Assembly (NCBI GenBank): GCA_024958715.1
Contig: JANWUS010000055.1
Coordinates: forward strand, 1 to 64,000
Source: Cyanobium sp. FGCU52
Lineage (GTDB): Bacteria > Cyanobacteriota > Cyanobacteriia > PCC-6307 > Cyanobiaceae
Direction: 5' to 3'
Length of the DNA stretch: 64,000 nt
The notes under the pieces are model-generated. The model had not been told where the DNA came from. It did no database searches and saw only the letters and a program-made list of their open reading frames with translations. A program made the translations under genes and the position numbers. Below are positions 1-64,000 of this stretch, in pieces (positions within the stretch are counted from its first letter, which is position 1; each line of letters starts with the position of its first letter).

Positions 1-45
1 GCGAGGCCAGAGCGCCTCCTGAGGGACGCGGAGCTTGCTACCTAA

Positions 46-435
46 TCAAGTTTTCCCATGACCTGGCCTTGCTCGCTGAATGGGCCCTCTGGAGCGTCTC
101 AGTTTCTGGGGCAGCTCAATTTCTGTACTCAATTGGCTAACTGGGTTTCCCGGTCGGTGGCATTTGGCCGTGGAGACATCAAACAGCCTCGCCACACCTT
201 GGATGACGTCGATAGTCTCGCGCAGCTTGACCTCAACTGCATCGGCCGCGTCATCGATAAGAGCCCGCTTGATCGTTTCTTGGCTCTGCCCAAAGAGGCA
301 GCGGGTGTGCTCGGCCACCGCTGCAGTGAGCAGGAGTCCAAGCAGCAGCACCAGGGGCAGACGCTCTTGCTCACCGATCGGGTTGGCGCGAAGCCGCTGT
401 AGCCTGATACACCGGCGTAGGGTTGTCTTCAACAC
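46..435 (-). pseudogene. truncated CHASE-like membrane sensor remnant
   Basis: This is an open frame of 129 codons from a GTG start. Residues about 24-43 form a membrane segment. They are followed by a helix-rich stretch (QSQETIKRALIDDAAD, then a segment ending GVARLFDVS) that resembles the start of an extracellular CHASE sensor domain, where a long helix leads to an ALF/LF-x-x-S turn. After about residue 90 the frame runs into unrelated, low-quality sequence and stops at 46, so the rest of the sensor and any kinase or cyclase output domain are missing from this frame. It lies divergent to the diguanylate cyclase at 489. I infer a decayed N-terminus of a signalling gene. It could instead be a small expressed membrane protein. 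The CHASE resemblance is judged by eye only. Confidence 0.4.
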
Positions 436-488
436 CGAATGTTCCAGAACGCCTCTGAAACTGCAAGTCTGTCTGGGTTAGGCCCAGC

Positions 489-1964
489 ATGCAGGTGAGG
501 CGCCCCCGAAACCACGTCCTGGCGATCTTCGGGGCGCTGATGCTGGCCGGTCTCGTGGGCATCGCGCTGATCAGCTATCTGCGGGCCCGCGATCTGCTCC
601 ACCGACAGATCAGCGGCACCACGCTGCCGCTCACCTCGGACACCATCTATGCCGGGGTCGAGAACGACCTGCTCCAGCCGGTTCTCGCCTCCGGCCTCAT
701 GGCTCGCAACACCCTGCTGGCCGACAAGCTGGCCCGCGGCCAGAGCGATCCCGAAGGGATCGCGGCCTACCTGCGCGGCGTCCAGGAGCACACCGGGGCG
801 GTCACGGCGTTTCTGGTGTCCGACCGCAGCCGCAGCTACCACCACCCGAGCGGCGTTCTCAAGCAGGTCTCACCTACCGATCCCCAGGATCGCTGGTACT
901 ACCGCTTCCGCGACTCCGGCCGCAATTTCGAGATCAACATCGACCGTGACACGGCCGACCTCCAGCGCACCACAGCCTTCATCAACCTGCGGTTGCTCGA
1001 TGCCGAGGGCGGCTTCCTCGGGGTTGTGGGCCTGGGTCTCGACATGCGCTCGCTCATGGCCCAGCTGCAGCGCTACCAAGAGCGCTACGGCGGCCGCATC
1101 CTGCTGCTGGACCAGCAGGGGCGGATCAAGCTGGCCGCCGACCGCACGACCGGAAGCCTGGAGGACATCAAGGGCCTGGCCCCGCATCGAAAGCAGATCC
1201 TCTCAGCCCCTTCCCATACCCTGCATCTTGAGCGCATGGGGAGCGACTCCTTCGTCAGCAGTCGCCGCATCCCCGAACTGGACTGGCTGCTGGTGGTGCA
1301 GCAGACGAGCAGCCTCGCCCAGCGCAGACTGGAAAATCTGCTGGCCCAGAATCTGATCGCCGCGGTGCTGGTCAGCCTGGTGCTGCTGGCCCTCGCCCAG
1401 CTCACGGTGGGCAGGCAGCAGCGTGAGCTGGAGCGACTGGCCTGCACCGACAGCCTCACAGGCCTGCTCAACCGTTCCGCCTTCGAGCCCCTGTTCCTGC
1501 GCCAGGTCGCCGAGGCCCGAAACCGCCGCGAACCCCTGGCGGTGGCTCTGATCGACATCGATCGCTTCAAGCAGGTGAATGATCACTTCGGCCATCCCCA
1601 GGGCGATCATGTGATCTGTCAGGTGGGCCGCCGGGTCGTGCACCACATCCGCGCTGTGGATCTGCTGTTCCGTTGGGGCGGCGAGGAATTCCTGCTGCTC
1701 CTGCCGGGCTGTGCCATCCCCCGCGCCAAGGAGCTGCTCGAGAGGATCCGCAGGGATCTGCACGATCAGCCCGTCTCCCTGCTCAACCAGAAAACGGTGC
1801 CACCATCCCCCGACCAGCCCCGGCCTGATCTGCTGCCGGTGACCATCAGCATCGGTCTGAGTGTGCACCGAGCCGAAGAATCCAGTGCCGAGCTGCTGCA
1901 ACGAGTCGATGAGGCCCTCTACTGCGCCAAGCGCGGCGGGCGCAACCGCCTCTGCACCGCATGA
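489..1964 (+). CDS. membrane dCache-GGDEF diguanylate cyclase
   Basis: The 491-residue protein has a transmembrane helix at about 9-30, an extracytoplasmic region of about 250 residues and a second helix at about 285-306. Its C-terminal GGDEF domain starts with the usual DSLTGLLNR at 321-329. The active-site motif is GGEEF (397-401), a catalytically competent variant. An inhibitory I-site R-x-x-D (R388-D391) lies five residues before it, so product feedback is likely. The extracytoplasmic part has a WYYRF motif near 136-140 and a GxxGVVGLGLD strand near 175-185, which fits a double Cache sensor domain. The predicted activity is GTP to cyclic di-GMP, controlled by a periplasmic ligand. Its last four bases (ATGA) overlap the start of the amino-acid binding protein gene, so the two are probably co-transcribed. 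The ligand is unknown; amino acids are a plausible guess from context. Confidence 0.9.
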   Translation: MQVRRPRNHVLAIFGALMLAGLVGIALISYLRARDLLHRQISGTTLPLTSDTIYAGVENDLLQPVLASGLMARNTLLADKLARGQSDPEGIAAYLRGVQEHTGAVTAFLVSDRSRSYHHPSGVLKQVSPTDPQDRWYYRFRDSGRNFEINIDRDTADLQRTTAFINLRLLDAEGGFLGVVGLGLDMRSLMAQLQRYQERYGGRILLLDQQGRIKLAADRTTGSLEDIKGLAPHRKQILSAPSHTLHLERMGSDSFVSSRRIPELDWLLVVQQTSSLAQRRLENLLAQNLIAAVLVSLVLLALAQLTVGRQQRELERLACTDSLTGLLNRSAFEPLFLRQVAEARNRREPLAVALIDIDRFKQVNDHFGHPQGDHVICQVGRRVVHHIRAVDLLFRWGGEEFLLLLPGCAIPRAKELLERIRRDLHDQPVSLLNQKTVPPSPDQPRPDLLPVTISIGLSVHRAEESSAELLQRVDEALYCAKRGGRNRLCTA

Positions 1965-3046
1965 ACACACCCCACACCACCACGGCTCCGCTTCGCTGCA
2001 TCGGCAGGCTGCTGGCGGCCCTTGGCGTTGGCCTGTTGGCGGTGGGGTGCCGTCCCGAGGCGGACGGAGTGCAGAGCTCCACGATGGGCAGGATTCGCGA
2101 GCGTGACCGCCTCATCTGCGCCGTGGATGGGGCTGTGCCCGGCTTCAGCACCGTGGCGGCCTCGGGCCGCTACGAGGGCATCGACGCCGACTTCTGCCGG
2201 GCCGTGGCGGCGGCGCTGCTCGGCGATCCCGAGAAGGTCGACTTCCGCCCCGTCACCCCGGCCGAGCGCTTCGTCGCCCTTAACAGCGGTGAGGTCGACC
2301 TGCTGTCGATCAGCTCCACCCACACCCTCTCCCGCGATGCGCCGGGAGGGAATGCGCTGAGCTTCGGGCCCACCTTCTTCTATGACGGCCAGGGGGTGAT
2401 GGTGCCGGCCGCCTCCGGCGTGCGCCGCCTCGCCGATCTGGCCGGCAAGCCGATCTGCGTGGAGAGCGGCACCAACACCGAGCTCAACCTGGCCGACCGC
2501 ATGCGCGAGCTGGGGCTCAGCTATCAGCCCCTGCGCTTCCAGTCGGGCGAGCAGGCCTATCCGGCCTACGAACAGGGGCGCTGCGCGGCGATCACCAGCG
2601 ACTCCTCCCTGCTGGCGGGCAAACGCACGGGCTTTCGCAATCCCGCCGCCCACGTGCTGCTGACGGAGCTGCTCAGCAAGGAGCCGAGCGCCAAGGTCAC
2701 GGTGCAGGGCGATGCGGTGTGGGCCGATGCGATCCGCTGGATCACCTATGCCCTGTTCCAGGCCGAGGAGAGCGGCCTCACCCGGGCCAATCTCCAGGCG
2801 AAGCTGGCGGAGGCCCGGGCCCGGCCGGAGCTGGCGGAACTGCGCCGGCTTCTGGGGGTGGAGGGAGATCTGGGCCGTCAGCTGGGGCTGCCCGCCGACT
2901 TCGTGGTGCGGGTGGTGAAGGCCGTGGGCTCCTATGGCGAGCTGTTCGACCGCCACGTGGGGCCTTCCTCCCGGCTCGGCCTGGAGCGGGGGCCCAATCG
3001 ACTCTGGACCCAGGGGGGCCTCCACATCTCGCCCCCCTTCCGCTGA
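1961..3046 (+). CDS. amino-acid ABC transporter substrate-binding lipoprotein (first copy)
   Basis: The 361-residue periplasmic binding protein is of the AapJ/BztA type, the general L-amino-acid importer family. The N-terminus carries a signal segment ending in LLAVGC, a lipobox, so it is probably a lipoprotein. Family signatures include GxYEGIDADFCRAVAAA, CVESGTNTELNLADRM and a C-terminal G-SYGELFDRHVG block. It starts inside the stop of the cyclase gene (ATGA overlap) and is followed by a close paralog. Where the paralog and family members have a LSRNTT motif in the binding region, this copy has LSISST, so ligand preference has probably diverged. It is predicted to deliver amino acids to the permease pair encoded downstream. 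Confidence 0.88.
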   Translation: MNTPHTTTAPLRCIGRLLAALGVGLLAVGCRPEADGVQSSTMGRIRERDRLICAVDGAVPGFSTVAASGRYEGIDADFCRAVAAALLGDPEKVDFRPVTPAERFVALNSGEVDLLSISSTHTLSRDAPGGNALSFGPTFFYDGQGVMVPAASGVRRLADLAGKPICVESGTNTELNLADRMRELGLSYQPLRFQSGEQAYPAYEQGRCAAITSDSSLLAGKRTGFRNPAAHVLLTELLSKEPSAKVTVQGDAVWADAIRWITYALFQAEESGLTRANLQAKLAEARARPELAELRRLLGVEGDLGRQLGLPADFVVRVVKAVGSYGELFDRHVGPSSRLGLERGPNRLWTQGGLHISPPFR

Positions 3047-3125
3047 GGCCGCCCGGCGCTCCGGCCCGGGGAGCGTCGCCGGCCGCGGACACCTGCAACA
3101 ATGCGGCCACCTCTGGACCCCCCGG

Positions 3126-4187
3126 ATGTCCCGTCACTGGATCCGCGCTCTGCCGGTCTCCCTTCTCGGCCTCGGCCTGCTCGCCGGCTGCGCGCCCGAG
3201 GGTGGTGGCGTGCAGAGCACCAAGATGGCTGCGATCCAGAGCCGGGGCAAGCTGATCTGCGGCGTGGAGGGCAAGCTCCCCGGCTTCAGCTACGTGCTCC
3301 CTTCCGGCCAGTACGCCGGCCTCGACGTGGACGTGTGCAAGGCGGTGGCGGCCGCGGTGCTCGGCGATCCCAACAAGGTGGAGTACCGCGACCTCAACTC
3401 CAGCGAGCGCTTCGCCGCCCTGGCCAGTGGCGAGGTGGATCTGCTCTCGCGCAACACCACCATGACCCTCAGCCGCGATGCGGCCGGCGGCAACGGCCTG
3501 AGCTTCGCTCCCACCACCTTCTATGACGGCCAGGGGGTGCTGGTGCCGGTGGCCAGCGGCATCACGGATCTCAAGGGCCTGGCCGGCAAGCCGATCTGCG
3601 TGGAGAGCGGTACCACCACCGAGCTCAACCTGGCCGATCGGATGCGCGAGCAGAACATCCCCTACACCCCGCTCAAGTTCCAGACCAGCGACCAGACCTT
3701 CGCCGCCTATCTCGGCGGCCGCTGCGTCGCCGTCACCAGCGACCGCTCCCAGCTGGCGGGCAAGCGCACCAGCTTCCCCAAGCCGGATGAGCACACCCTC
3801 CTGCCCGACGTGATGAGCAAGGAGCCGCTCACCCCCGCCACCACCAATGCCGATCCCGCCTGGGCCGATGCGGTGCGCTGGATCGTCAACGGCCTCTTCC
3901 AGGCGGAAGAGAGCGGCATCACCCAGGCCAACATCGACGCCAAGGTGGCCGAGGCCAAGGCCAACGCCAACCAGGCCGACCTGCGCCGCTTCCTCGGTGT
4001 CGAAGGTGATTTCGGCAAGCAGCTCGGGCTCCCCGCCGACTTCGTGGTCAAGGCGGTGAAGGCTGCCGGCAACTACGGCGAGATCTTCGATCGCAACGTC
4101 GGTCCGAAGTCGGCCCTCAAGCTCGACCGGGGCCTCAACCGGCAGTGGAAGGACGGCGGCCTGATCTACTCGCCGCCCTTCCGCTGA
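3126..4187 (+). CDS. general L-amino-acid ABC transporter substrate-binding lipoprotein (second copy)
   Basis: The 353-residue AapJ/BztA-family protein starts at ATG 3126 with MSRHWIRALPVSLLGLGLL. A lipobox (LLAGC) follows, giving a short signal peptide and a lipid-modified cysteine. An in-frame reading upstream to 2934 overlaps the previous gene and is not credible. It keeps the family motif LSRNTTMTLSRDAAGG and the CVESGTTTELNLADR block. It is clearly a paralog of the gene at 1961, from tandem duplication. Its stop overlaps the permease start by one base (TGATG), which is tight translational coupling. In the Aap/Bzt system this protein binds a broad range of L-amino acids in the periplasm. 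It is the likelier canonical partner of the permeases. Confidence 0.92.
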   Translation: MSRHWIRALPVSLLGLGLLAGCAPEGGGVQSTKMAAIQSRGKLICGVEGKLPGFSYVLPSGQYAGLDVDVCKAVAAAVLGDPNKVEYRDLNSSERFAALASGEVDLLSRNTTMTLSRDAAGGNGLSFAPTTFYDGQGVLVPVASGITDLKGLAGKPICVESGTTTELNLADRMREQNIPYTPLKFQTSDQTFAAYLGGRCVAVTSDRSQLAGKRTSFPKPDEHTLLPDVMSKEPLTPATTNADPAWADAVRWIVNGLFQAEESGITQANIDAKVAEAKANANQADLRRFLGVEGDFGKQLGLPADFVVKAVKAAGNYGEIFDRNVGPKSALKLDRGLNRQWKDGGLIYSPPFR

Positions 4188-5203
4188 TGGCCGTCGAGCC
4201 GTCTCCCCCCCGACCGGAAGCCTCCGGGGGCGTCACTCCCTGGTGGCGCGACCGCCGGGTGGTGCCCTGGGTCGTGCAGGCTGCCGTGGGCCTGGTGGTG
4301 CTGCTGGCGATCGCCTTCCTGCTGGGCAACCTGGTGCGCAACCTCACGGCCGCCGGCCTGCTGCTGAGCTGGCGCTGGCTGAACCAGCCCGCCGGCTTCG
4401 ACATCTCCGAATCGCTGATCCCCTTCAACGCCCAGCTGCCCTACTGGCGTGCTCTGGCCGCCGGCCTGGTGAACACGATCCGGGCCGTGCTGGTGGGTCT
4501 GGTGGGTGCCACTCTGCTGGGCACCCTGGTGGGCATGGCCTCCTTCAGTCACAACGGCCTACTCAAGCGACTGGCCCGCATCTACGTGGAGGTGGTGCGC
4601 AACATCCCGCTGCTGCTGCAGCTGGTGTTCTGGTACTTCGTGGTGTTCCTCACCCTCCCCAACGGGGCGGCTGCCCTGCAGCTGCCGGGGATCGTGCTGG
4701 CCAAGTCGGGCCTCTATCTGGCGGGCCTGGGCGAGGGGCTGCGCTGGCTGGGGCCCCAGCTGGTGAACGGGGTCTGGCAGGCGCCGATCCGGCTCACGGT
4801 GGAGTTCGCGGCCCTGCTCACCGGCCTGATCGTGTACTCGGGCGCCTTCATCGCCGAGGTGGTGCGCGGCGGGCTGGCGGCGGTGCCCAAGGGTCAGTGG
4901 GAGGCGGCGTCGTCGCTGGGCCTGGGCTGGTTCGCCACCCTGCGCCACATCGTGCTGCCCCAGGCGCTGCGGGTGATCGTGCCGGGCCTCAACACCCAGT
5001 ACATCTCCCTGGCCAAGAACTCCTCCCTGGCGGTGGCGGTGGGCTACACCGATCTCTATTCCGTGGCCGAAACCACCCTCAACCAGACCGGCCGGGCGGT
5101 GGAGGTGGTGCTGGTGCTGCTGGCCGCCTACCTCACCCTCGACCTGCTGATCTCGCTGGTGATGAACGGCCTCAACCACCTCGTTCAGATCAAGGAGCGC
5201 TGA
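4187..5203 (+). CDS. amino-acid ABC transporter permease (AapQ/BztB type)
   Basis: The 338-residue inner-membrane permease has a first helix at about 26-47 and then a large periplasmic insert carrying the GFDISESLIPF motif typical of AapQ/BztB proteins. The conserved HisM-type permease core follows. The ATPase-contacting loop is recognisable as EVVRGGLAAVPKGQWEAASS followed by LG and the LPQALRVIVPG block. The start at 4187 overlaps the previous stop by one base. The next permease begins one base after this stop, so the order is binding protein, permease, permease, ATPase. It forms the channel as a heterodimer with the 5205 product. Confidence 0.93.
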   Translation: MAVEPSPPRPEASGGVTPWWRDRRVVPWVVQAAVGLVVLLAIAFLLGNLVRNLTAAGLLLSWRWLNQPAGFDISESLIPFNAQLPYWRALAAGLVNTIRAVLVGLVGATLLGTLVGMASFSHNGLLKRLARIYVEVVRNIPLLLQLVFWYFVVFLTLPNGAAALQLPGIVLAKSGLYLAGLGEGLRWLGPQLVNGVWQAPIRLTVEFAALLTGLIVYSGAFIAEVVRGGLAAVPKGQWEAASSLGLGWFATLRHIVLPQALRVIVPGLNTQYISLAKNSSLAVAVGYTDLYSVAETTLNQTGRAVEVVLVLLAAYLTLDLLISLVMNGLNHLVQIKER

Positions 5204-5204
5204 G

Positions 5205-6416
5205 ATGCCGTCCCTGATCCGCCGCCTGCGCAGCGAGCTGTTCGCCACCCCGGGCGATGCCGTGATCAGCATCGCCCTGCTCACGATCCTGGCGGCGGCC
5301 GCCGCCGGCTTCCTGCACTGGGCCCTGCGCCAGGCCGAGTGGGCCGTGGTGCAGGTGAACAGCACCCTGTTCGCCGTGGGCCGCTACCCGATCGAGCAGC
5401 AGTGGCGCCTGTGGCTGCTCACGGCCCTGCTGGCGGCCGCCGCCGGAGCCACCTGGGGGATGCTGCGCGCCCATCCCCGGCGCGACCGCACGGGCAGGCT
5501 CTGGCCCCGCAACGACCGGCTGGCGGTGGCCGTGCTGATCGCCGTTGCCCTGTGGGTTCCCTTCGCCCTGGGGCTCACCCCCGCGATCCAGCTGCGCTGG
5601 TGGCTCCTCACCGCCCTGCTGGTGGTGATTCGCTGGCTGGCGGGCCGCTTCGGTGCCGGCCTGCCCCCGGCCCTCAAACGGCTGCTGCCGATCGTCTGGC
5701 CCGTGCTCTACCTGGTGGGCATGGTGCTGATCGGTGGCGGCCTGGGGCTCGCCCGCGTGGCCCCCGCCGAGTGGGGCGGTCTGCTGCTCACCCTGCTGGC
5801 CTCGAGCTTCGCGATTCTGCTCTGCCTGCCGATCGGCGTGCTGCTGGCCCTGGGCCGCCGCAGCGACCTGCCGTTGCTGCGCTGGGGCTCGGTGCTTTAC
5901 ATCGAGTTCATCCGCGGCGCCCCGCTGATCACTCTGCTCTTCCTCGGCCAGAACATCCTCGGCTTCCTGCTGCCCGGCGGTCTGGCGCCGGATCGGGTGT
6001 GGCGGGCGGCCTGGGTGCTCACCTTCTTCGCCGCCGCCTACCTGGCGGAGGCCGTGCGCTCCGGCCTGGCGGCGGTGCCCCGGGGCCAGCTGGAGGCGGC
6101 CCGCTCCCTCGGGCTCTCCTCGGCCCAGGCCCTGCGGCTGGTGGTGCTGCCCCAGGCCCTGCGGGTGGCCCTTCCGGCGATGGTGGGGCAGTTCATCTCG
6201 CTGCTGCAGGACACCACCCTGCTGTCGCTGATCGGCCTGCTCGATCTGCTCGGCGTGGCCCGCACCGTGATGGCCAACCCGGCCTTCCTGGGGCGCAATG
6301 CCGAGGTGTACCTCACCCTGGCGATCCTGTTCTGGTGCTGCTGCGCGGCCCTGGGCCTGGGCAGCCGGGCGCTGGAGCGCCGCCTCGACCCCCATGCCGT
6401 GCCGTCACGCGTCTGA
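5205..6416 (+). CDS. amino-acid ABC transporter permease (AapM/BztC type)
   Basis: The 403-residue integral membrane protein is the second channel subunit of the general amino-acid importer. It has an extended N-terminal half with about four membrane helices (near 16-36, 62-82, 105-125 and 180-200). The permease core then carries an EAA-type loop (LAEAVRSGLAAVPRGQLEAA, RSLG) and LPQALRVALPAMVGQFISL. ATG 5205 follows the upstream stop after a single base. The long N-terminal part is normal for AapM/BztC. It pairs with the 4187 product and is driven by the ATPase at 6436. Confidence 0.93.
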   Translation: MPSLIRRLRSELFATPGDAVISIALLTILAAAAAGFLHWALRQAEWAVVQVNSTLFAVGRYPIEQQWRLWLLTALLAAAAGATWGMLRAHPRRDRTGRLWPRNDRLAVAVLIAVALWVPFALGLTPAIQLRWWLLTALLVVIRWLAGRFGAGLPPALKRLLPIVWPVLYLVGMVLIGGGLGLARVAPAEWGGLLLTLLASSFAILLCLPIGVLLALGRRSDLPLLRWGSVLYIEFIRGAPLITLLFLGQNILGFLLPGGLAPDRVWRAAWVLTFFAAAYLAEAVRSGLAAVPRGQLEAARSLGLSSAQALRLVVLPQALRVALPAMVGQFISLLQDTTLLSLIGLLDLLGVARTVMANPAFLGRNAEVYLTLAILFWCCCAALGLGSRALERRLDPHAVPSRV

Positions 6417-6435
6417 CCCCCTCCTCCACCCACCG

Positions 6436-7185
6436 ATGAGCCATCCCACCAGTGAGACGATGATCGAGGCCCGCGGGGTCGAGAAGTGGTACCCCAACGG
6501 CTTCCATGCCCTGCGCGGCGCCGATCTCACGGTGCGGCGCGGCGAGGTGGTGGTGATCATGGGCCCGTCGGGTTCAGGCAAGAGCACCTTCATCCGCACC
6601 TTCAACGCCCTGGAGGATTTCCAGAAGGGCAGCATCACCGTGGATGGCATCGCCCTCTCCAACGACCTGCGCAACATCGATGCCATCCGCCGGGAGGTGG
6701 GGATGGTGTTCCAGCAGTTCAATCTCTTCCCCCACCTTTCGGTGCTGGACAACCTCACCCTGGCGCCGGTGCTGGTGCGCAAGCGCCCGAAGGCGGAGGT
6801 GGCCGAGCAGGCCCGGGCCCTGCTGCACCGGGTCGGCATCGCCGAGCAGGCCGACAAGTTCCCGGGCCAGCTCTCGGGCGGCCAGCAGCAGCGGGTGGCG
6901 ATCGCCCGGGCGCTGTGCATGGAGCCGCGCATCCTGCTGTTTGATGAGCCCACCAGCGCCCTCGATCCGGAGATGGTGCGCGAGGTGCTGGAGGTGATGC
7001 AGAACCTCGCCGCCGACGACATCACGATGGTGGTGGTCACCCACGAGGTGAAGTTCGCCCGCCATGTGGCCCATCGCGTGGTGCTGATGGCCGACGGCGA
7101 GGTGGTGGAGGAGGCCGCGCCCGAAACCTTCTTCACCAACCCGGCCCATGAGCGCACGCGTCGGTTTCTGGATCAGATCCTCTGA
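6436..7185 (+). CDS. amino-acid ABC transporter ATP-binding protein (AapP/BztD type)
   Basis: The 249-residue polar amino-acid transport ATPase starts at ATG 6436 (MSHPTSETMIEARGVEKWYP). It contains the Walker A motif GPSGSGKST, a Q-loop (VFQQFNLFPHL), the signature LSGGQQQR, the Walker B motif ILLFDEPTSALD and the switch histidine in VVVTHE. All catalytic residues are present, so it should energise the importer encoded upstream. It is the last gene of the run that begins at 489. A GC-rich hairpin lies just downstream. Confidence 0.95.
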   Translation: MSHPTSETMIEARGVEKWYPNGFHALRGADLTVRRGEVVVIMGPSGSGKSTFIRTFNALEDFQKGSITVDGIALSNDLRNIDAIRREVGMVFQQFNLFPHLSVLDNLTLAPVLVRKRPKAEVAEQARALLHRVGIAEQADKFPGQLSGGQQQRVAIARALCMEPRILLFDEPTSALDPEMVREVLEVMQNLAADDITMVVVTHEVKFARHVAHRVVLMADGEVVEEAAPETFFTNPAHERTRRFLDQIL

Positions 7186-7191
7186 AACCAG

Positions 7192-7220
7192 CGGCCGCTC
7201 CCCGCTCCCCGGGGCGGCCG
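7192..7220 (+). terminator. GC-rich hairpin after the amino-acid importer operon
   Basis: CGGCCGC (7192-7198) can pair with GCGGCCG (7214-7220) across a 15-base loop, seven bases after the ATPase stop. No run of T follows, so it is not a classical intrinsic terminator. It may stabilise the 3' end of the message or help termination. Confidence 0.25.
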
Positions 7221-7297
7221 AGGTGGGCTCGCCCTGCGCCTGCAGTTCCCCCAATGGCCCCCTGATCGGCAGGGTGTGCTGAGGCGCCATCGCGGCC

Positions 7298-8044
7298 ATG
7301 GCTGATGTGCGCTCCCGGTTCGATCTGCTTGCCGGGGTGGCGATCGGCATGGCCAGCAGCTTCGGCTCCCAGCTGCTGTGGCGTTCCTACACCAGCCTGC
7401 AGCAGTCCCCCGCCATCAACCTGCATTTCCGCCCTGTCCAGATCCGCGTCGACAGCGTCACCCGATCCTGTCCGCTGAATCGACAGCGCCTGCAGCAACT
7501 GGCCGGTATGGAGGCCTTCAGGCGCAGCTTGGCTCCGGAGGCGCGCTTCGCGCTCGACATCTACGCCCAGGGGCCCTATTCCGCTATCCCTGTGAATGCC
7601 GTGTCCCGCGAGGTGCTCAATCTGTTCGCCGACAAGGGCCTCATTCCGAGGGACTGCAGCGCGCACCTCAATGCCCCGCTGTCCCTGGAGGTGGCCTACA
7701 TCCTGCGGGAGCAGGTGCCCTACGTGGTGGATCGCGACTGCGACCTCGAATACAACGGTCATCATGTGCCGGTGGAGCTCGCCACCTCCAACCTCACCTC
7801 GGCTGGGTCGGAGTCCGCGACCCGGGCGATGGTGATCAAGGGCACCGACATCTACATGGCCAGTGTTCGCCTCGATCCGGGCAGCCGTGAGGCCTTCGCC
7901 GGCATCCTCTCGCCGTCCTCCACCCAGCCGCTGGCCGACCTTCGGTTGCGCTGCCGGGTGATCGCCGACGACCGCAGGGTCTCCCTGGTCGGCAATGCCA
8001 GGCCGGTGGCGGTTCCGATCGCTCGCTCAGCGCCAGGGCCCTGA
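7298..8044 (+). CDS. hypothetical protein with N-terminal membrane anchor
   Basis: I do not recognise this 248-residue protein. The N-terminus (MADVRSRFDLLAGVAIGMAS) suggests one weakly hydrophobic membrane or signal segment. The rest is soluble, with cysteines at several positions (for example in RDCSAHL and DRDCDLEY) and alternating hydrophobic strands, so a beta-rich periplasmic or lumenal fold is plausible. It converges on the GAP-family gene at 8058 with 13 bases between the stops. It lies 112 bases after the importer operon and may have its own promoter. Codon use looks like its neighbours. Confidence 0.65.
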   Translation: MADVRSRFDLLAGVAIGMASSFGSQLLWRSYTSLQQSPAINLHFRPVQIRVDSVTRSCPLNRQRLQQLAGMEAFRRSLAPEARFALDIYAQGPYSAIPVNAVSREVLNLFADKGLIPRDCSAHLNAPLSLEVAYILREQVPYVVDRDCDLEYNGHHVPVELATSNLTSAGSESATRAMVIKGTDIYMASVRLDPGSREAFAGILSPSSTQPLADLRLRCRVIADDRRVSLVGNARPVAVPIARSAPGP

Positions 8045-8057
8045 GGGTTCTGGAGCC

Positions 8058-8753
8058 TCAGGTGCCACCCACCGCCATCAGCTCCAGCCCGTGCAGGCCC
8101 TCATAGAGCAGCCAGGCGGCGAACACCAGGGCCAGCACGCCCACCAGCCATTCGGCCTTGTGCTGCAGCCATTCCTCCAGTTGGGCGATCGGTTCGCGGA
8201 TCGAACCTGAACTGACGATCCACGCCAGCGGAGGGAGGAGCAGAAGGGAGCTGGCCATCAGGGCGAACAGGCCGCTCACCTCCAGATCAGCCGGGATGCC
8301 GGGATGGTTGATCAGCAGCAGCCCCGCCTCCTTGAGATAGAACACCAGGTTCTCCGGTGTCAGCAGGGCCCCGGCCGCCCCGATCGGCACCAGCAGCCAG
8401 GTCTCGAGCCCGGGCAGCCGGTTCATCAGCCGTAGCGCCATCCCCTCCTCGCCGATCAGGGCCTGGGGGGTGAGCTGGTAGAGCCCCAGGGCCAGCAGGC
8501 CACCGGCACCGAGCAGATCGATCAGCACCTGTTCCCTGGCCCCGTGGCTGAGGCTCAGGGAGAAGTGCTGACCCAGCAGCATCAGAGCGGCCACGGCCAG
8601 CAGATTGGCCAGGGTCCAGCCGAGCACGTAGGCGAAGGAGCGGCGCAGGGGGGATCGGCCCAGCAGCAGCAGGGTCACCACGCCGATGTGCAGGGGCGAG
8701 AAGGCGATGCCCATGCCGAACAGCGACGACTGGGTGACCAGGGAGGCGTCCAT
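8058..8753 (-). CDS. GAP-family multi-spanning membrane protein (copy 1)
   Basis: The 231-residue protein has about six membrane helices and starts at ATG 8753 (MDASLVTQSSLFGMGIAFSP). The opening Ala-x-SP-x-HIGVVTLLLLG resembles the GAP (Sap, sulfolipid-1-addressing-like) superfamily, a LysE/cytochrome-c-biogenesis-like small-molecule exporter fold. A second member of the same family lies at 39429-40109 with the parallel start ACSPVHIGLLLLLLLG. It is divergent from the decarboxylase-like gene at 8841, with an 87-base gap that must hold both promoters. The substrate is unknown. Much longer frames that continue in the antisense of 8841-10370 are artefacts of high GC. Confidence 0.75.
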   Translation of the reverse strand: MDASLVTQSSLFGMGIAFSPLHIGVVTLLLLGRSPLRRSFAYVLGWTLANLLAVAALMLLGQHFSLSLSHGAREQVLIDLLGAGGLLALGLYQLTPQALIGEEGMALRLMNRLPGLETWLLVPIGAAGALLTPENLVFYLKEAGLLLINHPGIPADLEVSGLFALMASSLLLLPPLAWIVSSGSIREPIAQLEEWLQHKAEWLVGVLALVFAAWLLYEGLHGLELMAVGGT

Positions 8754-8840
8754 CGGCGCGGGCGGAAGTTCAAGCAACCTAACGGCCGCGGACGCCCGCT
8801 CGCCCGCTGCCAGCCTGGAGGGCGAGCGCACGCCGGCACC

Positions 8841-9983
8841 ATGTCCGTTCCGCTGCAGATCGCCAACTCCGTTGCCGATCTGATCCAGGGCGACGTGCGC
8901 GAGCACCTGCCCCTCGAGCGGATCCCCCTGCGCGGTGACGTGCTCGGCCTGGGCACCACCAGCGGCTGGGACAACGGCGAACTCACCTTCCTGCAGGAGG
9001 GTGACGCGGGCGACACCCGCATCTGGAAGAGCCAGCCGGCCGATGGCAGCGTGATCGCGCTCCGGCCCGGCAGCGGCCTGCAGCACTTCCCCTACGTGTG
9101 CTTCAGCGGCGATGCCACGGCCCTGCGACGGCCCGCGCCCCCGGCCTGCCTCGGGCCCCGGCCGGGGGCGCCCCTGCAGGAGCGGATCGGCGAGGCGATC
9201 GCCGCCCTGTGCGCCAGCGGCGACCTGGAGCCGGCGCCGATCGTCGGCGTGCGGCTGCGGGCCCGCTGGCAGTCGCTGGTGATCACGGTGGCCTCCAAGC
9301 TCTGCCTCGGTGAGCTGCGCCGCAACGAGGCCGTGGCCCGCCTGCTGCCCGGGGGGGCCGCGGCCCGGGCGGTAGGGGCCTCCATCTATGACCGCCTGCC
9401 CCATTTCCGCCTGGCCGCCCAGGATCCGGGCGATCCCGCCGATCCGGTGTGCTGGCTCGGCGCCAGCCTCCACTGGGAGGGCTGCGGCTTCTGGGACACC
9501 CGACCCGAGAGCGGCCGGGTGACGGTGCCGGTGGCCGGCGCCCACCTCCATCTGCATGGCTGCAGCACCGATCTGCGCCACGGCGGCCATCTGCACCACG
9601 AGCACCCCGACAGCGTCCTGGCGGATCAGGAGCATCTGGTGCTCTACCCCCTGCAGCAGTTGCAGCTGCTGGCCAGTGATCTGGCCGTCAGCGAGGCCCA
9701 CTGGCACGACGGCGAGCTCCGCTTCACGGTGGCCAACCACGGCAGCCTCGATGCCAGCGACGTGGACGTGGCGGTGGTGATCGATGACCGCTTCAGCGAT
9801 CACCGCCATCTCTGCCTGCCCTGGCTGGAGGCCGGCGGGCGCGAGCGCTTCGCGATGCCTCTGCCCCTGCCGCCGGGGCGCCATGAGCTGGTGGTGGTGG
9901 TCGATCCGGAGCACCGCATCCTCGAGCCCGGCGATCGCCGGGACGACAACCGGGCGCGGCTGGTGGTGCGCAGCGATGGCTGA
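8841..9983 (+). CDS. acetolactate-decarboxylase-like domain fused to CARDB domain
   Basis: The 380-residue protein starts at ATG 8841 (MSVPLQIANSVADLI). Residues 32-50 read GDVLGLGTTSGWDNGEL, matching the alpha-acetolactate decarboxylase N-terminal block. The Thr-(x6)-Glu spacing of the catalytic Thr and Glu is kept (T40, E47). Residues 237-250 give H-x-H-x10-H with GGH at the end, the zinc-ligand pattern of that family. Residues about 286-378 resemble a CARDB domain (LRFTVANHGSLDASDV, then a proline-rich strand and DDNRARLVV). No signal peptide is evident. The family converts acetolactate to acetoin, but the low overall similarity and the CARDB fusion make that reaction uncertain here. Its last eight bases overlap the symporter fusion gene, so the two are co-translated. 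Confidence 0.72.
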   Translation: MSVPLQIANSVADLIQGDVREHLPLERIPLRGDVLGLGTTSGWDNGELTFLQEGDAGDTRIWKSQPADGSVIALRPGSGLQHFPYVCFSGDATALRRPAPPACLGPRPGAPLQERIGEAIAALCASGDLEPAPIVGVRLRARWQSLVITVASKLCLGELRRNEAVARLLPGGAAARAVGASIYDRLPHFRLAAQDPGDPADPVCWLGASLHWEGCGFWDTRPESGRVTVPVAGAHLHLHGCSTDLRHGGHLHHEHPDSVLADQEHLVLYPLQQLQLLASDLAVSEAHWHDGELRFTVANHGSLDASDVDVAVVIDDRFSDHRHLCLPWLEAGGRERFAMPLPLPPGRHELVVVVDPEHRILEPGDRRDDNRARLVVRSDG

Positions 9984-12129
9984 GGGCCTGCGGCTGCCCG
10001 GCTGGCTGCGCTTCGGCGCCCTGCCGATCGGCAACCAGTGCCTGCTGATGCTCGCGGCCGGGGCGGTGCTGGGGCGCACGCTGCCGGGGGCGGCGCCGCT
10101 GCTGCGCCCGCTGGCGCTGGCCTTTCTGCAGGCCTCCCAGGTGGTGGTGATGCCCTTCCTGATCTGCGAGCTGATCGCCGGCTTCGGGGGGCTGAGCACC
10201 GAGGCCCGCCGCTCCCTGCTGCGGGGGGGCGGTCTCGTGCTGCTGGCGCTGTGGCTGGTGGCGGCCCTGGTGGTGATCGTGCTGCCATCGTTCCTGCCGT
10301 CGCTGGTGTATTCGGGCTTCTTCCGCTCCGATCTGTTCCTTGAGCCCGAGACCCCGGATCTTCTGCGCACCTATCTGCCGGACAACATCTTCGCCGCCCT
10401 GGCGGCCGACAACTTCCCGGCCGTGGTGCTGTTCAGCTCGGTGCTGGGGATCCTGCTGCAGGGCATGGGGGAGCGCCAGCAGCTGCTGCCGGTGCTGGAG
10501 GCGATGCGCCAGCTGTTCGCCCGGCTGAACCGGCTGGTGGCCCGCATCATTCCCTACGGCATCCTTGCCCTCAGCACGCTCACTTTCTCCCGGCTGGATC
10601 TGGCCCAGCTGGTACGGATCCAGGCGCTGTTCCAGCTCGGCCTGATCGCCCTCGTGGTGCTCACCGTGCTGTTCAGCGGGGTCGTGCTGGCCTTCACTCC
10701 CCTGGGGGCCGGCGCCCTGTGGCGGATCGTGCGCGGTCCGCTGGCCCTCACCGCCAGCAGCGCCAACCTGCTGATCGCCCTGCCGCTGCTGATCGAGGGG
10801 CTGCGCGAGGAGCTGGATCGGCTGCCACCCACCCCGGAGGCTGCGGCGCGAGGGCGGGCCGAGGACCTCTCGCCCCTGATCTCCCTCGGCTATGCCCTGC
10901 CCACCGTGGGCCAGGTGATCTCGCTGCTGTTCATCCCCTTCGCCGCCTGGAGCGTCGACCGGGCGATGACGCCCCTGGCGATCGCCCGCATGCTCATCAC
11001 CGCCGTGCCCTCCTCCGTGGCGGGGATGAAGGCGGTGGTGCGGCAGGAGCTGCTGCGCCAGGGGCTTCCGCTCGATCTGCTGCAGCTCGTGTATGTGAGC
11101 GGCGAATGGCTCTATCGGCTGGAGAAGGTGCTGGCCCTCGAAGGCCTGGTGGTGCTCGCTCTGCTGGTGCATTTCGGGGCTACGGCGCGCCGGGTCCGCT
11201 GGCTGCCCCTGCTCGGGGGTGCCGGTGGTGCCGCCGCCCTGCTGCTGGGGCTCGGCAGCGCCAACCGCGCGCTGCTGGCCCATCTGCTGCGCGATTCCTA
11301 CCGCAACGATGCCCGGCTGATGGCCCTCACACCGGTGGTGCCGGCTCCGGTGCCCGCTCCCCTGCCGGTGCTGCACCCCCAGCCGGTGACCCTGCAGGCG
11401 GTCCTGGCCCGGCGGGTGCTGCGGGTGGGGGTGCGCCAGGACGGGCTCCCCTGGGCCTTCCGCAACCGCCAGGGGCGGCTGGTGGGCTACGACATCGATC
11501 TGATGGCCGCCCTGGCCCGCGACCTGGAGCTGAGGCTCGAGGTGCGGGAGGGTTCCCTGGCCCAACTGGAGCGGTGGCTGCAGCAGAGCGCCATCGACCT
11601 GGCGGTGGGCGGCATCCAGGCCAGCCCCCAGCGGGCGATCCGCCATCGCCTCAGCCGGGGGTATCAGGCGGTGCACCTGGGCCTGGTGGTGCCCGATGGC
11701 AAGGTGGCCCTGGTGCAGAACCTGCCCCAGCACCCCCTGGGGCGGCCGCTGCGGATCGCGGTGGCCGATGCCGACAGCAGCGGCCCGGAGCTGCGGGACC
11801 GCATCGCCCGCGAGCTGGGGGGCAGCGGTCGAAGGCCGGTGGTGGAGCTGCTGCCGGTGGCCTCCAAGGGCGTGTTCTTCACCCCGGCCGGCCAGCAGCG
11901 CTTCGATGCCCTGCTCACCACGGCCGAGGGGGGATCGGCCTGGGCGGTGCTGCACCCCCGCACCTCCCTGCTGGCCGCCTTCCGCGATCGGCTCGGCAGC
12001 GAGATGGTGGTGGGGGTGGCCGGAGACGACCACGCCCTCACCACCTACCTCGACACCTGGCTGGCGCGGGCCCAGGCCCGCGGCCTCAGCGAGACCCTCT
12101 TCCGCCGCTGGATCCGGGCCGTACCCTGA
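9976..12129 (+). CDS. dicarboxylate/amino-acid:cation symporter fused to periplasmic binding domain
   Basis: The 717-residue fusion starts at ATG 9976, inside the end of the previous gene. Residues about 15-400 resemble the SDF (DAACS, GltP-like) symporter: several helices, then a re-entrant serine-rich hairpin (TASSANLLIALPLLIEG, near 259-275) and conserved late helices. A membrane segment near 410-428 and a proline-rich linker (about 453-470) lead to a bacterial extracellular solute-binding family 3 domain at about 471-717. That domain includes VLRVGVRQDGLPWAF, GYDIDLMAALARDL and a DLAVGGIQAS motif. The binding domain would sit in the periplasm tethered to the carrier. The likely substrate is a carboxylate or amino acid. 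Gene pairing with the decarboxylase-like protein suggests linked metabolism. Confidence 0.82.
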   Translation: MAEGLRLPGWLRFGALPIGNQCLLMLAAGAVLGRTLPGAAPLLRPLALAFLQASQVVVMPFLICELIAGFGGLSTEARRSLLRGGGLVLLALWLVAALVVIVLPSFLPSLVYSGFFRSDLFLEPETPDLLRTYLPDNIFAALAADNFPAVVLFSSVLGILLQGMGERQQLLPVLEAMRQLFARLNRLVARIIPYGILALSTLTFSRLDLAQLVRIQALFQLGLIALVVLTVLFSGVVLAFTPLGAGALWRIVRGPLALTASSANLLIALPLLIEGLREELDRLPPTPEAAARGRAEDLSPLISLGYALPTVGQVISLLFIPFAAWSVDRAMTPLAIARMLITAVPSSVAGMKAVVRQELLRQGLPLDLLQLVYVSGEWLYRLEKVLALEGLVVLALLVHFGATARRVRWLPLLGGAGGAAALLLGLGSANRALLAHLLRDSYRNDARLMALTPVVPAPVPAPLPVLHPQPVTLQAVLARRVLRVGVRQDGLPWAFRNRQGRLVGYDIDLMAALARDLELRLEVREGSLAQLERWLQQSAIDLAVGGIQASPQRAIRHRLSRGYQAVHLGLVVPDGKVALVQNLPQHPLGRPLRIAVADADSSGPELRDRIARELGGSGRRPVVELLPVASKGVFFTPAGQQRFDALLTTAEGGSAWAVLHPRTSLLAAFRDRLGSEMVVGVAGDDHALTTYLDTWLARAQARGLSETLFRRWIRAVP

Positions 12130-12193
12130 ACCGGAGCAGCAGGGCCTTCAAGGGCCTTGATCGTTCTGGAGCCGCATCCTGCCGGCGCATGCG

Positions 12194-12346
12194 TTAATTG
12201 CGTTGCCAGCGGCGGTGGGTGAGCCAGCGCTGCAGGGCTCGATCGACATCCTCCAGGGCTTCGGCGAAGCGTCGAAACAAGCCCAGCAGTCCCCTGTAGC
12301 GCCGCGGACGGTACCCGGGGATGCACCGCGGATTGAGCTCATCCAT
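12194..12346 (-). CDS. small basic protein (50 aa)
   Basis: This is a short frame from ATG 12346 with MDELNPRCIPGYRPRRYRGL and a C-terminal half rich in Arg, Leu and Trp (LFRRFAEALEDVDRALQRW). The composition is protein-like: an amphipathic helix with charged residues evenly spaced, and no membrane segment. The frame can be extended upstream to 12442, but that part looks non-coding. It sits in the convergent gap between the symporter fusion and the GH57 gene. I do not recognise a family. It may be a conserved small cyanobacterial protein or a chance frame. Confidence 0.45.
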   Translation of the reverse strand: MDELNPRCIPGYRPRRYRGLLGLFRRFAEALEDVDRALQRWLTHRRWQRN

Positions 12347-12413
12347 CGGGCTGGCTGCGCATCGTGCCGCAAGCCGCAAGATTATGCGGAATTTGCAACT
12401 TTTTGACCTGTGA

Positions 12414-13979
12414 TCAGGGAAGGGTGGCCCAGTCGGCGGCATTGAGGTCGGGGAACAGACCGTCCTCGCGGCGCACCGCCGCCAGCCAGTCGTCCCGCAG
12501 GGGCGTGCCGTTCTCGATGGCCTGCATCAGCCGCCAGAAGCGATCGAGATGGCGGTGGATGCGCTCGCGGGCCAGTTCGGTGGTGGTACCGGCCCGCAGG
12601 ATGAAGCTCCAGTCGGAGCTCTGGGAGAGCAGCAGCTCCCGGCCCGCCTGGGTGAGCAGGCTCCGCTGTTCCGCGCTTCCCACGCCCCGGTTGACGCGGC
12701 GCACCATCGCCCGGGCGGCCCGCTGCCATTCCGGCACCACCCAGGCGTTCGTCTCGTTCAGCCAGTAATCGTGGTAGCCGCCACTGCCCCAGCTGGAGGG
12801 GGAGGGATGGCACACCTGCAGCGAGCCCACGCCGTCGAGCACGTCGCGCAGATGGGTGAAGTTCACGCCCCTGGCCGGGCCCTGGCGGAAGAGTTCCGCC
12901 AGGAACGTTGGGCCCTCGAACCACCAGTGGCCGAACAGCTCGGCGTCGAACGGGGCCACCAGCAGCGGCGGCCGCTCGATCGTGGCTGCCAGGGCCTCCA
13001 GCTGGCGGCGGTGCCCATCGAGAAAGTCGGCGGCATGCTCCCGGATCCGTTCGGCGGCCACCGCCGGCTCGTAGGGCTGCTTGGCCTCCAGCGGCGAGCC
13101 CGGCGCACTCACCCGGTGCAGCTTCAGGCCGAGGGGACGGCGGCTGCGGATCCCCTTCGCCAGCAGGATGTCCTCGGGCAGATCCCAGCCCAGATCGCGG
13201 TGGAACTCCCGATAGGCCGGATCGCCGGGGTAGCCCTGGCTGGCGCTCCACACCGGCAGGGTGGATTCGCTGTCGCGACCGAAGAAGGCCACCCCGGCGG
13301 GCGAGCAGACCGGCGCGTAGACGCCGTAGCGGGGCCGGGGCAGGGCATGGAGCAGGCCGTGGCCGTCGAGCAGGGTGTAGCGCAGGCCGCAGCCGGCGAG
13401 GGTGCGGTCGAGACCCTCGTAGTAGGCGCATTCCGGCAGCCAGATGCCCAGGGGCCGCTCGCCGAGCAGCCGCCGGTGCTCGCGGATGGCCGTGAGCAGC
13501 TGGGCGCGCACCGCCTCCGGGCAGTCGCGCAGCAGAGGCAGGTAGCCGTGGGTGGCGGCGCAGGTGATCAGATCGACGATCCCTGAGCGCTGCAGGCGCT
13601 GGAAGCGGGGCAGAAGATCGCCGCCGACCGCCTGCCAGCGGGCCAGCACCCGGCCCAGCTGGGTCTCCAGGTGACGGGCCGCCGGGGCCAGCTCCTCCGG
13701 GGCCAGGGCGAGCAGGTCGATCCGCAGCTCCAGCCAGGGCGCGAAGCGGCGGTTGAGCTCCGCGTCGCTCAGCAGCGACAGCAGGGTGGGCGAGAGGCCG
13801 AGGGTGAGGCGCGGCGTCTGGGCGGGATCGGCCGCGGCGGTCTCCAGCACCTCCAGCAGGGGCAGGTAGCACTCCTGCAGGGCCTGGAAGTACCAGTCCT
13901 CCTCCAGCGACCCGGGTTCCCCGCTGCGGACGTAGGGGAGGTGGGCGTGCAGCACCAGGGCCAGATCGCCCGAAGCCAT
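12414..13979 (-). CDS. glycoside hydrolase family 57 protein, probable 1,4-alpha-glucan branching enzyme
   Basis: The 521-residue protein opens with GDLALVLHAHLPYVR, the GH57 first conserved region. The expected nucleophile is E183 in WLPECAYYEG and the acid/base is D345 in APFDAELFGHWW. The DUF1957-type C-terminal helical domain follows. GH57 members of this length and motif set are alpha-glucan branching enzymes that form alpha-1,6 branches in glycogen, though some cyanobacterial ones remain uncharacterised. It is cytosolic. It lies divergent to the NYN-domain gene at 14055. The window also carries malQ at its right end, consistent with glycogen metabolism. Confidence 0.88.
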   Translation of the reverse strand: MASGDLALVLHAHLPYVRSGEPGSLEEDWYFQALQECYLPLLEVLETAAADPAQTPRLTLGLSPTLLSLLSDAELNRRFAPWLELRIDLLALAPEELAPAARHLETQLGRVLARWQAVGGDLLPRFQRLQRSGIVDLITCAATHGYLPLLRDCPEAVRAQLLTAIREHRRLLGERPLGIWLPECAYYEGLDRTLAGCGLRYTLLDGHGLLHALPRPRYGVYAPVCSPAGVAFFGRDSESTLPVWSASQGYPGDPAYREFHRDLGWDLPEDILLAKGIRSRRPLGLKLHRVSAPGSPLEAKQPYEPAVAAERIREHAADFLDGHRRQLEALAATIERPPLLVAPFDAELFGHWWFEGPTFLAELFRQGPARGVNFTHLRDVLDGVGSLQVCHPSPSSWGSGGYHDYWLNETNAWVVPEWQRAARAMVRRVNRGVGSAEQRSLLTQAGRELLLSQSSDWSFILRAGTTTELARERIHRHLDRFWRLMQAIENGTPLRDDWLAAVRREDGLFPDLNAADWATLP

Positions 13980-14054
13980 GGCCCTCCAGCGGTGGGCGCA
14001 CTCTAGGCGCAGCTTCTAGGGTGACCGGCAGATCCGGGTGGCCCTTCCCCTCCG

Positions 14055-14612
14055 ATGCAGCGGGTTCTGGCGGTCGATGGCCACAGCATGTTCTACGCCC
14101 AGCAGAAGATGGGCTGGTTCTTCGATCCGCGTCGTCTGCTCGAGCTGGCGGCCGAGCCCGAGGGTGTGGAGCTGGCCAGCGCCTTCTGGTACGCGGGTCT
14201 GAAGGATCCCTCCGACCAGCGGCCGTTCCGTGATGCGCTCACGAGCCTGGGCTTCACGGTGCGCACCCGGCCGCTGCGGGAACTTCCCGCCGCGTCCTCC
14301 GGCGGTTCCCAGGCCGAGGGGGAGGGGCGCCACTTCGCCCGCGCCAATCTCGATGTGGAGATCGCCATCGATCTGATGGCGGTGGCCCATCGCGTTCAGG
14401 AGGTGTGGCTGCTCAGCGGCAGCCGCGATCTCGAGCGGCTGGTGGAGGTGCTGCGGGCCCGGGGCCTGCGGATCGTGGCGCTCAGCACCGACGGCATGGT
14501 GGCCCGGGAGCTGCGTAATGCGGCCGACAGCTTCGTGGATCTGGCGACGCTGCGCCCGCGCCTGGAGCGTTCCGAGGCCCTGCAGGCGCCGGTGTTCAGC
14601 CGCAACGGCTGA
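14055..14612 (+). CDS. NYN-domain (LabA/DUF88-like) protein
   Basis: The 185-residue protein belongs to the NYN/PIN-like nuclease fold. Conserved acidic positions appear in AVDGHSMFYAQQ (D8), in NLDVEIAIDLMAVA and in LLSGSRDLERLVEVLRARG, the usual pattern of the LabA/DUF88 group. This fold is associated with RNA cleavage, and LabA-type proteins in cyanobacteria are linked to circadian output. The role of this member is inferred only. The start at ATG 14055 (MQRVLAVDG) puts the first strand at the N-terminus. It precedes leuA by 69 bases in the same direction. Confidence 0.8.
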   Translation: MQRVLAVDGHSMFYAQQKMGWFFDPRRLLELAAEPEGVELASAFWYAGLKDPSDQRPFRDALTSLGFTVRTRPLRELPAASSGGSQAEGEGRHFARANLDVEIAIDLMAVAHRVQEVWLLSGSRDLERLVEVLRARGLRIVALSTDGMVARELRNAADSFVDLATLRPRLERSEALQAPVFSRNG

Positions 14613-14681
14613 AACGCTGACCCCCGGCGGGGCTGGCCCTAGGATGGGGCTTACTCATAGTCACTTCGCTTAGGCAGTCCG

Positions 14682-16307
14682 ATGGCCCGCGATCCCGGTC
14701 GGGTACTGATCTTCGACACCACGCTCCGCGATGGCGAACAGTCGCCCGGCGCCAGCCTGAACCTCGAGGAGAAGCTGGCCATCGCCCAGCAGCTGGCCCG
14801 GCTCGGCGTCGACATCATCGAGGCCGGCTTCCCCTTCGCCAGCTCCGGCGACTTCAACGCCGTGCAGCGCATCGCCGCCAGCGTCGGCACCCCCGACGGC
14901 CCGGTGATCTGCGGCCTCGCCCGCGCCGCCGCCGGCGACATCAAGGCCTGCGCCGAGGCGGTGGCCCCCGCCGCCCGCCGCCGCATCCACACCTTCATCG
15001 CCACCAGCGACATCCATCTCGAGCACAAGCTGCGCAAGAGCCGCGCCGAGGTGCTCACCATCACCCGCGAGATGGTGGCCTACGCCCGCTCCCTCGTCGA
15101 CGACGTCGAGTTCTCCTGCGAGGACGCCGGCCGCAGCGATCCGGAGTACATGCACCAGGTGATCGAGGCGGCGATCGAGGCCGGCGCCACCACCATCAAC
15201 ATCCCCGACACCGTGGGCTACGCCACCCCGGCGGAGTTCGGCGAGCTGATCGCCGGCATCAACCGGTCGGTGCCCAACATCGACCGCGCCGTGATCTCCG
15301 TGCACGGCCACAACGACCTCGGCCTGGCGGTGGCGAACTTCCTGGAGGCCGTCAAGAACGGCGCCCGCCAGCTGGAGTGCACGGTCAACGGCATCGGCGA
15401 GCGGGCCGGCAACGCCTCGCTCGAGGAGCTGGTGATGGCGCTGCACGTGCGCCGCAGCTATTTCAATCCCTTCCTCGGCCGGCCCGCAGGCAGCAGCGAG
15501 CCGCTCACCGGCGTGCGCACCGAGGAGATCACCAAGACCTCACGGCTGGTGAGCAACCTCACCGGCATGGCGGTGCAGCCGAACAAGGCGATCGTGGGGG
15601 CCAACGCCTTCGCCCATGAATCGGGCATCCACCAGGACGGCGTGCTCAAGAACCGCCTCACCTACGAGATCATCGACGCCCGCACCGTCGGCCTCACCGA
15701 CAACCGCATCTCCCTGGGCAAGCTCTCGGGCCGCAGCGCCTTCCGCGCCCGGCTCGAGGAGCTGGGCTACAGCCTCGAGGGCGAGGATCTCAACGACGCC
15801 TTCATCCGCTTCAAGGAACTCGCCGACCGCAAGCGGGAGATCACCGACCGCGATCTGGAGGCGATCGTGAGCGAGCAGGTGCAGCAGCAGGGCGAGGCCA
15901 CCTTCGTGCTCAAGGGCGTGCAGGTGAGCTGCGGCACCGGCCTGCGGCCCACCGCCACCGTCACCATCACCGGCCCCGACGGCGAGGAGCGCACCGAGGC
16001 CGCCCTCGGCACCGGCCCGGTGGATGCCGTCTGCCAGGCCCTCAACCGCCTGGCCGGCGTGCCCAACGAACTGATCGAGTTCAGCGTCAAGTCGGTCACC
16101 GAGGGGATCGACGCCATGGGCGAAGTCACGATCCGCCTGCGGGCCGACGGCGTGCTCTATTCGGGCCATTCCGCCGACACCGACATCGTGGTGGCGGCGG
16201 CCCAGGCCTTCGTCAACGCCCTCAACCGCCTGGTGACCGGCAGCCAGCGCTCGCCCCTGCATCCCCAGAAGACCCCCCTGCCCCTGGCTGAGATGCCCCG
16301 GGTGTGA
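14682..16307 (+). CDS. leuA: 2-isopropylmalate synthase
   Basis: The 541-residue enzyme condenses acetyl-CoA with 2-oxoisovalerate, the first committed step of leucine synthesis. The catalytic TIM barrel begins with [16 protein letters not shown]. The metal site appears as [16 protein letters not shown], followed by [14 protein letters not shown]. The C-terminal third (from about 400) is the leucine-binding regulatory domain, so feedback inhibition is expected. Length and motifs are typical. A short hairpin CCCC-cggc-GGGG at 14620-14631 lies between the NYN gene and leuA. The stop overlaps the possible GTG start of the next gene. Confidence 0.97.
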
Positions 16308-16309
16308 CC

Positions 16310-16756
16310 ATGAGCCGTGGTTTGCGTCAGCTGCTGCTCTGGGGCTTTGGCCTGCTGCGTTGGCTGATCTGGATGGTGGCCCTGGGCTTTCTGTTGCTCG
16401 AGGCGCGCGAGCTCACGGCACAGAGGCAACTGACGCAGATCACGGTCTTCGCGGTGCTGTTCCTGGTAGCGAGCTTTCAGCTCAGCACGGCGCGGTTCCT
16501 GGTCACGGGCCCTGATGCAGGCGAGGCCCCCACCGTCCTGCAGAGCGCCTTGGCGATGTTCGCCGCCTCGCTGTTCTCGGTCCTCGACGGCGCCCTCGAT
16601 CAGATTTTCGTCTTGCTGCCCGCTGCGCCGGTGGGCAGCGCTGCGTCTCTCCTGCATCTCCTGAACTGGGCCGTCAATCTTGTCTGCGTGGTTCTCGCCC
16701 TGGCCTCGATCGAGTTGTTCCTCGCCACCGTCCGCCGTCTGATCGCCCGGTTCTGA
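16310..16756 (+). CDS. small four-helix membrane protein
   Basis: The 148-residue hydrophobic protein has about four membrane helices (near 8-30, 43-62, 80-105 and 118-140). ATG 16310 (MSRGLRQLLLWGFGL) is preferred. A GTG at 16304 overlapping the leuA stop would add two residues. No family recognised. Placement immediately after leuA suggests co-transcription, perhaps without a functional link. Confidence 0.6.
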   Translation: MSRGLRQLLLWGFGLLRWLIWMVALGFLLLEARELTAQRQLTQITVFAVLFLVASFQLSTARFLVTGPDAGEAPTVLQSALAMFAASLFSVLDGALDQIFVLLPAAPVGSAASLLHLLNWAVNLVCVVLALASIELFLATVRRLIARF

Positions 16757-16757
16757 A

Positions 16758-16786
16758 GCCCCACAGCAGGCCTGGGGTGTTTGTCG
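16758..16786 (+). terminator. weak hairpin at convergent gene ends
   Basis: CCCCA (16759-16763) can pair with TGGGG (16773-16777), followed by TGTTTGT. It sits just after the stop of the membrane protein and before the convergent end at 16840. The stem is short, so termination is uncertain. Confidence 0.3.
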
Positions 16787-16839
16787 CGAGGGCGCACCTC
16801 CCCGACCTGGCTGCAGAGCCACCACCGCCGAGAACAGCC

Positions 16840-17934
16840 TCAGGCCTGGGAGGGCTCAGAACCCTGGGTGGAGCCTGCCGCCACGGCCAGCTCAGCCAGC
16901 TCCGTCGCCGCGCCGCAGGCGGAGCAGTAGGGATAGAAGGCCGGGTGGTGGTGCTCGCAGCGCTGGCAGTGGGTCTGGATGCGCAGCCCGCAGTGCATGC
17001 AGTAGTCGGGCAGGGGGGCATTCGCGCCGGCGAGGGAGCGTTCACAGCTCGGGCACTGGCGCCTGGCCAGGCTCTGCAGCGCCTTTTCGTAGCGGATCTG
17101 CTGCAGGCGTTCCTCCTGGGGGGCCTGCTGCTCCGACTGCTTGCGCTGCAGATAGGCCCGCAGCCAGCCCATCAGCGCCCGGCCGCCCAGGTAGGTGAGC
17201 AGCGCGCCGATGCCGTAGCGGATGTAGGCGCCGAAGCTGGGCAGGTAGGGCACCAGTTCCACGAAGAAGGCGAACAGGGCGAACAGCAGGAAGCCCCACA
17301 CGAACGGCCACTGCTCACCGCCGCGATGGCGGCGGAACAGGTGCACCGACAGCGCCAGCACGGGCAGCACGAAGCCCAGCCGGATCAGAAAGGCGATCCA
17401 TTGGTGGCGGCTGAGGGCCCGCGCATAGGCCAGCTCACCGCGGCGCTCCAGATCCGAGCGCTGCCGTTGCAGCGGTTCCATACGGGCCTCCAGCGCCCGC
17501 AGCCGCTGCTCCAGCTGCCGTTGCTGCTCGGCCAGCTGGCGCTCCTGTTCCAGCAGGGCATCGAGCTGGCGCGCCCGCTGCAGCACTTCCGGGTTCTGGT
17601 CGCTCTGGGCGGTCACGGCCCTGGCCGCCCGCCAGGTCTCGAAGCTCTGGCGCTCGCGGCTCAGATTCTCCTGGGCGACGCCGCGGCGGCGCGTCAGCTC
17701 GTTCACCTCCACCTGCAGCCGCTGCCGCTGCTCCTGCAGCGGTTCGATCCGCTCCTGCACCGTCCGCAGGGCCGACTCCTGGCGGTACTGGGAGATCTGC
17801 GGCGCCCGGCTGAGCAGGGGCAGATCCGCGATCAGGCTGGCGCCCACCTGGATCAGGAACCAGGCGAACAGCACCGCGATCGTCCACTGACCGGCGCGCA
17901 CCAGCCGCTCGGGGCCGCGGGATGGACTGAGCAT
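16840..17934 (-). CDS. membrane protein with coiled coil and C-terminal double zinc ribbon
   Basis: The 364-residue protein starts at ATG 17934 (MLSPSRGPERLVRAGQWTI). A membrane segment near 15-35 is followed by a long Gln/Arg/Glu-rich coiled coil (about 50-180), then two or three further membrane helices (about 190-265). The C-terminal zinc-ribbon pair is CPSCERS... CMHCG and CQRC... CSACG. The cytoplasmic ribbons could bind a partner or nucleic acid. The coiled coil with anchor suggests a scaffold. The frame continues upstream to 18237 without a plausible start. No specific family recognised. Confidence 0.72.
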   Translation of the reverse strand: MLSPSRGPERLVRAGQWTIAVLFAWFLIQVGASLIADLPLLSRAPQISQYRQESALRTVQERIEPLQEQRQRLQVEVNELTRRRGVAQENLSRERQSFETWRAARAVTAQSDQNPEVLQRARQLDALLEQERQLAEQQRQLEQRLRALEARMEPLQRQRSDLERRGELAYARALSRHQWIAFLIRLGFVLPVLALSVHLFRRHRGGEQWPFVWGFLLFALFAFFVELVPYLPSFGAYIRYGIGALLTYLGGRALMGWLRAYLQRKQSEQQAPQEERLQQIRYEKALQSLARRQCPSCERSLAGANAPLPDYCMHCGLRIQTHCQRCEHHHPAFYPYCSACGAATELAELAVAAGSTQGSEPSQA

Positions 17935-18088
17935 GGGGTCGAAGCGACATCCCATGCTGACCAGCGTCGCCCCCGGGGTCACCCCGACCTCTCCGCCACC
18001 GCGACCCGCTGGCAGCAGACTGGCCGGCGCGGTCTCCAGCCCCGGGCGCCCGGCCGCCCCGCTCACCCCCGTCCACCCTCCCTGCGCC

Positions 18089-18937
18089 ATGGCCCCGACC
18101 GGCACCGCCCCGCCCCGTTCGCTCCTGGCTGTGGCGCTGCAGCTGGCCGCCCTGCTGCTCGTGGCCGTGCTGATGCTGCTGCCGTTGCTGTGGCTGGTGA
18201 GCACCTCCCTCAAGGGGCCCGCCGAGGACATCTTCACCAGCCCCCCGGCCCTGCTGCCGGCCCAGCCGAGCCTGGAGGCCTATGGGCGCCTGTTCGCCGC
18301 CCATCCGATCGGCACCTACCTGCTCAACAGCACGATCGTCAGCGCCCTGGCGGTGCTGGCCAACCTGCTGTTCTGCTCCCTGGCGGCCTACCCCCTGGCC
18401 CGCCTGCGCTTCGCCGGTCGCGGCCTGGTGCTGGCGCTGGTGGTGGCCACGATCCTGATTCCCTTCCAGGTGGTGATGATTCCCCTCTATCTGCTGATGG
18501 TGCAGATCGGGCTGCGCAACACCCTCTGGGCCCTGATCTTGCCCCAGGCCGCCACCGCGTTCGGCATCTTCCTGCTGCGCCAGAGCTTCCTGGCGGTGCC
18601 GGTGGAGCTGGAGGAGGCGGCCCGCATCGACGGCTGTTCGCCGCTGGGGGAATGGTGGAACGTGATGCTGCCCGCGGCCCGGGCGGATCTGATCACCCTG
18701 GCGATGTTCGTGTTCATCGGCACCTGGAGTGATTTCCTCTGGCCGCTGATCATCCTCGACGACCCCGGCCTCTACACCCTGCCCCTGGGCCTGCAGCAGC
18801 TCGCCAGCAGCTTCTCGCTCGACTGGCGCCTGGTGGCGGCCGGTTCGGTGGTGTCGATCCTGCCGGTGCTGCTGCTGTTCGTGCTGCTGCAGCGCTTCAT
18901 CCTGCCCAGCGCCAGCGGCGATGCCGTGAAGGGCTGA
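18089..18937 (+). CDS. carbohydrate ABC transporter permease (MalG type), apparently orphan
   Basis: The 282-residue binding-protein-dependent permease has six helices. The MalG-type loop LEEAARIDGCSPLGEWWNV followed by MLPAA matches the EAA motif with the conserved glycine. The start at ATG 18089 gives a short N-tail before the first helix. It would be the second channel subunit of a sugar or compatible-solute importer, and cyanobacterial GgtD is a family member. No MalF-type permease, ATPase or binding protein is adjacent. The neighbours on both sides run in the opposite direction, so its partners must lie elsewhere in the genome. Confidence 0.85.
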   Translation: MAPTGTAPPRSLLAVALQLAALLLVAVLMLLPLLWLVSTSLKGPAEDIFTSPPALLPAQPSLEAYGRLFAAHPIGTYLLNSTIVSALAVLANLLFCSLAAYPLARLRFAGRGLVLALVVATILIPFQVVMIPLYLLMVQIGLRNTLWALILPQAATAFGIFLLRQSFLAVPVELEEAARIDGCSPLGEWWNVMLPAARADLITLAMFVFIGTWSDFLWPLIILDDPGLYTLPLGLQQLASSFSLDWRLVAAGSVVSILPVLLLFVLLQRFILPSASGDAVKG

Positions 18938-18947
18938 GGGCGGCGGC

Positions 18948-19799
18948 TCACCCCGCTCCGTCACCGGGGAACAGCTGGCGCAGCCAGGCGGCCATCGCCG
19001 TGTTCACCGCCAGCAGATCCGCCACCGGCTGGTCGGTGAACGGCAGGGTGGGCAGGTAGCCGTCGGGGCCGAATTCCGGCGTGAGGGTGAGGCGGGTTCG
19101 CCCGCGGCGGCGCTGGTCGGCGGCGAACAGCTCCCAGCAGGCCCGGTGGGCCGCCAGCGCCTGGGCGTGCTCCGGCGCTAAGGGATGGCTCACCTGGGGG
19201 CCCTGGGCATGGCCCACCCGGGCATGGATGTGATCCACGCGATCGGCGATCGCCGCGATCGGCGCCAGCTCCGGGGTCATCAGCCGCTCGCTGGCCACGC
19301 ACCAGTGGCTGACGTCGGCCGTGAGCCGCAGGGAGGGAAACGCCTCCAGCCAGGTGCCGATGCGCCAGGGATCGCTGAGGCTGCGGGAGCGGTGCGTCTC
19401 GACGCTCACCGGCAGAGCGCTCGCCTCCACCAGCGCCAGGGCCCGGGCGAAGAACGCCTGCTGCTGCTCCCAGGGCCAGCTGTCGCTGCCGGTGATCAGC
19501 GTCACCTGCAGGGGGGCGAGCGCCGCGCACGCCTCCAGCTGCTCCGCAAGCTCCCGCAGGTGATCGTCCGGTCCTCGCGCCAGGTCCGGCACGTAGTCGC
19601 CGCCGCTCACCAGCTCCACCACCAGGGCCAGGCCCGCGTCATCGAGCCGGGCCGCGATCTCCTGCAGCGGCAGGACCGTCAGGGCCGGGTGGCGCAGGTT
19701 GGCCTCGAGCCCGTCGAACCCGTGGCGCCGGGCCCGCGCGATCGCCTCCTCCAGGCTGCCGGCGAAGCCCCAGAGGCTGTGCAGCAGAACCGTGTCCAT
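18948..19799 (-). CDS. sugar phosphate isomerase/epimerase-like TIM barrel protein
   Basis: The 283-residue protein starts at ATG 19799 (MDTVLLHSLWGFAGSLEEAI). It shows the xylose-isomerase-like TIM barrel pattern: HGFDGLEANLRH, then VELVSGGDY, PVSVETHRSRS, LTADVSHWCV and VDHIHARVGHAQGPQ. The last two supply the Asp/His and HIHAR metal-site motifs. The substrate cannot be assigned. It is divergent from the guanidine-hydrolase operon, sharing the 250-base control region that holds the NtcA box and riboswitch. It could be co-regulated or simply adjacent. Confidence 0.78.
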   Translation of the reverse strand: MDTVLLHSLWGFAGSLEEAIARARRHGFDGLEANLRHPALTVLPLQEIAARLDDAGLALVVELVSGGDYVPDLARGPDDHLRELAEQLEACAALAPLQVTLITGSDSWPWEQQQAFFARALALVEASALPVSVETHRSRSLSDPWRIGTWLEAFPSLRLTADVSHWCVASERLMTPELAPIAAIADRVDHIHARVGHAQGPQVSHPLAPEHAQALAAHRACWELFAADQRRRGRTRLTLTPEFGPDGYLPTLPFTDQPVADLLAVNTAMAAWLRQLFPGDGAG

Positions 19800-19849
19800 G
19801 GCAGCAGACGGTGGCGCCGGCACCTTCGCCGCAGGGGGCCGGCGGTTCG

Positions 19850-19863
19850 GTAGCGGTCGGTAC
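19850..19863 (+). promoter_or_regulatory. NtcA-binding site (GTA-N8-TAC) with appropriately spaced -10
   Basis: GTAGCGGTCGGTAC is an exact match to the cyanobacterial NtcA consensus GTA-N8-TAC. A -10-like hexamer CAAGAT lies at 19886-19891, 22 bases downstream, the spacing of NtcA-activated (class II) promoters. Transcription would begin near 19898, shortly before the riboswitch at 19911. This predicts activation under nitrogen limitation (high 2-oxoglutarate). The -10 is imperfect at its first base. A chance match is possible in GC-rich DNA, but position and spacing favour function. Confidence 0.65.
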
Positions 19864-19910
19864 AGGGAGCTTGGCCCGGACCGCACAAGATCGGGGGGCG
19901 GAAGCAGTTC

Positions 19911-20018
19911 CTAGGGTTCCGATCCCGCTCCGGCCCTGCCGGCGGGGTGACTGGTCCGAGAGGAGCTCACCGGCGCCCGTGGGTGTCCGGTTGCACGGAG
20001 GGACAAAAGCCCGGGAGA
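19911..20018 (+). ncRNA. guanidine-I (ykkC) riboswitch
   Basis: Three conserved blocks of the guanidine-I aptamer are present in order: CTAGGGTTCCG (19911-19921), CTGGTCCGAGAG (19951-19962) and ACGG at 19995 running through GGGACAAAAGCCCGGGAGA to 20018. Between them are the expected hairpins: CCGGC-cct-GCCGG nested in a CCCGC/GCGGG stem, and ACCGG/CCGGT. The class binds guanidinium and usually switches genes on. It lies directly before the guanidine hydrolase gene, the arrangement known from other cyanobacteria. The 31 bases from aptamer to ATG have no T-run, so control is probably at translation or by Rho rather than an intrinsic terminator. Confidence 0.93.
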
Positions 20019-20049
20019 CCGCTCAGCCCCACCTCCTGCCCTTCCCCCC

Positions 20050-21240
20050 ATGAGCGAAGCCTCCGGCCCCGCAGGCGCCTTCGATCGCCGCTTCTCCGGC
20101 GAGGGCGCCGCTGCCCTCGAGAAGGAGGCCCGGCTGCCCCTCACCGGCTGGCAGCAGGAGGTGGAGCTGGGCCAGCGCTACGGCCTCGAAGCGGCCGAGA
20201 GCATCGTCGACCGGCGCATCTCCACCTTCTCGCGCGGCGAGCTGCCCCACTTCGCGGGCATCAACACGTTCATGAAGGCGCCTTACATCGAGGACGTCAA
20301 CCGCGTCGGCGAGTTCGACGTGGCGATCGTGGGCGTGCCCCACGACTCCGGCACCACCTACCGCCCCGGCACCCGTTTCGGCCCCCAGGGCATCCGCCGC
20401 ATCTCCGCCCTCTACACCCCCTACAACTACGAGATGGGCGTCGATCTGCGCGAGCAGATCACCCTCTGCGACGTGGGCGACATCTTCACGATTCCCGCCA
20501 ACAACGAGAAGAGCTTCGATCAGATCTCCAAGGGCGTGGCCCACGTCTTCGCCAGTGGCGCTTTCCCGATCATCCTCGGCGGCGACCACTCGATCGGCTT
20601 CCCCACCGTGCGCGGCGTCTGCCGCCACCTGGGCGACAAGAAGGTGGGCATCATCCACTTCGATCGTCATGTCGACACCCAGGAGATCGACCTCGACGAG
20701 CGCATGCACACCTGCCCCTGGTTCCATGCCACCAACATGGCCAACGCCCCGGCCGAGAACCTGGTGCAGCTGGGCATCGGCGGCTGGCAGGTGCCACGCG
20801 AGGGGGTGAAGGTGTGCCGGGAGCGGGGCACCAACGTGCTCACGGTGACGGACATCTGCGACATGGGGCTGGAGGCGGCGGCCCAGTACGCCATCGAGCG
20901 CGCCACCGACGGCACCGACTGCGTCTACATCTCCTTTGACATCGACTGCATCGACGCCGGCTTCGTGCCGGGCACCGGCTGGCCCGAGCCCGGCGGCCTG
21001 CTGCCCCGCGAGGCGCTCAAGCTGCTGGAGCTGATCGTGCGCAACGTGCCTGTCTGCGGCCTCGAGGTGGTGGAGGTGTCGCCTCCCTACGACATCAGCG
21101 ACATGACCTCGCTGATGGCCACCCGGGTGATCTGCGATGTGATGGCCCACCTGGTGGTGAGCGGCCAGCTGCCGCGCAAGCAGAAGCCGGCCTGGCTGCA
21201 CGAGGCCTGCAACATGAACGTCGACCGCAAGTGGAGGTGA
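20050..21240 (+). CDS. gdmH: nickel-dependent guanidine hydrolase
   Basis: The 396-residue ureohydrolase-fold (arginase/agmatinase) enzyme is predicted to convert guanidine to urea and ammonia. Metal ligands are H180 in GGDHS, D205/H207/D209 in HFDRHVD and D297/D299 in SFDIDCID. The DRHVD in place of the usual DAH-x-D, the SFDID-x-x-DAGFVPGTGWPEPGG block and the long N-terminal extension (about 85 residues) match cyanobacterial GdmH (Synechocystis Sll1077 type) rather than agmatinase. The context is decisive: a guanidine-I riboswitch upstream and HypA/HypB-like nickel chaperone genes downstream (gap 3 bases), as in the described GdmH-GhaA-GhaB system. Earlier annotations often call this agmatinase. 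Confidence 0.92.
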   Translation: MSEASGPAGAFDRRFSGEGAAALEKEARLPLTGWQQEVELGQRYGLEAAESIVDRRISTFSRGELPHFAGINTFMKAPYIEDVNRVGEFDVAIVGVPHDSGTTYRPGTRFGPQGIRRISALYTPYNYEMGVDLREQITLCDVGDIFTIPANNEKSFDQISKGVAHVFASGAFPIILGGDHSIGFPTVRGVCRHLGDKKVGIIHFDRHVDTQEIDLDERMHTCPWFHATNMANAPAENLVQLGIGGWQVPREGVKVCRERGTNVLTVTDICDMGLEAAAQYAIERATDGTDCVYISFDIDCIDAGFVPGTGWPEPGGLLPREALKLLELIVRNVPVCGLEVVEVSPPYDISDMTSLMATRVICDVMAHLVVSGQLPRKQKPAWLHEACNMNVDRKWR

Positions 21241-21243
21241 GCC

Positions 21244-21651
21244 ATGCATGAAGTCGACATGACCAAGTGCCTGCTGCTCTCCATGAACGACTGGAAGCGG
21301 CAGCATGCCCCCCGGCAGCCCCGGGTCAGCACCGTGCACCTGCAGGTGGGCGCCTTCACCTGCGTCGAACCCGATCAGCTGGTGTTCACCTGGGAGGCTG
21401 CCGTGCAGGGCAGCTGGCTCGCCGGCGCCCGGCTGGCGATCGAGCCGGTGCCCCTGGTGGGCCGCTGCGTGCTGTGCGCCTCCACCTACGCCCCCCTGCA
21501 GGAGCAGGCCTACCGCTCGCCCTGCTGCGATCACCCGATGGAGGAGATCGTCAGCGGCCGCGAGCTGCGGATTCGCTCGGTGGAGTACGCCCTCGACGAT
21601 CCGCCCGCCATCGCCACTCCGTCTACCCCCGCCTGCGCGCCCTGCGCCTGA
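21244..21651 (+). CDS. ghaA: HypA-like nickel metallochaperone for guanidine hydrolase
   Basis: The 135-residue HypA-family protein has the nickel-binding MHE N-terminus intact ([11 protein letters not shown]). The zinc site has C75 and C78 (CVLC), but the second pair is adjacent cysteines C94-C95 followed by D and H97 (SPCCDH) instead of the usual C-x2-C. In the known system GhaA and GhaB load Ni2+ into GdmH. No hydrogenase genes are nearby, so a dedicated GdmH chaperone is the best reading. The start is three bases after the gdmH stop. The C-terminal tail is Pro/Ala-rich. Confidence 0.88.
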
Positions 21652-21656
21652 GACCG

Positions 21657-22370
21657 ATGCACATGCCCCTGGAAGACACCCTCGGCCTCAACCTGCTGGC
21701 GGCCAACCAGCACCAGGCCGAGCACAACCGCGACCACTTCGACACCTGGAACCTGCTCTGCCTCAACGTGATGAGCAGCCCGGGCGCCGGCAAGACCTCC
21801 CTGCTGGAGCGCTCCCTGACGGCCCTTGCCGGTGAGTTCGCCATGGCGGTGCTGGAGGGCGACATGACCACCCAGCTCGATGCCCAGCGGCTGGAGGCGG
21901 TGGGCGTGCCGGTGGTGCCGATCACCACCGGCCGGGCCTGCCATCTCGATGCGGCGATGGTGAGCGGCGGCCTGCGGCTGCTGGCCGAACGGCTCGATCC
22001 CGCCAGCCTCGATCTGCTCTGGGTGGAGAACGTGGGCAATCTCGTGTGCCCGGCGGAGTTCGAGGTGGGCGAGCACCGCAAGGTGGCCCTGCTCAGCGTC
22101 ACCGAGGGCGACGACAAGCCGCTCAAGTATCCGGTGATGTTCCGCGAGGCGGACTGCGTGCTGATCACCAAGGTGGATCTGCTGCCTCATCTGCCCGTGG
22201 AGGTGGAGCGCATCGAGGCCCACGTCCGCCAGGTGAATCCCCATTGCGCGGTGATCCGCGTCTCGGCCACCACCGGCGAGGGTCTGGCCGCCTGGCACGG
22301 CTGGCTGCGGGAGCAGCGCGCGGCCCTGGCCGCCCTGCCCTTGGCGGCGCCGCTGGTGGGGGTGGCATGA
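21657..22370 (+). CDS. ghaB: HypB-like GTPase for nickel delivery to guanidine hydrolase
   Basis: The 237-residue SIMIBI-class GTPase has a P-loop SSPGAGKT (40-47), [31 protein letters not shown], a [13 protein letters not shown] switch region and TKVDLL for guanine recognition. These are the standard HypB landmarks. No His-rich nickel-storage stretch is present at the N-terminus. It follows ghaA by five bases, and its stop overlaps the next start (ATGA). GTP-driven nickel insertion into GdmH together with GhaA is the established role of this pair. The start at ATG 21657 is chosen because an upstream frame overlaps ghaA. Confidence 0.92.
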
Positions 22371-23743
22371 GCACGCCCTCAGCTCTTTCTCTCCAGCCGG
22401 GCATCGCGCCCGCGGAGGCGCGGGCCGAGCTCCAGGCCCGGGGCATCCGCTACGCCCTGGCCAGCTTCGTCGACCTGCACGGCGTCAACAAGGCGAAGGC
22501 GGTGCCGATCCACCACGTCGAGGCGATGCTGGCCGGATCGGAGCTGTTCACCGGCGCCGCCCTCGACGGTGTTCCGCAGGACGTGAGCGACGACGAGGTG
22601 GCGGCCGTCCCCGACCTGACCTCCGCCACCGTGCTGCCCTGGCGGCCTGACACCGTATGGCTGGCGAGCAATCTCCACCTGCACGGCAAGCCGTTCGAGG
22701 CCTGCAGCCGCAACATCCTCTGTCGGGTGCGCGACCAGGCGGCCCGGATGGGGCTGCGCTTCAACCTCGGCATCGAAACGGAGTTCTTCGTGCTGCGCCG
22801 CCTGGATGATGGCCGGCTGGTGCCCGCCAGTGCTCAGGACACGCTCGAGAAACCCTGCTACGACCTGCGCGGCCTGCTCGACAACCTCGACTGGCTCGAC
22901 GAGCTGGTGGAGGCGATGAACGCCCTGGGCTGGGGGGTGTACTCGTTCGACCACGAGGACGCCAACGGCCAGTTCGAGACCGACTTCGGCTACGCCGACG
23001 GCCTCGTCACCGCCGACCGCGTCACCTTCTTCAAGCTGATGGCCAGGGAGATCGCCCGCCGCCATGGCCTGATCGCCAGCTTCATGCCCAAACCGTTCGC
23101 CGACCGCACCGGCAGCGGGGCGCACTTCAACATGTCGCTGGCCGATCTGGGCAGCGGCGTCAATCTGTTCGAGCCCGAAGACGGTTCCCCTGGCGGGGTG
23201 AGCGAACTTGCACGCCGGTTCATCGCCGGCGTGCTGCGCCATGCCCCCGCCATCTGCGCCGTGATCGCTCCCACGGTCAACAGCTACAAGCGGCTGGTGG
23301 TGCAGGGCAGCATGTCCGGCTTCACCTGGGCGCCGGTGTTCGTCTGCTACGGCAACAACAACCGCACCAACATGCTGCGCATCCCCGGTGCCGGCGGCCG
23401 GGTCGAATGCCGCGCCGCCGACAGTGCCTGCAACCCCTACCTGGCCGCGGCGATGCTGCTGGCGGCCGGCCTTGAGGGTATCCGCGAGGGCCTCGACCCC
23501 GGCGCCCCCAACCTCGTGAATGCCTATCGCCTCTCCGCCGAGGAGCGGCAGCAGCAGGGCCTCACCACCCTGCCCCGCACCCTCGGCGAGGCCATCGAGG
23601 CCTTCGCCGCCGACCCCCTCGGCCGCGAGGTGTTCGGTGAGGCCATGGCCGAGGCCTTCCTCTCCTTCAAGCGCCAGGAATGGGCCGACTACCACGGCAC
23701 CATCTCGGCCTGGGAGCACGACCGCTACCTGGAGCTCTTCTGA
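22367..23743 (+). CDS. glutamine synthetase-family ligase (GlnT/type III-like)
   Basis: The 458-residue protein has a glutamine synthetase beta-grasp domain (about 20-120) and catalytic domain. Active-site features visible are [11 protein letters not shown] (metal-binding Glu pair), the [11 protein letters not shown] glutamate loop, [16 protein letters not shown] and [17 protein letters not shown]. It is distinct from the housekeeping GlnA, with the shorter divergent form often named GlnT or gamma-glutamyl ligase. It could capture the ammonia released from guanidine or ligate glutamate to an amine. The sequence alone cannot decide. ATGA overlap with ghaB places it firmly in the operon. Confidence 0.85.
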
Positions 23744-23807
23744 GCCCTGGGTCGTTCCCGCAGGCTCTCCCGCCGCCGTCCGTTCCACCCCATCCCCCCA
23801 TCCCGCC

Positions 23808-24818
23808 ATGGCCCGTTCCACTCCCCTCCGTTCCCGCCGGCGTCTGCTGGGCCTGCTCCTGCTCGCCGCGATCGGTGGCGGTGGCCTCAGCAGCTGCGTC
23901 AAGCCGCCGTCCACCGAAGCGCCGGTGCGCATCGGCTACAGCGCCTGGCCGGGCTGGTTCCCCTGGAAGGTGAGCGAGGAGAAGGGACTGTTCGCCAAGG
24001 CCGGCGTGCCGGTGACGCTGCAGTGGTTCGACGGCTACCTCGACTCGATCAACGCCCTCAACGCCGGCCAGCTCGACTGCAACAGCCAGACGCTGGGGGA
24101 CACCATCAGTTCGGTGGCCGGCGGTGCCGACCTGCAGGTGGTGCTCACCAACGACAACTCCACCGGCAACGACCAGATCATCGCCGCCGAGGGCATCCGC
24201 ACCGTGGCCGACCTCAAGGGCAGGAAGGTGGCCGCCGAGGAGGGCACGGTCGACCACTACCTGCTGCTGCTGGGCCTGAAGAAGGCGGGGCTCTCCGCCA
24301 GCGACATCACCTTCGTGCCGCTGGAAACCGGGGCCGCGGCAGCGGCCTTCGTGGCCGGCAAGGTGGATGCCGTGGGGGTGTTTGCCCCCTTCACCACCCA
24401 GGCGCTCAAGCGTCCGGGCAGCACCACCCTGTTCTCCTCGCGCGATTTCCCCGGCGCCATCAGCGACCATCTGGTCTGCCGCCGCGATTTCGTGGCGAAG
24501 AACCCGGAGAAGATCCAGAAGATCGTCAACACCTGGTTCGCCACCCTCGATGCGATCCAGGCCGATCCCGAAGGCACCCTCAAGATCATGGCCGCCCGGG
24601 CCGGGGTGAGCGAGGCCGATTACAAGGCCTACGACGCCGGCACCCGCATCTTCACGCTCGAGGAGAACCGCAAGGCGTTCCAGCCCGGCAGCACGATGGC
24701 CTCGCTGCCCTACGCGGCTGAGCAGATCAGCGCCTTCCTGCAGGAGGTGGGGCTCGCCAAGACCCCGCCCAAGCTCGATGGCCTGCTCGAGCCGAAGTTC
24801 GTGAATGCGGTGCCGTGA
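23808..24818 (+). CDS. ABC transporter substrate-binding lipoprotein (TauA/SsuA/NMT1-like)
   Basis: The 336-residue periplasmic protein starts at ATG 23808. It has an Arg-rich n-region, a hydrophobic core and a lipobox (GGGLSSC), so it is probably lipid anchored. The mature part begins VRIGYSAWPGWFPWKVSEEKG, typical of the SsuA/TauA/NMT1 group that bind small organic nitrogen or sulfur compounds. Given the guanidine riboswitch and hydrolase upstream, guanidinium or a substituted guanidine is the likeliest ligand (inference). A 64-base pyrimidine-rich gap separates it from the ligase gene. The permease start overlaps its stop. Confidence 0.87.
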   Translation: MARSTPLRSRRRLLGLLLLAAIGGGGLSSCVKPPSTEAPVRIGYSAWPGWFPWKVSEEKGLFAKAGVPVTLQWFDGYLDSINALNAGQLDCNSQTLGDTISSVAGGADLQVVLTNDNSTGNDQIIAAEGIRTVADLKGRKVAAEEGTVDHYLLLLGLKKAGLSASDITFVPLETGAAAAAFVAGKVDAVGVFAPFTTQALKRPGSTTLFSSRDFPGAISDHLVCRRDFVAKNPEKIQKIVNTWFATLDAIQADPEGTLKIMAARAGVSEADYKAYDAGTRIFTLEENRKAFQPGSTMASLPYAAEQISAFLQEVGLAKTPPKLDGLLEPKFVNAVP

Positions 24819-25591
24819 GGGAGTCGACCTTCTGGCCGCGGCTGCTGGCCCATCCCTGGATCCTGGGGATCGCCGGCATCCTGATCGTGCTGCTGCTGTG
24901 GACGGGGGTGACCGCCACGGGCCTGGTGGATCGCCTGTTCCTGCCCAGCCCCGCCGCCGTGCTGGCGGCGGGCCAGGCCCAGGCCTCCGCCGGCATCCTC
25001 GGGCGCGATCTGGTGGCCAGCGTCACCCGTGTGTTCACCGGCTTTGCGCTCTCGGCGGCGGTGGCCCTGCCGCTGGGAATCGCGATGGGCACGAACCGGG
25101 CGATCTGTCAGCTGCTGGAGCCGCTGATGGGCCTGATCCGCTACATGCCGGCGCCGGCCTTCATCCCGCTGCTGATCATCTACTTCGGCCTGGAGGAGCT
25201 GCCGAAGGTGATGCTGATTTTCATCGGCACCGTGTTCTTCAACACCCTGATGATCATGGATGCGGTGAAGTTCGTGCCCCACGAACTGGTGGAAACCGCC
25301 CTCACGCTAGGCGGCAAGCGCGCCCAGTTGCTCACCCGCGTGATCACCCCCTGCATCGCTCCCCAGGTGCTCGACACCTACCGCATCAACATGGCCTCCG
25401 CCTGGAACCTGGTGATCGTGGCCGAGCTGGTGGCCGCCAACGAGGGGCTGGGCAAGCGCATCAGCCTGGCCCAGCGCTTTCTGCGCACCGATGAGATCTT
25501 CGTGGGGCTGATCGTGATCGGCGTGATCGGTCTGCTGATCGATCTGGGCTTCCGCCTGCTGATGCGGCGCGCCTGTTCCTGGGCCAACTGA
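24815..25591 (+). CDS. ABC transporter permease (TauC/SsuC-like)
   Basis: The 258-residue permease starts at GTG 24815, overlapping the binding-protein stop by four bases (GTGA). About six membrane helices are predicted. The cytoplasmic loop around VPHELVETALTLGGKRAQLL, preceded by FFNTLMIMDAVK, is the EAA-type ATPase contact of the TauC/SsuC family. It forms the channel as a homodimer with the ATPase encoded ten bases downstream. It is part of the guanidine-linked import module. Confidence 0.9.
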   Translation: MRESTFWPRLLAHPWILGIAGILIVLLLWTGVTATGLVDRLFLPSPAAVLAAGQAQASAGILGRDLVASVTRVFTGFALSAAVALPLGIAMGTNRAICQLLEPLMGLIRYMPAPAFIPLLIIYFGLEELPKVMLIFIGTVFFNTLMIMDAVKFVPHELVETALTLGGKRAQLLTRVITPCIAPQVLDTYRINMASAWNLVIVAELVAANEGLGKRISLAQRFLRTDEIFVGLIVIGVIGLLIDLGFRLLMRRACSWAN

Positions 25592-25601
25592 GTCGACTCC
25601 C

Positions 25602-26372
25602 ATGCATCTGTCCGTCGATTCGGTCTCCAAGAGCTTCGGCGAGGGCAAGGCCCGCAAGCTCGTGCTGGAGAACGTGAGCTTCACGATCAGCTCGGGTGAG
25701 TTCGTGGCCCTGGTGGGCAGCTCCGGCTCGGGCAAGTCCACGATGATGCGGCTGGTGGCCGGCCTCGATCGCCCCAGCGCCGGCACCATCACCGTGGATG
25801 GCGTGCCGGTGAAGGGGCCCGGCTCCGATCGGGGCATGGTGTTCCAGAAGTACAGCCTCTACCCCTGGCTCACGGCGGCCCAGAACGTGGCCTTCGGCAT
25901 GAGCCTGCAGGGGCTGCCGCGGCGGGAGGTGCAGGAGCGCACCAGCTACTTCCTCGAGGTGGTGGGGCTCAGCGATGCGGCGCGGCGGCTGCCGCGGGAA
26001 CTCTCGGGCGGGATGCAGCAGCGGGTGGCGATCGCCCGCGCCCTGGCCGCCGAGCCGAAGGTGCTGCTGCTCGATGAGCCGTTCGGCGCCCTCGATCTGC
26101 AGATCCGGGAATCGATGCAGGAGTTTCTGCACGGTCTCTGGCAGCGCACGGGCCTGACGGCCCTGCTGATCACCCACGACCTGGAGGAGGCCCTGCTGCT
26201 GGCCCAGCGGGTGCACATCCTGGCGCCGCGCCCTGGACGGATCGTGCGCTCGGTGGCCGCCGATCTCCCCCACGGCGAACTGGCCCACCTGCGCGTCACC
26301 CCGGAGTTTCTGGCCCTGCGGGAGGAGCTGGCGGCCTGCCTGCGGGGGCTCGACGGCGGCCTAGGGCTCTGA
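25602..26372 (+). CDS. ABC transporter ATP-binding protein (TauB/SsuB-like)
   Basis: The 256-residue ATPase has the Walker A motif GSSGSGKST, a Q-loop (MVFQKYSLYPWLT), the signature LSGGMQQR, the Walker B motif VLLLDEPFGALD and the H-loop ITHDLEEA. All catalytic residues are present. The family energises TauABC/SsuABC-type uptake of small organic compounds. Neighbours are the cognate permease upstream and, one base after its stop, the Rieske oxygenase, which implies a single transcript. Confidence 0.93.
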   Translation: MHLSVDSVSKSFGEGKARKLVLENVSFTISSGEFVALVGSSGSGKSTMMRLVAGLDRPSAGTITVDGVPVKGPGSDRGMVFQKYSLYPWLTAAQNVAFGMSLQGLPRREVQERTSYFLEVVGLSDAARRLPRELSGGMQQRVAIARALAAEPKVLLLDEPFGALDLQIRESMQEFLHGLWQRTGLTALLITHDLEEALLLAQRVHILAPRPGRIVRSVAADLPHGELAHLRVTPEFLALREELAACLRGLDGGLGL

Positions 26373-26373
26373 G

Positions 26374-27390
26374 ATGGAGGCGCCGCGCTTCCTGCCGGCC
26401 GGGATCTACGGCTCCGCCGCGGTGGCGGAGGCGGAGCGGCGCCACTACGCGCCCCGGTTCTGGCACCCGCTGGTGCCGCTTGAGCAGGTGCCCGAGGGGC
26501 ACGCCCTGGCCCTGGAGCTCCTCGGCCTGCCGCTGCTGCTCACCCATCCCCCGGGCGGCCCCCGCCTGTTCCTCAACCGCTGTCCCCATAGGGCGGTGGC
26601 CCTGCTGCCTCCCGGCGAGGAGGCCCGCCCCTGCCGCCGGCTGGTCTGTCCGTATCACGGCTGGACCTACGACCTGGACGGGCACCTCCAGGCGGCCGCC
26701 CGTGAGGCCGAGTTCCTCGAGCCCTTCCGCCGCGACGACTGGCCGCTGGAGAGCCTGCCGCTGCAGGTGCGCGCCGGGCTGATGTGGGGCGCGATCGGCC
26801 CCGATCCCCTGCCGCTGGAGCAGCAGCTCGATCTGGTGCTGGAGGTGGCGGGGGCGGATCTGGAGCGGCCGCGGCGCCTGCTGGGAACCCTGCGGCGCTC
26901 CCTCGCCTGCGACTGGAAGATCGCCCACGACAACACCCTCGACGATTACCACGTGGCGATCGCCCATCCCACCACCCTGCACCGCGAGCAGGGGCCGGTG
27001 CGCCACTACCGCCATCAGCTGGGCCAGTGGGCGAACCTGCTGGCCACGCCCTTGGCGGGGGGTGAGTTCCTCACCTTCGGTCTGCCGCCCTGGATCCACC
27101 TGCTGCTGTGGCCCGATGGCCGGCTGGCCCTGCTGCAGTTCCCGCCGGAGGGTGCGGGTCGCTGCCGGATGGACCTGTGGCTGCTGGGCGACGCCGCGCT
27201 GCTGCCACGCGCCGGCGAGCTTCTGGCGGAACTGGAGCGCTTCCTTGAGGAGGATCGGCGGCTGGTGGAGGCGGCCCAGGTGGGGTACGGGGCCCTGCCG
27301 CCTGAGTTCAGGCCCGGCCCTCCCCATCGCCTGGAGCAGCGGATCGTGCACCATCAGGAGCGCTACCGGCTCCTGATGGTGCACGCCTGA
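26374..27390 (+). CDS. Rieske-type non-heme iron oxygenase
   Basis: This is a 338-residue Rieske oxygenase alpha-subunit-like protein. The [2Fe-2S] ligands are C70/H72 (RCPHR) and C92/H95 (VCPYHGW). The mononuclear iron site is H193 and H198 in DDYHVAIAHP, with D294 (EEDRRLVEAAQVG) as the probable carboxylate. It has the domain order of aromatic-ring or amine-oxidising (choline-monooxygenase-like) members, and is slightly short. It begins one base after the importer ATPase gene, at the end of the guanidine-linked operon. A role in oxidative N-dealkylation of a substituted guanidine before hydrolysis is an attractive inference. No dedicated ferredoxin or reductase is adjacent, but the general ferredoxin/PetH pool could serve. 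Confidence 0.85.
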   Translation: MEAPRFLPAGIYGSAAVAEAERRHYAPRFWHPLVPLEQVPEGHALALELLGLPLLLTHPPGGPRLFLNRCPHRAVALLPPGEEARPCRRLVCPYHGWTYDLDGHLQAAAREAEFLEPFRRDDWPLESLPLQVRAGLMWGAIGPDPLPLEQQLDLVLEVAGADLERPRRLLGTLRRSLACDWKIAHDNTLDDYHVAIAHPTTLHREQGPVRHYRHQLGQWANLLATPLAGGEFLTFGLPPWIHLLLWPDGRLALLQFPPEGAGRCRMDLWLLGDAALLPRAGELLAELERFLEEDRRLVEAAQVGYGALPPEFRPGPPHRLEQRIVHHQERYRLLMVHA

Positions 27391-27403
27391 AACGGGTGAC
27401 CCC

Positions 27404-27652
27404 TCAGTTGGCGCTGGGGTCCACCTGATAGTCGTGAGGCTGGATGCCCAGGTAGACGGCTTCCTTGAACAGGGCCTGCTTGGCCGCGACATCCCCCTTG
27501 CTCTGGGCGGCGGCCCAGCGGAGCCGCAGGGAGGAGAGCAGGGCCTGGCGGCGCGGCTCGGTGCCGGCGGGTGCTGCGGAACTGGCGGGGGTCATGGCCG
27601 CGGCCTGGGAAGGGTGTGCACTGATTTCATCGTATCGGTTGCTACCAGCCAT
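27404..27652 (-). CDS. small conserved-looking soluble protein (82 aa)
   Basis: The 82-residue protein starts at ATG 27652, overlapping the stop of the coiled-coil gene upstream by one base (TGATG). The C-terminal half (RRQALLSSLRLRWAAAQSKG, then ALFKEAVYLGIQPHDYQVD) looks like a compact helical domain. A second possible start at 27595 would shorten it by 19 residues. No family recognised. It is the third gene of a minus-strand unit with the coiled-coil anchor and the ATP-grasp protein. Confidence 0.6.
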   Translation of the reverse strand: MAGSNRYDEISAHPSQAAAMTPASSAAPAGTEPRRQALLSSLRLRWAAAQSKGDVAAKQALFKEAVYLGIQPHDYQVDPSAN

Positions 27653-28131
27653 CAGCGGGCGTCGGCCGGCGAGGGGCGCAGCACGCCACCGCCGACCCGC
27701 TGGGGCGGGAGGATCGGCCGGGCCTGGGGCAGCAGGGAGCTTGGCGTCGGGGGAATCGGCAGCGCCGGTGCCGGTGTCCCGGCGGCGGGGGCCTGGGCCG
27801 GGGGCGGGCTTGCCTGGCGCAGCTGCTGCAGCTCCGAGCGCATCTCGTCCCGTTCGCGCCGCGTGCTCTCCAGCTCCTCCCGCTGACCCTCGAGCCCCTG
27901 CATCCGCTCGGCCAGGGTGCGCAGCTGCTGCTCCAGGGCTGCCGTGCGATCGAGGGAACGGCTGTTCTCCATTCCCTGCAGGCGCATCTCGAGCTGCTGC
28001 AGTCGTTGGTTCTGATCGCGGCTCTTGATCAGCAGCACCACGAACAGCACCGCCAGCAGGCTGCTGACGCCGATCTGCAGCCAGGGCAGCCACTCGGGCC
28101 CCTCGGCATCGGAATCGAACCCGAAGGCCAT
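27652..28131 (-). CDS. single-pass membrane protein with coiled coil and proline-rich tail
   Basis: The 159-residue protein has an N-terminal acidic leader, one membrane helix (about 16-36), a long charged coiled coil (about 40-108) and a Pro/Ala-rich C-terminus. This architecture suggests a scaffold or tether. It lies 13 bases after the ATP-grasp gene and overlaps the next gene by one base, so the three are co-expressed. No named family recognised. Confidence 0.65.
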   Translation of the reverse strand: MAFGFDSDAEGPEWLPWLQIGVSSLLAVLFVVLLIKSRDQNQRLQQLEMRLQGMENSRSLDRTAALEQQLRTLAERMQGLEGQREELESTRRERDEMRSELQQLRQASPPPAQAPAAGTPAPALPIPPTPSSLLPQARPILPPQRVGGGVLRPSPADAR

Positions 28132-28144
28132 CGCCCCTCGGCGG

Positions 28145-29686
28145 TCAGGGAATGGCCGGATTCTGACGGGCCTGGACGATCGGTGCTGTCCCCTGCCCCC
28201 GCCGCGCCGCGCCGCCGGCCAGGAGCCGCTGCTCGGTGGCCCGGTACACGGCCGCAGCCTGCTCGGCCGACCGCCCGATGCAGGTCATGCCCAGCTTTCC
28301 GTATTCCGAGAGGCAGCCCAGCAGATGGAAGACGCTCCCCTGCAGCCGGGCCGGGTCGTAGTGGAGGCCCGCCTCGGCCACGATGTCGATCAGGTCCACC
28401 GGCAGCAGACCCTGCAGCCGCGGATCGCAGAGGTTGTCGGTGGCCATGTAATGCAGCGGCTCGCCGGTGGGGGAGAGGAACAGGCCGCTGGCGGGATCGA
28501 GCCGGCCGGTGGTGATCGCCCGCAGCGCCATGAAGGGATGGGTGGTGCCTCCTTGGCGCAGATTCACCTCGATCGCCTGCAGATCCCACCGATCGCCGAA
28601 GCGGCGGGCGATGAAGTCCACCGCGTAGCGCTCCAGCGCCCCTTCGGCGGCCAGGGCCTCGCCCACCGCCTGCCCGTGGCGCATCAGTTCCATGCGGTAG
28701 TCGCTCTCCGCCGGGAACCGGCAGCCTAGGTAGGTCTGGCCACTGGGGCCGCCCAGGATCTGCTCGTGGGTGGAGAGCACCTCCACCTGAGCGCCCGGAT
28801 GGATCGTCCCCTGCACGCTCGGGGAGCGAAGCTCCAGGCCGCCCTGCAGCCACGCCTCCACCAGCGCCCCCTGGCTGGCCAGCAGCTCGCGCCACCCCAG
28901 GGCCGGCATCGGCAGGGTCTCCAGCGCCTGGCGCAGGCGCCTTCGCCGTTCGCCACCGCTCGCTGACGACAGCTCCAGCGGCGCCAGGTCGAGGGGGGCG
29001 TTGCCTTCGCCGCTGAAACCCTCGTTCAGTTTCACCACCACCCGCTCCAGGGCGGGATCCTCCTCCCAGAGCTCCGCCGCCGCCTCGGCCAACCCGTCGA
29101 GATCGTGGGCCAGGGCGCTGCCGGGGGGATGGGGCACGCCGCAGCGGGCGAACAGGGTGCGGCTGCCGGCCTTGCTGCCCCACCAGCCCAGGGCCGGGTC
29201 CGTGCCCAGCAGCGGCACCTGCAGGCGTTCGGAGAGTTCCTTCTCCAGCTCCGTCACCACGAAGCAGGCGAGGTAGCTGCGGCCGGGGCGCAGCAGCTCG
29301 GCGATCCGGCCCAGCAGCGCCGGCCGCTCCAGCAGCTTGGCGGTGAGGGGCCGGTCGGAGGCGTCGTCGGCATCGAACAGGTGCAGGCGCCGGCGGGCAT
29401 GGGAGGTGGGAACGCCCGGCAGCAGTTCCAGCACCGCATCCACCACCAGATCGGGCAGCAGCTTGCTGGTGACATAGATCATCCTCACCCCGGGATCCCG
29501 CAGCCGCACCAGCGAGAACAGCTGGCGCTCCTCGTAGTGGTGAGCGCCGGTCACCAGCTGCATCTGGGCCCGGTCCATCGTGAGCGAGGGCACCATCAGC
29601 AGATCCAGGTCCGGCCCCGCTCCCCCCTGGTCCTGGCCCCATTCCGGCCGCAGGGTCGCCTGGAGGTCGGCGAAGCTCAGTGCCAT
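28145..29686 (-). CDS. ATP-grasp ligase, PGM1-like
   Basis: The 513-residue protein starts at ATG 29686 (MALSFADLQATLRPEW). A longer form from 29725 is possible. The N-terminal part (to about 170) is a pre-ATP-grasp domain. Then comes an ATP-grasp core with VVVKLNEGFSGEGNAPLDL (nucleotide-binding loop), YLGCRFPAESDYR and the metal site AIEVNLRQGGTTHPFM. This set of motifs resembles PGM1-like peptide ligases (pheganomycin type), which join an acyl group to an amine using ATP. The product is unknown. Co-transcribed small and coiled-coil proteins might be partners. No biosynthetic peptide precursor is recognisable, although the 82-residue protein downstream could be tested. Confidence 0.78.
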   Translation of the reverse strand: MALSFADLQATLRPEWGQDQGGAGPDLDLLMVPSLTMDRAQMQLVTGAHHYEERQLFSLVRLRDPGVRMIYVTSKLLPDLVVDAVLELLPGVPTSHARRRLHLFDADDASDRPLTAKLLERPALLGRIAELLRPGRSYLACFVVTELEKELSERLQVPLLGTDPALGWWGSKAGSRTLFARCGVPHPPGSALAHDLDGLAEAAAELWEEDPALERVVVKLNEGFSGEGNAPLDLAPLELSSASGGERRRRLRQALETLPMPALGWRELLASQGALVEAWLQGGLELRSPSVQGTIHPGAQVEVLSTHEQILGGPSGQTYLGCRFPAESDYRMELMRHGQAVGEALAAEGALERYAVDFIARRFGDRWDLQAIEVNLRQGGTTHPFMALRAITTGRLDPASGLFLSPTGEPLHYMATDNLCDPRLQGLLPVDLIDIVAEAGLHYDPARLQGSVFHLLGCLSEYGKLGMTCIGRSAEQAAAVYRATEQRLLAGGAARRGQGTAPIVQARQNPAIP

Positions 29687-29795
29687 GGGAAGGGGAATGG
29701 CGGAGGGGAGGCCCGTGGTTGCCATTCTCTCCCTGGCCCGCCCCGGGTCTGCGGCCGTCAGGCCAGAGTGAGGCTTCCACGCGCGTGGTTCGTCG

Positions 29796-30095
29796 ATGAC
29801 CCGGCCCCTGCCGGTGATGCTGCTGGGCTACACCGCCGCCACGCTCACCACCCTGAGCTTCTTCCCCCAGGCCCTGCAGACGCTGCGCACGGGCAACACC
29901 AGCGGCATCTCGCTGCCGATGTACGTGCTGTTCACCATCGGCATCACGCTCTGGGGCGTCTACGGCCTGATCACCCGCGATGGTCCGCTGGTGGTGGCCA
30001 ACGCCATCACCCTGCTGCCGGCGCTGGTGGTGCTGGAGCGCACCGTGCGCGCCCGCCGCGCCGGCGCGGGCCTCAGGCTCTGGCGCGGCTGGTGA
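29796..30095 (+). CDS. SemiSWEET-type sugar transporter
   Basis: The 99-residue protein has three membrane helices and the SemiSWEET/PQ-loop signature SFFPQALQTLRTGNTSGIS, plus a conserved asparagine in VVANAITLLP. The family works as homodimers and facilitates bidirectional sugar movement. Length is normal. Its stop overlaps the GTG start of the first fluoride channel gene (GTGA), so it is co-transcribed with unrelated genes. Confidence 0.9.
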   Translation: MTRPLPVMLLGYTAATLTTLSFFPQALQTLRTGNTSGISLPMYVLFTIGITLWGVYGLITRDGPLVVANAITLLPALVVLERTVRARRAGAGLRLWRGW

Positions 30096-30478
30096 GCGCC
30101 GCCGCCGCTCCGGCCGCCACCGACGCCCTGCTGGTGGCTCTGGGGGCGGTGCCGGGGGCGTGGCTGCGGTTCGCGATCGTCAACCACCTGGCTCCCCGCC
30201 TTCCCCGGCGACCCTGGGCCACCCTGGCGGTGAACGGGCTGGCCTGCCTGGCCCTGGGCGTCCTGGTGGCCCGGCTCGGGCCCGGCCCTGCGGATCGGTC
30301 GTGGATGCTGCTGCTGGCCACCGGCTTCCTCGGCAGCTTCAGCACCTTCTCCACCCTGATGGCCGAACTCCTCGACGACCTCCGCCACGGCCAGCCCGGC
30401 CAGGCGGCGGTGCTGCTGCTGCTGTCGCTGGCCGGCGGCTGGCTGGCGCTGCTCGCGGGCCTCAGCCTGGGGGCCTGA
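30092..30478 (+). CDS. crcB: fluoride channel subunit CrcB/Fluc (copy 1)
   Basis: The 128-residue four-helix protein starts at GTG 30092, overlapping the SemiSWEET stop. It has the Fluc landmarks: GAVPGAWLRF near the N-terminus, VNGLACLALG and the GFLGSFSTFSTLMAEL block that forms the ion pathway. The family exports toxic fluoride. A second CrcB follows three bases later, so the pair may form a heterodimer as in other bacteria with two genes. No fluoride riboswitch was seen upstream. Confidence 0.93.
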   Translation: MSAAAAPAATDALLVALGAVPGAWLRFAIVNHLAPRLPRRPWATLAVNGLACLALGVLVARLGPGPADRSWMLLLATGFLGSFSTFSTLMAELLDDLRHGQPGQAAVLLLLSLAGGWLALLAGLSLGA

Positions 30479-30481
30479 GCG

Positions 30482-30880
30482 ATGGGGGCACCCCGGCCGC
30501 TGCAGCCCCCCCGGGGAACGAGGGCCCTGCTGCTGGTGGCCCTCGGCGCGGTGCCGGGGGCCCTGCTGCGCTGGCGGCTGGGCGATCTGCTGGCGGCCAA
30601 CCTGCTGGGAAGCCTGCTGATCGGCATGCTCGTGGCCACGGGCAGCCGTTTCCCCCGGGTCGTTCTGCTCGGTGGTGTGGGCTTCTGCGGATCCCTCACC
30701 AGCTACAGCACCTGGATGCTCGATCTGGAGCGGGCCCTGCGCATCGGCGGCGGGCCGGCGGCGTGGGGCGTGCTGGCGGCCGTGCCGGCCGGCGTGGCGG
30801 CGGCAGCTGCGGGCCTGGCGATCGGCCGGCTGGCAGCAACCGTGCATCGCCGGGTTCTGGGGCTCCGCCTCAGGCGCTGA
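30482..30880 (+). CDS. crcB: fluoride channel subunit CrcB/Fluc (copy 2)
   Basis: The 132-residue second Fluc protein has GAVPGALLRWRLGD, ANLLGSLLIG and GFCGSLTSYSTWMLDL, with Tyr in place of the usual Phe in the STF motif. It follows copy 1 by three bases. The last 11 bases overlap the end of the convergent HD-domain gene. It is probably one half of a dual-topology heterodimer. Confidence 0.92.
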   Translation: MGAPRPLQPPRGTRALLLVALGAVPGALLRWRLGDLLAANLLGSLLIGMLVATGSRFPRVVLLGGVGFCGSLTSYSTWMLDLERALRIGGGPAAWGVLAAVPAGVAAAAAGLAIGRLAATVHRRVLGLRLRR

Positions 30881-32957
30881 AGGCCTTCCCGGCGGGGATG
30901 GGATAGGGGATGCGCCGGTGGCGCATGCGCTTCCACACCCGCACGAAGGCCCGGATCACCAGTTCCAGCTCGGCCCGGCTGATGCCGCTGGCCGCGAGCT
31001 GGCCGTCGCGCATGCGGGCTTCGATGATCCGGCGCACCATCGAGCGGGCCTCCTCCTCCCGCGTGCCGGGGGGCAGGGAGCGAAGGGCGGCCTCGCAGCC
31101 GTCGGCCAGCATCAGGATCGCTGTCTCGCGGCTGCGGGGGATCGGACCCCGGTAACGGAAGCGTGCCTCGGGGACGGAGGGATCCTGGGCGCGGGCCTGA
31201 TGCAGGAAGTACCCCATCTTCAGGGTGCCCTGGTGCTCGGGGATGAAATCGGCCAGGGGCCGCGGCAGCCGGTAGCGCCGGGCGAGCTTGAGGCCTTCGT
31301 CCACGTGGGCCTGGAGGATCGCGGCACTGGCGAAGGGATCGTCGAGGGCGTCGTGCGGATTCACTCCCTCCTCCTGGTTCTCGATGAACCAGTTCGGCGC
31401 GTGCAGCTTGCCCACATCGTGATAGAGGGCGCCGGTGCGGATCAGGTCGGTGTCGGCGTGGATCGCCCGCGCCCCCTCCTCCGCCAGCCCGCAGATCATC
31501 AGGGTGTGCTCGAAGGTCCCCGGGGCCTCGGTGGAGAGGCGGCGCAGCAGCGGGCGTTCCAGATCGGCCAGCTCCAGCAGCCGGGCCCGGGTCATCAGCC
31601 CGAAGAAGCTCTCCACCAGCGGCGCCAGCAGCAGCCCCCCCAGCAGCAGCCCGCCCACCAGCAGAGACTCGCTGAGCAGGTCGGCGGTGGTGGGCACCGG
31701 GGCATCCAGACCCTCCGTCACCACAGGAAGCTGAAGGACCAGGCCCTGCAGGAGCAGGGCTCCCACCGGCAGCAGCACCGCCAGCTGCAGCAGCTGGGCC
31801 CGGTTGCGCTGCCGCCCCGCCAGCACCGCCGCCAGGGTGCCCACCAGGGCGGCCACCACCAGCCTTGACTCCAGCACCCGGTCCAGCGGGAACGGCCACA
31901 GCAGACTGGCGATCGCCAGCCAGGCCAGGCCCGCCACCGTGCCCAGGCCCTGGGCCAGCAGCAGGGTGGCCGGCACCAGCAGCGCCAGGGGGTTGGCATG
32001 GCTGCCGAGCCAGAGCTTCAGGCCCTGCACCACCACCAGCATCCCGAGAGCGAGCACGGCCTGCCGGGGCTCCAGGCTGGCGCGCCAGCGGCGCATCACC
32101 AGCAGCATCACCGACACGGCCGCCAGGGCCTCGCCGAAGTGGCCCAGCCAGGCGACGGGCCGGGGCCGGCGGTTGATCAGGCCGAAGCTGTCCAGCACGT
32201 CGAACGACTGGGGGCTGATCGTCTCCCCCTGGCGCACCACCAGATCGCCCTTGTGCACCCGGATGGTGGGGATGCCCTGCAGGGTCACCAGCTGCTCGAT
32301 GCGCCGCTGGCTGAGGAAGGCGTCGCCCCGCAGGTTGCTGCGCCCCTGGAGGGTGCCGGCCACCAGGCGGCTGCCGAGGCTCCGGCCCGGAGCCGGCTGG
32401 TCCTCCAGCTGGAGGCTGGCGGCCAGGAGCAGGGGCGCATCGGCCACGTTGGCCACGACCCCCTGGGTGAGCATGCGCAGCTGGGCCTGGCGCACCGCCC
32501 GCTGCCAGGCCACCAGTTGTTCCGGCGTCAGCGCCATCAGCCAGCGTCGCTCCTCCGGCGTGACGTTGAGAGGATCAACCCTCGGCTGGCCGCTGGCCAG
32601 CATCAGCTGCAGCTGCTCCAGCCGACGGTCGAGCTGGGCCTGGAGCTGGAGGCTGCGCCGCTCGTCCACCACCTGGATCTGGGCGCGGGGACCGGCCTGG
32701 TTGCGGCGCTGCTCCAGGGCGGCGCTGTTCACCACCGTGGCGTCGCGGGGTGCCCGCAGGGTGAAGGGGGCGGGAACGCCGGGCCGCAGGCTGGGTTCCA
32801 CCAGCCAGGGCCAGCTGCTCAGCAGCGCCACCAGCAGGCAGGCCAGGGCGACGCCCGCCATGGCCCCGCCCCTCCAGGCCACCAGCGCCTGGCGTGGACG
32901 TTCCAGGCGCAACAGCCGGCGCCACAGCACCCTGATCCGGCGCCATCCGTTCCGCAT
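30870..32957 (-). CDS. 7TM-HD family phosphohydrolase, probable c-di-AMP phosphodiesterase (PgpH-like)
   Basis: The 695-residue protein starts at ATG 32957 (a TTG two codons earlier is possible). It has an N-terminal helix (about 33-53), a periplasmic 7TMR-HDED domain to about 265, seven membrane helices (about 270-450) and a C-terminal HD domain with H484 (TFEHT), H513-D514 (LYHDVGK) and [10 protein letters not shown]. This is the PgpH architecture, known to hydrolyse cyclic di-AMP. Cyanobacteria make c-di-AMP, so it probably links an external signal to osmotic or night-time control. The 3' end overlaps crcB copy 2. Confidence 0.9.
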
Positions 32958-33041
32958 GGGCAAACGCTAGCCGCGTCGCCGGTGGGCCCGTTTTGCGGCC
33001 CTGCGGGTTGCATGCTGGTTTGCGGATTTCCGTGCCCCCCC

Positions 33042-33929
33042 ATGGCCACCCTCCTCGACGGTCGCCGGCTGGCCGCCACGATCGAGAAGCGTCTTCAGGC
33101 GGTGATCGCGGAGCATGGGGAGCTGGTGGGCCGACCGCCCGGGCTGGCGGTGCTGCGGGTGGGCGACGACCCCGCCAGTGGCGTGTACGTGGCCAACAAG
33201 GAGAAGGCCTGCACCAGGATCGGCGTCACCAACCTGGGCGCCCACCTGCCCGCCGGCACCCCGGCCTCGGAGGTGCTGGCCACGATCGAGCGTCTGAACG
33301 CCGATCCGGCCGTCGACGGCATCCTCCTCCAGCTGCCCCTTCCCGCCGGACTCGACGAGGGCCCGCTGCTGGCGGCGATCGATCCTGAGAAGGATGCCGA
33401 TGGTCTCCACACCCTCAACCTGGGCCGACTGCTGAAGGGCGAACCCGGCCCCCGCAGCTGCACCCCGGCCGGCGTGATGGCGCTGCTGGCGGCGGCCGGG
33501 GTGCAGCTGGCCGGCCGGCGGGCCGTGGTGGTGGGCCGCAGCATCCTGGTGGGCCAGCCGATGGCTCTGATGCTGCAGGCCGCCAACGCCACCGTGAGCG
33601 TGGCCCACTCCCGCACAGTCGACCTGCCGGCCCTCACCCGGCAGGCGGAGGTGCTGGTGGTGGCCGCCGGCCGCCCGCACATGATCGGCGCCGAGCACGT
33701 GAGCCCGGGCGCGGTGGTGGTGGATGTGGGCATCCACCGGCGGCCGGAGGGTGGCCTCTGCGGCGACGTGCGCTTCGAGGAGGTGGAGCCGCTCGCCAGC
33801 GCGATCTCGCCGGTGCCCGGGGGCGTGGGCCCGATGACGGTGGCGATGCTGCTGGTGAACACGGTACGGGCCTGGTGCCGGCGCAGCGGCGTGGACCCTC
33901 AGAGTCTGGGTGGGCCCTTTCTGTTCTGA
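33042..33929 (+). CDS. folD: bifunctional methylenetetrahydrofolate dehydrogenase/cyclohydrolase
   Basis: The 295-residue FolD protein interconverts methylene-, methenyl- and 10-formyl-tetrahydrofolate. Signatures are [14 protein letters not shown] (catalytic Lys and Tyr region), GILLQLPLP, the [10 protein letters not shown] motif, [13 protein letters not shown] for NADP binding and a [10 protein letters not shown] end. ATG 33042 ([14 protein letters not shown]) gives the normal length. The last 31 bases overlap the convergent HpsJ-like gene. Confidence 0.97.
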
Positions 33930-34864
33930 CCGCTGGCTCGGTTCAAGAACTTCTCCACCTTCTCGATCAACGATCCTTCCTCTTTCCTCTGGGCCTCGCG
34001 GGCGAGGCGCTGGCTGTGCTTACTCAGGAGCTCCATGTTGGTGCGATGGCGCTTCATGGCCTGTTGCGCAAGGATCTTTTCCTGGTTCTCCCGCTGCTTC
34101 GCCTTGTACGCCTTCGGCATCCGGCGAATCCAGTGCACCAGCCGGATCACCGGTGTGGGGAAGGCCACATCGTGCTGGGCGAGCACCCCGAAACCCAGAG
34201 CGAGGGCGAGGGCGGAGATGCTGAGGCGCAGGGTCTGTTCCGCCAACGCCCAGGTTTCATCTCTTAAAGAGACGCTACTGATGTTCCCCTTGAGCCGGGT
34301 GGACTCAAGATCCACCAGCTTCAGGAGGCTTTGCTTGAGTTCGGGCAGGGGTCTGCGAAGGTCTTCGGGGCCGGGCACAGGCCCGCTGATCGCCACCATT
34401 CGGGCCTCGAGCTCGGGGGCGGTAGCAGCGTTGCTGATTTCCGTGCGAAAGCGATTGGCTTGCTGATCGATGGATTTCACCTGCTGCGCGAGGCTCACCC
34501 GCACGTTCAGCAGTCCTCTGGTGACGGCAGAGATCTGGAGCGGGATCAGCAGAAGGAAGCCGAGGGCCGCCATCGTGCTGAGGCCCGCGATGGTCTTTCG
34601 CAGGGCCAGGGCACTCCCGGTGTCCTGATCCACGTAATTTGCCAGGTGGAGCAGGATCACACCGGTGCCGGCGATGCCTGCATTGTTCACCAGGGAGTTG
34701 GCCACCCCGATCTGCCAGAGGGGGTTGAGGAGCTGGAGGGGCAGGATGTCGCTCAGGCAATTGGCACCGTAGAGCACCAGCAGGACAATGCCGAACACCC
34801 GCAGCTGTCGGGCCAGCAGGAGGGCGTGATCAAGGCGGAGGGGCGTTGGATTCTGGGAATCCAT
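33899..34864 (-). CDS. HpsJ-like membrane protein
   Basis: The 321-residue protein has four predicted membrane helices (about 23-45, 60-78, 93-115 and 215-232). A helical, charged central region (about 120-205) and a basic coiled tail complete it. The N-terminal half ([13 protein letters not shown], then [10 protein letters not shown]) resembles HpsJ-type proteins, named from hormogonium polysaccharide genes but widespread in unicellular cyanobacteria. The role here is unknown. The upstream 85 bases to the terminator at 34977 are AT-rich and likely hold its promoter. Confidence 0.6.
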
Positions 34865-34949
34865 TCAATGTCACTTGATGTTGAAAGCTTAAACAGCCTA
34901 GAGGCAACAGCTTGACACTGCAAAAAAATTTTCGAAACGAACAGTAAGC

Positions 34950-34977
34950 AAAAAAAAGGGCTGCAGCGCAGCCCTTT
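34950..34977 (-). terminator. Rho-independent terminator of the anchor-motif gene
   Basis: On the minus strand AAAGGGCTGC pairs with GCAGCCCTTT around a three-base loop and is followed by a run of T (34950-34957). The hairpin starts 18 bases after the stop of the gene at 34995. It is a textbook intrinsic terminator. Confidence 0.9.
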
Positions 34978-34994
34978 CAGCCATGAACTGGGAA

Positions 34995-35831
34995 TCAGGC
35001 GGTTGTGCGCGACATCAGAATGCGGCGCCGGATCCGACGACTGCAGACAAAAGCTGCACTAGCTCCCAAGATCGGGAGTGGGCCGGGTGTGTTGGGGCGA
35101 TACTCATAAGTCAGAGTAATATCTTGGAAGAGTGCCGAAACTCGGGCAGCTGCAGGGTTGGTGGAAGTTCCCAGGAACCACGTAGTGCCATTAGTGGCAC
35201 CATTAGTGATGTCGAGAGCAATGGTCCAGTTAAAGGTGGCACTGACATTTCCAGTGCCTGTAAAAGCAGCAAGAATAGCTGCATCATTAGTAAAGCTATT
35301 GACATTAAAGTTGTTAGTTATAGCGGTATTCAGTTGGCCAAAAGTGGCTGAAGGGGTGCCCGTGGGTAGATCCGAGGGATTTGCATTAAAAATTGTTTGA
35401 TTAACTCCTGGGAGGATCCAAGTGCCAGAGCCGAAATTAGTTGTGAAGGTCCCTTCGCTGGCATCAAGTTTTGCTCGGGAGCCTACTGGTGCGCTCTGTC
35501 GGGTACCTCTCAAGGACCCAGAGACTTCGCCAGTACCCTCAAAGCGAATACCAGTGAGAGTTCCGAGATTTGGATCGAATTTTGAGAAACTATTGCTTTG
35601 AACAGCTGTAGGAACAAGAGGTCGAGAAGCTCCCGTGCCTGTTGCTAAGTTATTGAAGACGGTTGTGTTGTTGGTTCCATTTTGAGTTTGAATCGCGGTG
35701 ATTGCTTCGGCTTTGCCGGCACAAAGAAGACTCAGAGGCAGGGCGGCGGCGATAGCGGCGCAGCGCAGAGTGAACCCGGGTTTGAATCCGAGGCGGCTGC
35801 TCTCGGTGGCTGCGAGGGGGGGATGCGACAT
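34995..35831 (-). CDS. secreted protein with PEP-CTERM-like C-terminal anchor
   Basis: The 278-residue protein starts at ATG 35831 (MSHPPLAATESSRLGFKPGF). A signal peptide (hydrophobic core about 28-43, cleavage near GKAEA) is followed by an Asn/Thr/Gly-rich beta-type region. The C-terminus PGPLPILGASAAFVCSRRIR is a proline-started hydrophobic segment with a basic tail, like the cyanobacterial PEP-CTERM variant recognised by exosortase-like enzymes. The same motif ends the broken gene at 52552. GC content is visibly lower than the surroundings, suggesting recent acquisition or rapid evolution. The function of the extracellular part is unknown. Confidence 0.75.
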   Translation of the reverse strand: MSHPPLAATESSRLGFKPGFTLRCAAIAAALPLSLLCAGKAEAITAIQTQNGTNNTTVFNNLATGTGASRPLVPTAVQSNSFSKFDPNLGTLTGIRFEGTGEVSGSLRGTRQSAPVGSRAKLDASEGTFTTNFGSGTWILPGVNQTIFNANPSDLPTGTPSATFGQLNTAITNNFNVNSFTNDAAILAAFTGTGNVSATFNWTIALDITNGATNGTTWFLGTSTNPAAARVSALFQDITLTYEYRPNTPGPLPILGASAAFVCSRRIRRRILMSRTTA

Positions 35832-35857
35832 CGTTCGAAAGATTTTCTCCAAGCTAG

Positions 35858-37488
<1,631 letters not shown>

Positions 37489-37497
37489 GGGTCAGCC

Positions 37498-39033
37498 ATC
37501 CCCACGAACCCCCTCACCCCCGATCAGCAGGCGGCCGAAGCCGCCTTCGCCGCCTGGCTGGCGCAACCGGCCGACGGCACGCCGTTCGTGCTGAGCGGCT
37601 ACGCCGGCACCGGCAAGACCTTCCTGTCGATGCGCTTCCTCGCCCTGGCGGAGGCCCGGAGCCTCTGCTGGACCGTGGCGGCCCCCACCCACAAGGCGGT
37701 GGGGGTGCTCAGGGGCTCTCTGGAGCGGGCCGGACTGCGTCCCACCTGGTATCCCTCCACGATCCACCGGTTGCTGCGGCTCAAGCTCCGCCGCGAGCGG
37801 GATCGGGAACAGTGCGAGGAGACGGCCCAGACCGCGGCCGCCCTCGAACATCTGGCCCTGGTGCTGATCGACGAGGCCTCGATGGTCGACAGCGCCCTGC
37901 TGGAGATCGCCCTGCGCTGCGCCCATCCCTTCCGCACCCGGCTGGTGTTCGTGGGGGATCCGGCCCAGCTTCCGCCGGTGGGGGAGCCCGAGAGTCCGGT
38001 GTTCGCCATGGGCCGGGCCCGGTCGGCCCAGCTCACCCGGGTGGTCCGCCATCAGGGGGCGGTGCTGCGCCTCGCCGCGGGCTTGCGGGAGGGGCAGCTG
38101 CCCTGCCGCCTGCCGCCGGTGCTGCCGCCGGTGGTCACCCCCCTGGGCCGGGTGGCCCTGCTGGAGCGGGGGGCCTGGCTGGTGGAGGCCCAGGCGGCCC
38201 TGCGGGAGGCTGCCGCCAGCGACGATCCCGACCGGGCCCGCATTCTCTGCTACACCAACCGCTCCCTCGAGCGGCTGGTGCCGATCGCCCGTCGTGCCCT
38301 GCACGGCGCCATGGCCGACCAGCTGCCGGTGCTCCCGGGTGAGGTGCTGATCACCCGGGCGGCGGTGATGGCGCCCGCCTGCCGCCGGGGGGAGGAGGAG
38401 GGGGAGGAGCCCGATCTGCTGCTGGGCTCCAACCGGGAGCTGGTGGTGCGGGATGTGACACCCGAGCGCTGTGATCTGGCCGACTTCGGCGTGGGCAGCG
38501 GCGATGGCCTCGCCGCGCCGGTGATCGAGACCCTCACGGCGGCGGTGGAGGCGGGCGAGGCCCGTTTCGAGCTGCGGCTGCTGCCGCCGATCGGCTCGCG
38601 GCCGCGGCAGGAGCTGGAGGGCGTGCTCCAGCGCCTGAGGGAGCAGGCAAGGGCGGCGGGGCGTCAGGAGGGGAAGAGTCTGTGGCGCCGCTTCTTCCTG
38701 GTGCGCGATGCCTTCGCCTCCCTGGGGCCCGCGGCCGTGCTCACGGTGCACCGCAGCCAGGGCAGCAGCTTCGGCGAGGTGTTCGTGGAGGCCGATGTGT
38801 TCCGCCCCCACGACGAGCGGCTCCGTCGCCAGCTGGTCTACGTGGCCGTGAGCCGGGCCCGCCGGGGAGTGGTGCTGGCGGCTGGCCCCGGAACCGCGCA
38901 GGAGCGGCGGCGGTGGGGAGAGTGGCTGGCCGGGGGTGACGGGGAGGCGGGCACCGACGCAAGGGAGGCCTTGAGGCTTTTCGACTCCGTGTCATGCGAG
39001 AGTGCCGAGCAAGAAGAAGCAGGCAATCGGTAA
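37498..39033 (+). CDS. RecD-like ATP-dependent helicase with non-standard start codon
   Basis: The 511-residue superfamily 1 helicase has Walker A SGYAGTGKT, the DEAD-box-like LIDEASMVD, GDPAQLPPVGE and the C-terminal UvrD_C-like VLTVHRSQGSSFGEVFVEAD with VYVAVSRARRG. The protein-like N-terminus reads TNPLTPDQQAAEAAFAAWL and begins right after the previous stop. No ATG, GTG or TTG exists between that stop (37488) and 37588. The only near-cognate codon at the expected position is ATC at 37498. GTG 37588 lies just before the P-loop and would delete the conserved N-terminus. It probably works in DNA repair or recombination. Confidence 0.88.
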   Translation: MPTNPLTPDQQAAEAAFAAWLAQPADGTPFVLSGYAGTGKTFLSMRFLALAEARSLCWTVAAPTHKAVGVLRGSLERAGLRPTWYPSTIHRLLRLKLRRERDREQCEETAQTAAALEHLALVLIDEASMVDSALLEIALRCAHPFRTRLVFVGDPAQLPPVGEPESPVFAMGRARSAQLTRVVRHQGAVLRLAAGLREGQLPCRLPPVLPPVVTPLGRVALLERGAWLVEAQAALREAAASDDPDRARILCYTNRSLERLVPIARRALHGAMADQLPVLPGEVLITRAAVMAPACRRGEEEGEEPDLLLGSNRELVVRDVTPERCDLADFGVGSGDGLAAPVIETLTAAVEAGEARFELRLLPPIGSRPRQELEGVLQRLREQARAAGRQEGKSLWRRFFLVRDAFASLGPAAVLTVHRSQGSSFGEVFVEADVFRPHDERLRRQLVYVAVSRARRGVVLAAGPGTAQERRRWGEWLAGGDGEAGTDAREALRLFDSVSCESAEQEEAGNR

Positions 39034-39113
39034 AAGTTTTTTTCTGGCTTCGCGGCTTTGCGTCCTTGATTTTGCCTGTATTCTTTACACCGAAAATTTC
39101 TGTGGTTGTGACA

Positions 39114-39422
39114 GTGCCTTCATTCCTTGGATCCAAGGGAACGTTCGCACCGCTGCCCGCTCAGATCGCTTCACCGGGCCATCCCTATCCCCCGAGTGCG
39201 CTGCGCCCGGTCCGGACGGAAGGAACCCTTCCCTTTCTGCTGGTGGTGGCGGGCATCGGCCTGGTGCTGGTGATGGGGAGGCTGATCCTTCGTCGCCGGG
39301 CCTCCTCCAAGCCTGGGCTGCCGGATGAGCCCCTGTTCCCCCCCGCCATGCCCCACCAGAAGATCCACGACCGCAAGTATCTGAGCCGCATTCTCAGCAG
39401 CGACGACCCCCCTCGGTCCTGA
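39114..39422 (+). CDS. short single-pass membrane protein
   Basis: The frame gives about 102 residues from GTG 39114, with other in-frame GTGs at 39102 and 39108. A membrane helix (LPFLLVVAGIGLVLVMG) is followed by a basic stretch (RLILRRRAS) and a polar tail with HQKIHDRKYLSRIL. It is preceded by about 80 AT-rich bases (39030-39110) that may hold a promoter, including a TATTCT hexamer near 39080. No family recognised. The start is uncertain. Confidence 0.45.
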   Translation: MPSFLGSKGTFAPLPAQIASPGHPYPPSALRPVRTEGTLPFLLVVAGIGLVLVMGRLILRRRASSKPGLPDEPLFPPAMPHQKIHDRKYLSRILSSDDPPRS

Positions 39423-39428
39423 TCGGCC

Positions 39429-40109
39429 TCAGGCGCCCAGGCCCTCGATGCCCTGCCAGCCGAGGTACACCGCCAGCGCCAGGCTCACCAGGCCCACCAG
39501 CAGTTCGCCGCGGGCCACCAGCCAGCTGCGGGCCCGCTGAAGCCAGGGCACCATCCGCTCGCTGCCGAGCAGCAGCAGGGCCAGCAGCGGCAGCAGCAGA
39601 AGGGTGGCGGTGCCGAGGCCGAACAGTCCCGCCACGAGCCATTCCTGCGCCCTGTCCAGGCCGGCCGCCAGCATCGACCCGGCGGCCTTGGCATACAGGA
39701 AAAGATCGTCGGGCGTGACCACCTGCAGCAGGATGCTCAGGCCGATCAGCGGCACCAGGCCCAGGGCGGAAAACCTGTCGAGGCGCTGCTCCCAGACTGG
39801 GCCCGCGTCGGCATCGCCGGCCAGCAGGGCGTTCAGCCCCAGCGCCAGCAGGCCGCCGGCCGCCAGCAGATCGAGGCCGGTGCGATGGCTGGCGCCCTTG
39901 CTCATGTCGAGCACCAGGCCATGGCCCACCCCCAGCAGCAGGGCCAGCTCCAGCCAGGCGGTCAGCAGCCAGGCCGCCACGAACCAGCCGCCGCGGCGCA
40001 GGGGCTTCGGCCCGAGCAGCAGCAGCAGCAGTAGCCCGATGTGAACGGGGCTGCAGGCGATGGCCAGGGCAAAGCCCACCATCTCCCCCCAGAAGCCTGC
40101 TCCAGCCAT
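39429..40109 (-). CDS. GAP-family multi-spanning membrane protein (copy 2)
   Basis: The 226-residue protein has about six membrane helices. The start IACSPVHIGLLLLLLLGPKPLRRG parallels the copy at 8058-8753 (AFSPLHIGVVTLLLLGRSPLRRS). Both continue with a DLLAAGGLLALGL-type helix, so they are paralogs of the GAP/Sap superfamily of putative small-molecule exporters. Substrate unknown. It is nine bases from the acylphosphatase gene, same strand. Confidence 0.75.
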   Translation of the reverse strand: MAGAGFWGEMVGFALAIACSPVHIGLLLLLLLGPKPLRRGGWFVAAWLLTAWLELALLLGVGHGLVLDMSKGASHRTGLDLLAAGGLLALGLNALLAGDADAGPVWEQRLDRFSALGLVPLIGLSILLQVVTPDDLFLYAKAAGSMLAAGLDRAQEWLVAGLFGLGTATLLLLPLLALLLLGSERMVPWLQRARSWLVARGELLVGLVSLALAVYLGWQGIEGLGA

Positions 40110-40117
40110 CGGCCCGT

Positions 40118-40492
40118 TCAGCGCCGCACCTCAAACCAGTCTTCGCCGGTGGGGGGGATCGTGGCACTGGCGACGCTGCGAACCTGCGCCGCTCCCGGGC
40201 CCTTCTCGCACCAGAGCTGCAGTTCGGTCAGCCGCTGGGGTTCGCCTTCCGCCTCCACCTCCACCGAGCCATCCGGCCGGTTGCGCACCCAGCCGCTCAG
40301 TCCCAGCTCGATCGCCTGGCGGCGGCAGCTGGCCCGGTAGCCCACGCCCTGCACCACCCCGTGCACGATCAGACGCCAGCGTTCGCGGTTCGGGGCGGAA
40401 CGGGGCTCGGAGGGCTGGAGGAAGCGGCGCTCGTCGGCAGCGGCACGGCGCGCCCGGCTGACGCGGCCAGACGCCGCGGGATCGCCGAGCAT
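40118..40492 (-). CDS. acylphosphatase domain protein
   Basis: From ATG 40492 it encodes 124 residues. Residues about 36-124 are a complete acylphosphatase: HGVVQGVGYRASCRRQA with the catalytic Arg, and GLSGWVRNRPDGSVEVEAEGE with the catalytic Asn. The enzyme hydrolyses acyl phosphates. The N-terminal ~35 residues are unusual, Arg/Ala-rich, and overlap the 3' end of cobB in another frame. ATGs at 40543 and 40564 would lengthen it further. A later GTG within IVHGVV is too late. Confidence 0.85.
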   Translation of the reverse strand: MLGDPAASGRVSRARRAAADERRFLQPSEPRSAPNRERWRLIVHGVVQGVGYRASCRRQAIELGLSGWVRNRPDGSVEVEAEGEPQRLTELQLWCEKGPGAAQVRSVASATIPPTGEDWFEVRR

Positions 40493-41874
40493 CCAGCCCA
40501 GTGGAGATGAATCCAGCTGGCGTGCACGTTGCTGGCTGTCCATCCTTCGCTCCTCGAGGGGCATCCCCAGCCCTCAACCTGCCACAGCTCTTCCCGTTCG
40601 GCTACCAAAGGGCCGCCGTCGGCGGCCGTGTCCCCCGGCGCGATCTGCAGCTGCCAGCGGTGGAACTCATGGCCGCTGAGAAGCTCGCCGCGGCGTACCA
40701 GCAGGCCATCGGCGCCGGAGCGCATCTGGCGGTAGCCCAGGCTCAGGGATGCTCCCCGCCGGGCGGCGAAGGGCAGCAGGCCGGCCATGGCGTGGCTGTG
40801 GCCCGCCGCATCCTCCAGCCGGCGGCCGAGCAGCAGCAGCCCGCCGCACTCGGCCACCACCGGCAGCCCGCCCCTCACCGCGCCGCGCAGATCGGCGAGG
40901 CTGCGGCGTGCGGCGGCGAGGGTGCCCGCATGCAGTTCGGGGTAGCCCCCGGGCAGCAGCACCGCCCGGCTGCCGGCCGGCAGCGGTTCGTCGGCCAGGG
41001 GGCTCCAGGGCCGGGGCTCCAGCCCGCAGGCCCGCAGCAGTTCCTCCGCCTCGGGGTAGCGGAAGTGGAAGGCGGCATCGGCGGCCACGGCCACCGGGAG
41101 CGCCGGGGCCGGCGGCACGGGGTTCCCAGCGACCGCGCCGCTGCCGTTCGCTCCCAGAGCGGCCAGGATCGGATCCGGTTCGCCCGATCGGGCTTGCGGC
41201 GGCGCCAGCAGCGGCCTGAGGCGCTCCAGATCCAGGTGCTCCTCGGCCAGCGCGGCCCAGATCCGCTGGCGGCTCTCCAGATCCTCCACCTCCCGGGGGG
41301 GCAGCAGGCCGAGGTGGCGGGAGGGCAGATCCAGGGCCGGATGGCTGGGCAGCACGCCGAGCAGCGGCACCGCGATCGCCTCGAGGGCCTCCCGCAGCAG
41401 GGTGCGGTGGCGCTCGCTGCCCACCCGGTTGAGCACCACCCCCGCCAGGCGCACCGTCGGCGGACCATGGTCGCGGAAGCCTCGCACCAGGGCCGCGAGG
41501 GAGCCGGCCTGGCGGGAGGCCTCCACCACCAGCACCACGGGCAGATCCAGCAGGGCGGCCACGGCGGCGGAGCTGCCCTCGCTGCCGGAGCCGCGTCCGT
41601 CGAACAGGCCCATCACCCCTTCCACCACCACCCGGTCGGCGCGGCTGCCGTGCCAGCGGAAGCAGTTCCGCACCCACTCCTCGCCGCAGAGGAGTGGATC
41701 GAGGTTGCGGCAGGGGCGCCCCGCCACCGCGCTCAGCAGCTGGGGATCGAGGTAGTCCGGCCCCACCTTGAACGGCTGGACGCTGAGGCCCCGCCGGCGG
41801 GCCAGGGCCGTGAGCATCAGGGTGAGCAGGGTCTTGCCACTGCCGCTGCAGGGCGCCGCGATCAGGCAGCTCAA
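40369..41874 (-). CDS. cobB: cobyrinate a,c-diamide synthase
   Basis: The 501-residue glutamine-dependent amidotransferase makes cobyrinate a,c-diamide in cobalamin synthesis. It has a P-loop (APCSGSGKT) in the N-terminal dethiobiotin-synthetase-like domain, KVGPDYLDP, and a class I glutaminase domain with VVAECGGLLLLG (nucleophile Cys) and a C-terminal SGHEFHRW and HASWIHLHW. The start is TTG 41874, overlapping the opcA stop. A longer frame to 42087 is antisense to nothing sensible. The last ~25 residues are Ser/Pro-rich and overlap the acylphosphatase gene, suggesting loss of an earlier stop. Confidence 0.93.
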   Translation of the reverse strand: MSCLIAAPCSGSGKTLLTLMLTALARRRGLSVQPFKVGPDYLDPQLLSAVAGRPCRNLDPLLCGEEWVRNCFRWHGSRADRVVVEGVMGLFDGRGSGSEGSSAAVAALLDLPVVLVVEASRQAGSLAALVRGFRDHGPPTVRLAGVVLNRVGSERHRTLLREALEAIAVPLLGVLPSHPALDLPSRHLGLLPPREVEDLESRQRIWAALAEEHLDLERLRPLLAPPQARSGEPDPILAALGANGSGAVAGNPVPPAPALPVAVAADAAFHFRYPEAEELLRACGLEPRPWSPLADEPLPAGSRAVLLPGGYPELHAGTLAAARRSLADLRGAVRGGLPVVAECGGLLLLGRRLEDAAGHSHAMAGLLPFAARRGASLSLGYRQMRSGADGLLVRRGELLSGHEFHRWQLQIAPGDTAADGGPLVAEREELWQVEGWGCPSRSEGWTASNVHASWIHLHWAGCSAIPRRLAASAGRAVPLPTSAASSSPPSPVPPRTANAGV

Positions 41875-43178
41875 GGGGCGGCGCTGGGCAGCAGTTCGGC
41901 CGCCAGGGGGGCGGCGGCGGCCAGCAGCGGATTGGTGGTGTCGTGGCCGCCGCCGAGCAGCCGGGCCAGCTCGCGCTCCTCGCTCTCCTCCGGCAGGGGC
42001 ACCACCTCCTCGGCCAGTTCCATCGAGGCCATGCCGCCCGATTCCAGCCGCATGCAGCCGCCGGATTCCGAGCAGAGGATCACGCACAGGGGCGGCCGGC
42101 CCGCGGGCTCGCAGATCAGGCGCAGGCCCACGATCGCCCCGGGGTGGGCCTTGGGCACCCCCACCGGCACGGGCATCAGCCGGAAGCGCACGGTTGCCCC
42201 ATCGGTGCGCTGGAACTCGGCGGCGATGCCGTGGCCCACATCGGCCGCGACGCTCTCGCTGGCCACCAGGTGCCAGCCCAGCCGGTCGGCGATCCAGGCC
42301 GCCAGCAGCAGCCCCTTCACCGGGTGCTCCCCCTCCACGTCAATGTCGAGCTGCACCACCCGGCCCAGCGCGTCGCGGCGGGAGGGGGGATCGAAGACCA
42401 TCGCCAGCGATTCGCGCCAGCTGCGCAACCGCAGCCAGTTGAGGTCGTTGAGGGCCTGGCCGCGGTCGATGCGATCCACCAGCACCTCCAGGCAGCGGCG
42501 CGGATCGCCGAGGGAGGTGTCGATCACCAGCCGGCGGGGCGGTGGGGCCAGGGCCTCCAGCATCTCCGGCGGCTCGTCGAGGCTGCTGTTCCACCACACC
42601 CAGCAGGGGAGATCGTTGCCGACGAGGCTCTGCAGGAGCCCCAGGCCCTGCTTCATCGCCCCCATGCCGCCCCGCAGCACCACCACGTCACCGCAGGCGG
42701 CGCCGCCGGTGCCGCCGTCTTCCGGCAGCGGGCAGTAGGCCGCCACCAGGGTTTCGAGGGGATGGCCGTCGTCGAGGGTGGGCGCCAGGGTGATCAGCCG
42801 GCGCGGGGTGAGGCTGCTGATGGCGCTCTCCACCGTGCGGCCGCGCAGATCGGTGGCCGCATGGCTGCCGGGCTGCTGACCCACGGCCCAGGCCAGCCGC
42901 GGATCCATCGGCGCGGTGCTGGGGGGAAGACCCACGAGCGTCACGATCTCGCGCGCGGCGTCGAGCACGTCCGCGCGGTCGAGCCCGGTGATCGGTCCGT
43001 CGACCCGGCCGATGCGCACCAGCTGCTGCTCCAGCCAGGCCGGGTCCCACACCAGCAGGGTGAAAGTGGCGGCGCCGGTGGAGCCTTCCAGGCCGTCGTG
43101 CCAGAGGCGCTCTAAGTAAGGGGTGACCTCCGCGGGCGGCACCTCGAGCGGCGCCTGGAGGGTGAGCTGGGTGGACAT
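41871..43178 (-). CDS. opcA: glucose-6-phosphate dehydrogenase assembly protein
   Basis: The 435-residue OpcA activates and assembles glucose-6-phosphate dehydrogenase in cyanobacteria, under redox control. The start at ATG 43178 (MSTQLTLQAPLEVPP) follows zwf by 76 bases in the same direction, the conserved zwf-opcA order. Recognisable blocks include TFTLLVWDPAWLEQQL, LPCWVWWNSSLDEP and WRESLAMVFDPP. It ends in an Ala/Pro-rich tail. Cysteines in ILCSESGGCMR may be thioredoxin targets, as in the family. Confidence 0.95.
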   Translation of the reverse strand: MSTQLTLQAPLEVPPAEVTPYLERLWHDGLEGSTGAATFTLLVWDPAWLEQQLVRIGRVDGPITGLDRADVLDAAREIVTLVGLPPSTAPMDPRLAWAVGQQPGSHAATDLRGRTVESAISSLTPRRLITLAPTLDDGHPLETLVAAYCPLPEDGGTGGAACGDVVVLRGGMGAMKQGLGLLQSLVGNDLPCWVWWNSSLDEPPEMLEALAPPPRRLVIDTSLGDPRRCLEVLVDRIDRGQALNDLNWLRLRSWRESLAMVFDPPSRRDALGRVVQLDIDVEGEHPVKGLLLAAWIADRLGWHLVASESVAADVGHGIAAEFQRTDGATVRFRLMPVPVGVPKAHPGAIVGLRLICEPAGRPPLCVILCSESGGCMRLESGGMASMELAEEVVPLPEESEERELARLLGGGHDTTNPLLAAAAPLAAELLPSAAP

Positions 43179-43254
43179 GGCGCGCGGGGGGTGGGGAGCG
43201 GGAGGGGCGGAACGGGTGAGGCGCAGGGCTTGGGGCCGCATGGGAGAACGGGGC

Positions 43255-44778
43255 TCAGGGGCGGCGCCAGATCAGGCCGTCTTCGGCCAGCAGGTTGTCG
43301 GAGGCGGCCGGGCCCCAGGTGCGGGCCTCGTAGGGATGGACCGGCAGCTGCCAGGGGGCCTCCTCGATCAGTTCCAGCAGCGGGGTGTAGAGCCGCCAGG
43401 CCGCCTCCACCTCGTCGCTGCGGGTGAACAGGGTGGGATCCCCCAGCATGGCGTCGGCCAGCAGGCGCACGTAGCCCTCGTCGGAGGGTTCCCCGAACGA
43501 TTCGTCGTAGGAGAAGGCCATGTCCACCGGGCGGCTGCGCATGCCCGAACCGGGGGCCTTCACCTCGAACTTGATGTCCGCGCCCTCGTCGGGCTGGATG
43601 CGCAGGATCAGCTGGTTGGGGGTGGGGGCGCCGCCCGCGGCGTCGAACAGGTGCACCGGCGCCTCCCGGAAGGTGAGCACCACCTCGCTGAGGCGCTTGG
43701 GCAGGCGCTTGCCGGTGCGCAGGTAGAAGGGCACCCCCTGCCAGCGCCAGTTGTCGATGAACACCTTCATGGCCACATAGGTTTCGGTGGTGCTGTTGGG
43801 GTTCACCCCCGGCTCCTGCCGGTAGCCGCTCAGGGGCTGGGCGCGGCTGCCGCCTGCGGCGTACTGGCCGCGCACGCAGCACTTCCAGGGTTCGTCCTCC
43901 CGGGCCAGGTGGGCCGACTGCAGCACCTTGGCCTTCTCGTTGCGGATCGCCTCCGGATCGAAGCGGCCCGGCGGTTCCATCGCCGTGAGGGCCAGGATCT
44001 GGGTGAGGTGGTTCTGCACCATGTCGCGCAGGGCCCCGGAGCTCTCGTAGTAGCCCGCCCGCTCCTCCACCCCCACCGTTTCGGCGGCGGTGATCTGCAC
44101 GTTGGCGATGTAGTTCCGGTTCCAGATCGGCTCGAAGATGGTGTTGGCGAAGCGCAGCACCAGGATGTTCTGGACCGTTTCCTTGCCCAGGTAGTGGTCG
44201 ATGCGGAAGACCTGGCTCTCCTTGGCGCAGGCCTGCACCACCTTGTTGAGGGCCTGGGCGCTGGCGTAGTCGCGGCCGAAGGGTTTCTCGATCACCACGC
44301 GGCTGCGTTCGGGATCCGCCAGCAGGCCGGCACCGGCCAGGGCGCGGCAGCCGCTGCCGTAGAACTCCGGCGACACCGACAGGTAGAAGGTGCGGTTGCC
44401 GCGGGTGGCGCGCAGCCGGTCCACCGCCTCCAGCCGGGTGCCCAGCCGCACCAGGTGTTCCGGCTGCTGCAGATCCACTGGCTCGTAGAACAGGCCCTGG
44501 GCGAAGGCGTCCCAGGCTCTGGGGTGCTCGGCCACCTGCTCGGCCAGGGAATCGCCCATTTTCTGGCGGAACTCCTCATCGCTCCAGGGCCGGCGGGCAC
44601 AGCCCAGCACGGCGAATTCACTGGGCAGCCGCCGCTGGCGGAACAGCTCGAACAGGGCGGGGATCAGCTTGCGGTGGGTGAGGTCTCCGCTGGCCCCGAA
44701 GATCACGATGCACTGGGGTGAGATCACCCGCTCCTGACGCAGACCCACCCGCAGCGGGTTGGTGAGGATCGTGGTCAT
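43255..44778 (-). CDS. zwf: glucose-6-phosphate 1-dehydrogenase
   Basis: The 507-residue enzyme catalyses the first step of the oxidative pentose phosphate pathway, producing NADPH. Motifs are FGASGDLTHRKL for NADP, EKPFGRDYASA and the substrate site RIDHYLGKETVQNIL. Length is standard. It lies downstream of petH and upstream of opcA on the same strand, linking NADPH production and ferredoxin chemistry. A hairpin at 44813-44849 separates it from petH. Confidence 0.97.
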   Translation of the reverse strand: MTTILTNPLRVGLRQERVISPQCIVIFGASGDLTHRKLIPALFELFRQRRLPSEFAVLGCARRPWSDEEFRQKMGDSLAEQVAEHPRAWDAFAQGLFYEPVDLQQPEHLVRLGTRLEAVDRLRATRGNRTFYLSVSPEFYGSGCRALAGAGLLADPERSRVVIEKPFGRDYASAQALNKVVQACAKESQVFRIDHYLGKETVQNILVLRFANTIFEPIWNRNYIANVQITAAETVGVEERAGYYESSGALRDMVQNHLTQILALTAMEPPGRFDPEAIRNEKAKVLQSAHLAREDEPWKCCVRGQYAAGGSRAQPLSGYRQEPGVNPNSTTETYVAMKVFIDNWRWQGVPFYLRTGKRLPKRLSEVVLTFREAPVHLFDAAGGAPTPNQLILRIQPDEGADIKFEVKAPGSGMRSRPVDMAFSYDESFGEPSDEGYVRLLADAMLGDPTLFTRSDEVEAAWRLYTPLLELIEEAPWQLPVHPYEARTWGPAASDNLLAEDGLIWRRP

Positions 44779-44812
44779 GACGCGAGACAGGCCATTGCAC
44801 CCTGGTTTAACG

Positions 44813-44849
44813 GGAAAGACCCCCCGGCGCCGCTGGGGCGGCCGGAGGG
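44813..44849 (-). terminator. probable terminator after petH
   Basis: On the minus strand CCCTCCGGC pairs with GCCGGGGGG (one T-G wobble) enclosing a short CGC/GCG stem with a two-base bulge, followed by TCTTTCC. It lies about 40 bases after the petH stop and before zwf. The T-run is interrupted, so partial read-through into zwf is possible. Confidence 0.45.
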
Positions 44850-44886
44850 CCCTGATCCTGTGAGGGTTTGCCGATGGCGGATCCGC

Positions 44887-46155
<1,269 letters not shown>

Positions 46156-46209
46156 TTAGCTTGGCTCGAGTGGTGCCTGACACCACCTCGCCCGTGTCGC
46201 CCGCGGCAC

Positions 46210-46869
46210 GTGCCCTCCCCCACCACCGGCCCGTCCGAGCCCCGAAACGCCTTGGCGCAGCTCCTGGTTCCGTCCGCCGAACTTCTTTTCGACACCGCCC
46301 CTGACGGGCTCTCCGCCGAGGTCATGCCCCTGGTCTTCCCGTCCGCGCCTCCCGAGGTGGCGGCTAGCTGCTCCCTCGACACGATCCAGCAGGAGATGGA
46401 ACGGCTGCCCCACGGGACGCGCCGGCTGGCGGTGCAGCTCCGCCTGCCCGTCGATCCCCAGTGGCTGTGGGCGGTGCTCACCGATTACGAGAATCTGGAT
46501 CGCTTCATTCCCAACCTCGCCAGTTCCCGTCAGCTCTGGCGGCGGGGAGCCCAGGTGGCGGTGGAGCAGGTGGGCGTGCAGACCTTCTGCGGCATGCGCT
46601 TCTCGGCCCGGGTGCAGCTGGTGCTGACCGAGGAGCGCCAGCAGGGGCGGTTGGCCTTCGAGATGCTCGAGGGTGATTTCCGCTGCTTCAATGGGGCCTG
46701 GCAGGTGGGCAGCGATGCGGCCGGCAGCTGGCTGCTCTACGAACTCACCGTGCAGGGCAAACCGGGGATGCCGATTGGCCTGATCGAGCAGCGCTTGCAG
46801 CACGACCTGGCCTGCAACGTCCGCGGCGTGCAGCAGGAGGCCCAGCGGCGGGCGTCGCTGATGGCCTGA
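46210..46869 (+). CDS. SRPBCC (polyketide cyclase/START-like) family protein
   Basis: The 219-residue protein starts at GTG 46210. Residues about 70-215 follow the SRPBCC pattern VQLRLPVDPQWLWAVLTDYENLDRFIPNL... with a long C-terminal helix (LIEQRLQHDLACNVRGVQQEA). Proteins of this type bind hydrophobic ligands, and related cyanobacterial ones are annotated as cyclase/dehydrase. No catalytic claim can be made. A shorter start at Met39 is possible. It is divergent from petH. Confidence 0.82.
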   Translation: MPSPTTGPSEPRNALAQLLVPSAELLFDTAPDGLSAEVMPLVFPSAPPEVAASCSLDTIQQEMERLPHGTRRLAVQLRLPVDPQWLWAVLTDYENLDRFIPNLASSRQLWRRGAQVAVEQVGVQTFCGMRFSARVQLVLTEERQQGRLAFEMLEGDFRCFNGAWQVGSDAAGSWLLYELTVQGKPGMPIGLIEQRLQHDLACNVRGVQQEAQRRASLMA

Positions 46870-46900
46870 CTCGAAACAGTTTCTGAATCCTGATTTTCTT

Positions 46901-46924
46901 TCCTCCGAGAAGAGGATTTTGATT
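46901..46924 (+). terminator. weak terminator after the SRPBCC gene
   Basis: TCCTC (46901-46905) pairs with GAGGA (46912-46916), followed by TTTTGATT. The stem is only five base pairs. The position after the stop at 46869 supports it. Confidence 0.4.
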
Positions 46925-46939
46925 GAACGTTATGAAGAT

Positions 46940-46961
46940 AAGGTCCAGATTATGGACCCTT
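46940..46961 (-). terminator. terminator of tRNA-Glu
   Basis: On the minus strand AAGGGTCCA pairs with TGGACCTT around TAATC, followed by ATCTT. It starts a few bases after the tRNA 3' end. Confidence 0.65.
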
Positions 46962-46965
46962 GTCA

Positions 46966-47038
46966 TACCCCCAAGGGGATTCGAACCCCTGTCGCCTCCG
47001 TGAAAGGGAGGTGTCCTAGGCCTCTAGACGATGGGGGC
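46966..47038 (-). tRNA. tRNA-Glu (anticodon TTC)
   Basis: The 73-base cloverleaf reads GCCCCCATCGTCTAG... on the minus strand. The anticodon stem CCTCC/GGAGG encloses loop CTTTCAC, giving anticodon TTC. The T arm is AGGGG-TTCGAAT-CCCCT. The acceptor stem is GCCCCCA/TGGGGGT with a G-T end pair and discriminator A. CCA is not encoded. In cyanobacteria glutamyl-tRNA also feeds tetrapyrrole synthesis. Confidence 0.97.
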
Positions 47039-47121
47039 GAGGCCGCAGCTGGCAGATGAGAGCCGTGGTGGCGATGTGCCGCCGCTGCTCAAAGGAAATT
47101 ACGGGTCGGAGGGACCCTTCG

Positions 47122-48285
47122 TCAAGGCAGCTGGGGCGGCTCCCTTCCAGTGGCGGATCCGGCATCGGAGGGGATCTGGCCCGTCCATACCGGCACGGTG
47201 AAGTGGAAGCAGGCTCCCTCGCCCGGCTCCGACACCACCCAGATGCGCCCGCCGTGCACCTCGGCGATGCGGCGGCACACCGACAGGCCCACGCCGAAGC
47301 CGGAGGTGGTGCCGGAGGTCTGGGGCAGCCGCACCCGGTCCTGGAAGATGCGCTGCTGCTCCTCGCGGGGGATGCCGGGCCCGCTGTCGCAGACGCTCAC
47401 CTGCAGCCACTGGCTGGTGCGGTGCAGCAGGGTGAGGGTCACCCGGCCGCCCTCGGGGGTGAACTTGAGGGCGTTCTCCAGCAGGTTGAGCAGCACCTGG
47501 CGCATGCGCCGCTGATCGGCGTACACATCCGGCAGGTCGGCGGGGATGTCGGTGACCAGTTCGAGGTCGCGCCCGATCCAGAGCTTCTCCAGCTCCAGGA
47601 TCGCTTCGGCCGCCACCTGGCCCAGGGCCAGGCGCTGGGGGTTGAACAGGGCCTCCCAGCGGGTGGTGCCCACCTCCAGCAGATCGCGGGAGAGCTCCTC
47701 GATGTCGTCGAGGCGGCGGCCGAGAACGTCACGGAAGCGTGACTCGTCGATCTGGCCGAGGTTGTGGCTCTGCAGGGCGAGCTTGGCGGCGGTGAGGGGG
47801 GTGCGCAGCTCGTGGGCCACCATCCGCAGCAGCCGTTCCTGGACCCCCAGCCGCTCGATCAGCGTTTCGTTCTCCTGACGCAGCACCAGCAGCTGGTCTT
47901 CGAGCTGCACCTCCCGGCGCGTGCGGCTGCCATCGATCTCGGCGGGCCGCAGGCTCATGCCGAGGCTCGTGACCACCTCCATCTGCTGCCAGCGGGGCAG
48001 CCAGCTGCGCAGCTGCAGGGAGAGGGTGTTGCCGGCGAACACCTGCTTGGGCAGCGGGTCGAGCTTCACCAGGGCCGGGGTGGCCACCAGCCGGTGCAGC
48101 TCCAGCAGCTCGGGCTGTTCGGCCGGATCGGCCACCTCCAGGCTCACGTCGAAGCCGCAGTCCTCGCTGCGCAGGAAGGCCAGCAGGCTGCGCAGATCGG
48201 GGGTGGCCATGTGCTGGCGGGAGGCCACCAGCAGCAGGCGCAACGACTGGCGGGCCAGACCCTCGTTGACCGGCCCGTTTCCCAC
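47122..48285 (-). CDS. sasA: clock-associated sensor histidine kinase SasA
   Basis: The 387-residue protein from GTG 48285 has an N-terminal KaiB-like thioredoxin-fold domain (about 12-100, [19 protein letters not shown]), a linker helix and a HisKA domain with the phospho-His in [15 protein letters not shown] near residue 157. The HATPase domain has [16 protein letters not shown] and GFGVGLSVC. SasA binds KaiC through its N-domain and phosphorylates RpaA, giving circadian output. The frame extends upstream to 48480, but that part is not SasA-like. Confidence 0.94.
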
Positions 48286-48449
48286 GGCAGCCGGCGAAGG
48301 GCCGATGGGTTGGGCATCTCCCGCGGTGGGCAACGGGCGGCGAGCGTCGGCGTTTCTCACCCTATGGCGGCACTGGGCGAAGCGCAGCCCCGTGGCTAGG
48401 ACGGAGGGCAGCCGTGCCCAGCGGTGCCCTCCGTTCCGTCCTGTGCCCC

Positions 48450-49082
48450 ATGACCCTGCCGACAGGATCCGGCGCCACACCTCCCTACGGCCCCTCCCTG
48501 GAGCACGGCCTGCATCGGGTGCCGGTGTTCGTGCCCCATCCGGCGATGGTCCATGGGGCGTCCCACAGCCGCGTCCAGCTCGACAGCAACCTGCGGCGCT
48601 GGTTCTCTCGCAACCTGGGGCTGTGGCGCTCGCGCCGCCTCTATTTCTTCAGCGACGACGAGGCGCTGCGGGTGGACATGCTGCTGCGGGTGGAGAGCTT
48701 CAGCGAGCCGATCGAGGGGGATGCGGCCTACCGCTTCACCTGGTGGCCGGAGAAGGAGTACGGCTTCTTCGACAAGAAACCCCGATATGTGCGCGAAGGC
48801 ACCATGGAGGCCTACCTCTGTGGCCACCAGCTGCGGCGCAGCCGCGGCTACCTGTGCGGGTCGCCCACCAAGAGCCAGATCCGCCAGGTGGATGAGCACG
48901 AACTGATCTTCGAGTCCCACTACCAGGAGTGGGACATCCTCGAGCACATCCGGCTGGTGGATCAGGACCGCTATCGGGCACGCTCCATCTATTCCTGGCG
49001 CGACGGCGTGCTGGAACTGGTGGAGATCCATCACGAGTCGCGGCTGGAGAGCCCCGGCGAGCCGCTCAGCGAACCGGTCTGA
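48450..49082 (+). CDS. conserved unknown protein, possible lipocalin-like/phycobiliprotein-lyase fold
   Basis: The 210-residue soluble protein starts at ATG 48450 ([15 protein letters not shown]). It is rich in aromatic beta strands ([56 protein letters not shown]). The alternation and the N-terminal [13 protein letters not shown] segment recall calycin-type bilin lyases (CpcS/CpcT), but no diagnostic residue was recognised. It is divergent from sasA, with 164 bases between. Function unknown. Confidence 0.7.
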
Positions 49083-49150
49083 GCCCCGCGCACCCTCCGG
49101 GCCTTCGGGGCTCCGATGCAGCAGCATGGGAAGGTCCGGCCTTCCTGCTC

Positions 49151-49585
49151 TTGTCCTCTCCGACCCGTTTCGCCCGGCACCGCCGCACACGGCAGCTGCT
49201 GCTCGCCCCGCTTGCCCTGGCCCCGCTGCTGCTGGGTCCCGCTGCGGCCCTGGCTGCCCCGGCCACGCCGGCGGAGATGAGCCTCTACACCCGGATCGCC
49301 GCCGTGAACGTGTGCATCGCCCGTTCGGCCGGCATCGAGTTCGACAAGGCCGTGGGGGTGGCGGGTGAGACGATCGCCCAGCTGATCCAGGGGCAGCACC
49401 AGAGCCAGATCCAGCAGGTGGGGGCCAAGGCCCTCACGATCGAGGAACTGCGCCGGGGTTCGATCAACTCTGCCGTGATCGGTGCGGTGGAGATCTGCCC
49501 GAAGCAGGTGCCGGCCGATGTGAAGGCCAAGGTGGACGCGGCCCTCAAGCAGGCCGGCGGCGCTGCCAAGCCCAAGGCCAAGTAA
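49151..49585 (+). CDS. secreted conserved cyanobacterial protein
   Basis: The 144-residue protein appears to start at TTG 49151, since no ATG or GTG lies before the signal peptide. It has an Arg-rich n-region, a hydrophobic core (LLLAPLALAPLLLGPAAALA) and cleavage near ALAAP. The mature part (LYTRIAAVNVCIARSAGIEF, QLIQGQHQSQI, VEICPKQVPADVKAKVDAAL) is helical with two cysteines that could form a disulfide. Similar marine cyanobacterial proteins carry uncertain names; I assign no function. It ends in a Lys/Ala-rich tail and precedes pepN by seven bases. Confidence 0.7.
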   Translation: MSSPTRFARHRRTRQLLLAPLALAPLLLGPAAALAAPATPAEMSLYTRIAAVNVCIARSAGIEFDKAVGVAGETIAQLIQGQHQSQIQQVGAKALTIEELRRGSINSAVIGAVEICPKQVPADVKAKVDAALKQAGGAAKPKAK

Positions 49586-49592
49586 AACCACC

Positions 49593-52310
49593 ATGGCCAG
49601 CGTGCGGCTCGCCGATTACCGGCCGGCTCCCTTCCGCCTCGAGCGCACCGACCTGACGGTGCAGCTGTTCGACGATCACGCCCTGGTGATCGCCGAGCTG
49701 GCCTTCCACCCCGATCCGGCGGTGGGCGCCGGGCCCCTGGCCCCGGAGCCGCTGGAGCTCAAGGGGGTGGAGCTCGAACCGTTGGAGCTCACCCTCGACG
49801 GCGTGCCACTGGCGGCGGACGCCTACAGCCTGGAGGCGGATCGGCTGGTGCTGCACCGGCCGCCGGCCGTTCCCTTCCGCTTCGGCAGCCGGGTGCGGAT
49901 CGTGCCCCAGAGCAACACCACTCTGGAGGGGCTCTATGTGAGCGGTGGGATGTTCACCACCCAGTGCGAGGCCGAGGGATTCCGCCGCATCACCTTCCAT
50001 CCCGACCGGCCCGACCTGCTCAGCCGCTTCCGGGTGCGCATCGAGGCCGACCGCGAGAGCTGCCCGGTGCTGCTCTCCAACGGCAACGGCATCGACGCCG
50101 GAGCTCTGCCGCCCGGACCGGACGGGCGGGAGCGCCACTACGCCGTGTGGGACGACCCGTTCCCGAAGCCGTCGTACCTGTTCGCCCTGGTGGCAGGCCG
50201 GCTGGAGGAGGTGACAGACAGCTTCACCACCGCCGATGGCCGCACCGTGCAGCTGCGCCTGCACGTGGAGCCCGGCGATGCGCCGTACACGGCCCATGCG
50301 ATGGCGTCGCTGAAGCGCTCGATGGTGTGGGATGAGCAGGTGTACGGGCTCAGCTACGACCTCGACGAGTTCAACATCGTTGCCGTTCGCCACTTCAACA
50401 TGGGCGCGATGGAGAACAAGAGCCTCAACATCTTCAACTCCAAGCTGGTGCTCGCCGATGCGGCCACCGCCACCGACGGTGAGCTGGAGCGGATCGAGAG
50501 CGTGATCGCCCACGAGTATTTCCACAACTGGACGGGCAACCGCATCACCTGCCGCGACTGGTTCCAGCTGTCGCTCAAGGAAGGGCTCACCGTGTTCCGC
50601 GACCAGTGCTTCAGCGCCGACCAGCACGGCCAGGCCCTGAACCGGATCGAGAACGTGGCGCTGCTGCGCAACACCCAGTTCCGCGAGGATGCCGGGCCCA
50701 CGGCCCATCCGGTGCAGCCGGACGCCTACCAGGCCATCGACAACTTCTACACCACCACCATCTACGAGAAGGGGGCGGAGGTGATCCGCTGCCTGCACAC
50801 CCTGCTGGGCGAGGAGACGTTCCAGCGCGGCATGGCGCTCTACGTGCAGCGCCACGACGGCACCGCCGCCACCTGCGAGGACTTCGTGCGGGCGATGCAG
50901 GATGCCGCCGAGCGGCAGTGGCGCTCCGACGGGGTGCCGGAGCGGCCGCCGTTCGATTTCGATCGCTTCCGGCGCTGGTATCGCCAGGCGGGCACGCCGG
51001 TGCTGGAGATCCGCCGTCACTGGGACGGGGAGCGGGGCGAACTGGAGCTCACGGTGCGCCAGTCCACGCCGCCAACGCCGGGCCAGAGCGAGAAGCAGCC
51101 GCTGGTGGTGCCGCTGGTGCTGGGGCTGGTGGGCCAGGCCGGCCAGCCCCTCGCTCCGCGGCTGGCGGGCGAATCACCCGTGCAGGTGGCGGAGGCGCTG
51201 CTGCCGCGCCGCTGGGGCGAGGCCAGCCGGCTGCTGGTGCTGGAGCAGGAGGAGCAGACCTTCCGCTTCGAGGGACTGCCGCATCAGGCCACGCCGCCAG
51301 CTCTCTCGCTGCTGCGGGGCTTCTCCGCCCCGGTGCGGCTGGAGATGGGCCGGCCCACGGCCGAGCTGGTACACCTGCTCGCCTGCGACAGCGATGCCTT
51401 CGCCCGCTGGGATGCGGGTCAGGTGCTGCTGCGCCAGGCGGTGCTGGCCCGCGCGGCCGGTGCGGCGGACGCAGCCCTGGAGGAGGAACTGGTGGATGCC
51501 TTCGGCCGGATCCTGGCCGATCCCTCGCTCTCGGAGGCGAGCCGCAGCGTGCTGCTGGACCTGCCGGGCATGGCTGAACTCGAGGACGCGGCCGCCGAGC
51601 CGGATCCCCCGGCCCTGTTCGCCGCCCTGCTGGCCCTGAAGGCCCGTTTCGGCGAGGCCCTGGCGACCCCGTTGGCGGAGGCCCTGGAGCGCTGCCGCTC
51701 CCAATGGGGGGAAGTGTGGCCCCGGGGCAGCGGCGCCCGCCGGCTCACCGCCACCATCTGGCGCTGGCGGGCCGCCGCCGGCGATGCGGTCGTGCGCGCA
51801 GAAGCCAGCGCGGCGGTGAGCGGCCCCTCGATGACCCTGGCCCGCGCCGGCCTGTGGGCGCTGCAGCCCATCGACTGTCCTGAGCGGAGCGCGGCGCTGG
51901 CGGCCTTCCACGACCGCTGGCTGGAGAAGCCGGTGATCTTCGATGCCTGGTTCGCTCTGGAGGCGGGCACGCCCTTCGGCGACGGCCTGGCGCGGGTGGA
52001 GGGGCTGCTGGCCCATCCCCGCTACGACCCCGCCGCCCCCAACTCCGTGCGGGCGGTGTTGGGCGGCCTGGCGGGCAACGCGCCGGTGTTCCACGCCACA
52101 GGTGGAGCGGGCTACCGCTTCCTGGCGGCCCGCATCGCCGAACTCGATCGCCGCAATCCGATCACCGCCTCGCGTCTGGCCAAGGTATTCAGCCGCTGGC
52201 GCAGCTACGCCCCCGCCCGTGCCTCCCAGATGGAGCAGGCTCTGCGGGAGCTGGCCGCCGGGACGCTGTCCACGAACACCCGTGAGGTGGTGGAGCAGTG
52301 TTTGGGGTGA
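49593..52310 (+). CDS. pepN: aminopeptidase N (M1 family)
   Basis: The 905-residue zinc aminopeptidase has an exopeptidase motif GAMEN (in FNMGAMENKSLNIF, about 270) and the zinc site HEYFHNWTGNR (about 306-316) with the third ligand Glu in LKEGLTVFRDQ. The C-terminal DUF3458 Ig-like and helical domains are complete, so length is standard for the E. coli-type PepN. It is cytosolic and removes N-terminal residues from peptides. A 241-base AT-rich gap follows. Confidence 0.96.
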   Translation: MASVRLADYRPAPFRLERTDLTVQLFDDHALVIAELAFHPDPAVGAGPLAPEPLELKGVELEPLELTLDGVPLAADAYSLEADRLVLHRPPAVPFRFGSRVRIVPQSNTTLEGLYVSGGMFTTQCEAEGFRRITFHPDRPDLLSRFRVRIEADRESCPVLLSNGNGIDAGALPPGPDGRERHYAVWDDPFPKPSYLFALVAGRLEEVTDSFTTADGRTVQLRLHVEPGDAPYTAHAMASLKRSMVWDEQVYGLSYDLDEFNIVAVRHFNMGAMENKSLNIFNSKLVLADAATATDGELERIESVIAHEYFHNWTGNRITCRDWFQLSLKEGLTVFRDQCFSADQHGQALNRIENVALLRNTQFREDAGPTAHPVQPDAYQAIDNFYTTTIYEKGAEVIRCLHTLLGEETFQRGMALYVQRHDGTAATCEDFVRAMQDAAERQWRSDGVPERPPFDFDRFRRWYRQAGTPVLEIRRHWDGERGELELTVRQSTPPTPGQSEKQPLVVPLVLGLVGQAGQPLAPRLAGESPVQVAEALLPRRWGEASRLLVLEQEEQTFRFEGLPHQATPPALSLLRGFSAPVRLEMGRPTAELVHLLACDSDAFARWDAGQVLLRQAVLARAAGAADAALEEELVDAFGRILADPSLSEASRSVLLDLPGMAELEDAAAEPDPPALFAALLALKARFGEALATPLAEALERCRSQWGEVWPRGSGARRLTATIWRWRAAAGDAVVRAEASAAVSGPSMTLARAGLWALQPIDCPERSAALAAFHDRWLEKPVIFDAWFALEAGTPFGDGLARVEGLLAHPRYDPAAPNSVRAVLGGLAGNAPVFHATGGAGYRFLAARIAELDRRNPITASRLAKVFSRWRSYAPARASQMEQALRELAAGTLSTNTREVVEQCLG

Positions 52311-52551
52311 GCTTCTGCTGAGGATGGAGCCTTGGCTTAAATCCAATGGACTCGGTGGGATTGGGAGGAAGGTTTTGTGTGGATCGCATGGCCTGATTGA
52401 GGCAGATTGAAGCGCTCTGATGCATCGCATTCCGTAGATCGCTGCACTCCTACGGTACTTTTTCGCAGATGCGCTGCATATAAAGTGCTGTGCACTCTGC
52501 GTATTGTTTCCTGCATAGAGTTCATGCGAACAATATATTTTCAGTGCGCTC

Positions 52552-53466
52552 ATGGTTTCCTCTGCCAGTGCCACATCTGCATTGCGCGCTGCATTCTTTT
52601 CCACGGCTTGCGGTGTTCTCGTCGCCACGGCGGCTCCTGCTTCGGCTTTCACTCCCGACTTCATCGTTCCATTGAACGGGTACAGCACCAACACTGATCC
52701 GACGTTTCAGCATCCGATTGGTGAGCTGGGGTTTTTGTTCTTCGAAGGCGGCGAGTGTACGATGGGGATGATCTGCCTTGATCTTTCGATCAAGAACGCT
52801 ACAGCTACGGCCCCACCCAATACCACAGGTGTGCAGAGCTCAAGGATGGTATCTGCGGGATTTGATCTGCCAGGAGTGTGGGATGGAACACAGTTTCAAC
52901 CTTATCCTCCAGGCTTCGGGGGGTTAACATTTACGAATCCTGCCACTAACTTCATCTCCGATCCTGCGGCCTAAGCCTCCGATCCCTTGAATACCAGGCC
53001 AGGTGCCTTCGATCAGCTTTCCATTAATGGGGATATCCCCGGTCTGGCGACATTCGACCTTTGCCCCGGCATCTCTGATTGTCTGTCAGACGGGAGCCCG
53101 AATGCGGGGCTTGCCAATGGAGAGGCAACGATCGTCCGCTTCCTGTTTGGCGCCGATGGAAGTGCGACAGCGGCTGATGTCTCGCAGGCATTCCTTGCTT
53201 ACTACGCGGATCTTGATGCCCGCCATACGGGCGGGCGGTGGAAGGCCCTCAATTACACCTACTGCCCTGAGGATGGATCGGAGTGCCTCGTCGTCGAGGG
53301 TGCAAGCGACAAGATTGCTGGCGGTCCGCCGGAGACACCTGGTCCCACCGAGGATCAGGTTCCTGGGCCACTCCCCCTGCTTGGAGCGGCCACGGCCTTC
53401 GGTTTCAGTCGAAAGCTGCGTCAGCGAATCGCTGCGGACCGAATGCCCGCTTCGTACACGCTCTGA
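52552..53466 (+). pseudogene. secreted PEP-CTERM-like anchor protein interrupted by an in-frame TAA
   Basis: One continuous frame runs from ATG 52552 to 53466 with a single TAA at 52972-52974. The first part (140 codons) has a signal peptide (ending ASAF) and a Thr/Gly/Pro-rich beta-type region with two CM/C motifs. The second part (in the same frame) continues the same compositional style and ends in PGPLPLLGAATAFGFSRKLR plus a basic tail, the anchor motif also found at the end of the 34995-35831 gene. As read, the product would be secreted without its anchor. Options are a nonsense mutation, read-through or a base-call error. GC is low here, and the upstream 52311-52551 region is AT-rich and likely holds its promoter. 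Confidence 0.75.
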
Positions 53467-53472
53467 GCCGTC

Positions 53473-54750
53473 TCACCGTCCGTTCAGGAGGGGGCATTCA
53501 TCTTCTTCAGGAGCCCAACCGCCCTGCCCGTTGCGGTGGGGCTTTTTCCTTTTCCCGCTTCCAGGCTCACCAGCGGGGGAGAACGCGGCCCCCTTCCTCA
53601 GCAACTCCGAGGGCTTGCAGTGGAACCGGCGCTGGAAGTCGGCGCTGAAATGCGACGGCGAGCGGTAGCCGCAGCGCAGGGCGATGCTCCACACGCTGTC
53701 GTCGGGTCCGGCCTGTTCGAGCTGATATCGCGCCAGCTCCAGCCGTTCGCGCCTCAGCCACTGCATGGGTGTGCAGCCGAAGCGGTGCTGGAACAGGTAC
53801 TGCAGAGCGCGCCGGGACAGGCCGCTCTGGCGTTCCATTTCGCACAGGCTCAACGAGTTTGCGAGGTGGGTGCGCAGAAACTCGAGCAGGTTCTCGAAGG
53901 CATCTTCACCCGCCAGTCGGCGAGCCTGCGCCGGCAGGAGTTGCTTCAGTCCCCGATGCTCCGCCAGCAGCAGGGTGGCGATCAACCGATGGATCTGATC
54001 GTCCAGTTCCAGGATCTCCGCCAGTTGGGGGTCCACCCCGTGCAAGTGCTCGAAGATCTGCAGCAGGCTTGCCAGGGCCCCGGCGATGCCCCGTTGGGTG
54101 GGTGCGTCGTGGGCGTGCACGATGAGCGCCTGCCCCAGCATCCGCTCCTGCTCCCCCTTCGGCAGGGACCGGCCCAGCACGCTCTTCAGGGCGGCCCCCA
54201 GGGCGGCGGGATCGGGCCGGATCGCGACAACCGCACAGGACGTGGTGGTGGCTCGGTAGGGGGCAGCGGGGAGGAACAGCAACTCATTCGCTTCCGCCTG
54301 AAGGGTCCTGAGCCCCTGATGAACCTCCATCCGCCCGCCCTGCAGCAGATAGAGCGTGGGGCTTGCGGGTGTGGCCGCTTCGATCTCCAGCCCCGTCCCC
54401 AGCCAGGCGGCGACCTCCAGTCGGCCCATCCGATCCAACGTGAGCTGATGGGCGCTCTGGAGGATCGGAACCCGCGACACGATTGACGTGAGATCGAGGA
54501 CGCCACGGACCCGCTCAGCCAGATGCTCGCTGGACACGATCGCTGCCCGGCTGCCCCAGGGGAAGGGATGGCGCAGTCCCGCCAGCCGAAGCTGTCCTGA
54601 CCGCGTCTCCGCCCGCACCGGCCCCTGCTCCCACGGCCCCCGAAACCCTCTGTATCGGGCCGGATCCCCTGGCCGGGGGAGCTGGTGAAGGATCGCCTCG
54701 GATCCGCTTCGGCCCTGCCGCGAGCTGCGGCAGGGCCTGCTCCGTGCCAC
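53473..54750 (-). CDS. AraC-family transcriptional regulator
   Basis: From GTG 54750 it encodes 425 residues. The C-terminal DNA-binding region has two helix-turn-helix motifs (LSLCEMERQSGLSRRALQYLF and the AraC signature SVWSIALRCGYRSPSHFSADFQRRF followed by KPSELLR). The middle shows a cupin-like sensor part (LYLLQGGRMEVHQGLRTL). Shorter starts such as GTG 54618 are possible. It begins three bases after the stop of the metallopeptidase gene, so it is translationally coupled to it. The last ~38 residues are poorly structured and are encoded across the terminator of the convergent gene. Confidence 0.85.
   Translation of the reverse strand: MARSRPCRSSRQGRSGSEAILHQLPRPGDPARYRGFRGPWEQGPVRAETRSGQLRLAGLRHPFPWGSRAAIVSSEHLAERVRGVLDLTSIVSRVPILQSAHQLTLDRMGRLEVAAWLGTGLEIEAATPASPTLYLLQGGRMEVHQGLRTLQAEANELLFLPAAPYRATTTSCAVVAIRPDPAALGAALKSVLGRSLPKGEQERMLGQALIVHAHDAPTQRGIAGALASLLQIFEHLHGVDPQLAEILELDDQIHRLIATLLLAEHRGLKQLLPAQARRLAGEDAFENLLEFLRTHLANSLSLCEMERQSGLSRRALQYLFQHRFGCTPMQWLRRERLELARYQLEQAGPDDSVWSIALRCGYRSPSHFSADFQRRFHCKPSELLRKGAAFSPAGEPGSGKRKKPHRNGQGGWAPEEDECPLLNGR
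53512..53553 (+). terminator. strong intrinsic terminator of the anchor-protein gene, inside araC-type coding sequence
   Basis: AGCCCAACCGC (53512-53522) pairs with GCGGTGGGGCT (53533-53543) with one A-G mismatch and a ten-base loop, followed by TTTTCCTTTT. It lies 45 bases after the stop at 53466. It overlaps the 3' coding end of the convergent regulator gene. Confidence 0.85.
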
Positions 54751-54752
54751 CG

Positions 54753-57200
54753 TCAGAGCACCGAGGTGAGAGGGGTTGCCGGCTGCAGCCAGGGAGGGGT
54801 CGCGGCAAGCAGACCCGGAACGGCGTCGCGTGCCCCGGCCACAGGCCCGCCACTTCCGGCCAGAGGGGGCAGGGGGTCGGCGATCCACGCGAGGGCGGCA
54901 TCCTCCGGTGGCAGTTCGTCGCAGATCAGGTGGTCGCAGATCAGGTGGTGGGATTCACCATCAGGGCTTGCCAGCCCATCCGCGATGCCGAGGCCGGTGA
55001 CCGGATCGATCGCCTCTGCGGCGAGCTGCTGGGCGAGGGCCGGGCCCTTCGCCTGGCCGTTGCTGGTCTTGGTGGTGGTTGTCGTGGTGGTGCTGCTGTC
55101 GTCGTTGGCGATGGTGATCAGGGCCTGGCCATCGGCGATCGTGGCGCCGGTGGGATTGAAGATGTTGAGAAGGAACGTCTCGTCGGGTTCGATGGTGGAA
55201 TCGGCGATCACATCCACGGCGATGCTGGCGCTGGTGGCGCCGGCGGCGATCCTGAGGGTGCCCGTGGTGGCCACGAAATCCCTGCCCGTGCTCCCGGAGG
55301 TGGCGGTGCCATCGGCGGTGGCGTAGTTCACGGTCACCTCGGTGGATGAGGGGCCGCTCAGGCTCACGCCTACCAGGAAGCGGCTGTTGGTGGTGCTGGT
55401 TCCCTCAAGCCGCCGCAGGTCGTTCACCTTGAGCGTGGGCAGGGGCACCAGGGGAGGCGTGCCGGTCCCGGTGGGTCCGGTGTGATCGGCGGCCTGGGAG
55501 ATGGTGCCGGAGATCCAGTAGTTGCCGATGCTGGCGTAGTCGGTGTAGCCGGTGGGTGAGCTCTTGGTGGGATCCCCGAAGCCGACGCCATCGAGCTTGA
55601 GGAAGTAGTTGCCGGCGCTGAGAGAGGCGTAGGCCAGACGGGTGGCCAGTCCTGGGTCGTTGCTGGAGGTGAGCAGCTGGCCGGTGCTGTTGAACAGGGA
55701 AACCGCGAGGTCGAGATTGGCGCCGTTCTCCGGCCAGGGAGTGCTGGTGTTGGTGTCGCTGATGGGAGCGATCACACTGACCTTGTCGCCGCCCCAGATG
55801 TCGTCGCCGTCGACGAACGAACGCAGCCAGTAGGGATTGAACGAGAGGTCGACGTTGCCGGTGTCGAGCAGCTGGAAGGAATACCAGTCGGTATCGAGCT
55901 GGGTTTCGATCGTGCCGTACTGGGTGACGGAGCCGGCGGTGATCGTGAGGGGTGAAGCGTTGGCGAGGGAATCGCCGATGAGATCGAGCTTGTAGCCGAA
56001 GCCGTTGCGTGTGGTGATCACAGCCAGGTCATCGGCCCCACGGCCGTAGTTGGCCGAGGAGGTGCCGTTGTTGGAGCCGTAGTAGCTGCCGTTGTCCCAG
56101 GTGGTGACGTTCCTGGAGTAGCTGTTGCCCATGATCGGGGCCCAGGACGTTTCGCCACTGCCGTGGCCGCCGTAGTAGGTGGCCGAAGCCGTGCCGTCGT
56201 GGGAGAGGCCGAGGGTGTGGCTGGTTTCATGGCTGATGGCCTCGGCGACGGCGACCACGGACTTGTTGTAAACGAAGGCGGGGGTGTCGGAACTGGCGGT
56301 GAAGCTGCCGACGGAGGCGATGCCGCCAGCGGTGGAGGAGGAGGGTCCGTAGCTCGTGATGACCACGCGGATGCCGTAGGCGACATCGGTGCTGGAGCTG
56401 CGGATCAGGGAATCGGTGGGTAGCGCCTGGGTGGTGACGTTGACATCGAAGGGCGCGAAATCCTGGGCGACGCGCTGCCAGATCTGCTGGATGCGGGTGA
56501 GTTCGGCGCTGCTGAAGGCGTTGCGATTGCCGTCGATGTCGTAGGCGGGGGAAAAGAAAGAGGCCCCCATGGTGGAGGTGTTCCAGGTGGTGCCTGTTGT
56601 GGTGTGGCCGTTGAAGTCGAGATAGATGGTGCAGGTGGCCGTTGGGTTGGAGTGCAGGCGGAAGGTGGCGGAGGGATCCAGCAGCGCCGAGGTGGAGATC
56701 AGCGAGGGAGCGGTGAGGGCCGCGGCGGTGGGTGTTTCCGCGGCGTTGGCAACGGCGTTGGCGATGGCGATTGCCTTGGCGGTGGTGGGGAGGATGACCT
56801 GCGACACGGGGCTGGCCGGGGTTCCGCCTGGCTTCTCCCTGTGGATGAGCGCGTCGCTGAGCGGCGGCTCGGGGGCGTGGTTGGGGACCACCGGGGTGAA
56901 CGGCCTGGCCATCGTCTCCAGGATCTGCTGGCGTCCCTGGAGCGGATGGGTAGGCAACGGAGCGGGGGCAGGCTCGTTGGAGCGCTTGCGATCGAAGCTG
57001 ATCGCGATCGACCGGTCGGGCTTGGAGAGGGAGAAGGGGGGAGCGACCAGGGTGGAGGCGGAGAGGGCAAGGCCTCCCGCTTCCGCCCTTCGGCCCTTGC
57101 CGGTGGCTGCCGGCAGGACCTCGCTCCAGGACGAGGTGGTGGTGGCCTCGAGGGTCTGCTGCAGACCCTTGAAGCTGGCGATCCGGGTCTTCCTGGCCAT
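54753..57200 (-). CDS. large zinc metallopeptidase with Calx-beta domain, probably exported
   Basis: The 815-residue protein has no classical signal peptide. An N-terminal low-complexity region (to about 165) precedes a metzincin-like peptidase: YLDFNGHTTTGTTWNT, IWQRVAQDFAPFDVNVTT and the zinc motif HETSHTLGLSHDG (near 320-333), followed by a WAPIMGNSYS Met-turn. Next come a pre-peptidase C-terminal-like beta domain (about 410-590) and a Calx-beta domain (about 600-710), then a poly-Thr linker and an acidic, hydrophobic tail. Domain choice and the missing signal peptide fit export by a type I-like route (inference). It is coupled to an AraC regulator downstream. Confidence 0.85.
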   Translation of the reverse strand: MARKTRIASFKGLQQTLEATTTSSWSEVLPAATGKGRRAEAGGLALSASTLVAPPFSLSKPDRSIAISFDRKRSNEPAPAPLPTHPLQGRQQILETMARPFTPVVPNHAPEPPLSDALIHREKPGGTPASPVSQVILPTTAKAIAIANAVANAAETPTAAALTAPSLISTSALLDPSATFRLHSNPTATCTIYLDFNGHTTTGTTWNTSTMGASFFSPAYDIDGNRNAFSSAELTRIQQIWQRVAQDFAPFDVNVTTQALPTDSLIRSSSTDVAYGIRVVITSYGPSSSTAGGIASVGSFTASSDTPAFVYNKSVVAVAEAISHETSHTLGLSHDGTASATYYGGHGSGETSWAPIMGNSYSRNVTTWDNGSYYGSNNGTSSANYGRGADDLAVITTRNGFGYKLDLIGDSLANASPLTITAGSVTQYGTIETQLDTDWYSFQLLDTGNVDLSFNPYWLRSFVDGDDIWGGDKVSVIAPISDTNTSTPWPENGANLDLAVSLFNSTGQLLTSSNDPGLATRLAYASLSAGNYFLKLDGVGFGDPTKSSPTGYTDYASIGNYWISGTISQAADHTGPTGTGTPPLVPLPTLKVNDLRRLEGTSTTNSRFLVGVSLSGPSSTEVTVNYATADGTATSGSTGRDFVATTGTLRIAAGATSASIAVDVIADSTIEPDETFLLNIFNPTGATIADGQALITIANDDSSTTTTTTTKTSNGQAKGPALAQQLAAEAIDPVTGLGIADGLASPDGESHHLICDHLICDELPPEDAALAWIADPLPPLAGSGGPVAGARDAVPGLLAATPPWLQPATPLTSVL
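54918..54947. repeat. two-copy 15-base tandem repeat
   Basis: GTCGCAGATCAGGTG occurs twice head to tail (54918-54932 and 54933-54947). In the peptidase it encodes HLICD twice. It is probably a slippage duplication. Confidence 0.9.
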
Positions 57201-57541
57201 GGGGCAGAAGCGCTGCGGGATCGCTTCATCCTTGGGGCGTCGATGCCGCAGATCTGCCGCAGTCCGCCGTTTCCCCCGGTGGCCCAGTGGCGGGTGCTGG
57301 GCCGGAGCCGCTGATTAGTCCCGCCGGCTTCTCGTGATCGCGAGCCGTGGGCCCAGGCCACCGGTATCCGCTTGCCGGGCCCCAGACCCCCTGCCCTCAC
57401 AGGCTTGTTGACCCTGCTGGATCCCCGGGGCCGCAGTGCTCAGGCATCCGGCCAGTTCCCGTTGATCGAGGATGAACTGTCGCCGGTGCGCCGCGTTTGT
57501 GGCATCCAGGCTGCCAGGGCCTGCTCGCTCCGCTGTGGGCT
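57201..57541. other. intergenic region without recognised gene
   Basis: These 341 bases lie between the GHL10-like gene and the metallopeptidase, both on the minus strand. They must contain the peptidase promoter. I see no convincing gene, hairpin with T-run, or known RNA motif. The open frames across it read as GC-biased shadows. Confidence 0.5.
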
Positions 57542-58873
57542 TCAGCGCGGCAGCGGTGGTGGTGGCGGCAGCACACCCGCCGGGGTGCTCCTGCGGACCC
57601 GGGGGGTGGTTGAGGTGGTGGCTCCCCGTACGGGGCGGACGGCCGGGGCGGGCCCCACCTCGCTGCCGAAGGCGTCGGCATGGAGCTGGCGGAACATCGC
57701 CTGGCGGTATGGGCCCCCCTCCGGCCCGGCGTAGCGGCCCCACAACCCTTCCCAGTAGAAATAAATCACCCCGTGACCCCGTGCCGCGGCCAGTCTCACC
57801 TTCTCCGAGAGGGTGGCCATGTCGGGGGTGCGGCTGCCGAAGCCGGCCAGGATGCCGATCTCCACCGGCAGCCCCCAGCTGCGGGCCTTGACCAGGGCCG
57901 GTTGGTTCAGATCCTTCTCGAAGCCTTTCACCGAGTAGGCGTAGTTCTGCACCACCACGTCGTCGATCAGGCCGCCCAGCGCCCACATCTCCCAGTCCTG
58001 GAGCCAGTGGTTGTAGGCGAAGCGGAACGGTCCGGGCGAGAGGCTGATCACCGTGCGCCGCGGGCCGCCCGCCTTCTGCAAGGCGGCCCGCAGCTCCCGC
58101 AGCAGACCCGTGAGCTGCTGGCGGCGCCACTTCATCCAGAACCGGTCGGTGGTGTCGCGCGGCGGTTCACGCCCCGTTTCGGCCCGGTACAGCGCACGGG
58201 TGTAGTCGTCGTAGCCGAGATCCACCGGCCAGGCGAAGTGGTCGTCGAGCTGGATGCCGTCGACCCCGCAGCGCTGCACGATCTCGGTGATCAGGCCGAT
58301 GAAGCGGGCCCGCACCCCGGGGTGGGCAGGGTTGAGCCACACGCGCAGATCCTTCAGCGGTGAGGTTTTCAGGTTGGCGCCGTGCATGGCGTAGAGGGCG
58401 CTGCCATCAGGACGGCGCAGGATCCACTGGGGATTGCGCTTCACCACCTCGGCATCACCCGGCTCCATGAGGCCGTACTCGAACCACGGCACCACCTGCA
58501 TGCCCTGGCGGTGGGCCGCCTGGGTGATGCGGCAGATCGGGTCGAGGTTGGGGGCCTGGCGGGCCAGGACCGGTTCGATCGGCGCATGGCGGCTGCGGTG
58601 GAAGGTGGCGCCGCGGCTCCACACGTTCGGGTACAGGGTGTTGAAACCGGTGTCGGCCAGCTGCTGCACCGCCCTTTCGATCCGCACAGGGTCGTAGTAC
58701 AGGGGGCTGGGGCTGTTGGTGAGCCAGACGCCGATGCGCGGGCCCATCGGCTTGGGCAGGCGGCTGCGGCTCTGGGCCAGGGCCCCGCCCGTCAGCCCCA
58801 GGCCGGCGAACGGAATCAGCAGGGCGCCGAGCAGGGCCCCCAGGCGGCGCCGTTGTCTGGGGTTGGGGAGCAT
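57542..58873 (-). CDS. secreted GHL10/DUF187-like glycoside hydrolase
   Basis: The 443-residue protein has a signal peptide (hydrophobic core about 10-33, ending GALAQ). It has a TIM-barrel domain with GPRIGVWLTNSPSPLYYD, FNTLYPNVWSRG, GMQVVPWFEYG, WLNPAHPGVRARF and GVDGIQLDDHFAWP, the landmarks of the glycosyl-hydrolase-like 10 (GHL10, DUF187) family with probable catalytic Asp in LDDHF. The C-terminus is Pro/Arg-rich. A role in cleaving cell-surface or extracellular glycan is likely but unproven. It follows prs by ten bases on the same strand. Confidence 0.88.
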   Translation of the reverse strand: MLPNPRQRRRLGALLGALLIPFAGLGLTGGALAQSRSRLPKPMGPRIGVWLTNSPSPLYYDPVRIERAVQQLADTGFNTLYPNVWSRGATFHRSRHAPIEPVLARQAPNLDPICRITQAAHRQGMQVVPWFEYGLMEPGDAEVVKRNPQWILRRPDGSALYAMHGANLKTSPLKDLRVWLNPAHPGVRARFIGLITEIVQRCGVDGIQLDDHFAWPVDLGYDDYTRALYRAETGREPPRDTTDRFWMKWRRQQLTGLLRELRAALQKAGGPRRTVISLSPGPFRFAYNHWLQDWEMWALGGLIDDVVVQNYAYSVKGFEKDLNQPALVKARSWGLPVEIGILAGFGSRTPDMATLSEKVRLAAARGHGVIYFYWEGLWGRYAGPEGGPYRQAMFRQLHADAFGSEVGPAPAVRPVRGATTSTTPRVRRSTPAGVLPPPPPLPR

Positions 58874-58883
58874 CGCGGTGCGC

Positions 58884-59891
58884 TCAGCGGAACATTGAGC
58901 TGACCGAGCTTTCCTCGTGGATGCGCCAGATCGCCTCCCCCAGCATGTTCGCCACCGACAGCACCCTCAGCTGGGGGAAGCGCCGCTCCGGCGGCAGGGG
59001 GATGCTGTTGGTGACCACCACCTCCTCGAACAGGCCATCCTCGGAAAGGCGCTCGATGGCCGGGGGGGAGAACACGGCGTGGGTGGCGCAGCACAGCACC
59101 CGGGCGGCACCGCGCTGGCGAAGCAGCCGGGCACCGGCGCAGATCGTGCCGCCGGTGTCGATCATATCGTCGATCAGCACGGCCGTCTTGCCGGCCACGT
59201 CACCGATCACCGTGAGGCTCTCGGCCACGTTGTGACCCGAGCGTCGCTTGTCGATGATCGCCAGGGGCGCGTCGTTCATCTGCTTGGCGAAGGCCCGGGC
59301 CCGGGCCACCCCGCCCACGTCCGGCGACACCACCACCACCTCGCCCAGCGCCCGGGTGCGCAGGTAGTCGACCAGCACCGGCGAGCCGTAGATGTGGTCG
59401 CAGGGGATGTCGAAATAGCCCTGGATCTGGGAGGAGTGCAGATCCATCGCCAGCACCCGCTCCACCCCGGATTTGACCAGCAGGTTGGCCACCAGCTTGG
59501 CGGTGATCGATTCGCGGCCCGCCGTCTTGCGATCGGCCCGGGCGTAGCCGTAGTAGGGGATCACGGCCGTGATCTGCCGGGCGGAGGCCCGCCGGCAGGC
59601 ATCCACCATGATCAGCAGCTCCATCAGGTGGTCGTTGACCGGGGCGCAGGTGGGCTGGATCAGGAACACGTCGCAGCCGCGGATCGATTCCTGGATCTGG
59701 ATGTAGAGCTCACCGTCGGCGAAGCGCTTGATCACCCGTGGCCCGTCCGGCACCCCCAGATAGGCGCCGATCTCCCGGGCCAGTTCCGGGTTCGATGTGC
59801 CGCTGAACAGGCGCAGCCGGCGGGCATCGTTGGAGACGTGGGGGGCTTCCCCGCTCGGTTCCACCCGTTCGGCGGTCGAGAAACTGGTCAC
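58884..59891 (-). CDS. prs: ribose-phosphate pyrophosphokinase
   Basis: The 335-residue PRPP synthase transfers pyrophosphate from ATP to ribose 5-phosphate, for nucleotides, His, Trp and NAD. Motifs are LFSGTSNPELAREIGAYLG, DGELYIQIQESIRG, the LMELLIMVDACRRASA block, YGYARADRK and the PRPP loop VLIDDMIDTGGTI. An N-terminal tail of about 25 residues is usual in cyanobacteria. It is divergent from the gene at 59960 by 68 bases. Confidence 0.96.
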   Translation of the reverse strand: MTSFSTAERVEPSGEAPHVSNDARRLRLFSGTSNPELAREIGAYLGVPDGPRVIKRFADGELYIQIQESIRGCDVFLIQPTCAPVNDHLMELLIMVDACRRASARQITAVIPYYGYARADRKTAGRESITAKLVANLLVKSGVERVLAMDLHSSQIQGYFDIPCDHIYGSPVLVDYLRTRALGEVVVVSPDVGGVARARAFAKQMNDAPLAIIDKRRSGHNVAESLTVIGDVAGKTAVLIDDMIDTGGTICAGARLLRQRGAARVLCCATHAVFSPPAIERLSEDGLFEEVVVTNSIPLPPERRFPQLRVLSVANMLGEAIWRIHEESSVSSMFR

Positions 59892-59959
59892 GGGCGGCGT
59901 GAGCGGTCCGGCGGTGTGTCGATGGTAGAAGCGGGGTGGTCCCCCACGGTTGAAGAAGG

Positions 59960-60517
59960 ATGACGCTTCCTTACCCGCTGGTGCTGGCGGCCCTCAGACC
60001 CGTCGCCAGCTCCGACCTGCCCGCCCAGGCGGCGCCGGAACTGGCCGGGCGGCTCGGGCTGGAGCCGGCACGGTTTGCCGCTGACGAGACGCCGGATCAG
60101 GCCCTGGCCCGGCTCCGCTCCAGCGGCAGCTCCTGGATCGCGGCCCTGCCCTGCGATCCGGGCCTCCCCCTCGTAGCAGGTGGGAGCTGGGCGGAGGCCC
60201 TGGGGGCCTGGTGCCAGCCCGTGCTGCTGCTGGTGCCCGCCGATCAGCTGGCCAGCGGTCTGCCGGCGGCGGGTGCCGCCCTGCTCCGTCAGTGGGGGGT
60301 GCCGCTGGTGGGCCTGCTCCAGTGGGACGGCCCCTGGAGCCCGGTCGCCCGCCGAGCTGACGGGTTGCCCTGGCTGGGATGCGCCGCGGAGCTCGACGAC
60401 GCTGAGCTGCAGCTGCTGGTGGGCCGCCGGCTGCAGGCCCTCGATCCGGTGCCCCCCTCCACCGGGCCCGATCAGGGCGCCTTCCAGAGCGGGCCCGTGG
60501 CGTCCGCCGCCAGCTGA
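59960..60517 (+). CDS. hypothetical protein, Ala/Leu/Pro-rich
   Basis: The 185-residue soluble protein (MTLPYPLVLAALRPVASSDL) has alternating hydrophobic strands and helices (WIAALPCDPGLPLVAGG, PVLLLVPADQLASG, VPLVGLLQWDG), suggesting an alpha/beta fold. I do not recognise a family. It is divergent from prs, and its last 46 bases overlap the end of the LytR-type gene. Confidence 0.65.
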   Translation: MTLPYPLVLAALRPVASSDLPAQAAPELAGRLGLEPARFAADETPDQALARLRSSGSSWIAALPCDPGLPLVAGGSWAEALGAWCQPVLLLVPADQLASGLPAAGAALLRQWGVPLVGLLQWDGPWSPVARRADGLPWLGCAAELDDAELQLLVGRRLQALDPVPPSTGPDQGAFQSGPVASAAS

Positions 60518-61473
60518 CGCAGGCCGCCGTGCTCCTTCTTCTGAGGGTCCAGCGGCAGCACCGCGAACTGGATCGGCCGGTCGTCGTCGAGGCCAGCCGC
60601 CAGCAGGCTGAGGGATTCGCGGGCGGTGAGGTTGGTCTCCACCTGCCCCTGCAGCCCGGCCAGCAGGGCCGGCAGCCGGGCCAGCACCTCGGGCTGCTCC
60701 AGCCGCTCCCGCAGGCTGCTGACCACCAGCTTCTGGTTGGTGCGCCGGCTCTGTTCGCCCAGCCACTTGTCGCGGTAGCGCACCAGCTGCTCCACCTGGC
60801 GGCCATCGAGCCGCTGCAGGCCGCTCTGCAGGTCGATCCGGTACTGCCGGCTCTTGTCCTCGTATTTCATGGTGGTGGGCGGGCTCACTTCCAGCCCCCC
60901 CACCTCGCTCACCAGGTTGCGCAGCGCCCCGCGGGGCAGCACCAGGTAGCGGTCGGGACGGCCGGGCTCAAGCCCCACCAGTTCGCGCACCACGTCGGCG
61001 GTGAGCATCGGGCCGCCGCGGCTGTAGAGATCGCCCAGGCGCACCGGCTGGGCGCTGCCCGGCAGGTTCACCGCCAGTTCCACCGGCAGCTGGAGCACCT
61101 GCAGCGGGCCCTTCGGGTTCACCCGCACCAGCAGCAGGGTGTCGGAACGGGCCGGGCCCCGCGGTGCGGCGCCGTTGTCGCTGGCACCCAGCGCATCGGC
61201 GTCGCTGCCGATCACCAGCACCGTGACCGGCCGCCCGGGCTTCTCCGCCAGGGACCCCGGCGTCACCTCCAGCTGGGTGGCCAGGGAGCGGTCGGGCTCC
61301 GGCCAGATCCACCCGAACAGGCTGCCGCCGGCCAGGGCGCCGCCGATGCCCACCGCCAGAAGGCCCAGGTCGTGGCGGAAGCGGGGATCCCGCAGGGAGG
61401 GAAGCCGCAGCCGCAGGCGGGGTTTCTGGCCCTGGCCCGCCTGGGGCTCCTGCTTCGAGCGCTTGCGGGGCAT
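60472..61473 (-). CDS. LytR-CpsA-Psr family protein
   Basis: The 333-residue protein from ATG 61473 has a very basic cytoplasmic N-terminus, one membrane helix (about 36-56) and an LCP domain: VTVLVIGSD, RSDTLLLVRVNP, LQLPVELAVNLPG, LVSEVGGLEV, and the QRLDGRQVEQLVRYRDKW block with conserved Arg residues. The family transfers undecaprenyl-linked glycans to peptidoglycan. An in-frame extension upstream is antisense to bciB and not credible. The 3' end overlaps the 59960 gene. Confidence 0.9.
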   Translation of the reverse strand: MPRKRSKQEPQAGQGQKPRLRLRLPSLRDPRFRHDLGLLAVGIGGALAGGSLFGWIWPEPDRSLATQLEVTPGSLAEKPGRPVTVLVIGSDADALGASDNGAAPRGPARSDTLLLVRVNPKGPLQVLQLPVELAVNLPGSAQPVRLGDLYSRGGPMLTADVVRELVGLEPGRPDRYLVLPRGALRNLVSEVGGLEVSPPTTMKYEDKSRQYRIDLQSGLQRLDGRQVEQLVRYRDKWLGEQSRRTNQKLVVSSLRERLEQPEVLARLPALLAGLQGQVETNLTARESLSLLAAGLDDDRPIQFAVLPLDPQKKEHGGLRQLAADATGPLWKAP

Positions 61474-61641
61474 GGGGTGTCGGGGATCCCAGCGGGGGGG
61501 CATTGGCGCCGGCGGACGAGCGGATCGCCCCCCACTTTGCTCCCAGGCCCGCTGCGGCCCCGTGCGCATCCGCCCGCGGCGGCCGACGGCGGGGAACGGC
61601 GACCGATAGCTTGGCCCGGTGTGGTGACCGTGCCGCCGACC

Positions 61642-62865
61642 ATGACCACCACCCCACCCAACCCTTCCGCCACCTCCCTCGCCCCCCACGAGCGCGCCAG
61701 GCCCATGGCCCGCGGCACCGTGCGGCCGGCGAAGGACCTCTGCAGCGACTGCGGCCTCTGCGACAGCCGCTGGGTTGCCTACGTGCGTCGGGCCTGCGCC
61801 TTCCTCGAGCAGCGCTTCGAGGCGATGGAGACGGCGGCCCACGGCCGCAGCCGCAACCTCGACGACGAGAACGAGCTCTACTTCGGGGTGCATGAGCGCA
61901 TGTTCACCGCCCGGCTGAAGCAGCCGATCTCCGGCGCCCAGTGGACCGGGATCGTGTCGCGGATCGGCGTGCGGGCCCTGGAGAGCGGCCTGGTGGATGC
62001 GGTGCTGTGCGTGGGCCAGAGCCCCGACGACCGCTTCACGCCGGTGCCCTTGCTCGCCCGCACCCCCGAGCAGGTGCTGGCGGCGCGGGTGAACAAGCCC
62101 ACCCTCTCCCCCAACCTGGCGGTGCTGGAGCAGCTGCCGGGCAGCGGCATCCGCCGACTGCTGGCGATCGGCGTGGGCTGCCAGATCCAGGCCCTGCGGG
62201 CCGTGCAGGACACCCTGCCCCTCGATGAGCTCTATGTGCTCGGCCTGCCCTGCGTCGACAACGTCAGCCGCCAGGGTCTGCAGACCTTCCTGGAGAGCGC
62301 CAGCCGCTCGCCGGCCACGGTGGTGCACTACGAGTTCATGCAGGACTTCCGCATCCACTTCCGCCACGAGGACGGCAGCGAGGAGACCGTGCCCTTCTTC
62401 GGGCTCGACACGCCCAAGCTCAAGGACGTGTTCGCCCCCAGCTGCCTGAGTTGCTTCGACTACACCAACGCTGGCGCCGATCTGGTGGTGGGCTACATGG
62501 GCGCCACCTTCGGTCGCCAGTGGGTCACCGTGCGCAATCCCCGCGGCCAGCGGCTGCTCGATCTGGTGGAGGACGAACTCGATCAGGCGCCGGTGACCAG
62601 CCGCGGCGACCGGCGCCAGGCCGTGCAGCAGGGGATCGATGCCTACGACAAGGCCCTCAGGCTTCCGCTGTGGCTGGCGGAGGCGGTGGGCTGGGTGGTG
62701 CAGCGCTTCGGTCCGGCCGGCCTGGAGTACGGCCGCTTCTCGATCGACTCCCACTTCACCCGCAACGCCCTCTGGCTGCGGCGCCACCACCCGGGCATCG
62801 CCGAGCGCCACATCCCCGCCTTCGCCCGCCGGATCGTCAGCCGCTACCGGCTCCCCTCCACGTGA
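61642..62865 (+). CDS. bciB: ferredoxin-dependent 8-vinyl reductase (BciB-type, F420H2-dehydrogenase beta-like)
   Basis: The 407-residue iron-sulfur flavoprotein has C34-x2-C37-x2-C40 (LCSDCGLCDS) near the N-terminus and further Cys in PSCLSCFDYTNAGADLVVGYMG. The protein fits the cyanobacterial divinyl-protochlorophyllide 8-vinyl reductase (Slr1923/BciB) rather than hydroxymethyl-chlorophyll reductase, its plant relative. It acts in chlorophyll a synthesis with ferredoxin. Start ATG 61642 (MTTTPPNPSATS). malQ follows after ten bases. Confidence 0.88.
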   Translation: MTTTPPNPSATSLAPHERARPMARGTVRPAKDLCSDCGLCDSRWVAYVRRACAFLEQRFEAMETAAHGRSRNLDDENELYFGVHERMFTARLKQPISGAQWTGIVSRIGVRALESGLVDAVLCVGQSPDDRFTPVPLLARTPEQVLAARVNKPTLSPNLAVLEQLPGSGIRRLLAIGVGCQIQALRAVQDTLPLDELYVLGLPCVDNVSRQGLQTFLESASRSPATVVHYEFMQDFRIHFRHEDGSEETVPFFGLDTPKLKDVFAPSCLSCFDYTNAGADLVVGYMGATFGRQWVTVRNPRGQRLLDLVEDELDQAPVTSRGDRRQAVQQGIDAYDKALRLPLWLAEAVGWVVQRFGPAGLEYGRFSIDSHFTRNALWLRRHHPGIAERHIPAFARRIVSRYRLPST

Positions 62866-62875
62866 GGATCCCTTC

Positions 62876-64000
62876 GTGACCCGCGCCTGCGGCGTGCTGC
62901 TGCACCCCACCGCCCTGCCGGGGACTGCGCCCTGCGGCACCCTGGGAGCAGCCGCCCGCGACTGGATCGCGCTGCTGGCCCGCGAGGGCGTGGGCGTGTG
63001 GCAGCTGCTGCCCCTGGCCCCCACCGATGGCACCGGCTCGCCCTACAGCTCCCCCAGCGGCTCGGCCCTCAATCCCTGGCTGATCGATGTCGACGATCTG
63101 ATCGCCGACGGCCTGCTTCTGCCGGCCGACCGCCAGGCCCTCCAGCCGGAGGGCGATCCGGGCCGGCTCGATCCGGCGGCCGCCAGCCGCCGGGCCGCTG
63201 CCGTGGGGGCGGCCCTGCGCCAGCGCTGGCCCGCCCAGCCGGCGGAGCGGCGCCAGGCCTTCGAGAGCTGGAGGCAGCGCCAGCGCGGCTGGCTGGTGGA
63301 TCACTGCCGCTTCATGGTGCTGCGGCGCCTCCAGGACGGCAGGCCCTGGTGGGAGTGGCCCGGGTCCCTGGCCCAGCGCCAGGGCCGGGCCCTGCGGGCG
63401 CTGGAGGACAGCCAGGCCCCCGCGCTGCTGGAGGAGGCGCTGCTGCAGTGGCAGCTCCAGCTGCAGTGGGACCGGCTGCGGGGGCTGGCCCATCGCAGCG
63501 GCGTGCGCCTGGTGGGGGATCTGCCCTTCTACGTCGCCCACGACAGCGCCGACGTCTGGAGCCACCGCGGCCTGTTCTCCCTGCGCCTCGACGGCAGCCT
63601 GGAACTGCAGAGCGGCGTCCCGCCCGATTACTTCTCCGCCACCGGCCAGCTCTGGGGCACACCGGTGTACCGCTGGTCGCGCCACTGGCTCGGGGCCTTC
63701 CGCTGGTGGCTGGACCGGCTCGAGCGCCAGCTGGAGCTGTTCGATCTGCTGCGCCTCGATCACTTCCGCGCCCTTGAGGCCTACTGGGCCGTGCCCGGCA
63801 GCGATGCCACCGCCGAGAACGGCCGCTGGAAGCCATCGCCGGGCGGCCCCCTGCTGGCCCTGCTCCAGCGCCGCTGCCGGCGCCGCGGCCTGCTGCTGGC
63901 CGATGGCCGCCTGCCGCTGATCGCCGAGGATCTCGGGGTGATCACGCCGCCGGTGGAGGCCCTGCGCGATCGCTTCGCCCTGCCGGGCATGAAGATCCTG
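62876..64000 (+). CDS. malQ: 4-alpha-glucanotransferase (partial, 3' end beyond window)
   Basis: The first 375 codons are present, from GTG 62876 (VTRACGVLLHPTALPG). Motifs of GH77 amylomaltase are WQLLPLAPTDGTGSPYSSPS, VGDLPFYVAHDSADVW, the nucleophile Asp in LLRLDHFRALEAYWAVP (about 295) and the acid/base Glu in LIAEDLGVIT (about 351). The remaining C-terminal part is outside the window. The enzyme rearranges maltodextrins during glycogen breakdown. It is co-directional with bciB. Confidence 0.95.
   Translation, partial: MTRACGVLLHPTALPGTAPCGTLGAAARDWIALLAREGVGVWQLLPLAPTDGTGSPYSSPSGSALNPWLIDVDDLIADGLLLPADRQALQPEGDPGRLDPAAASRRAAAVGAALRQRWPAQPAERRQAFESWRQRQRGWLVDHCRFMVLRRLQDGRPWWEWPGSLAQRQGRALRALEDSQAPALLEEALLQWQLQLQWDRLRGLAHRSGVRLVGDLPFYVAHDSADVWSHRGLFSLRLDGSLELQSGVPPDYFSATGQLWGTPVYRWSRHWLGAFRWWLDRLERQLELFDLLRLDHFRALEAYWAVPGSDATAENGRWKPSPGGPLLALLQRRCRRRGLLLADGRLPLIAEDLGVITPPVEALRDRFALPGMKIL

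Follow-up and report, generated by a model that had tools for sequence, protein, structure and literature searches.

A predicted NtcA-activated promoter stacked on a Guanidine-I riboswitch at the guanidine operon of Cyanobium sp. FGCU52 and its relatives

We found that the putative guanidine-assimilation operon of Cyanobium sp. FGCU52 is very likely driven by a canonical class II promoter activated by NtcA, with transcription predicted to start in the outer helix of a Guanidine-I riboswitch. From comparison of sequences, we put the probability of this reading at about 85%. In this strain and most of its examined relatives, guanidine-use genes probably lie behind both a nitrogen-hunger promoter and a guanidine-sensing RNA, and their enzymes would be made only when both signals are present. 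When nitrogen is short, NtcA with 2-oxoglutarate would switch on transcription, and binding of guanidine to the leader RNA would then be required for full expression. The AND logic of nitrogen shortage and guanidine that had been proposed in the initial annotation is thus the expected behavior of this arrangement; its clause that genes are expressed only when guanidinium is present would follow by analogy from the riboswitch class. The features are collected in Table 1, and "the window" denotes the whole 64-kb stretch of DNA that was analyzed.

Table 1. Features around the predicted NtcA promoter and in the operon behind it (positions in the window).
Feature	Position	Strand	Basis
Sugar-isomerase-like gene, AP_endonuc_2 / xylose isomerase-like TIM barrel	18948..19799	-	PF01261, 42 bits; likely ATG at 19799
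Divergent -10-like hexamer GAAGGT	19822..19827	-	22 nt from the NtcA box, toward the isomerase gene
NtcA box GTAGCGGTCGGTAC	19850..19863	.	exact palindromic consensus GTAN8TAC
-10 element CAAGAT	19886..19891	+	22 nt past the NtcA box
Predicted transcription start	19898	+	from box centre at -41.5, published class II geometry
Outer helix P0, 5ʹ strand GCGG	19898..19901	+	97/101 family loci, 0/52 outside
Guanidine-I riboswitch aptamer RF00442	19900..20019	+	78.5 bits, gathering score 63, E 2.7e-12, full length
Outer helix P0, 3ʹ strand CCGC	20019..20022	+	GGGAG-N-CCGC in 101/101 family loci, 0/52 outside
Short C-rich terminator-less leader to the gdmH ATG, 27 nt	20023..20049	+	no terminator-like site found
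gdmH-like, Ni-dependent guanidine hydrolase homologue, arginase family, 396 aa	20050..21240	+	PF00491, 262 bits
HypA-like nickel chaperone (GhaA-like)	21244..21651	+	PF01155, 88 bits
HypB-like nickel GTPase (GhaB-like), putative start	21642..22370	+	TIGR00073, 281 bits, over cut-off
Type III glutamate-ammonia ligase-like	22370..23743	+	TIGR03105, 582 bits, cut-off 470
ABC transporter substrate-binding protein, putative guanidine importer	23793..24818	+	TIGR01728, 232 bits
ABC transporter permease	24815..25591	+	PF00528, 86 bits
ABC transporter ATPase	25602..26372	+	PF00005, 122 bits
Rieske-domain oxygenase-like protein	26374..27390	+	PF00355, 45 bits

In a canonical NtcA-activated class II promoter, GTAN8TAC lies near -41.5 and the -10 element has the form TAN3T; one described NtcA site sits 22 nt from its -10 element, and GTN10AC is the highly conserved part across 508 NtcA sites (excerpts of PMC3898017). 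The initial annotation had described an exact GTA-N8-TAC followed 22 bases later by a -10-like CAAGAT, and both were found as described. CAAGAT agrees with TAN3T in the A and the last T and lacks the first T, and its spacing is exactly 22 nt. The form without the leading T (nAnnnT) is the usual -10 form of Cyanobiaceae at gdmH and amt. The aptamer had been placed about 20 bases past the -10 element, which is right for the conserved core CTAGGG at 19911; the Rfam model starts 8 nt after the -10 element. One NtcA gene over the curated cut-off was found in the genome of the strain (376 bits, cut-off 245).

The box alone means little, because the window holds two GTAN8TAC sites against an expectation of 0.34 (a count of two was reached in 3 of 100 shuffles) and the whole 3.48-Mb genome holds 45. 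The composite GTA-N9-AC-N23-A-N3-T was also found twice in the 64 kb, against 0.24 expected and with none of 100 shuffles reaching two; both matches are one palindromic box, that of Table 1, scanned on two strands. The second GTAN8TAC of the window (27632-27645) lies by the start of an overlapping reading frame. The composite scan found no correctly spaced -10 element beside it, and this site is probably a chance match.

That the box at 19850-19863 is real, beyond chance, was concluded from its conservation across relatives. Guanidine-I riboswitches were collected from the genus (35 of 42 genomes positive), the family (83 of 251) and the phylum (123 of 386), and upstream regions were compared for 102 loci of Cyanobiaceae, 53 from the rest of the class and 30 from f31, which belongs to the same phylum but to another class. 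The main scan covered 150 nt upstream with the last 25 nt left out, and shuffled sequences gave the expectation. GTA-N8-NAC (that is, GTA-N9-AC) was found ahead of the aptamer in 100 of the 102 family loci, where shuffles gave a mean of 2.9 and a maximum of 7, and in all 19 family genera that have the aptamer. The exact GTAN8TAC was found in 14/102 family loci within 150 nt (shuffle mean 0.17) and in 15/102 within 200 nt, the 3ʹ half-site in Cyanobiaceae being usually NAC. Half-site spacings of 6, 7, 9 or 10 stayed near chance (at most 3/53).

The positions of these elements were also conserved. When one locus was taken from each of the 19 genera, the GTA, the AC and the A of the -10 element were invariant and the T of the -10 element was kept in 18, with the letters between these positions mostly variable. 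The distance from the start of the box to the aptamer core was 58-62 nt in 100 family loci and 61 nt in 65 of them. nAnnnT was located exactly 22 nt past the box in 90/100 family loci, and the adjacent spacings gave 1 and 13. The density of the composite was 5.58 per kb across the promoter stretch and 0.038 per kb in the flanks of these loci, a difference of about 150 times. These results supported the reading of the region as an NtcA promoter in the initial annotation, because the parts and spacing fit the definition excerpted from PMC3898017 and the arrangement is conserved.

The same results bear on the reading that the box arose by chance and that the riboswitch is the sole control behind an ordinary sigma-70 promoter. 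The mild excess of exact boxes in the window and their number in the genome agree with it. However, the box is position-locked and spacing-specific in the family and near chance in f31, which lacks NtcA (see below), and no sigma-70-type promoter match was found in 19700-20150. Conservation already refutes a chance match, and we regard this reading as barely credible.

Known targets of NtcA were scanned in the same way. In Cyanobiaceae, amt served as a positive control: 25 of its 30 loci had the relaxed box and a -10 element 21-23 nt away. The result for glnA, which is named among NtcA targets in PMC3898017, was mixed: the exact box was found in 12/25 loci and a well-spaced -10 element in 7/25. 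For urtA, the exact box was found in only 1 of 24 loci within 400 nt; this gene was uninformative, and amt and glnA were used instead. Because glnA and urtA often fail it, the scan can miss genes that are under NtcA control. We also considered that the family box might be a conserved weak box, with NAC as a suboptimal half-site, since glnA had the exact form in 6/8 loci of the genus. This idea was dropped because amt showed the same relaxed form (25/30).

The stacked arrangement extended to the rest of the class. Outside the family, the exact box was found within 150 nt in 32 of the 53 class loci (0.92 expected) and GTA-N8-NAC in 36 (3.8 expected); within 200 nt, the exact box was found in 38/53 loci and 24/29 genera. 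By downstream gene, the 200-nt scan gave the exact box at 31/38 gdmH loci, 4/6 loci of a urea-carboxylase-associated protein, 2/7 transporter-only loci (substrate-binding protein) and 1/2 others, where the labels besides gdmH were assigned by reading protein starts. The -10 element was looser outside the family: TAnnnT at 22 nt made the sharpest peak, yet at 14 of 41 sites. The aptamer finder dropped two class loci (L160 and L161) and one f31 locus (L209). When these were checked, the exact box was present in both class loci and absent from the f31 locus.

The f31 lineage, which we take to be a non-photosynthetic one such as Gastranaerophilales, served as a control. From it, 31 loci were used, a subset of its riboswitch matches. 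Within 150 nt, both the exact box (0.50 expected) and GTA-N8-NAC (1.9 expected) were found in 1/30 loci; within 200 nt, the exact box was found in 2/30 loci and 2/16 genera. NtcA was matched in none of the 20 f31 genomes tested, and over the cut-off in all 12 class genomes tested. An SMR-type exporter motif lay downstream of 29/30 f31 riboswitches. By sequence comparison, then, both the family and the class conserve the stack of predicted NtcA promoter and guanidine riboswitch, which is near chance in f31.

Physiological reports on the homologous Synechocystis operon, sll1077-1082, bear on which regulator uses the box. Ammonium lowers its transcripts, an effect for which the protease Slr1821 was reportedly needed (PMC10094980, in part); therefore a route besides NtcA could contribute. 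Guanidine-linked induction of the sll1077 operon was also reported (PMC8390497, in part). The Slr1821 dependence would fit a box used by another CRP-family factor or nitrogen regulator, as would eight further weak matches to the NtcA model in the Cyanobium genome, although all of these are below the cut-off. Set against them are the exact NtcA consensus, the class II geometry as excerpted from PMC3898017 and the same promoter form at amt in the family. We consider a regulator other than NtcA improbable.

The genes behind the promoter form a putative guanidine-assimilation operon. The closest solved structures to the gdmH product are PDB 7esr and 7oi1, 'Probable agmatinase 2' (764 bits over residues 16-396), which we take to be Synechocystis Sll1077/GdmH. 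Close homology together with adjoining nickel chaperone genes was taken to mark a GdmH, and HypA- and HypB-like genes follow here. The glutamate-ammonia ligase-like gene (22370-23743) is sited between the nickel chaperone genes and those of the ABC importer; its product possibly captures the released ammonia or acts on another substrate. A type I GlnA over the curated cut-off was missing in 13 of 21 genomes of the genus, and all of them had other glutamine synthetase-like matches. A Rieske gene was reported downstream in most Synechococcus/Cyanobium (PMC10119275, in part).

The conserved Guanidine-I core letters were present in the RF00442 alignment of this putative guanidine-binding RNA. What follows the aptamer differs between the family and the other loci. 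Among the loci outside the family, 50/52 have a matching arm and then a T-run behind the 3ʹ aptamer strand AAAAGCCCGGGAG, which makes an intrinsic terminator that overlaps this strand. In the family, such a terminator was found in 0/101 loci (L124 and L153 were left out of the terminator count). The contrast is partly confounded by base composition, because a T-run is likelier in AT-rich genomes. No intrinsic terminator was found in 19700-20150. Without a terminator, the output of the riboswitch is therefore not the usual one, and an intrinsic terminator is probably not used for the second step in Cyanobiaceae.

Family loci have instead two strands that can pair as an outer helix P0 around the aptamer core (Table 1), and its 5ʹ strand GCGG coincides with the predicted +1. 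Because both strands are near-invariant in the family, P0 is without covariation support, and GCGG could also be kept as an initial transcribed sequence. Since the terminator arm was lost, an outer helix was gained and the leader is short, control is most likely at translation initiation, and to this we give somewhat better than even odds.

Folding of the leaders pointed weakly the same way. Without P0, the modelled accessibility of the start region was below that of shuffled leaders in 24/32 loci, with 3 ties, though the difference was small (means 0.38 vs 0.45); this would favor translational control slightly. When P0 was forced, the start region opened in real and shuffled leaders alike (0.59 and 0.60), and the minimum-energy fold of the whole leader was no stabler than shuffles (z +1.2). 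Sequestration of the start codon by the 3ʹ P0 strand was considered as well, since CGCUCA can pair with UGAGCG over the start codon in the window. It was rejected as a general mechanism, because in a comparison by eye of one leader per genus the complement was kept only in L015 and L021. A riboswitch that still acts on transcription in the family, through an unseen terminator or pausing, would agree with the overlapping terminators outside it, which indicate that transcriptional output is ancestral or at least common. The lack of such terminators across the family and around the aptamer in the window, and the mere 27 nt left after the aptamer here, make this the less likely reading, and we prefer translational control.

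The neighboring isomerase-like gene had been described as divergent from the same region. It is indeed on the minus strand, with a PF01261 match, and the box at 19850-19863 probably also fires it, as judged from the sequence around the box. A homologue of this divergent gene was found in 13 family loci. On the minus side, nAnnnT at 21-23 nt was found in 10/13 of the loci with the isomerase gene versus 7/88 of those without (Fisher p 2e-7, which overstates independence because the isomerase loci are related: they fall in the kin g1, g18, g48 and g51, with no match in g51 and 1/2 in g48). No riboswitch was found on the isomerase side, and the scan of the window showed no other at the gathering score. 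The isomerase gene would therefore receive the nitrogen input alone, from the shared palindromic NtcA box. One could turn the relation around, so that the box serves mainly the isomerase gene and gdmH is transcribed incidentally; the well-placed divergent -10-like hexamer in the isomerase loci is consistent with this. However, with the homologue in so few loci and the box in aptamer register in 100/102, it is highly improbable. A bidirectional box reconciles both counts, and we keep the reading in which the box serves the guanidine operon and probably its neighbor. The initial annotation had passed over three features of the region: the -10 element without its leading T, the riboswitch without a terminator, and the box probably serving the isomerase gene as well.

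In some relatives, parts of the arrangement were lost. At the Prochlorococcus gdmH loci (L329-L345), the aptamer was found in 0/17 by pattern and in none of the 8/17 searched with Rfam, and the exact NtcA box in 0/17 in up to 420 nt (one locus has 102 nt upstream), so that both inputs seem to have been lost together. In Synechococcus RCC307 (L309:1376-1476) and in a MAG (L304), gdmH lies behind the NtcA box GTATCGCCTGTTAC and a diverged ykkC-like RNA, which keeps the frame but has altered core letters and scored 24 bits against RF00442 (cut-off 63). In the family, 2/251 genomes, both of one genus, gave strong DNA matches; the third matching genome of that genus has the canonical aptamer. The diverged RNA may be dead or of altered specificity.

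Compared with the canonical NtcA class II promoters of glnA, urtA, nirA and amt, the promoter here has the same GTAN8TAC-type cyanobacterial box, spacing of 22 nt and centre at -41.5. It differs in that the transcript would begin at a guanidine riboswitch helix, the 3ʹ half-site in the family is usually NAC and the -10 element usually lacks the leading T. With the other cyanobacterial RF00442 (ykkC) RNAs before gdmH/sll1077, it shares the aptamer core and the downstream gdmH-hypA-hypB-ABC operon, but the Cyanobiaceae form is without the overlapping terminator and has the GCGG/CCGC helix and a very short leader. Riboswitches before sll1077 (PMC8390497) and before the marine Synechococcus cluster with the Rieske gene (PMC10119275) have already been published, as excerpts of these papers state. 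The closest precedent for the combination is Synechocystis gifB, where NtcA at the promoter and a glutamine riboswitch in the 5ʹ UTR bring two nitrogen signals to one gene (PMC6316151, in part). At gifB, NtcA acts as a repressor and the RNA senses glutamine; in the present case, NtcA is expected to be an activator, and the riboswitch responds to a nutrient. Among the literature matches listed, as far as their excerpts go, no link between NtcA and the guanidine riboswitch was found; work from 2025 may already have it, and the NtcA part may already be published elsewhere. New here may be the replacement of the terminator by P0 in Cyanobiaceae and the possible two-way NtcA box.

Taken as a whole, the comparison suggests a class-wide, probably ancient stacked control, of which Cyanobiaceae would have rebuilt the RNA half. 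The place of the terminator would have been taken by a helix at the transcript end, with nucleotides 1-4 of the mRNA as its 5ʹ strand; the result would be an ON switch without a terminator, most likely a translational one. In one branch, a two-way NtcA box would pass both signals to the guanidine operon but only the nitrogen signal to the neighbor. For this scheme in all its parts, our confidence is about even.

Engineers could probably use the native promoter and the riboswitch as two separate inputs, and in picocyanobacteria of high GC content the form without a terminator would serve as a compact, portable switch for guanidine. Guanidine is a nitrogen-rich compound. The arrangement offers a concrete test of whether it is a nutrient or a toxin for cyanobacteria, because the lineage whose guanidine riboswitches control an exporter lacks the nitrogen box. 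If our reading is true, cyanobacteria would eat guanidine only when it is at hand and nitrogen is short at the same time.
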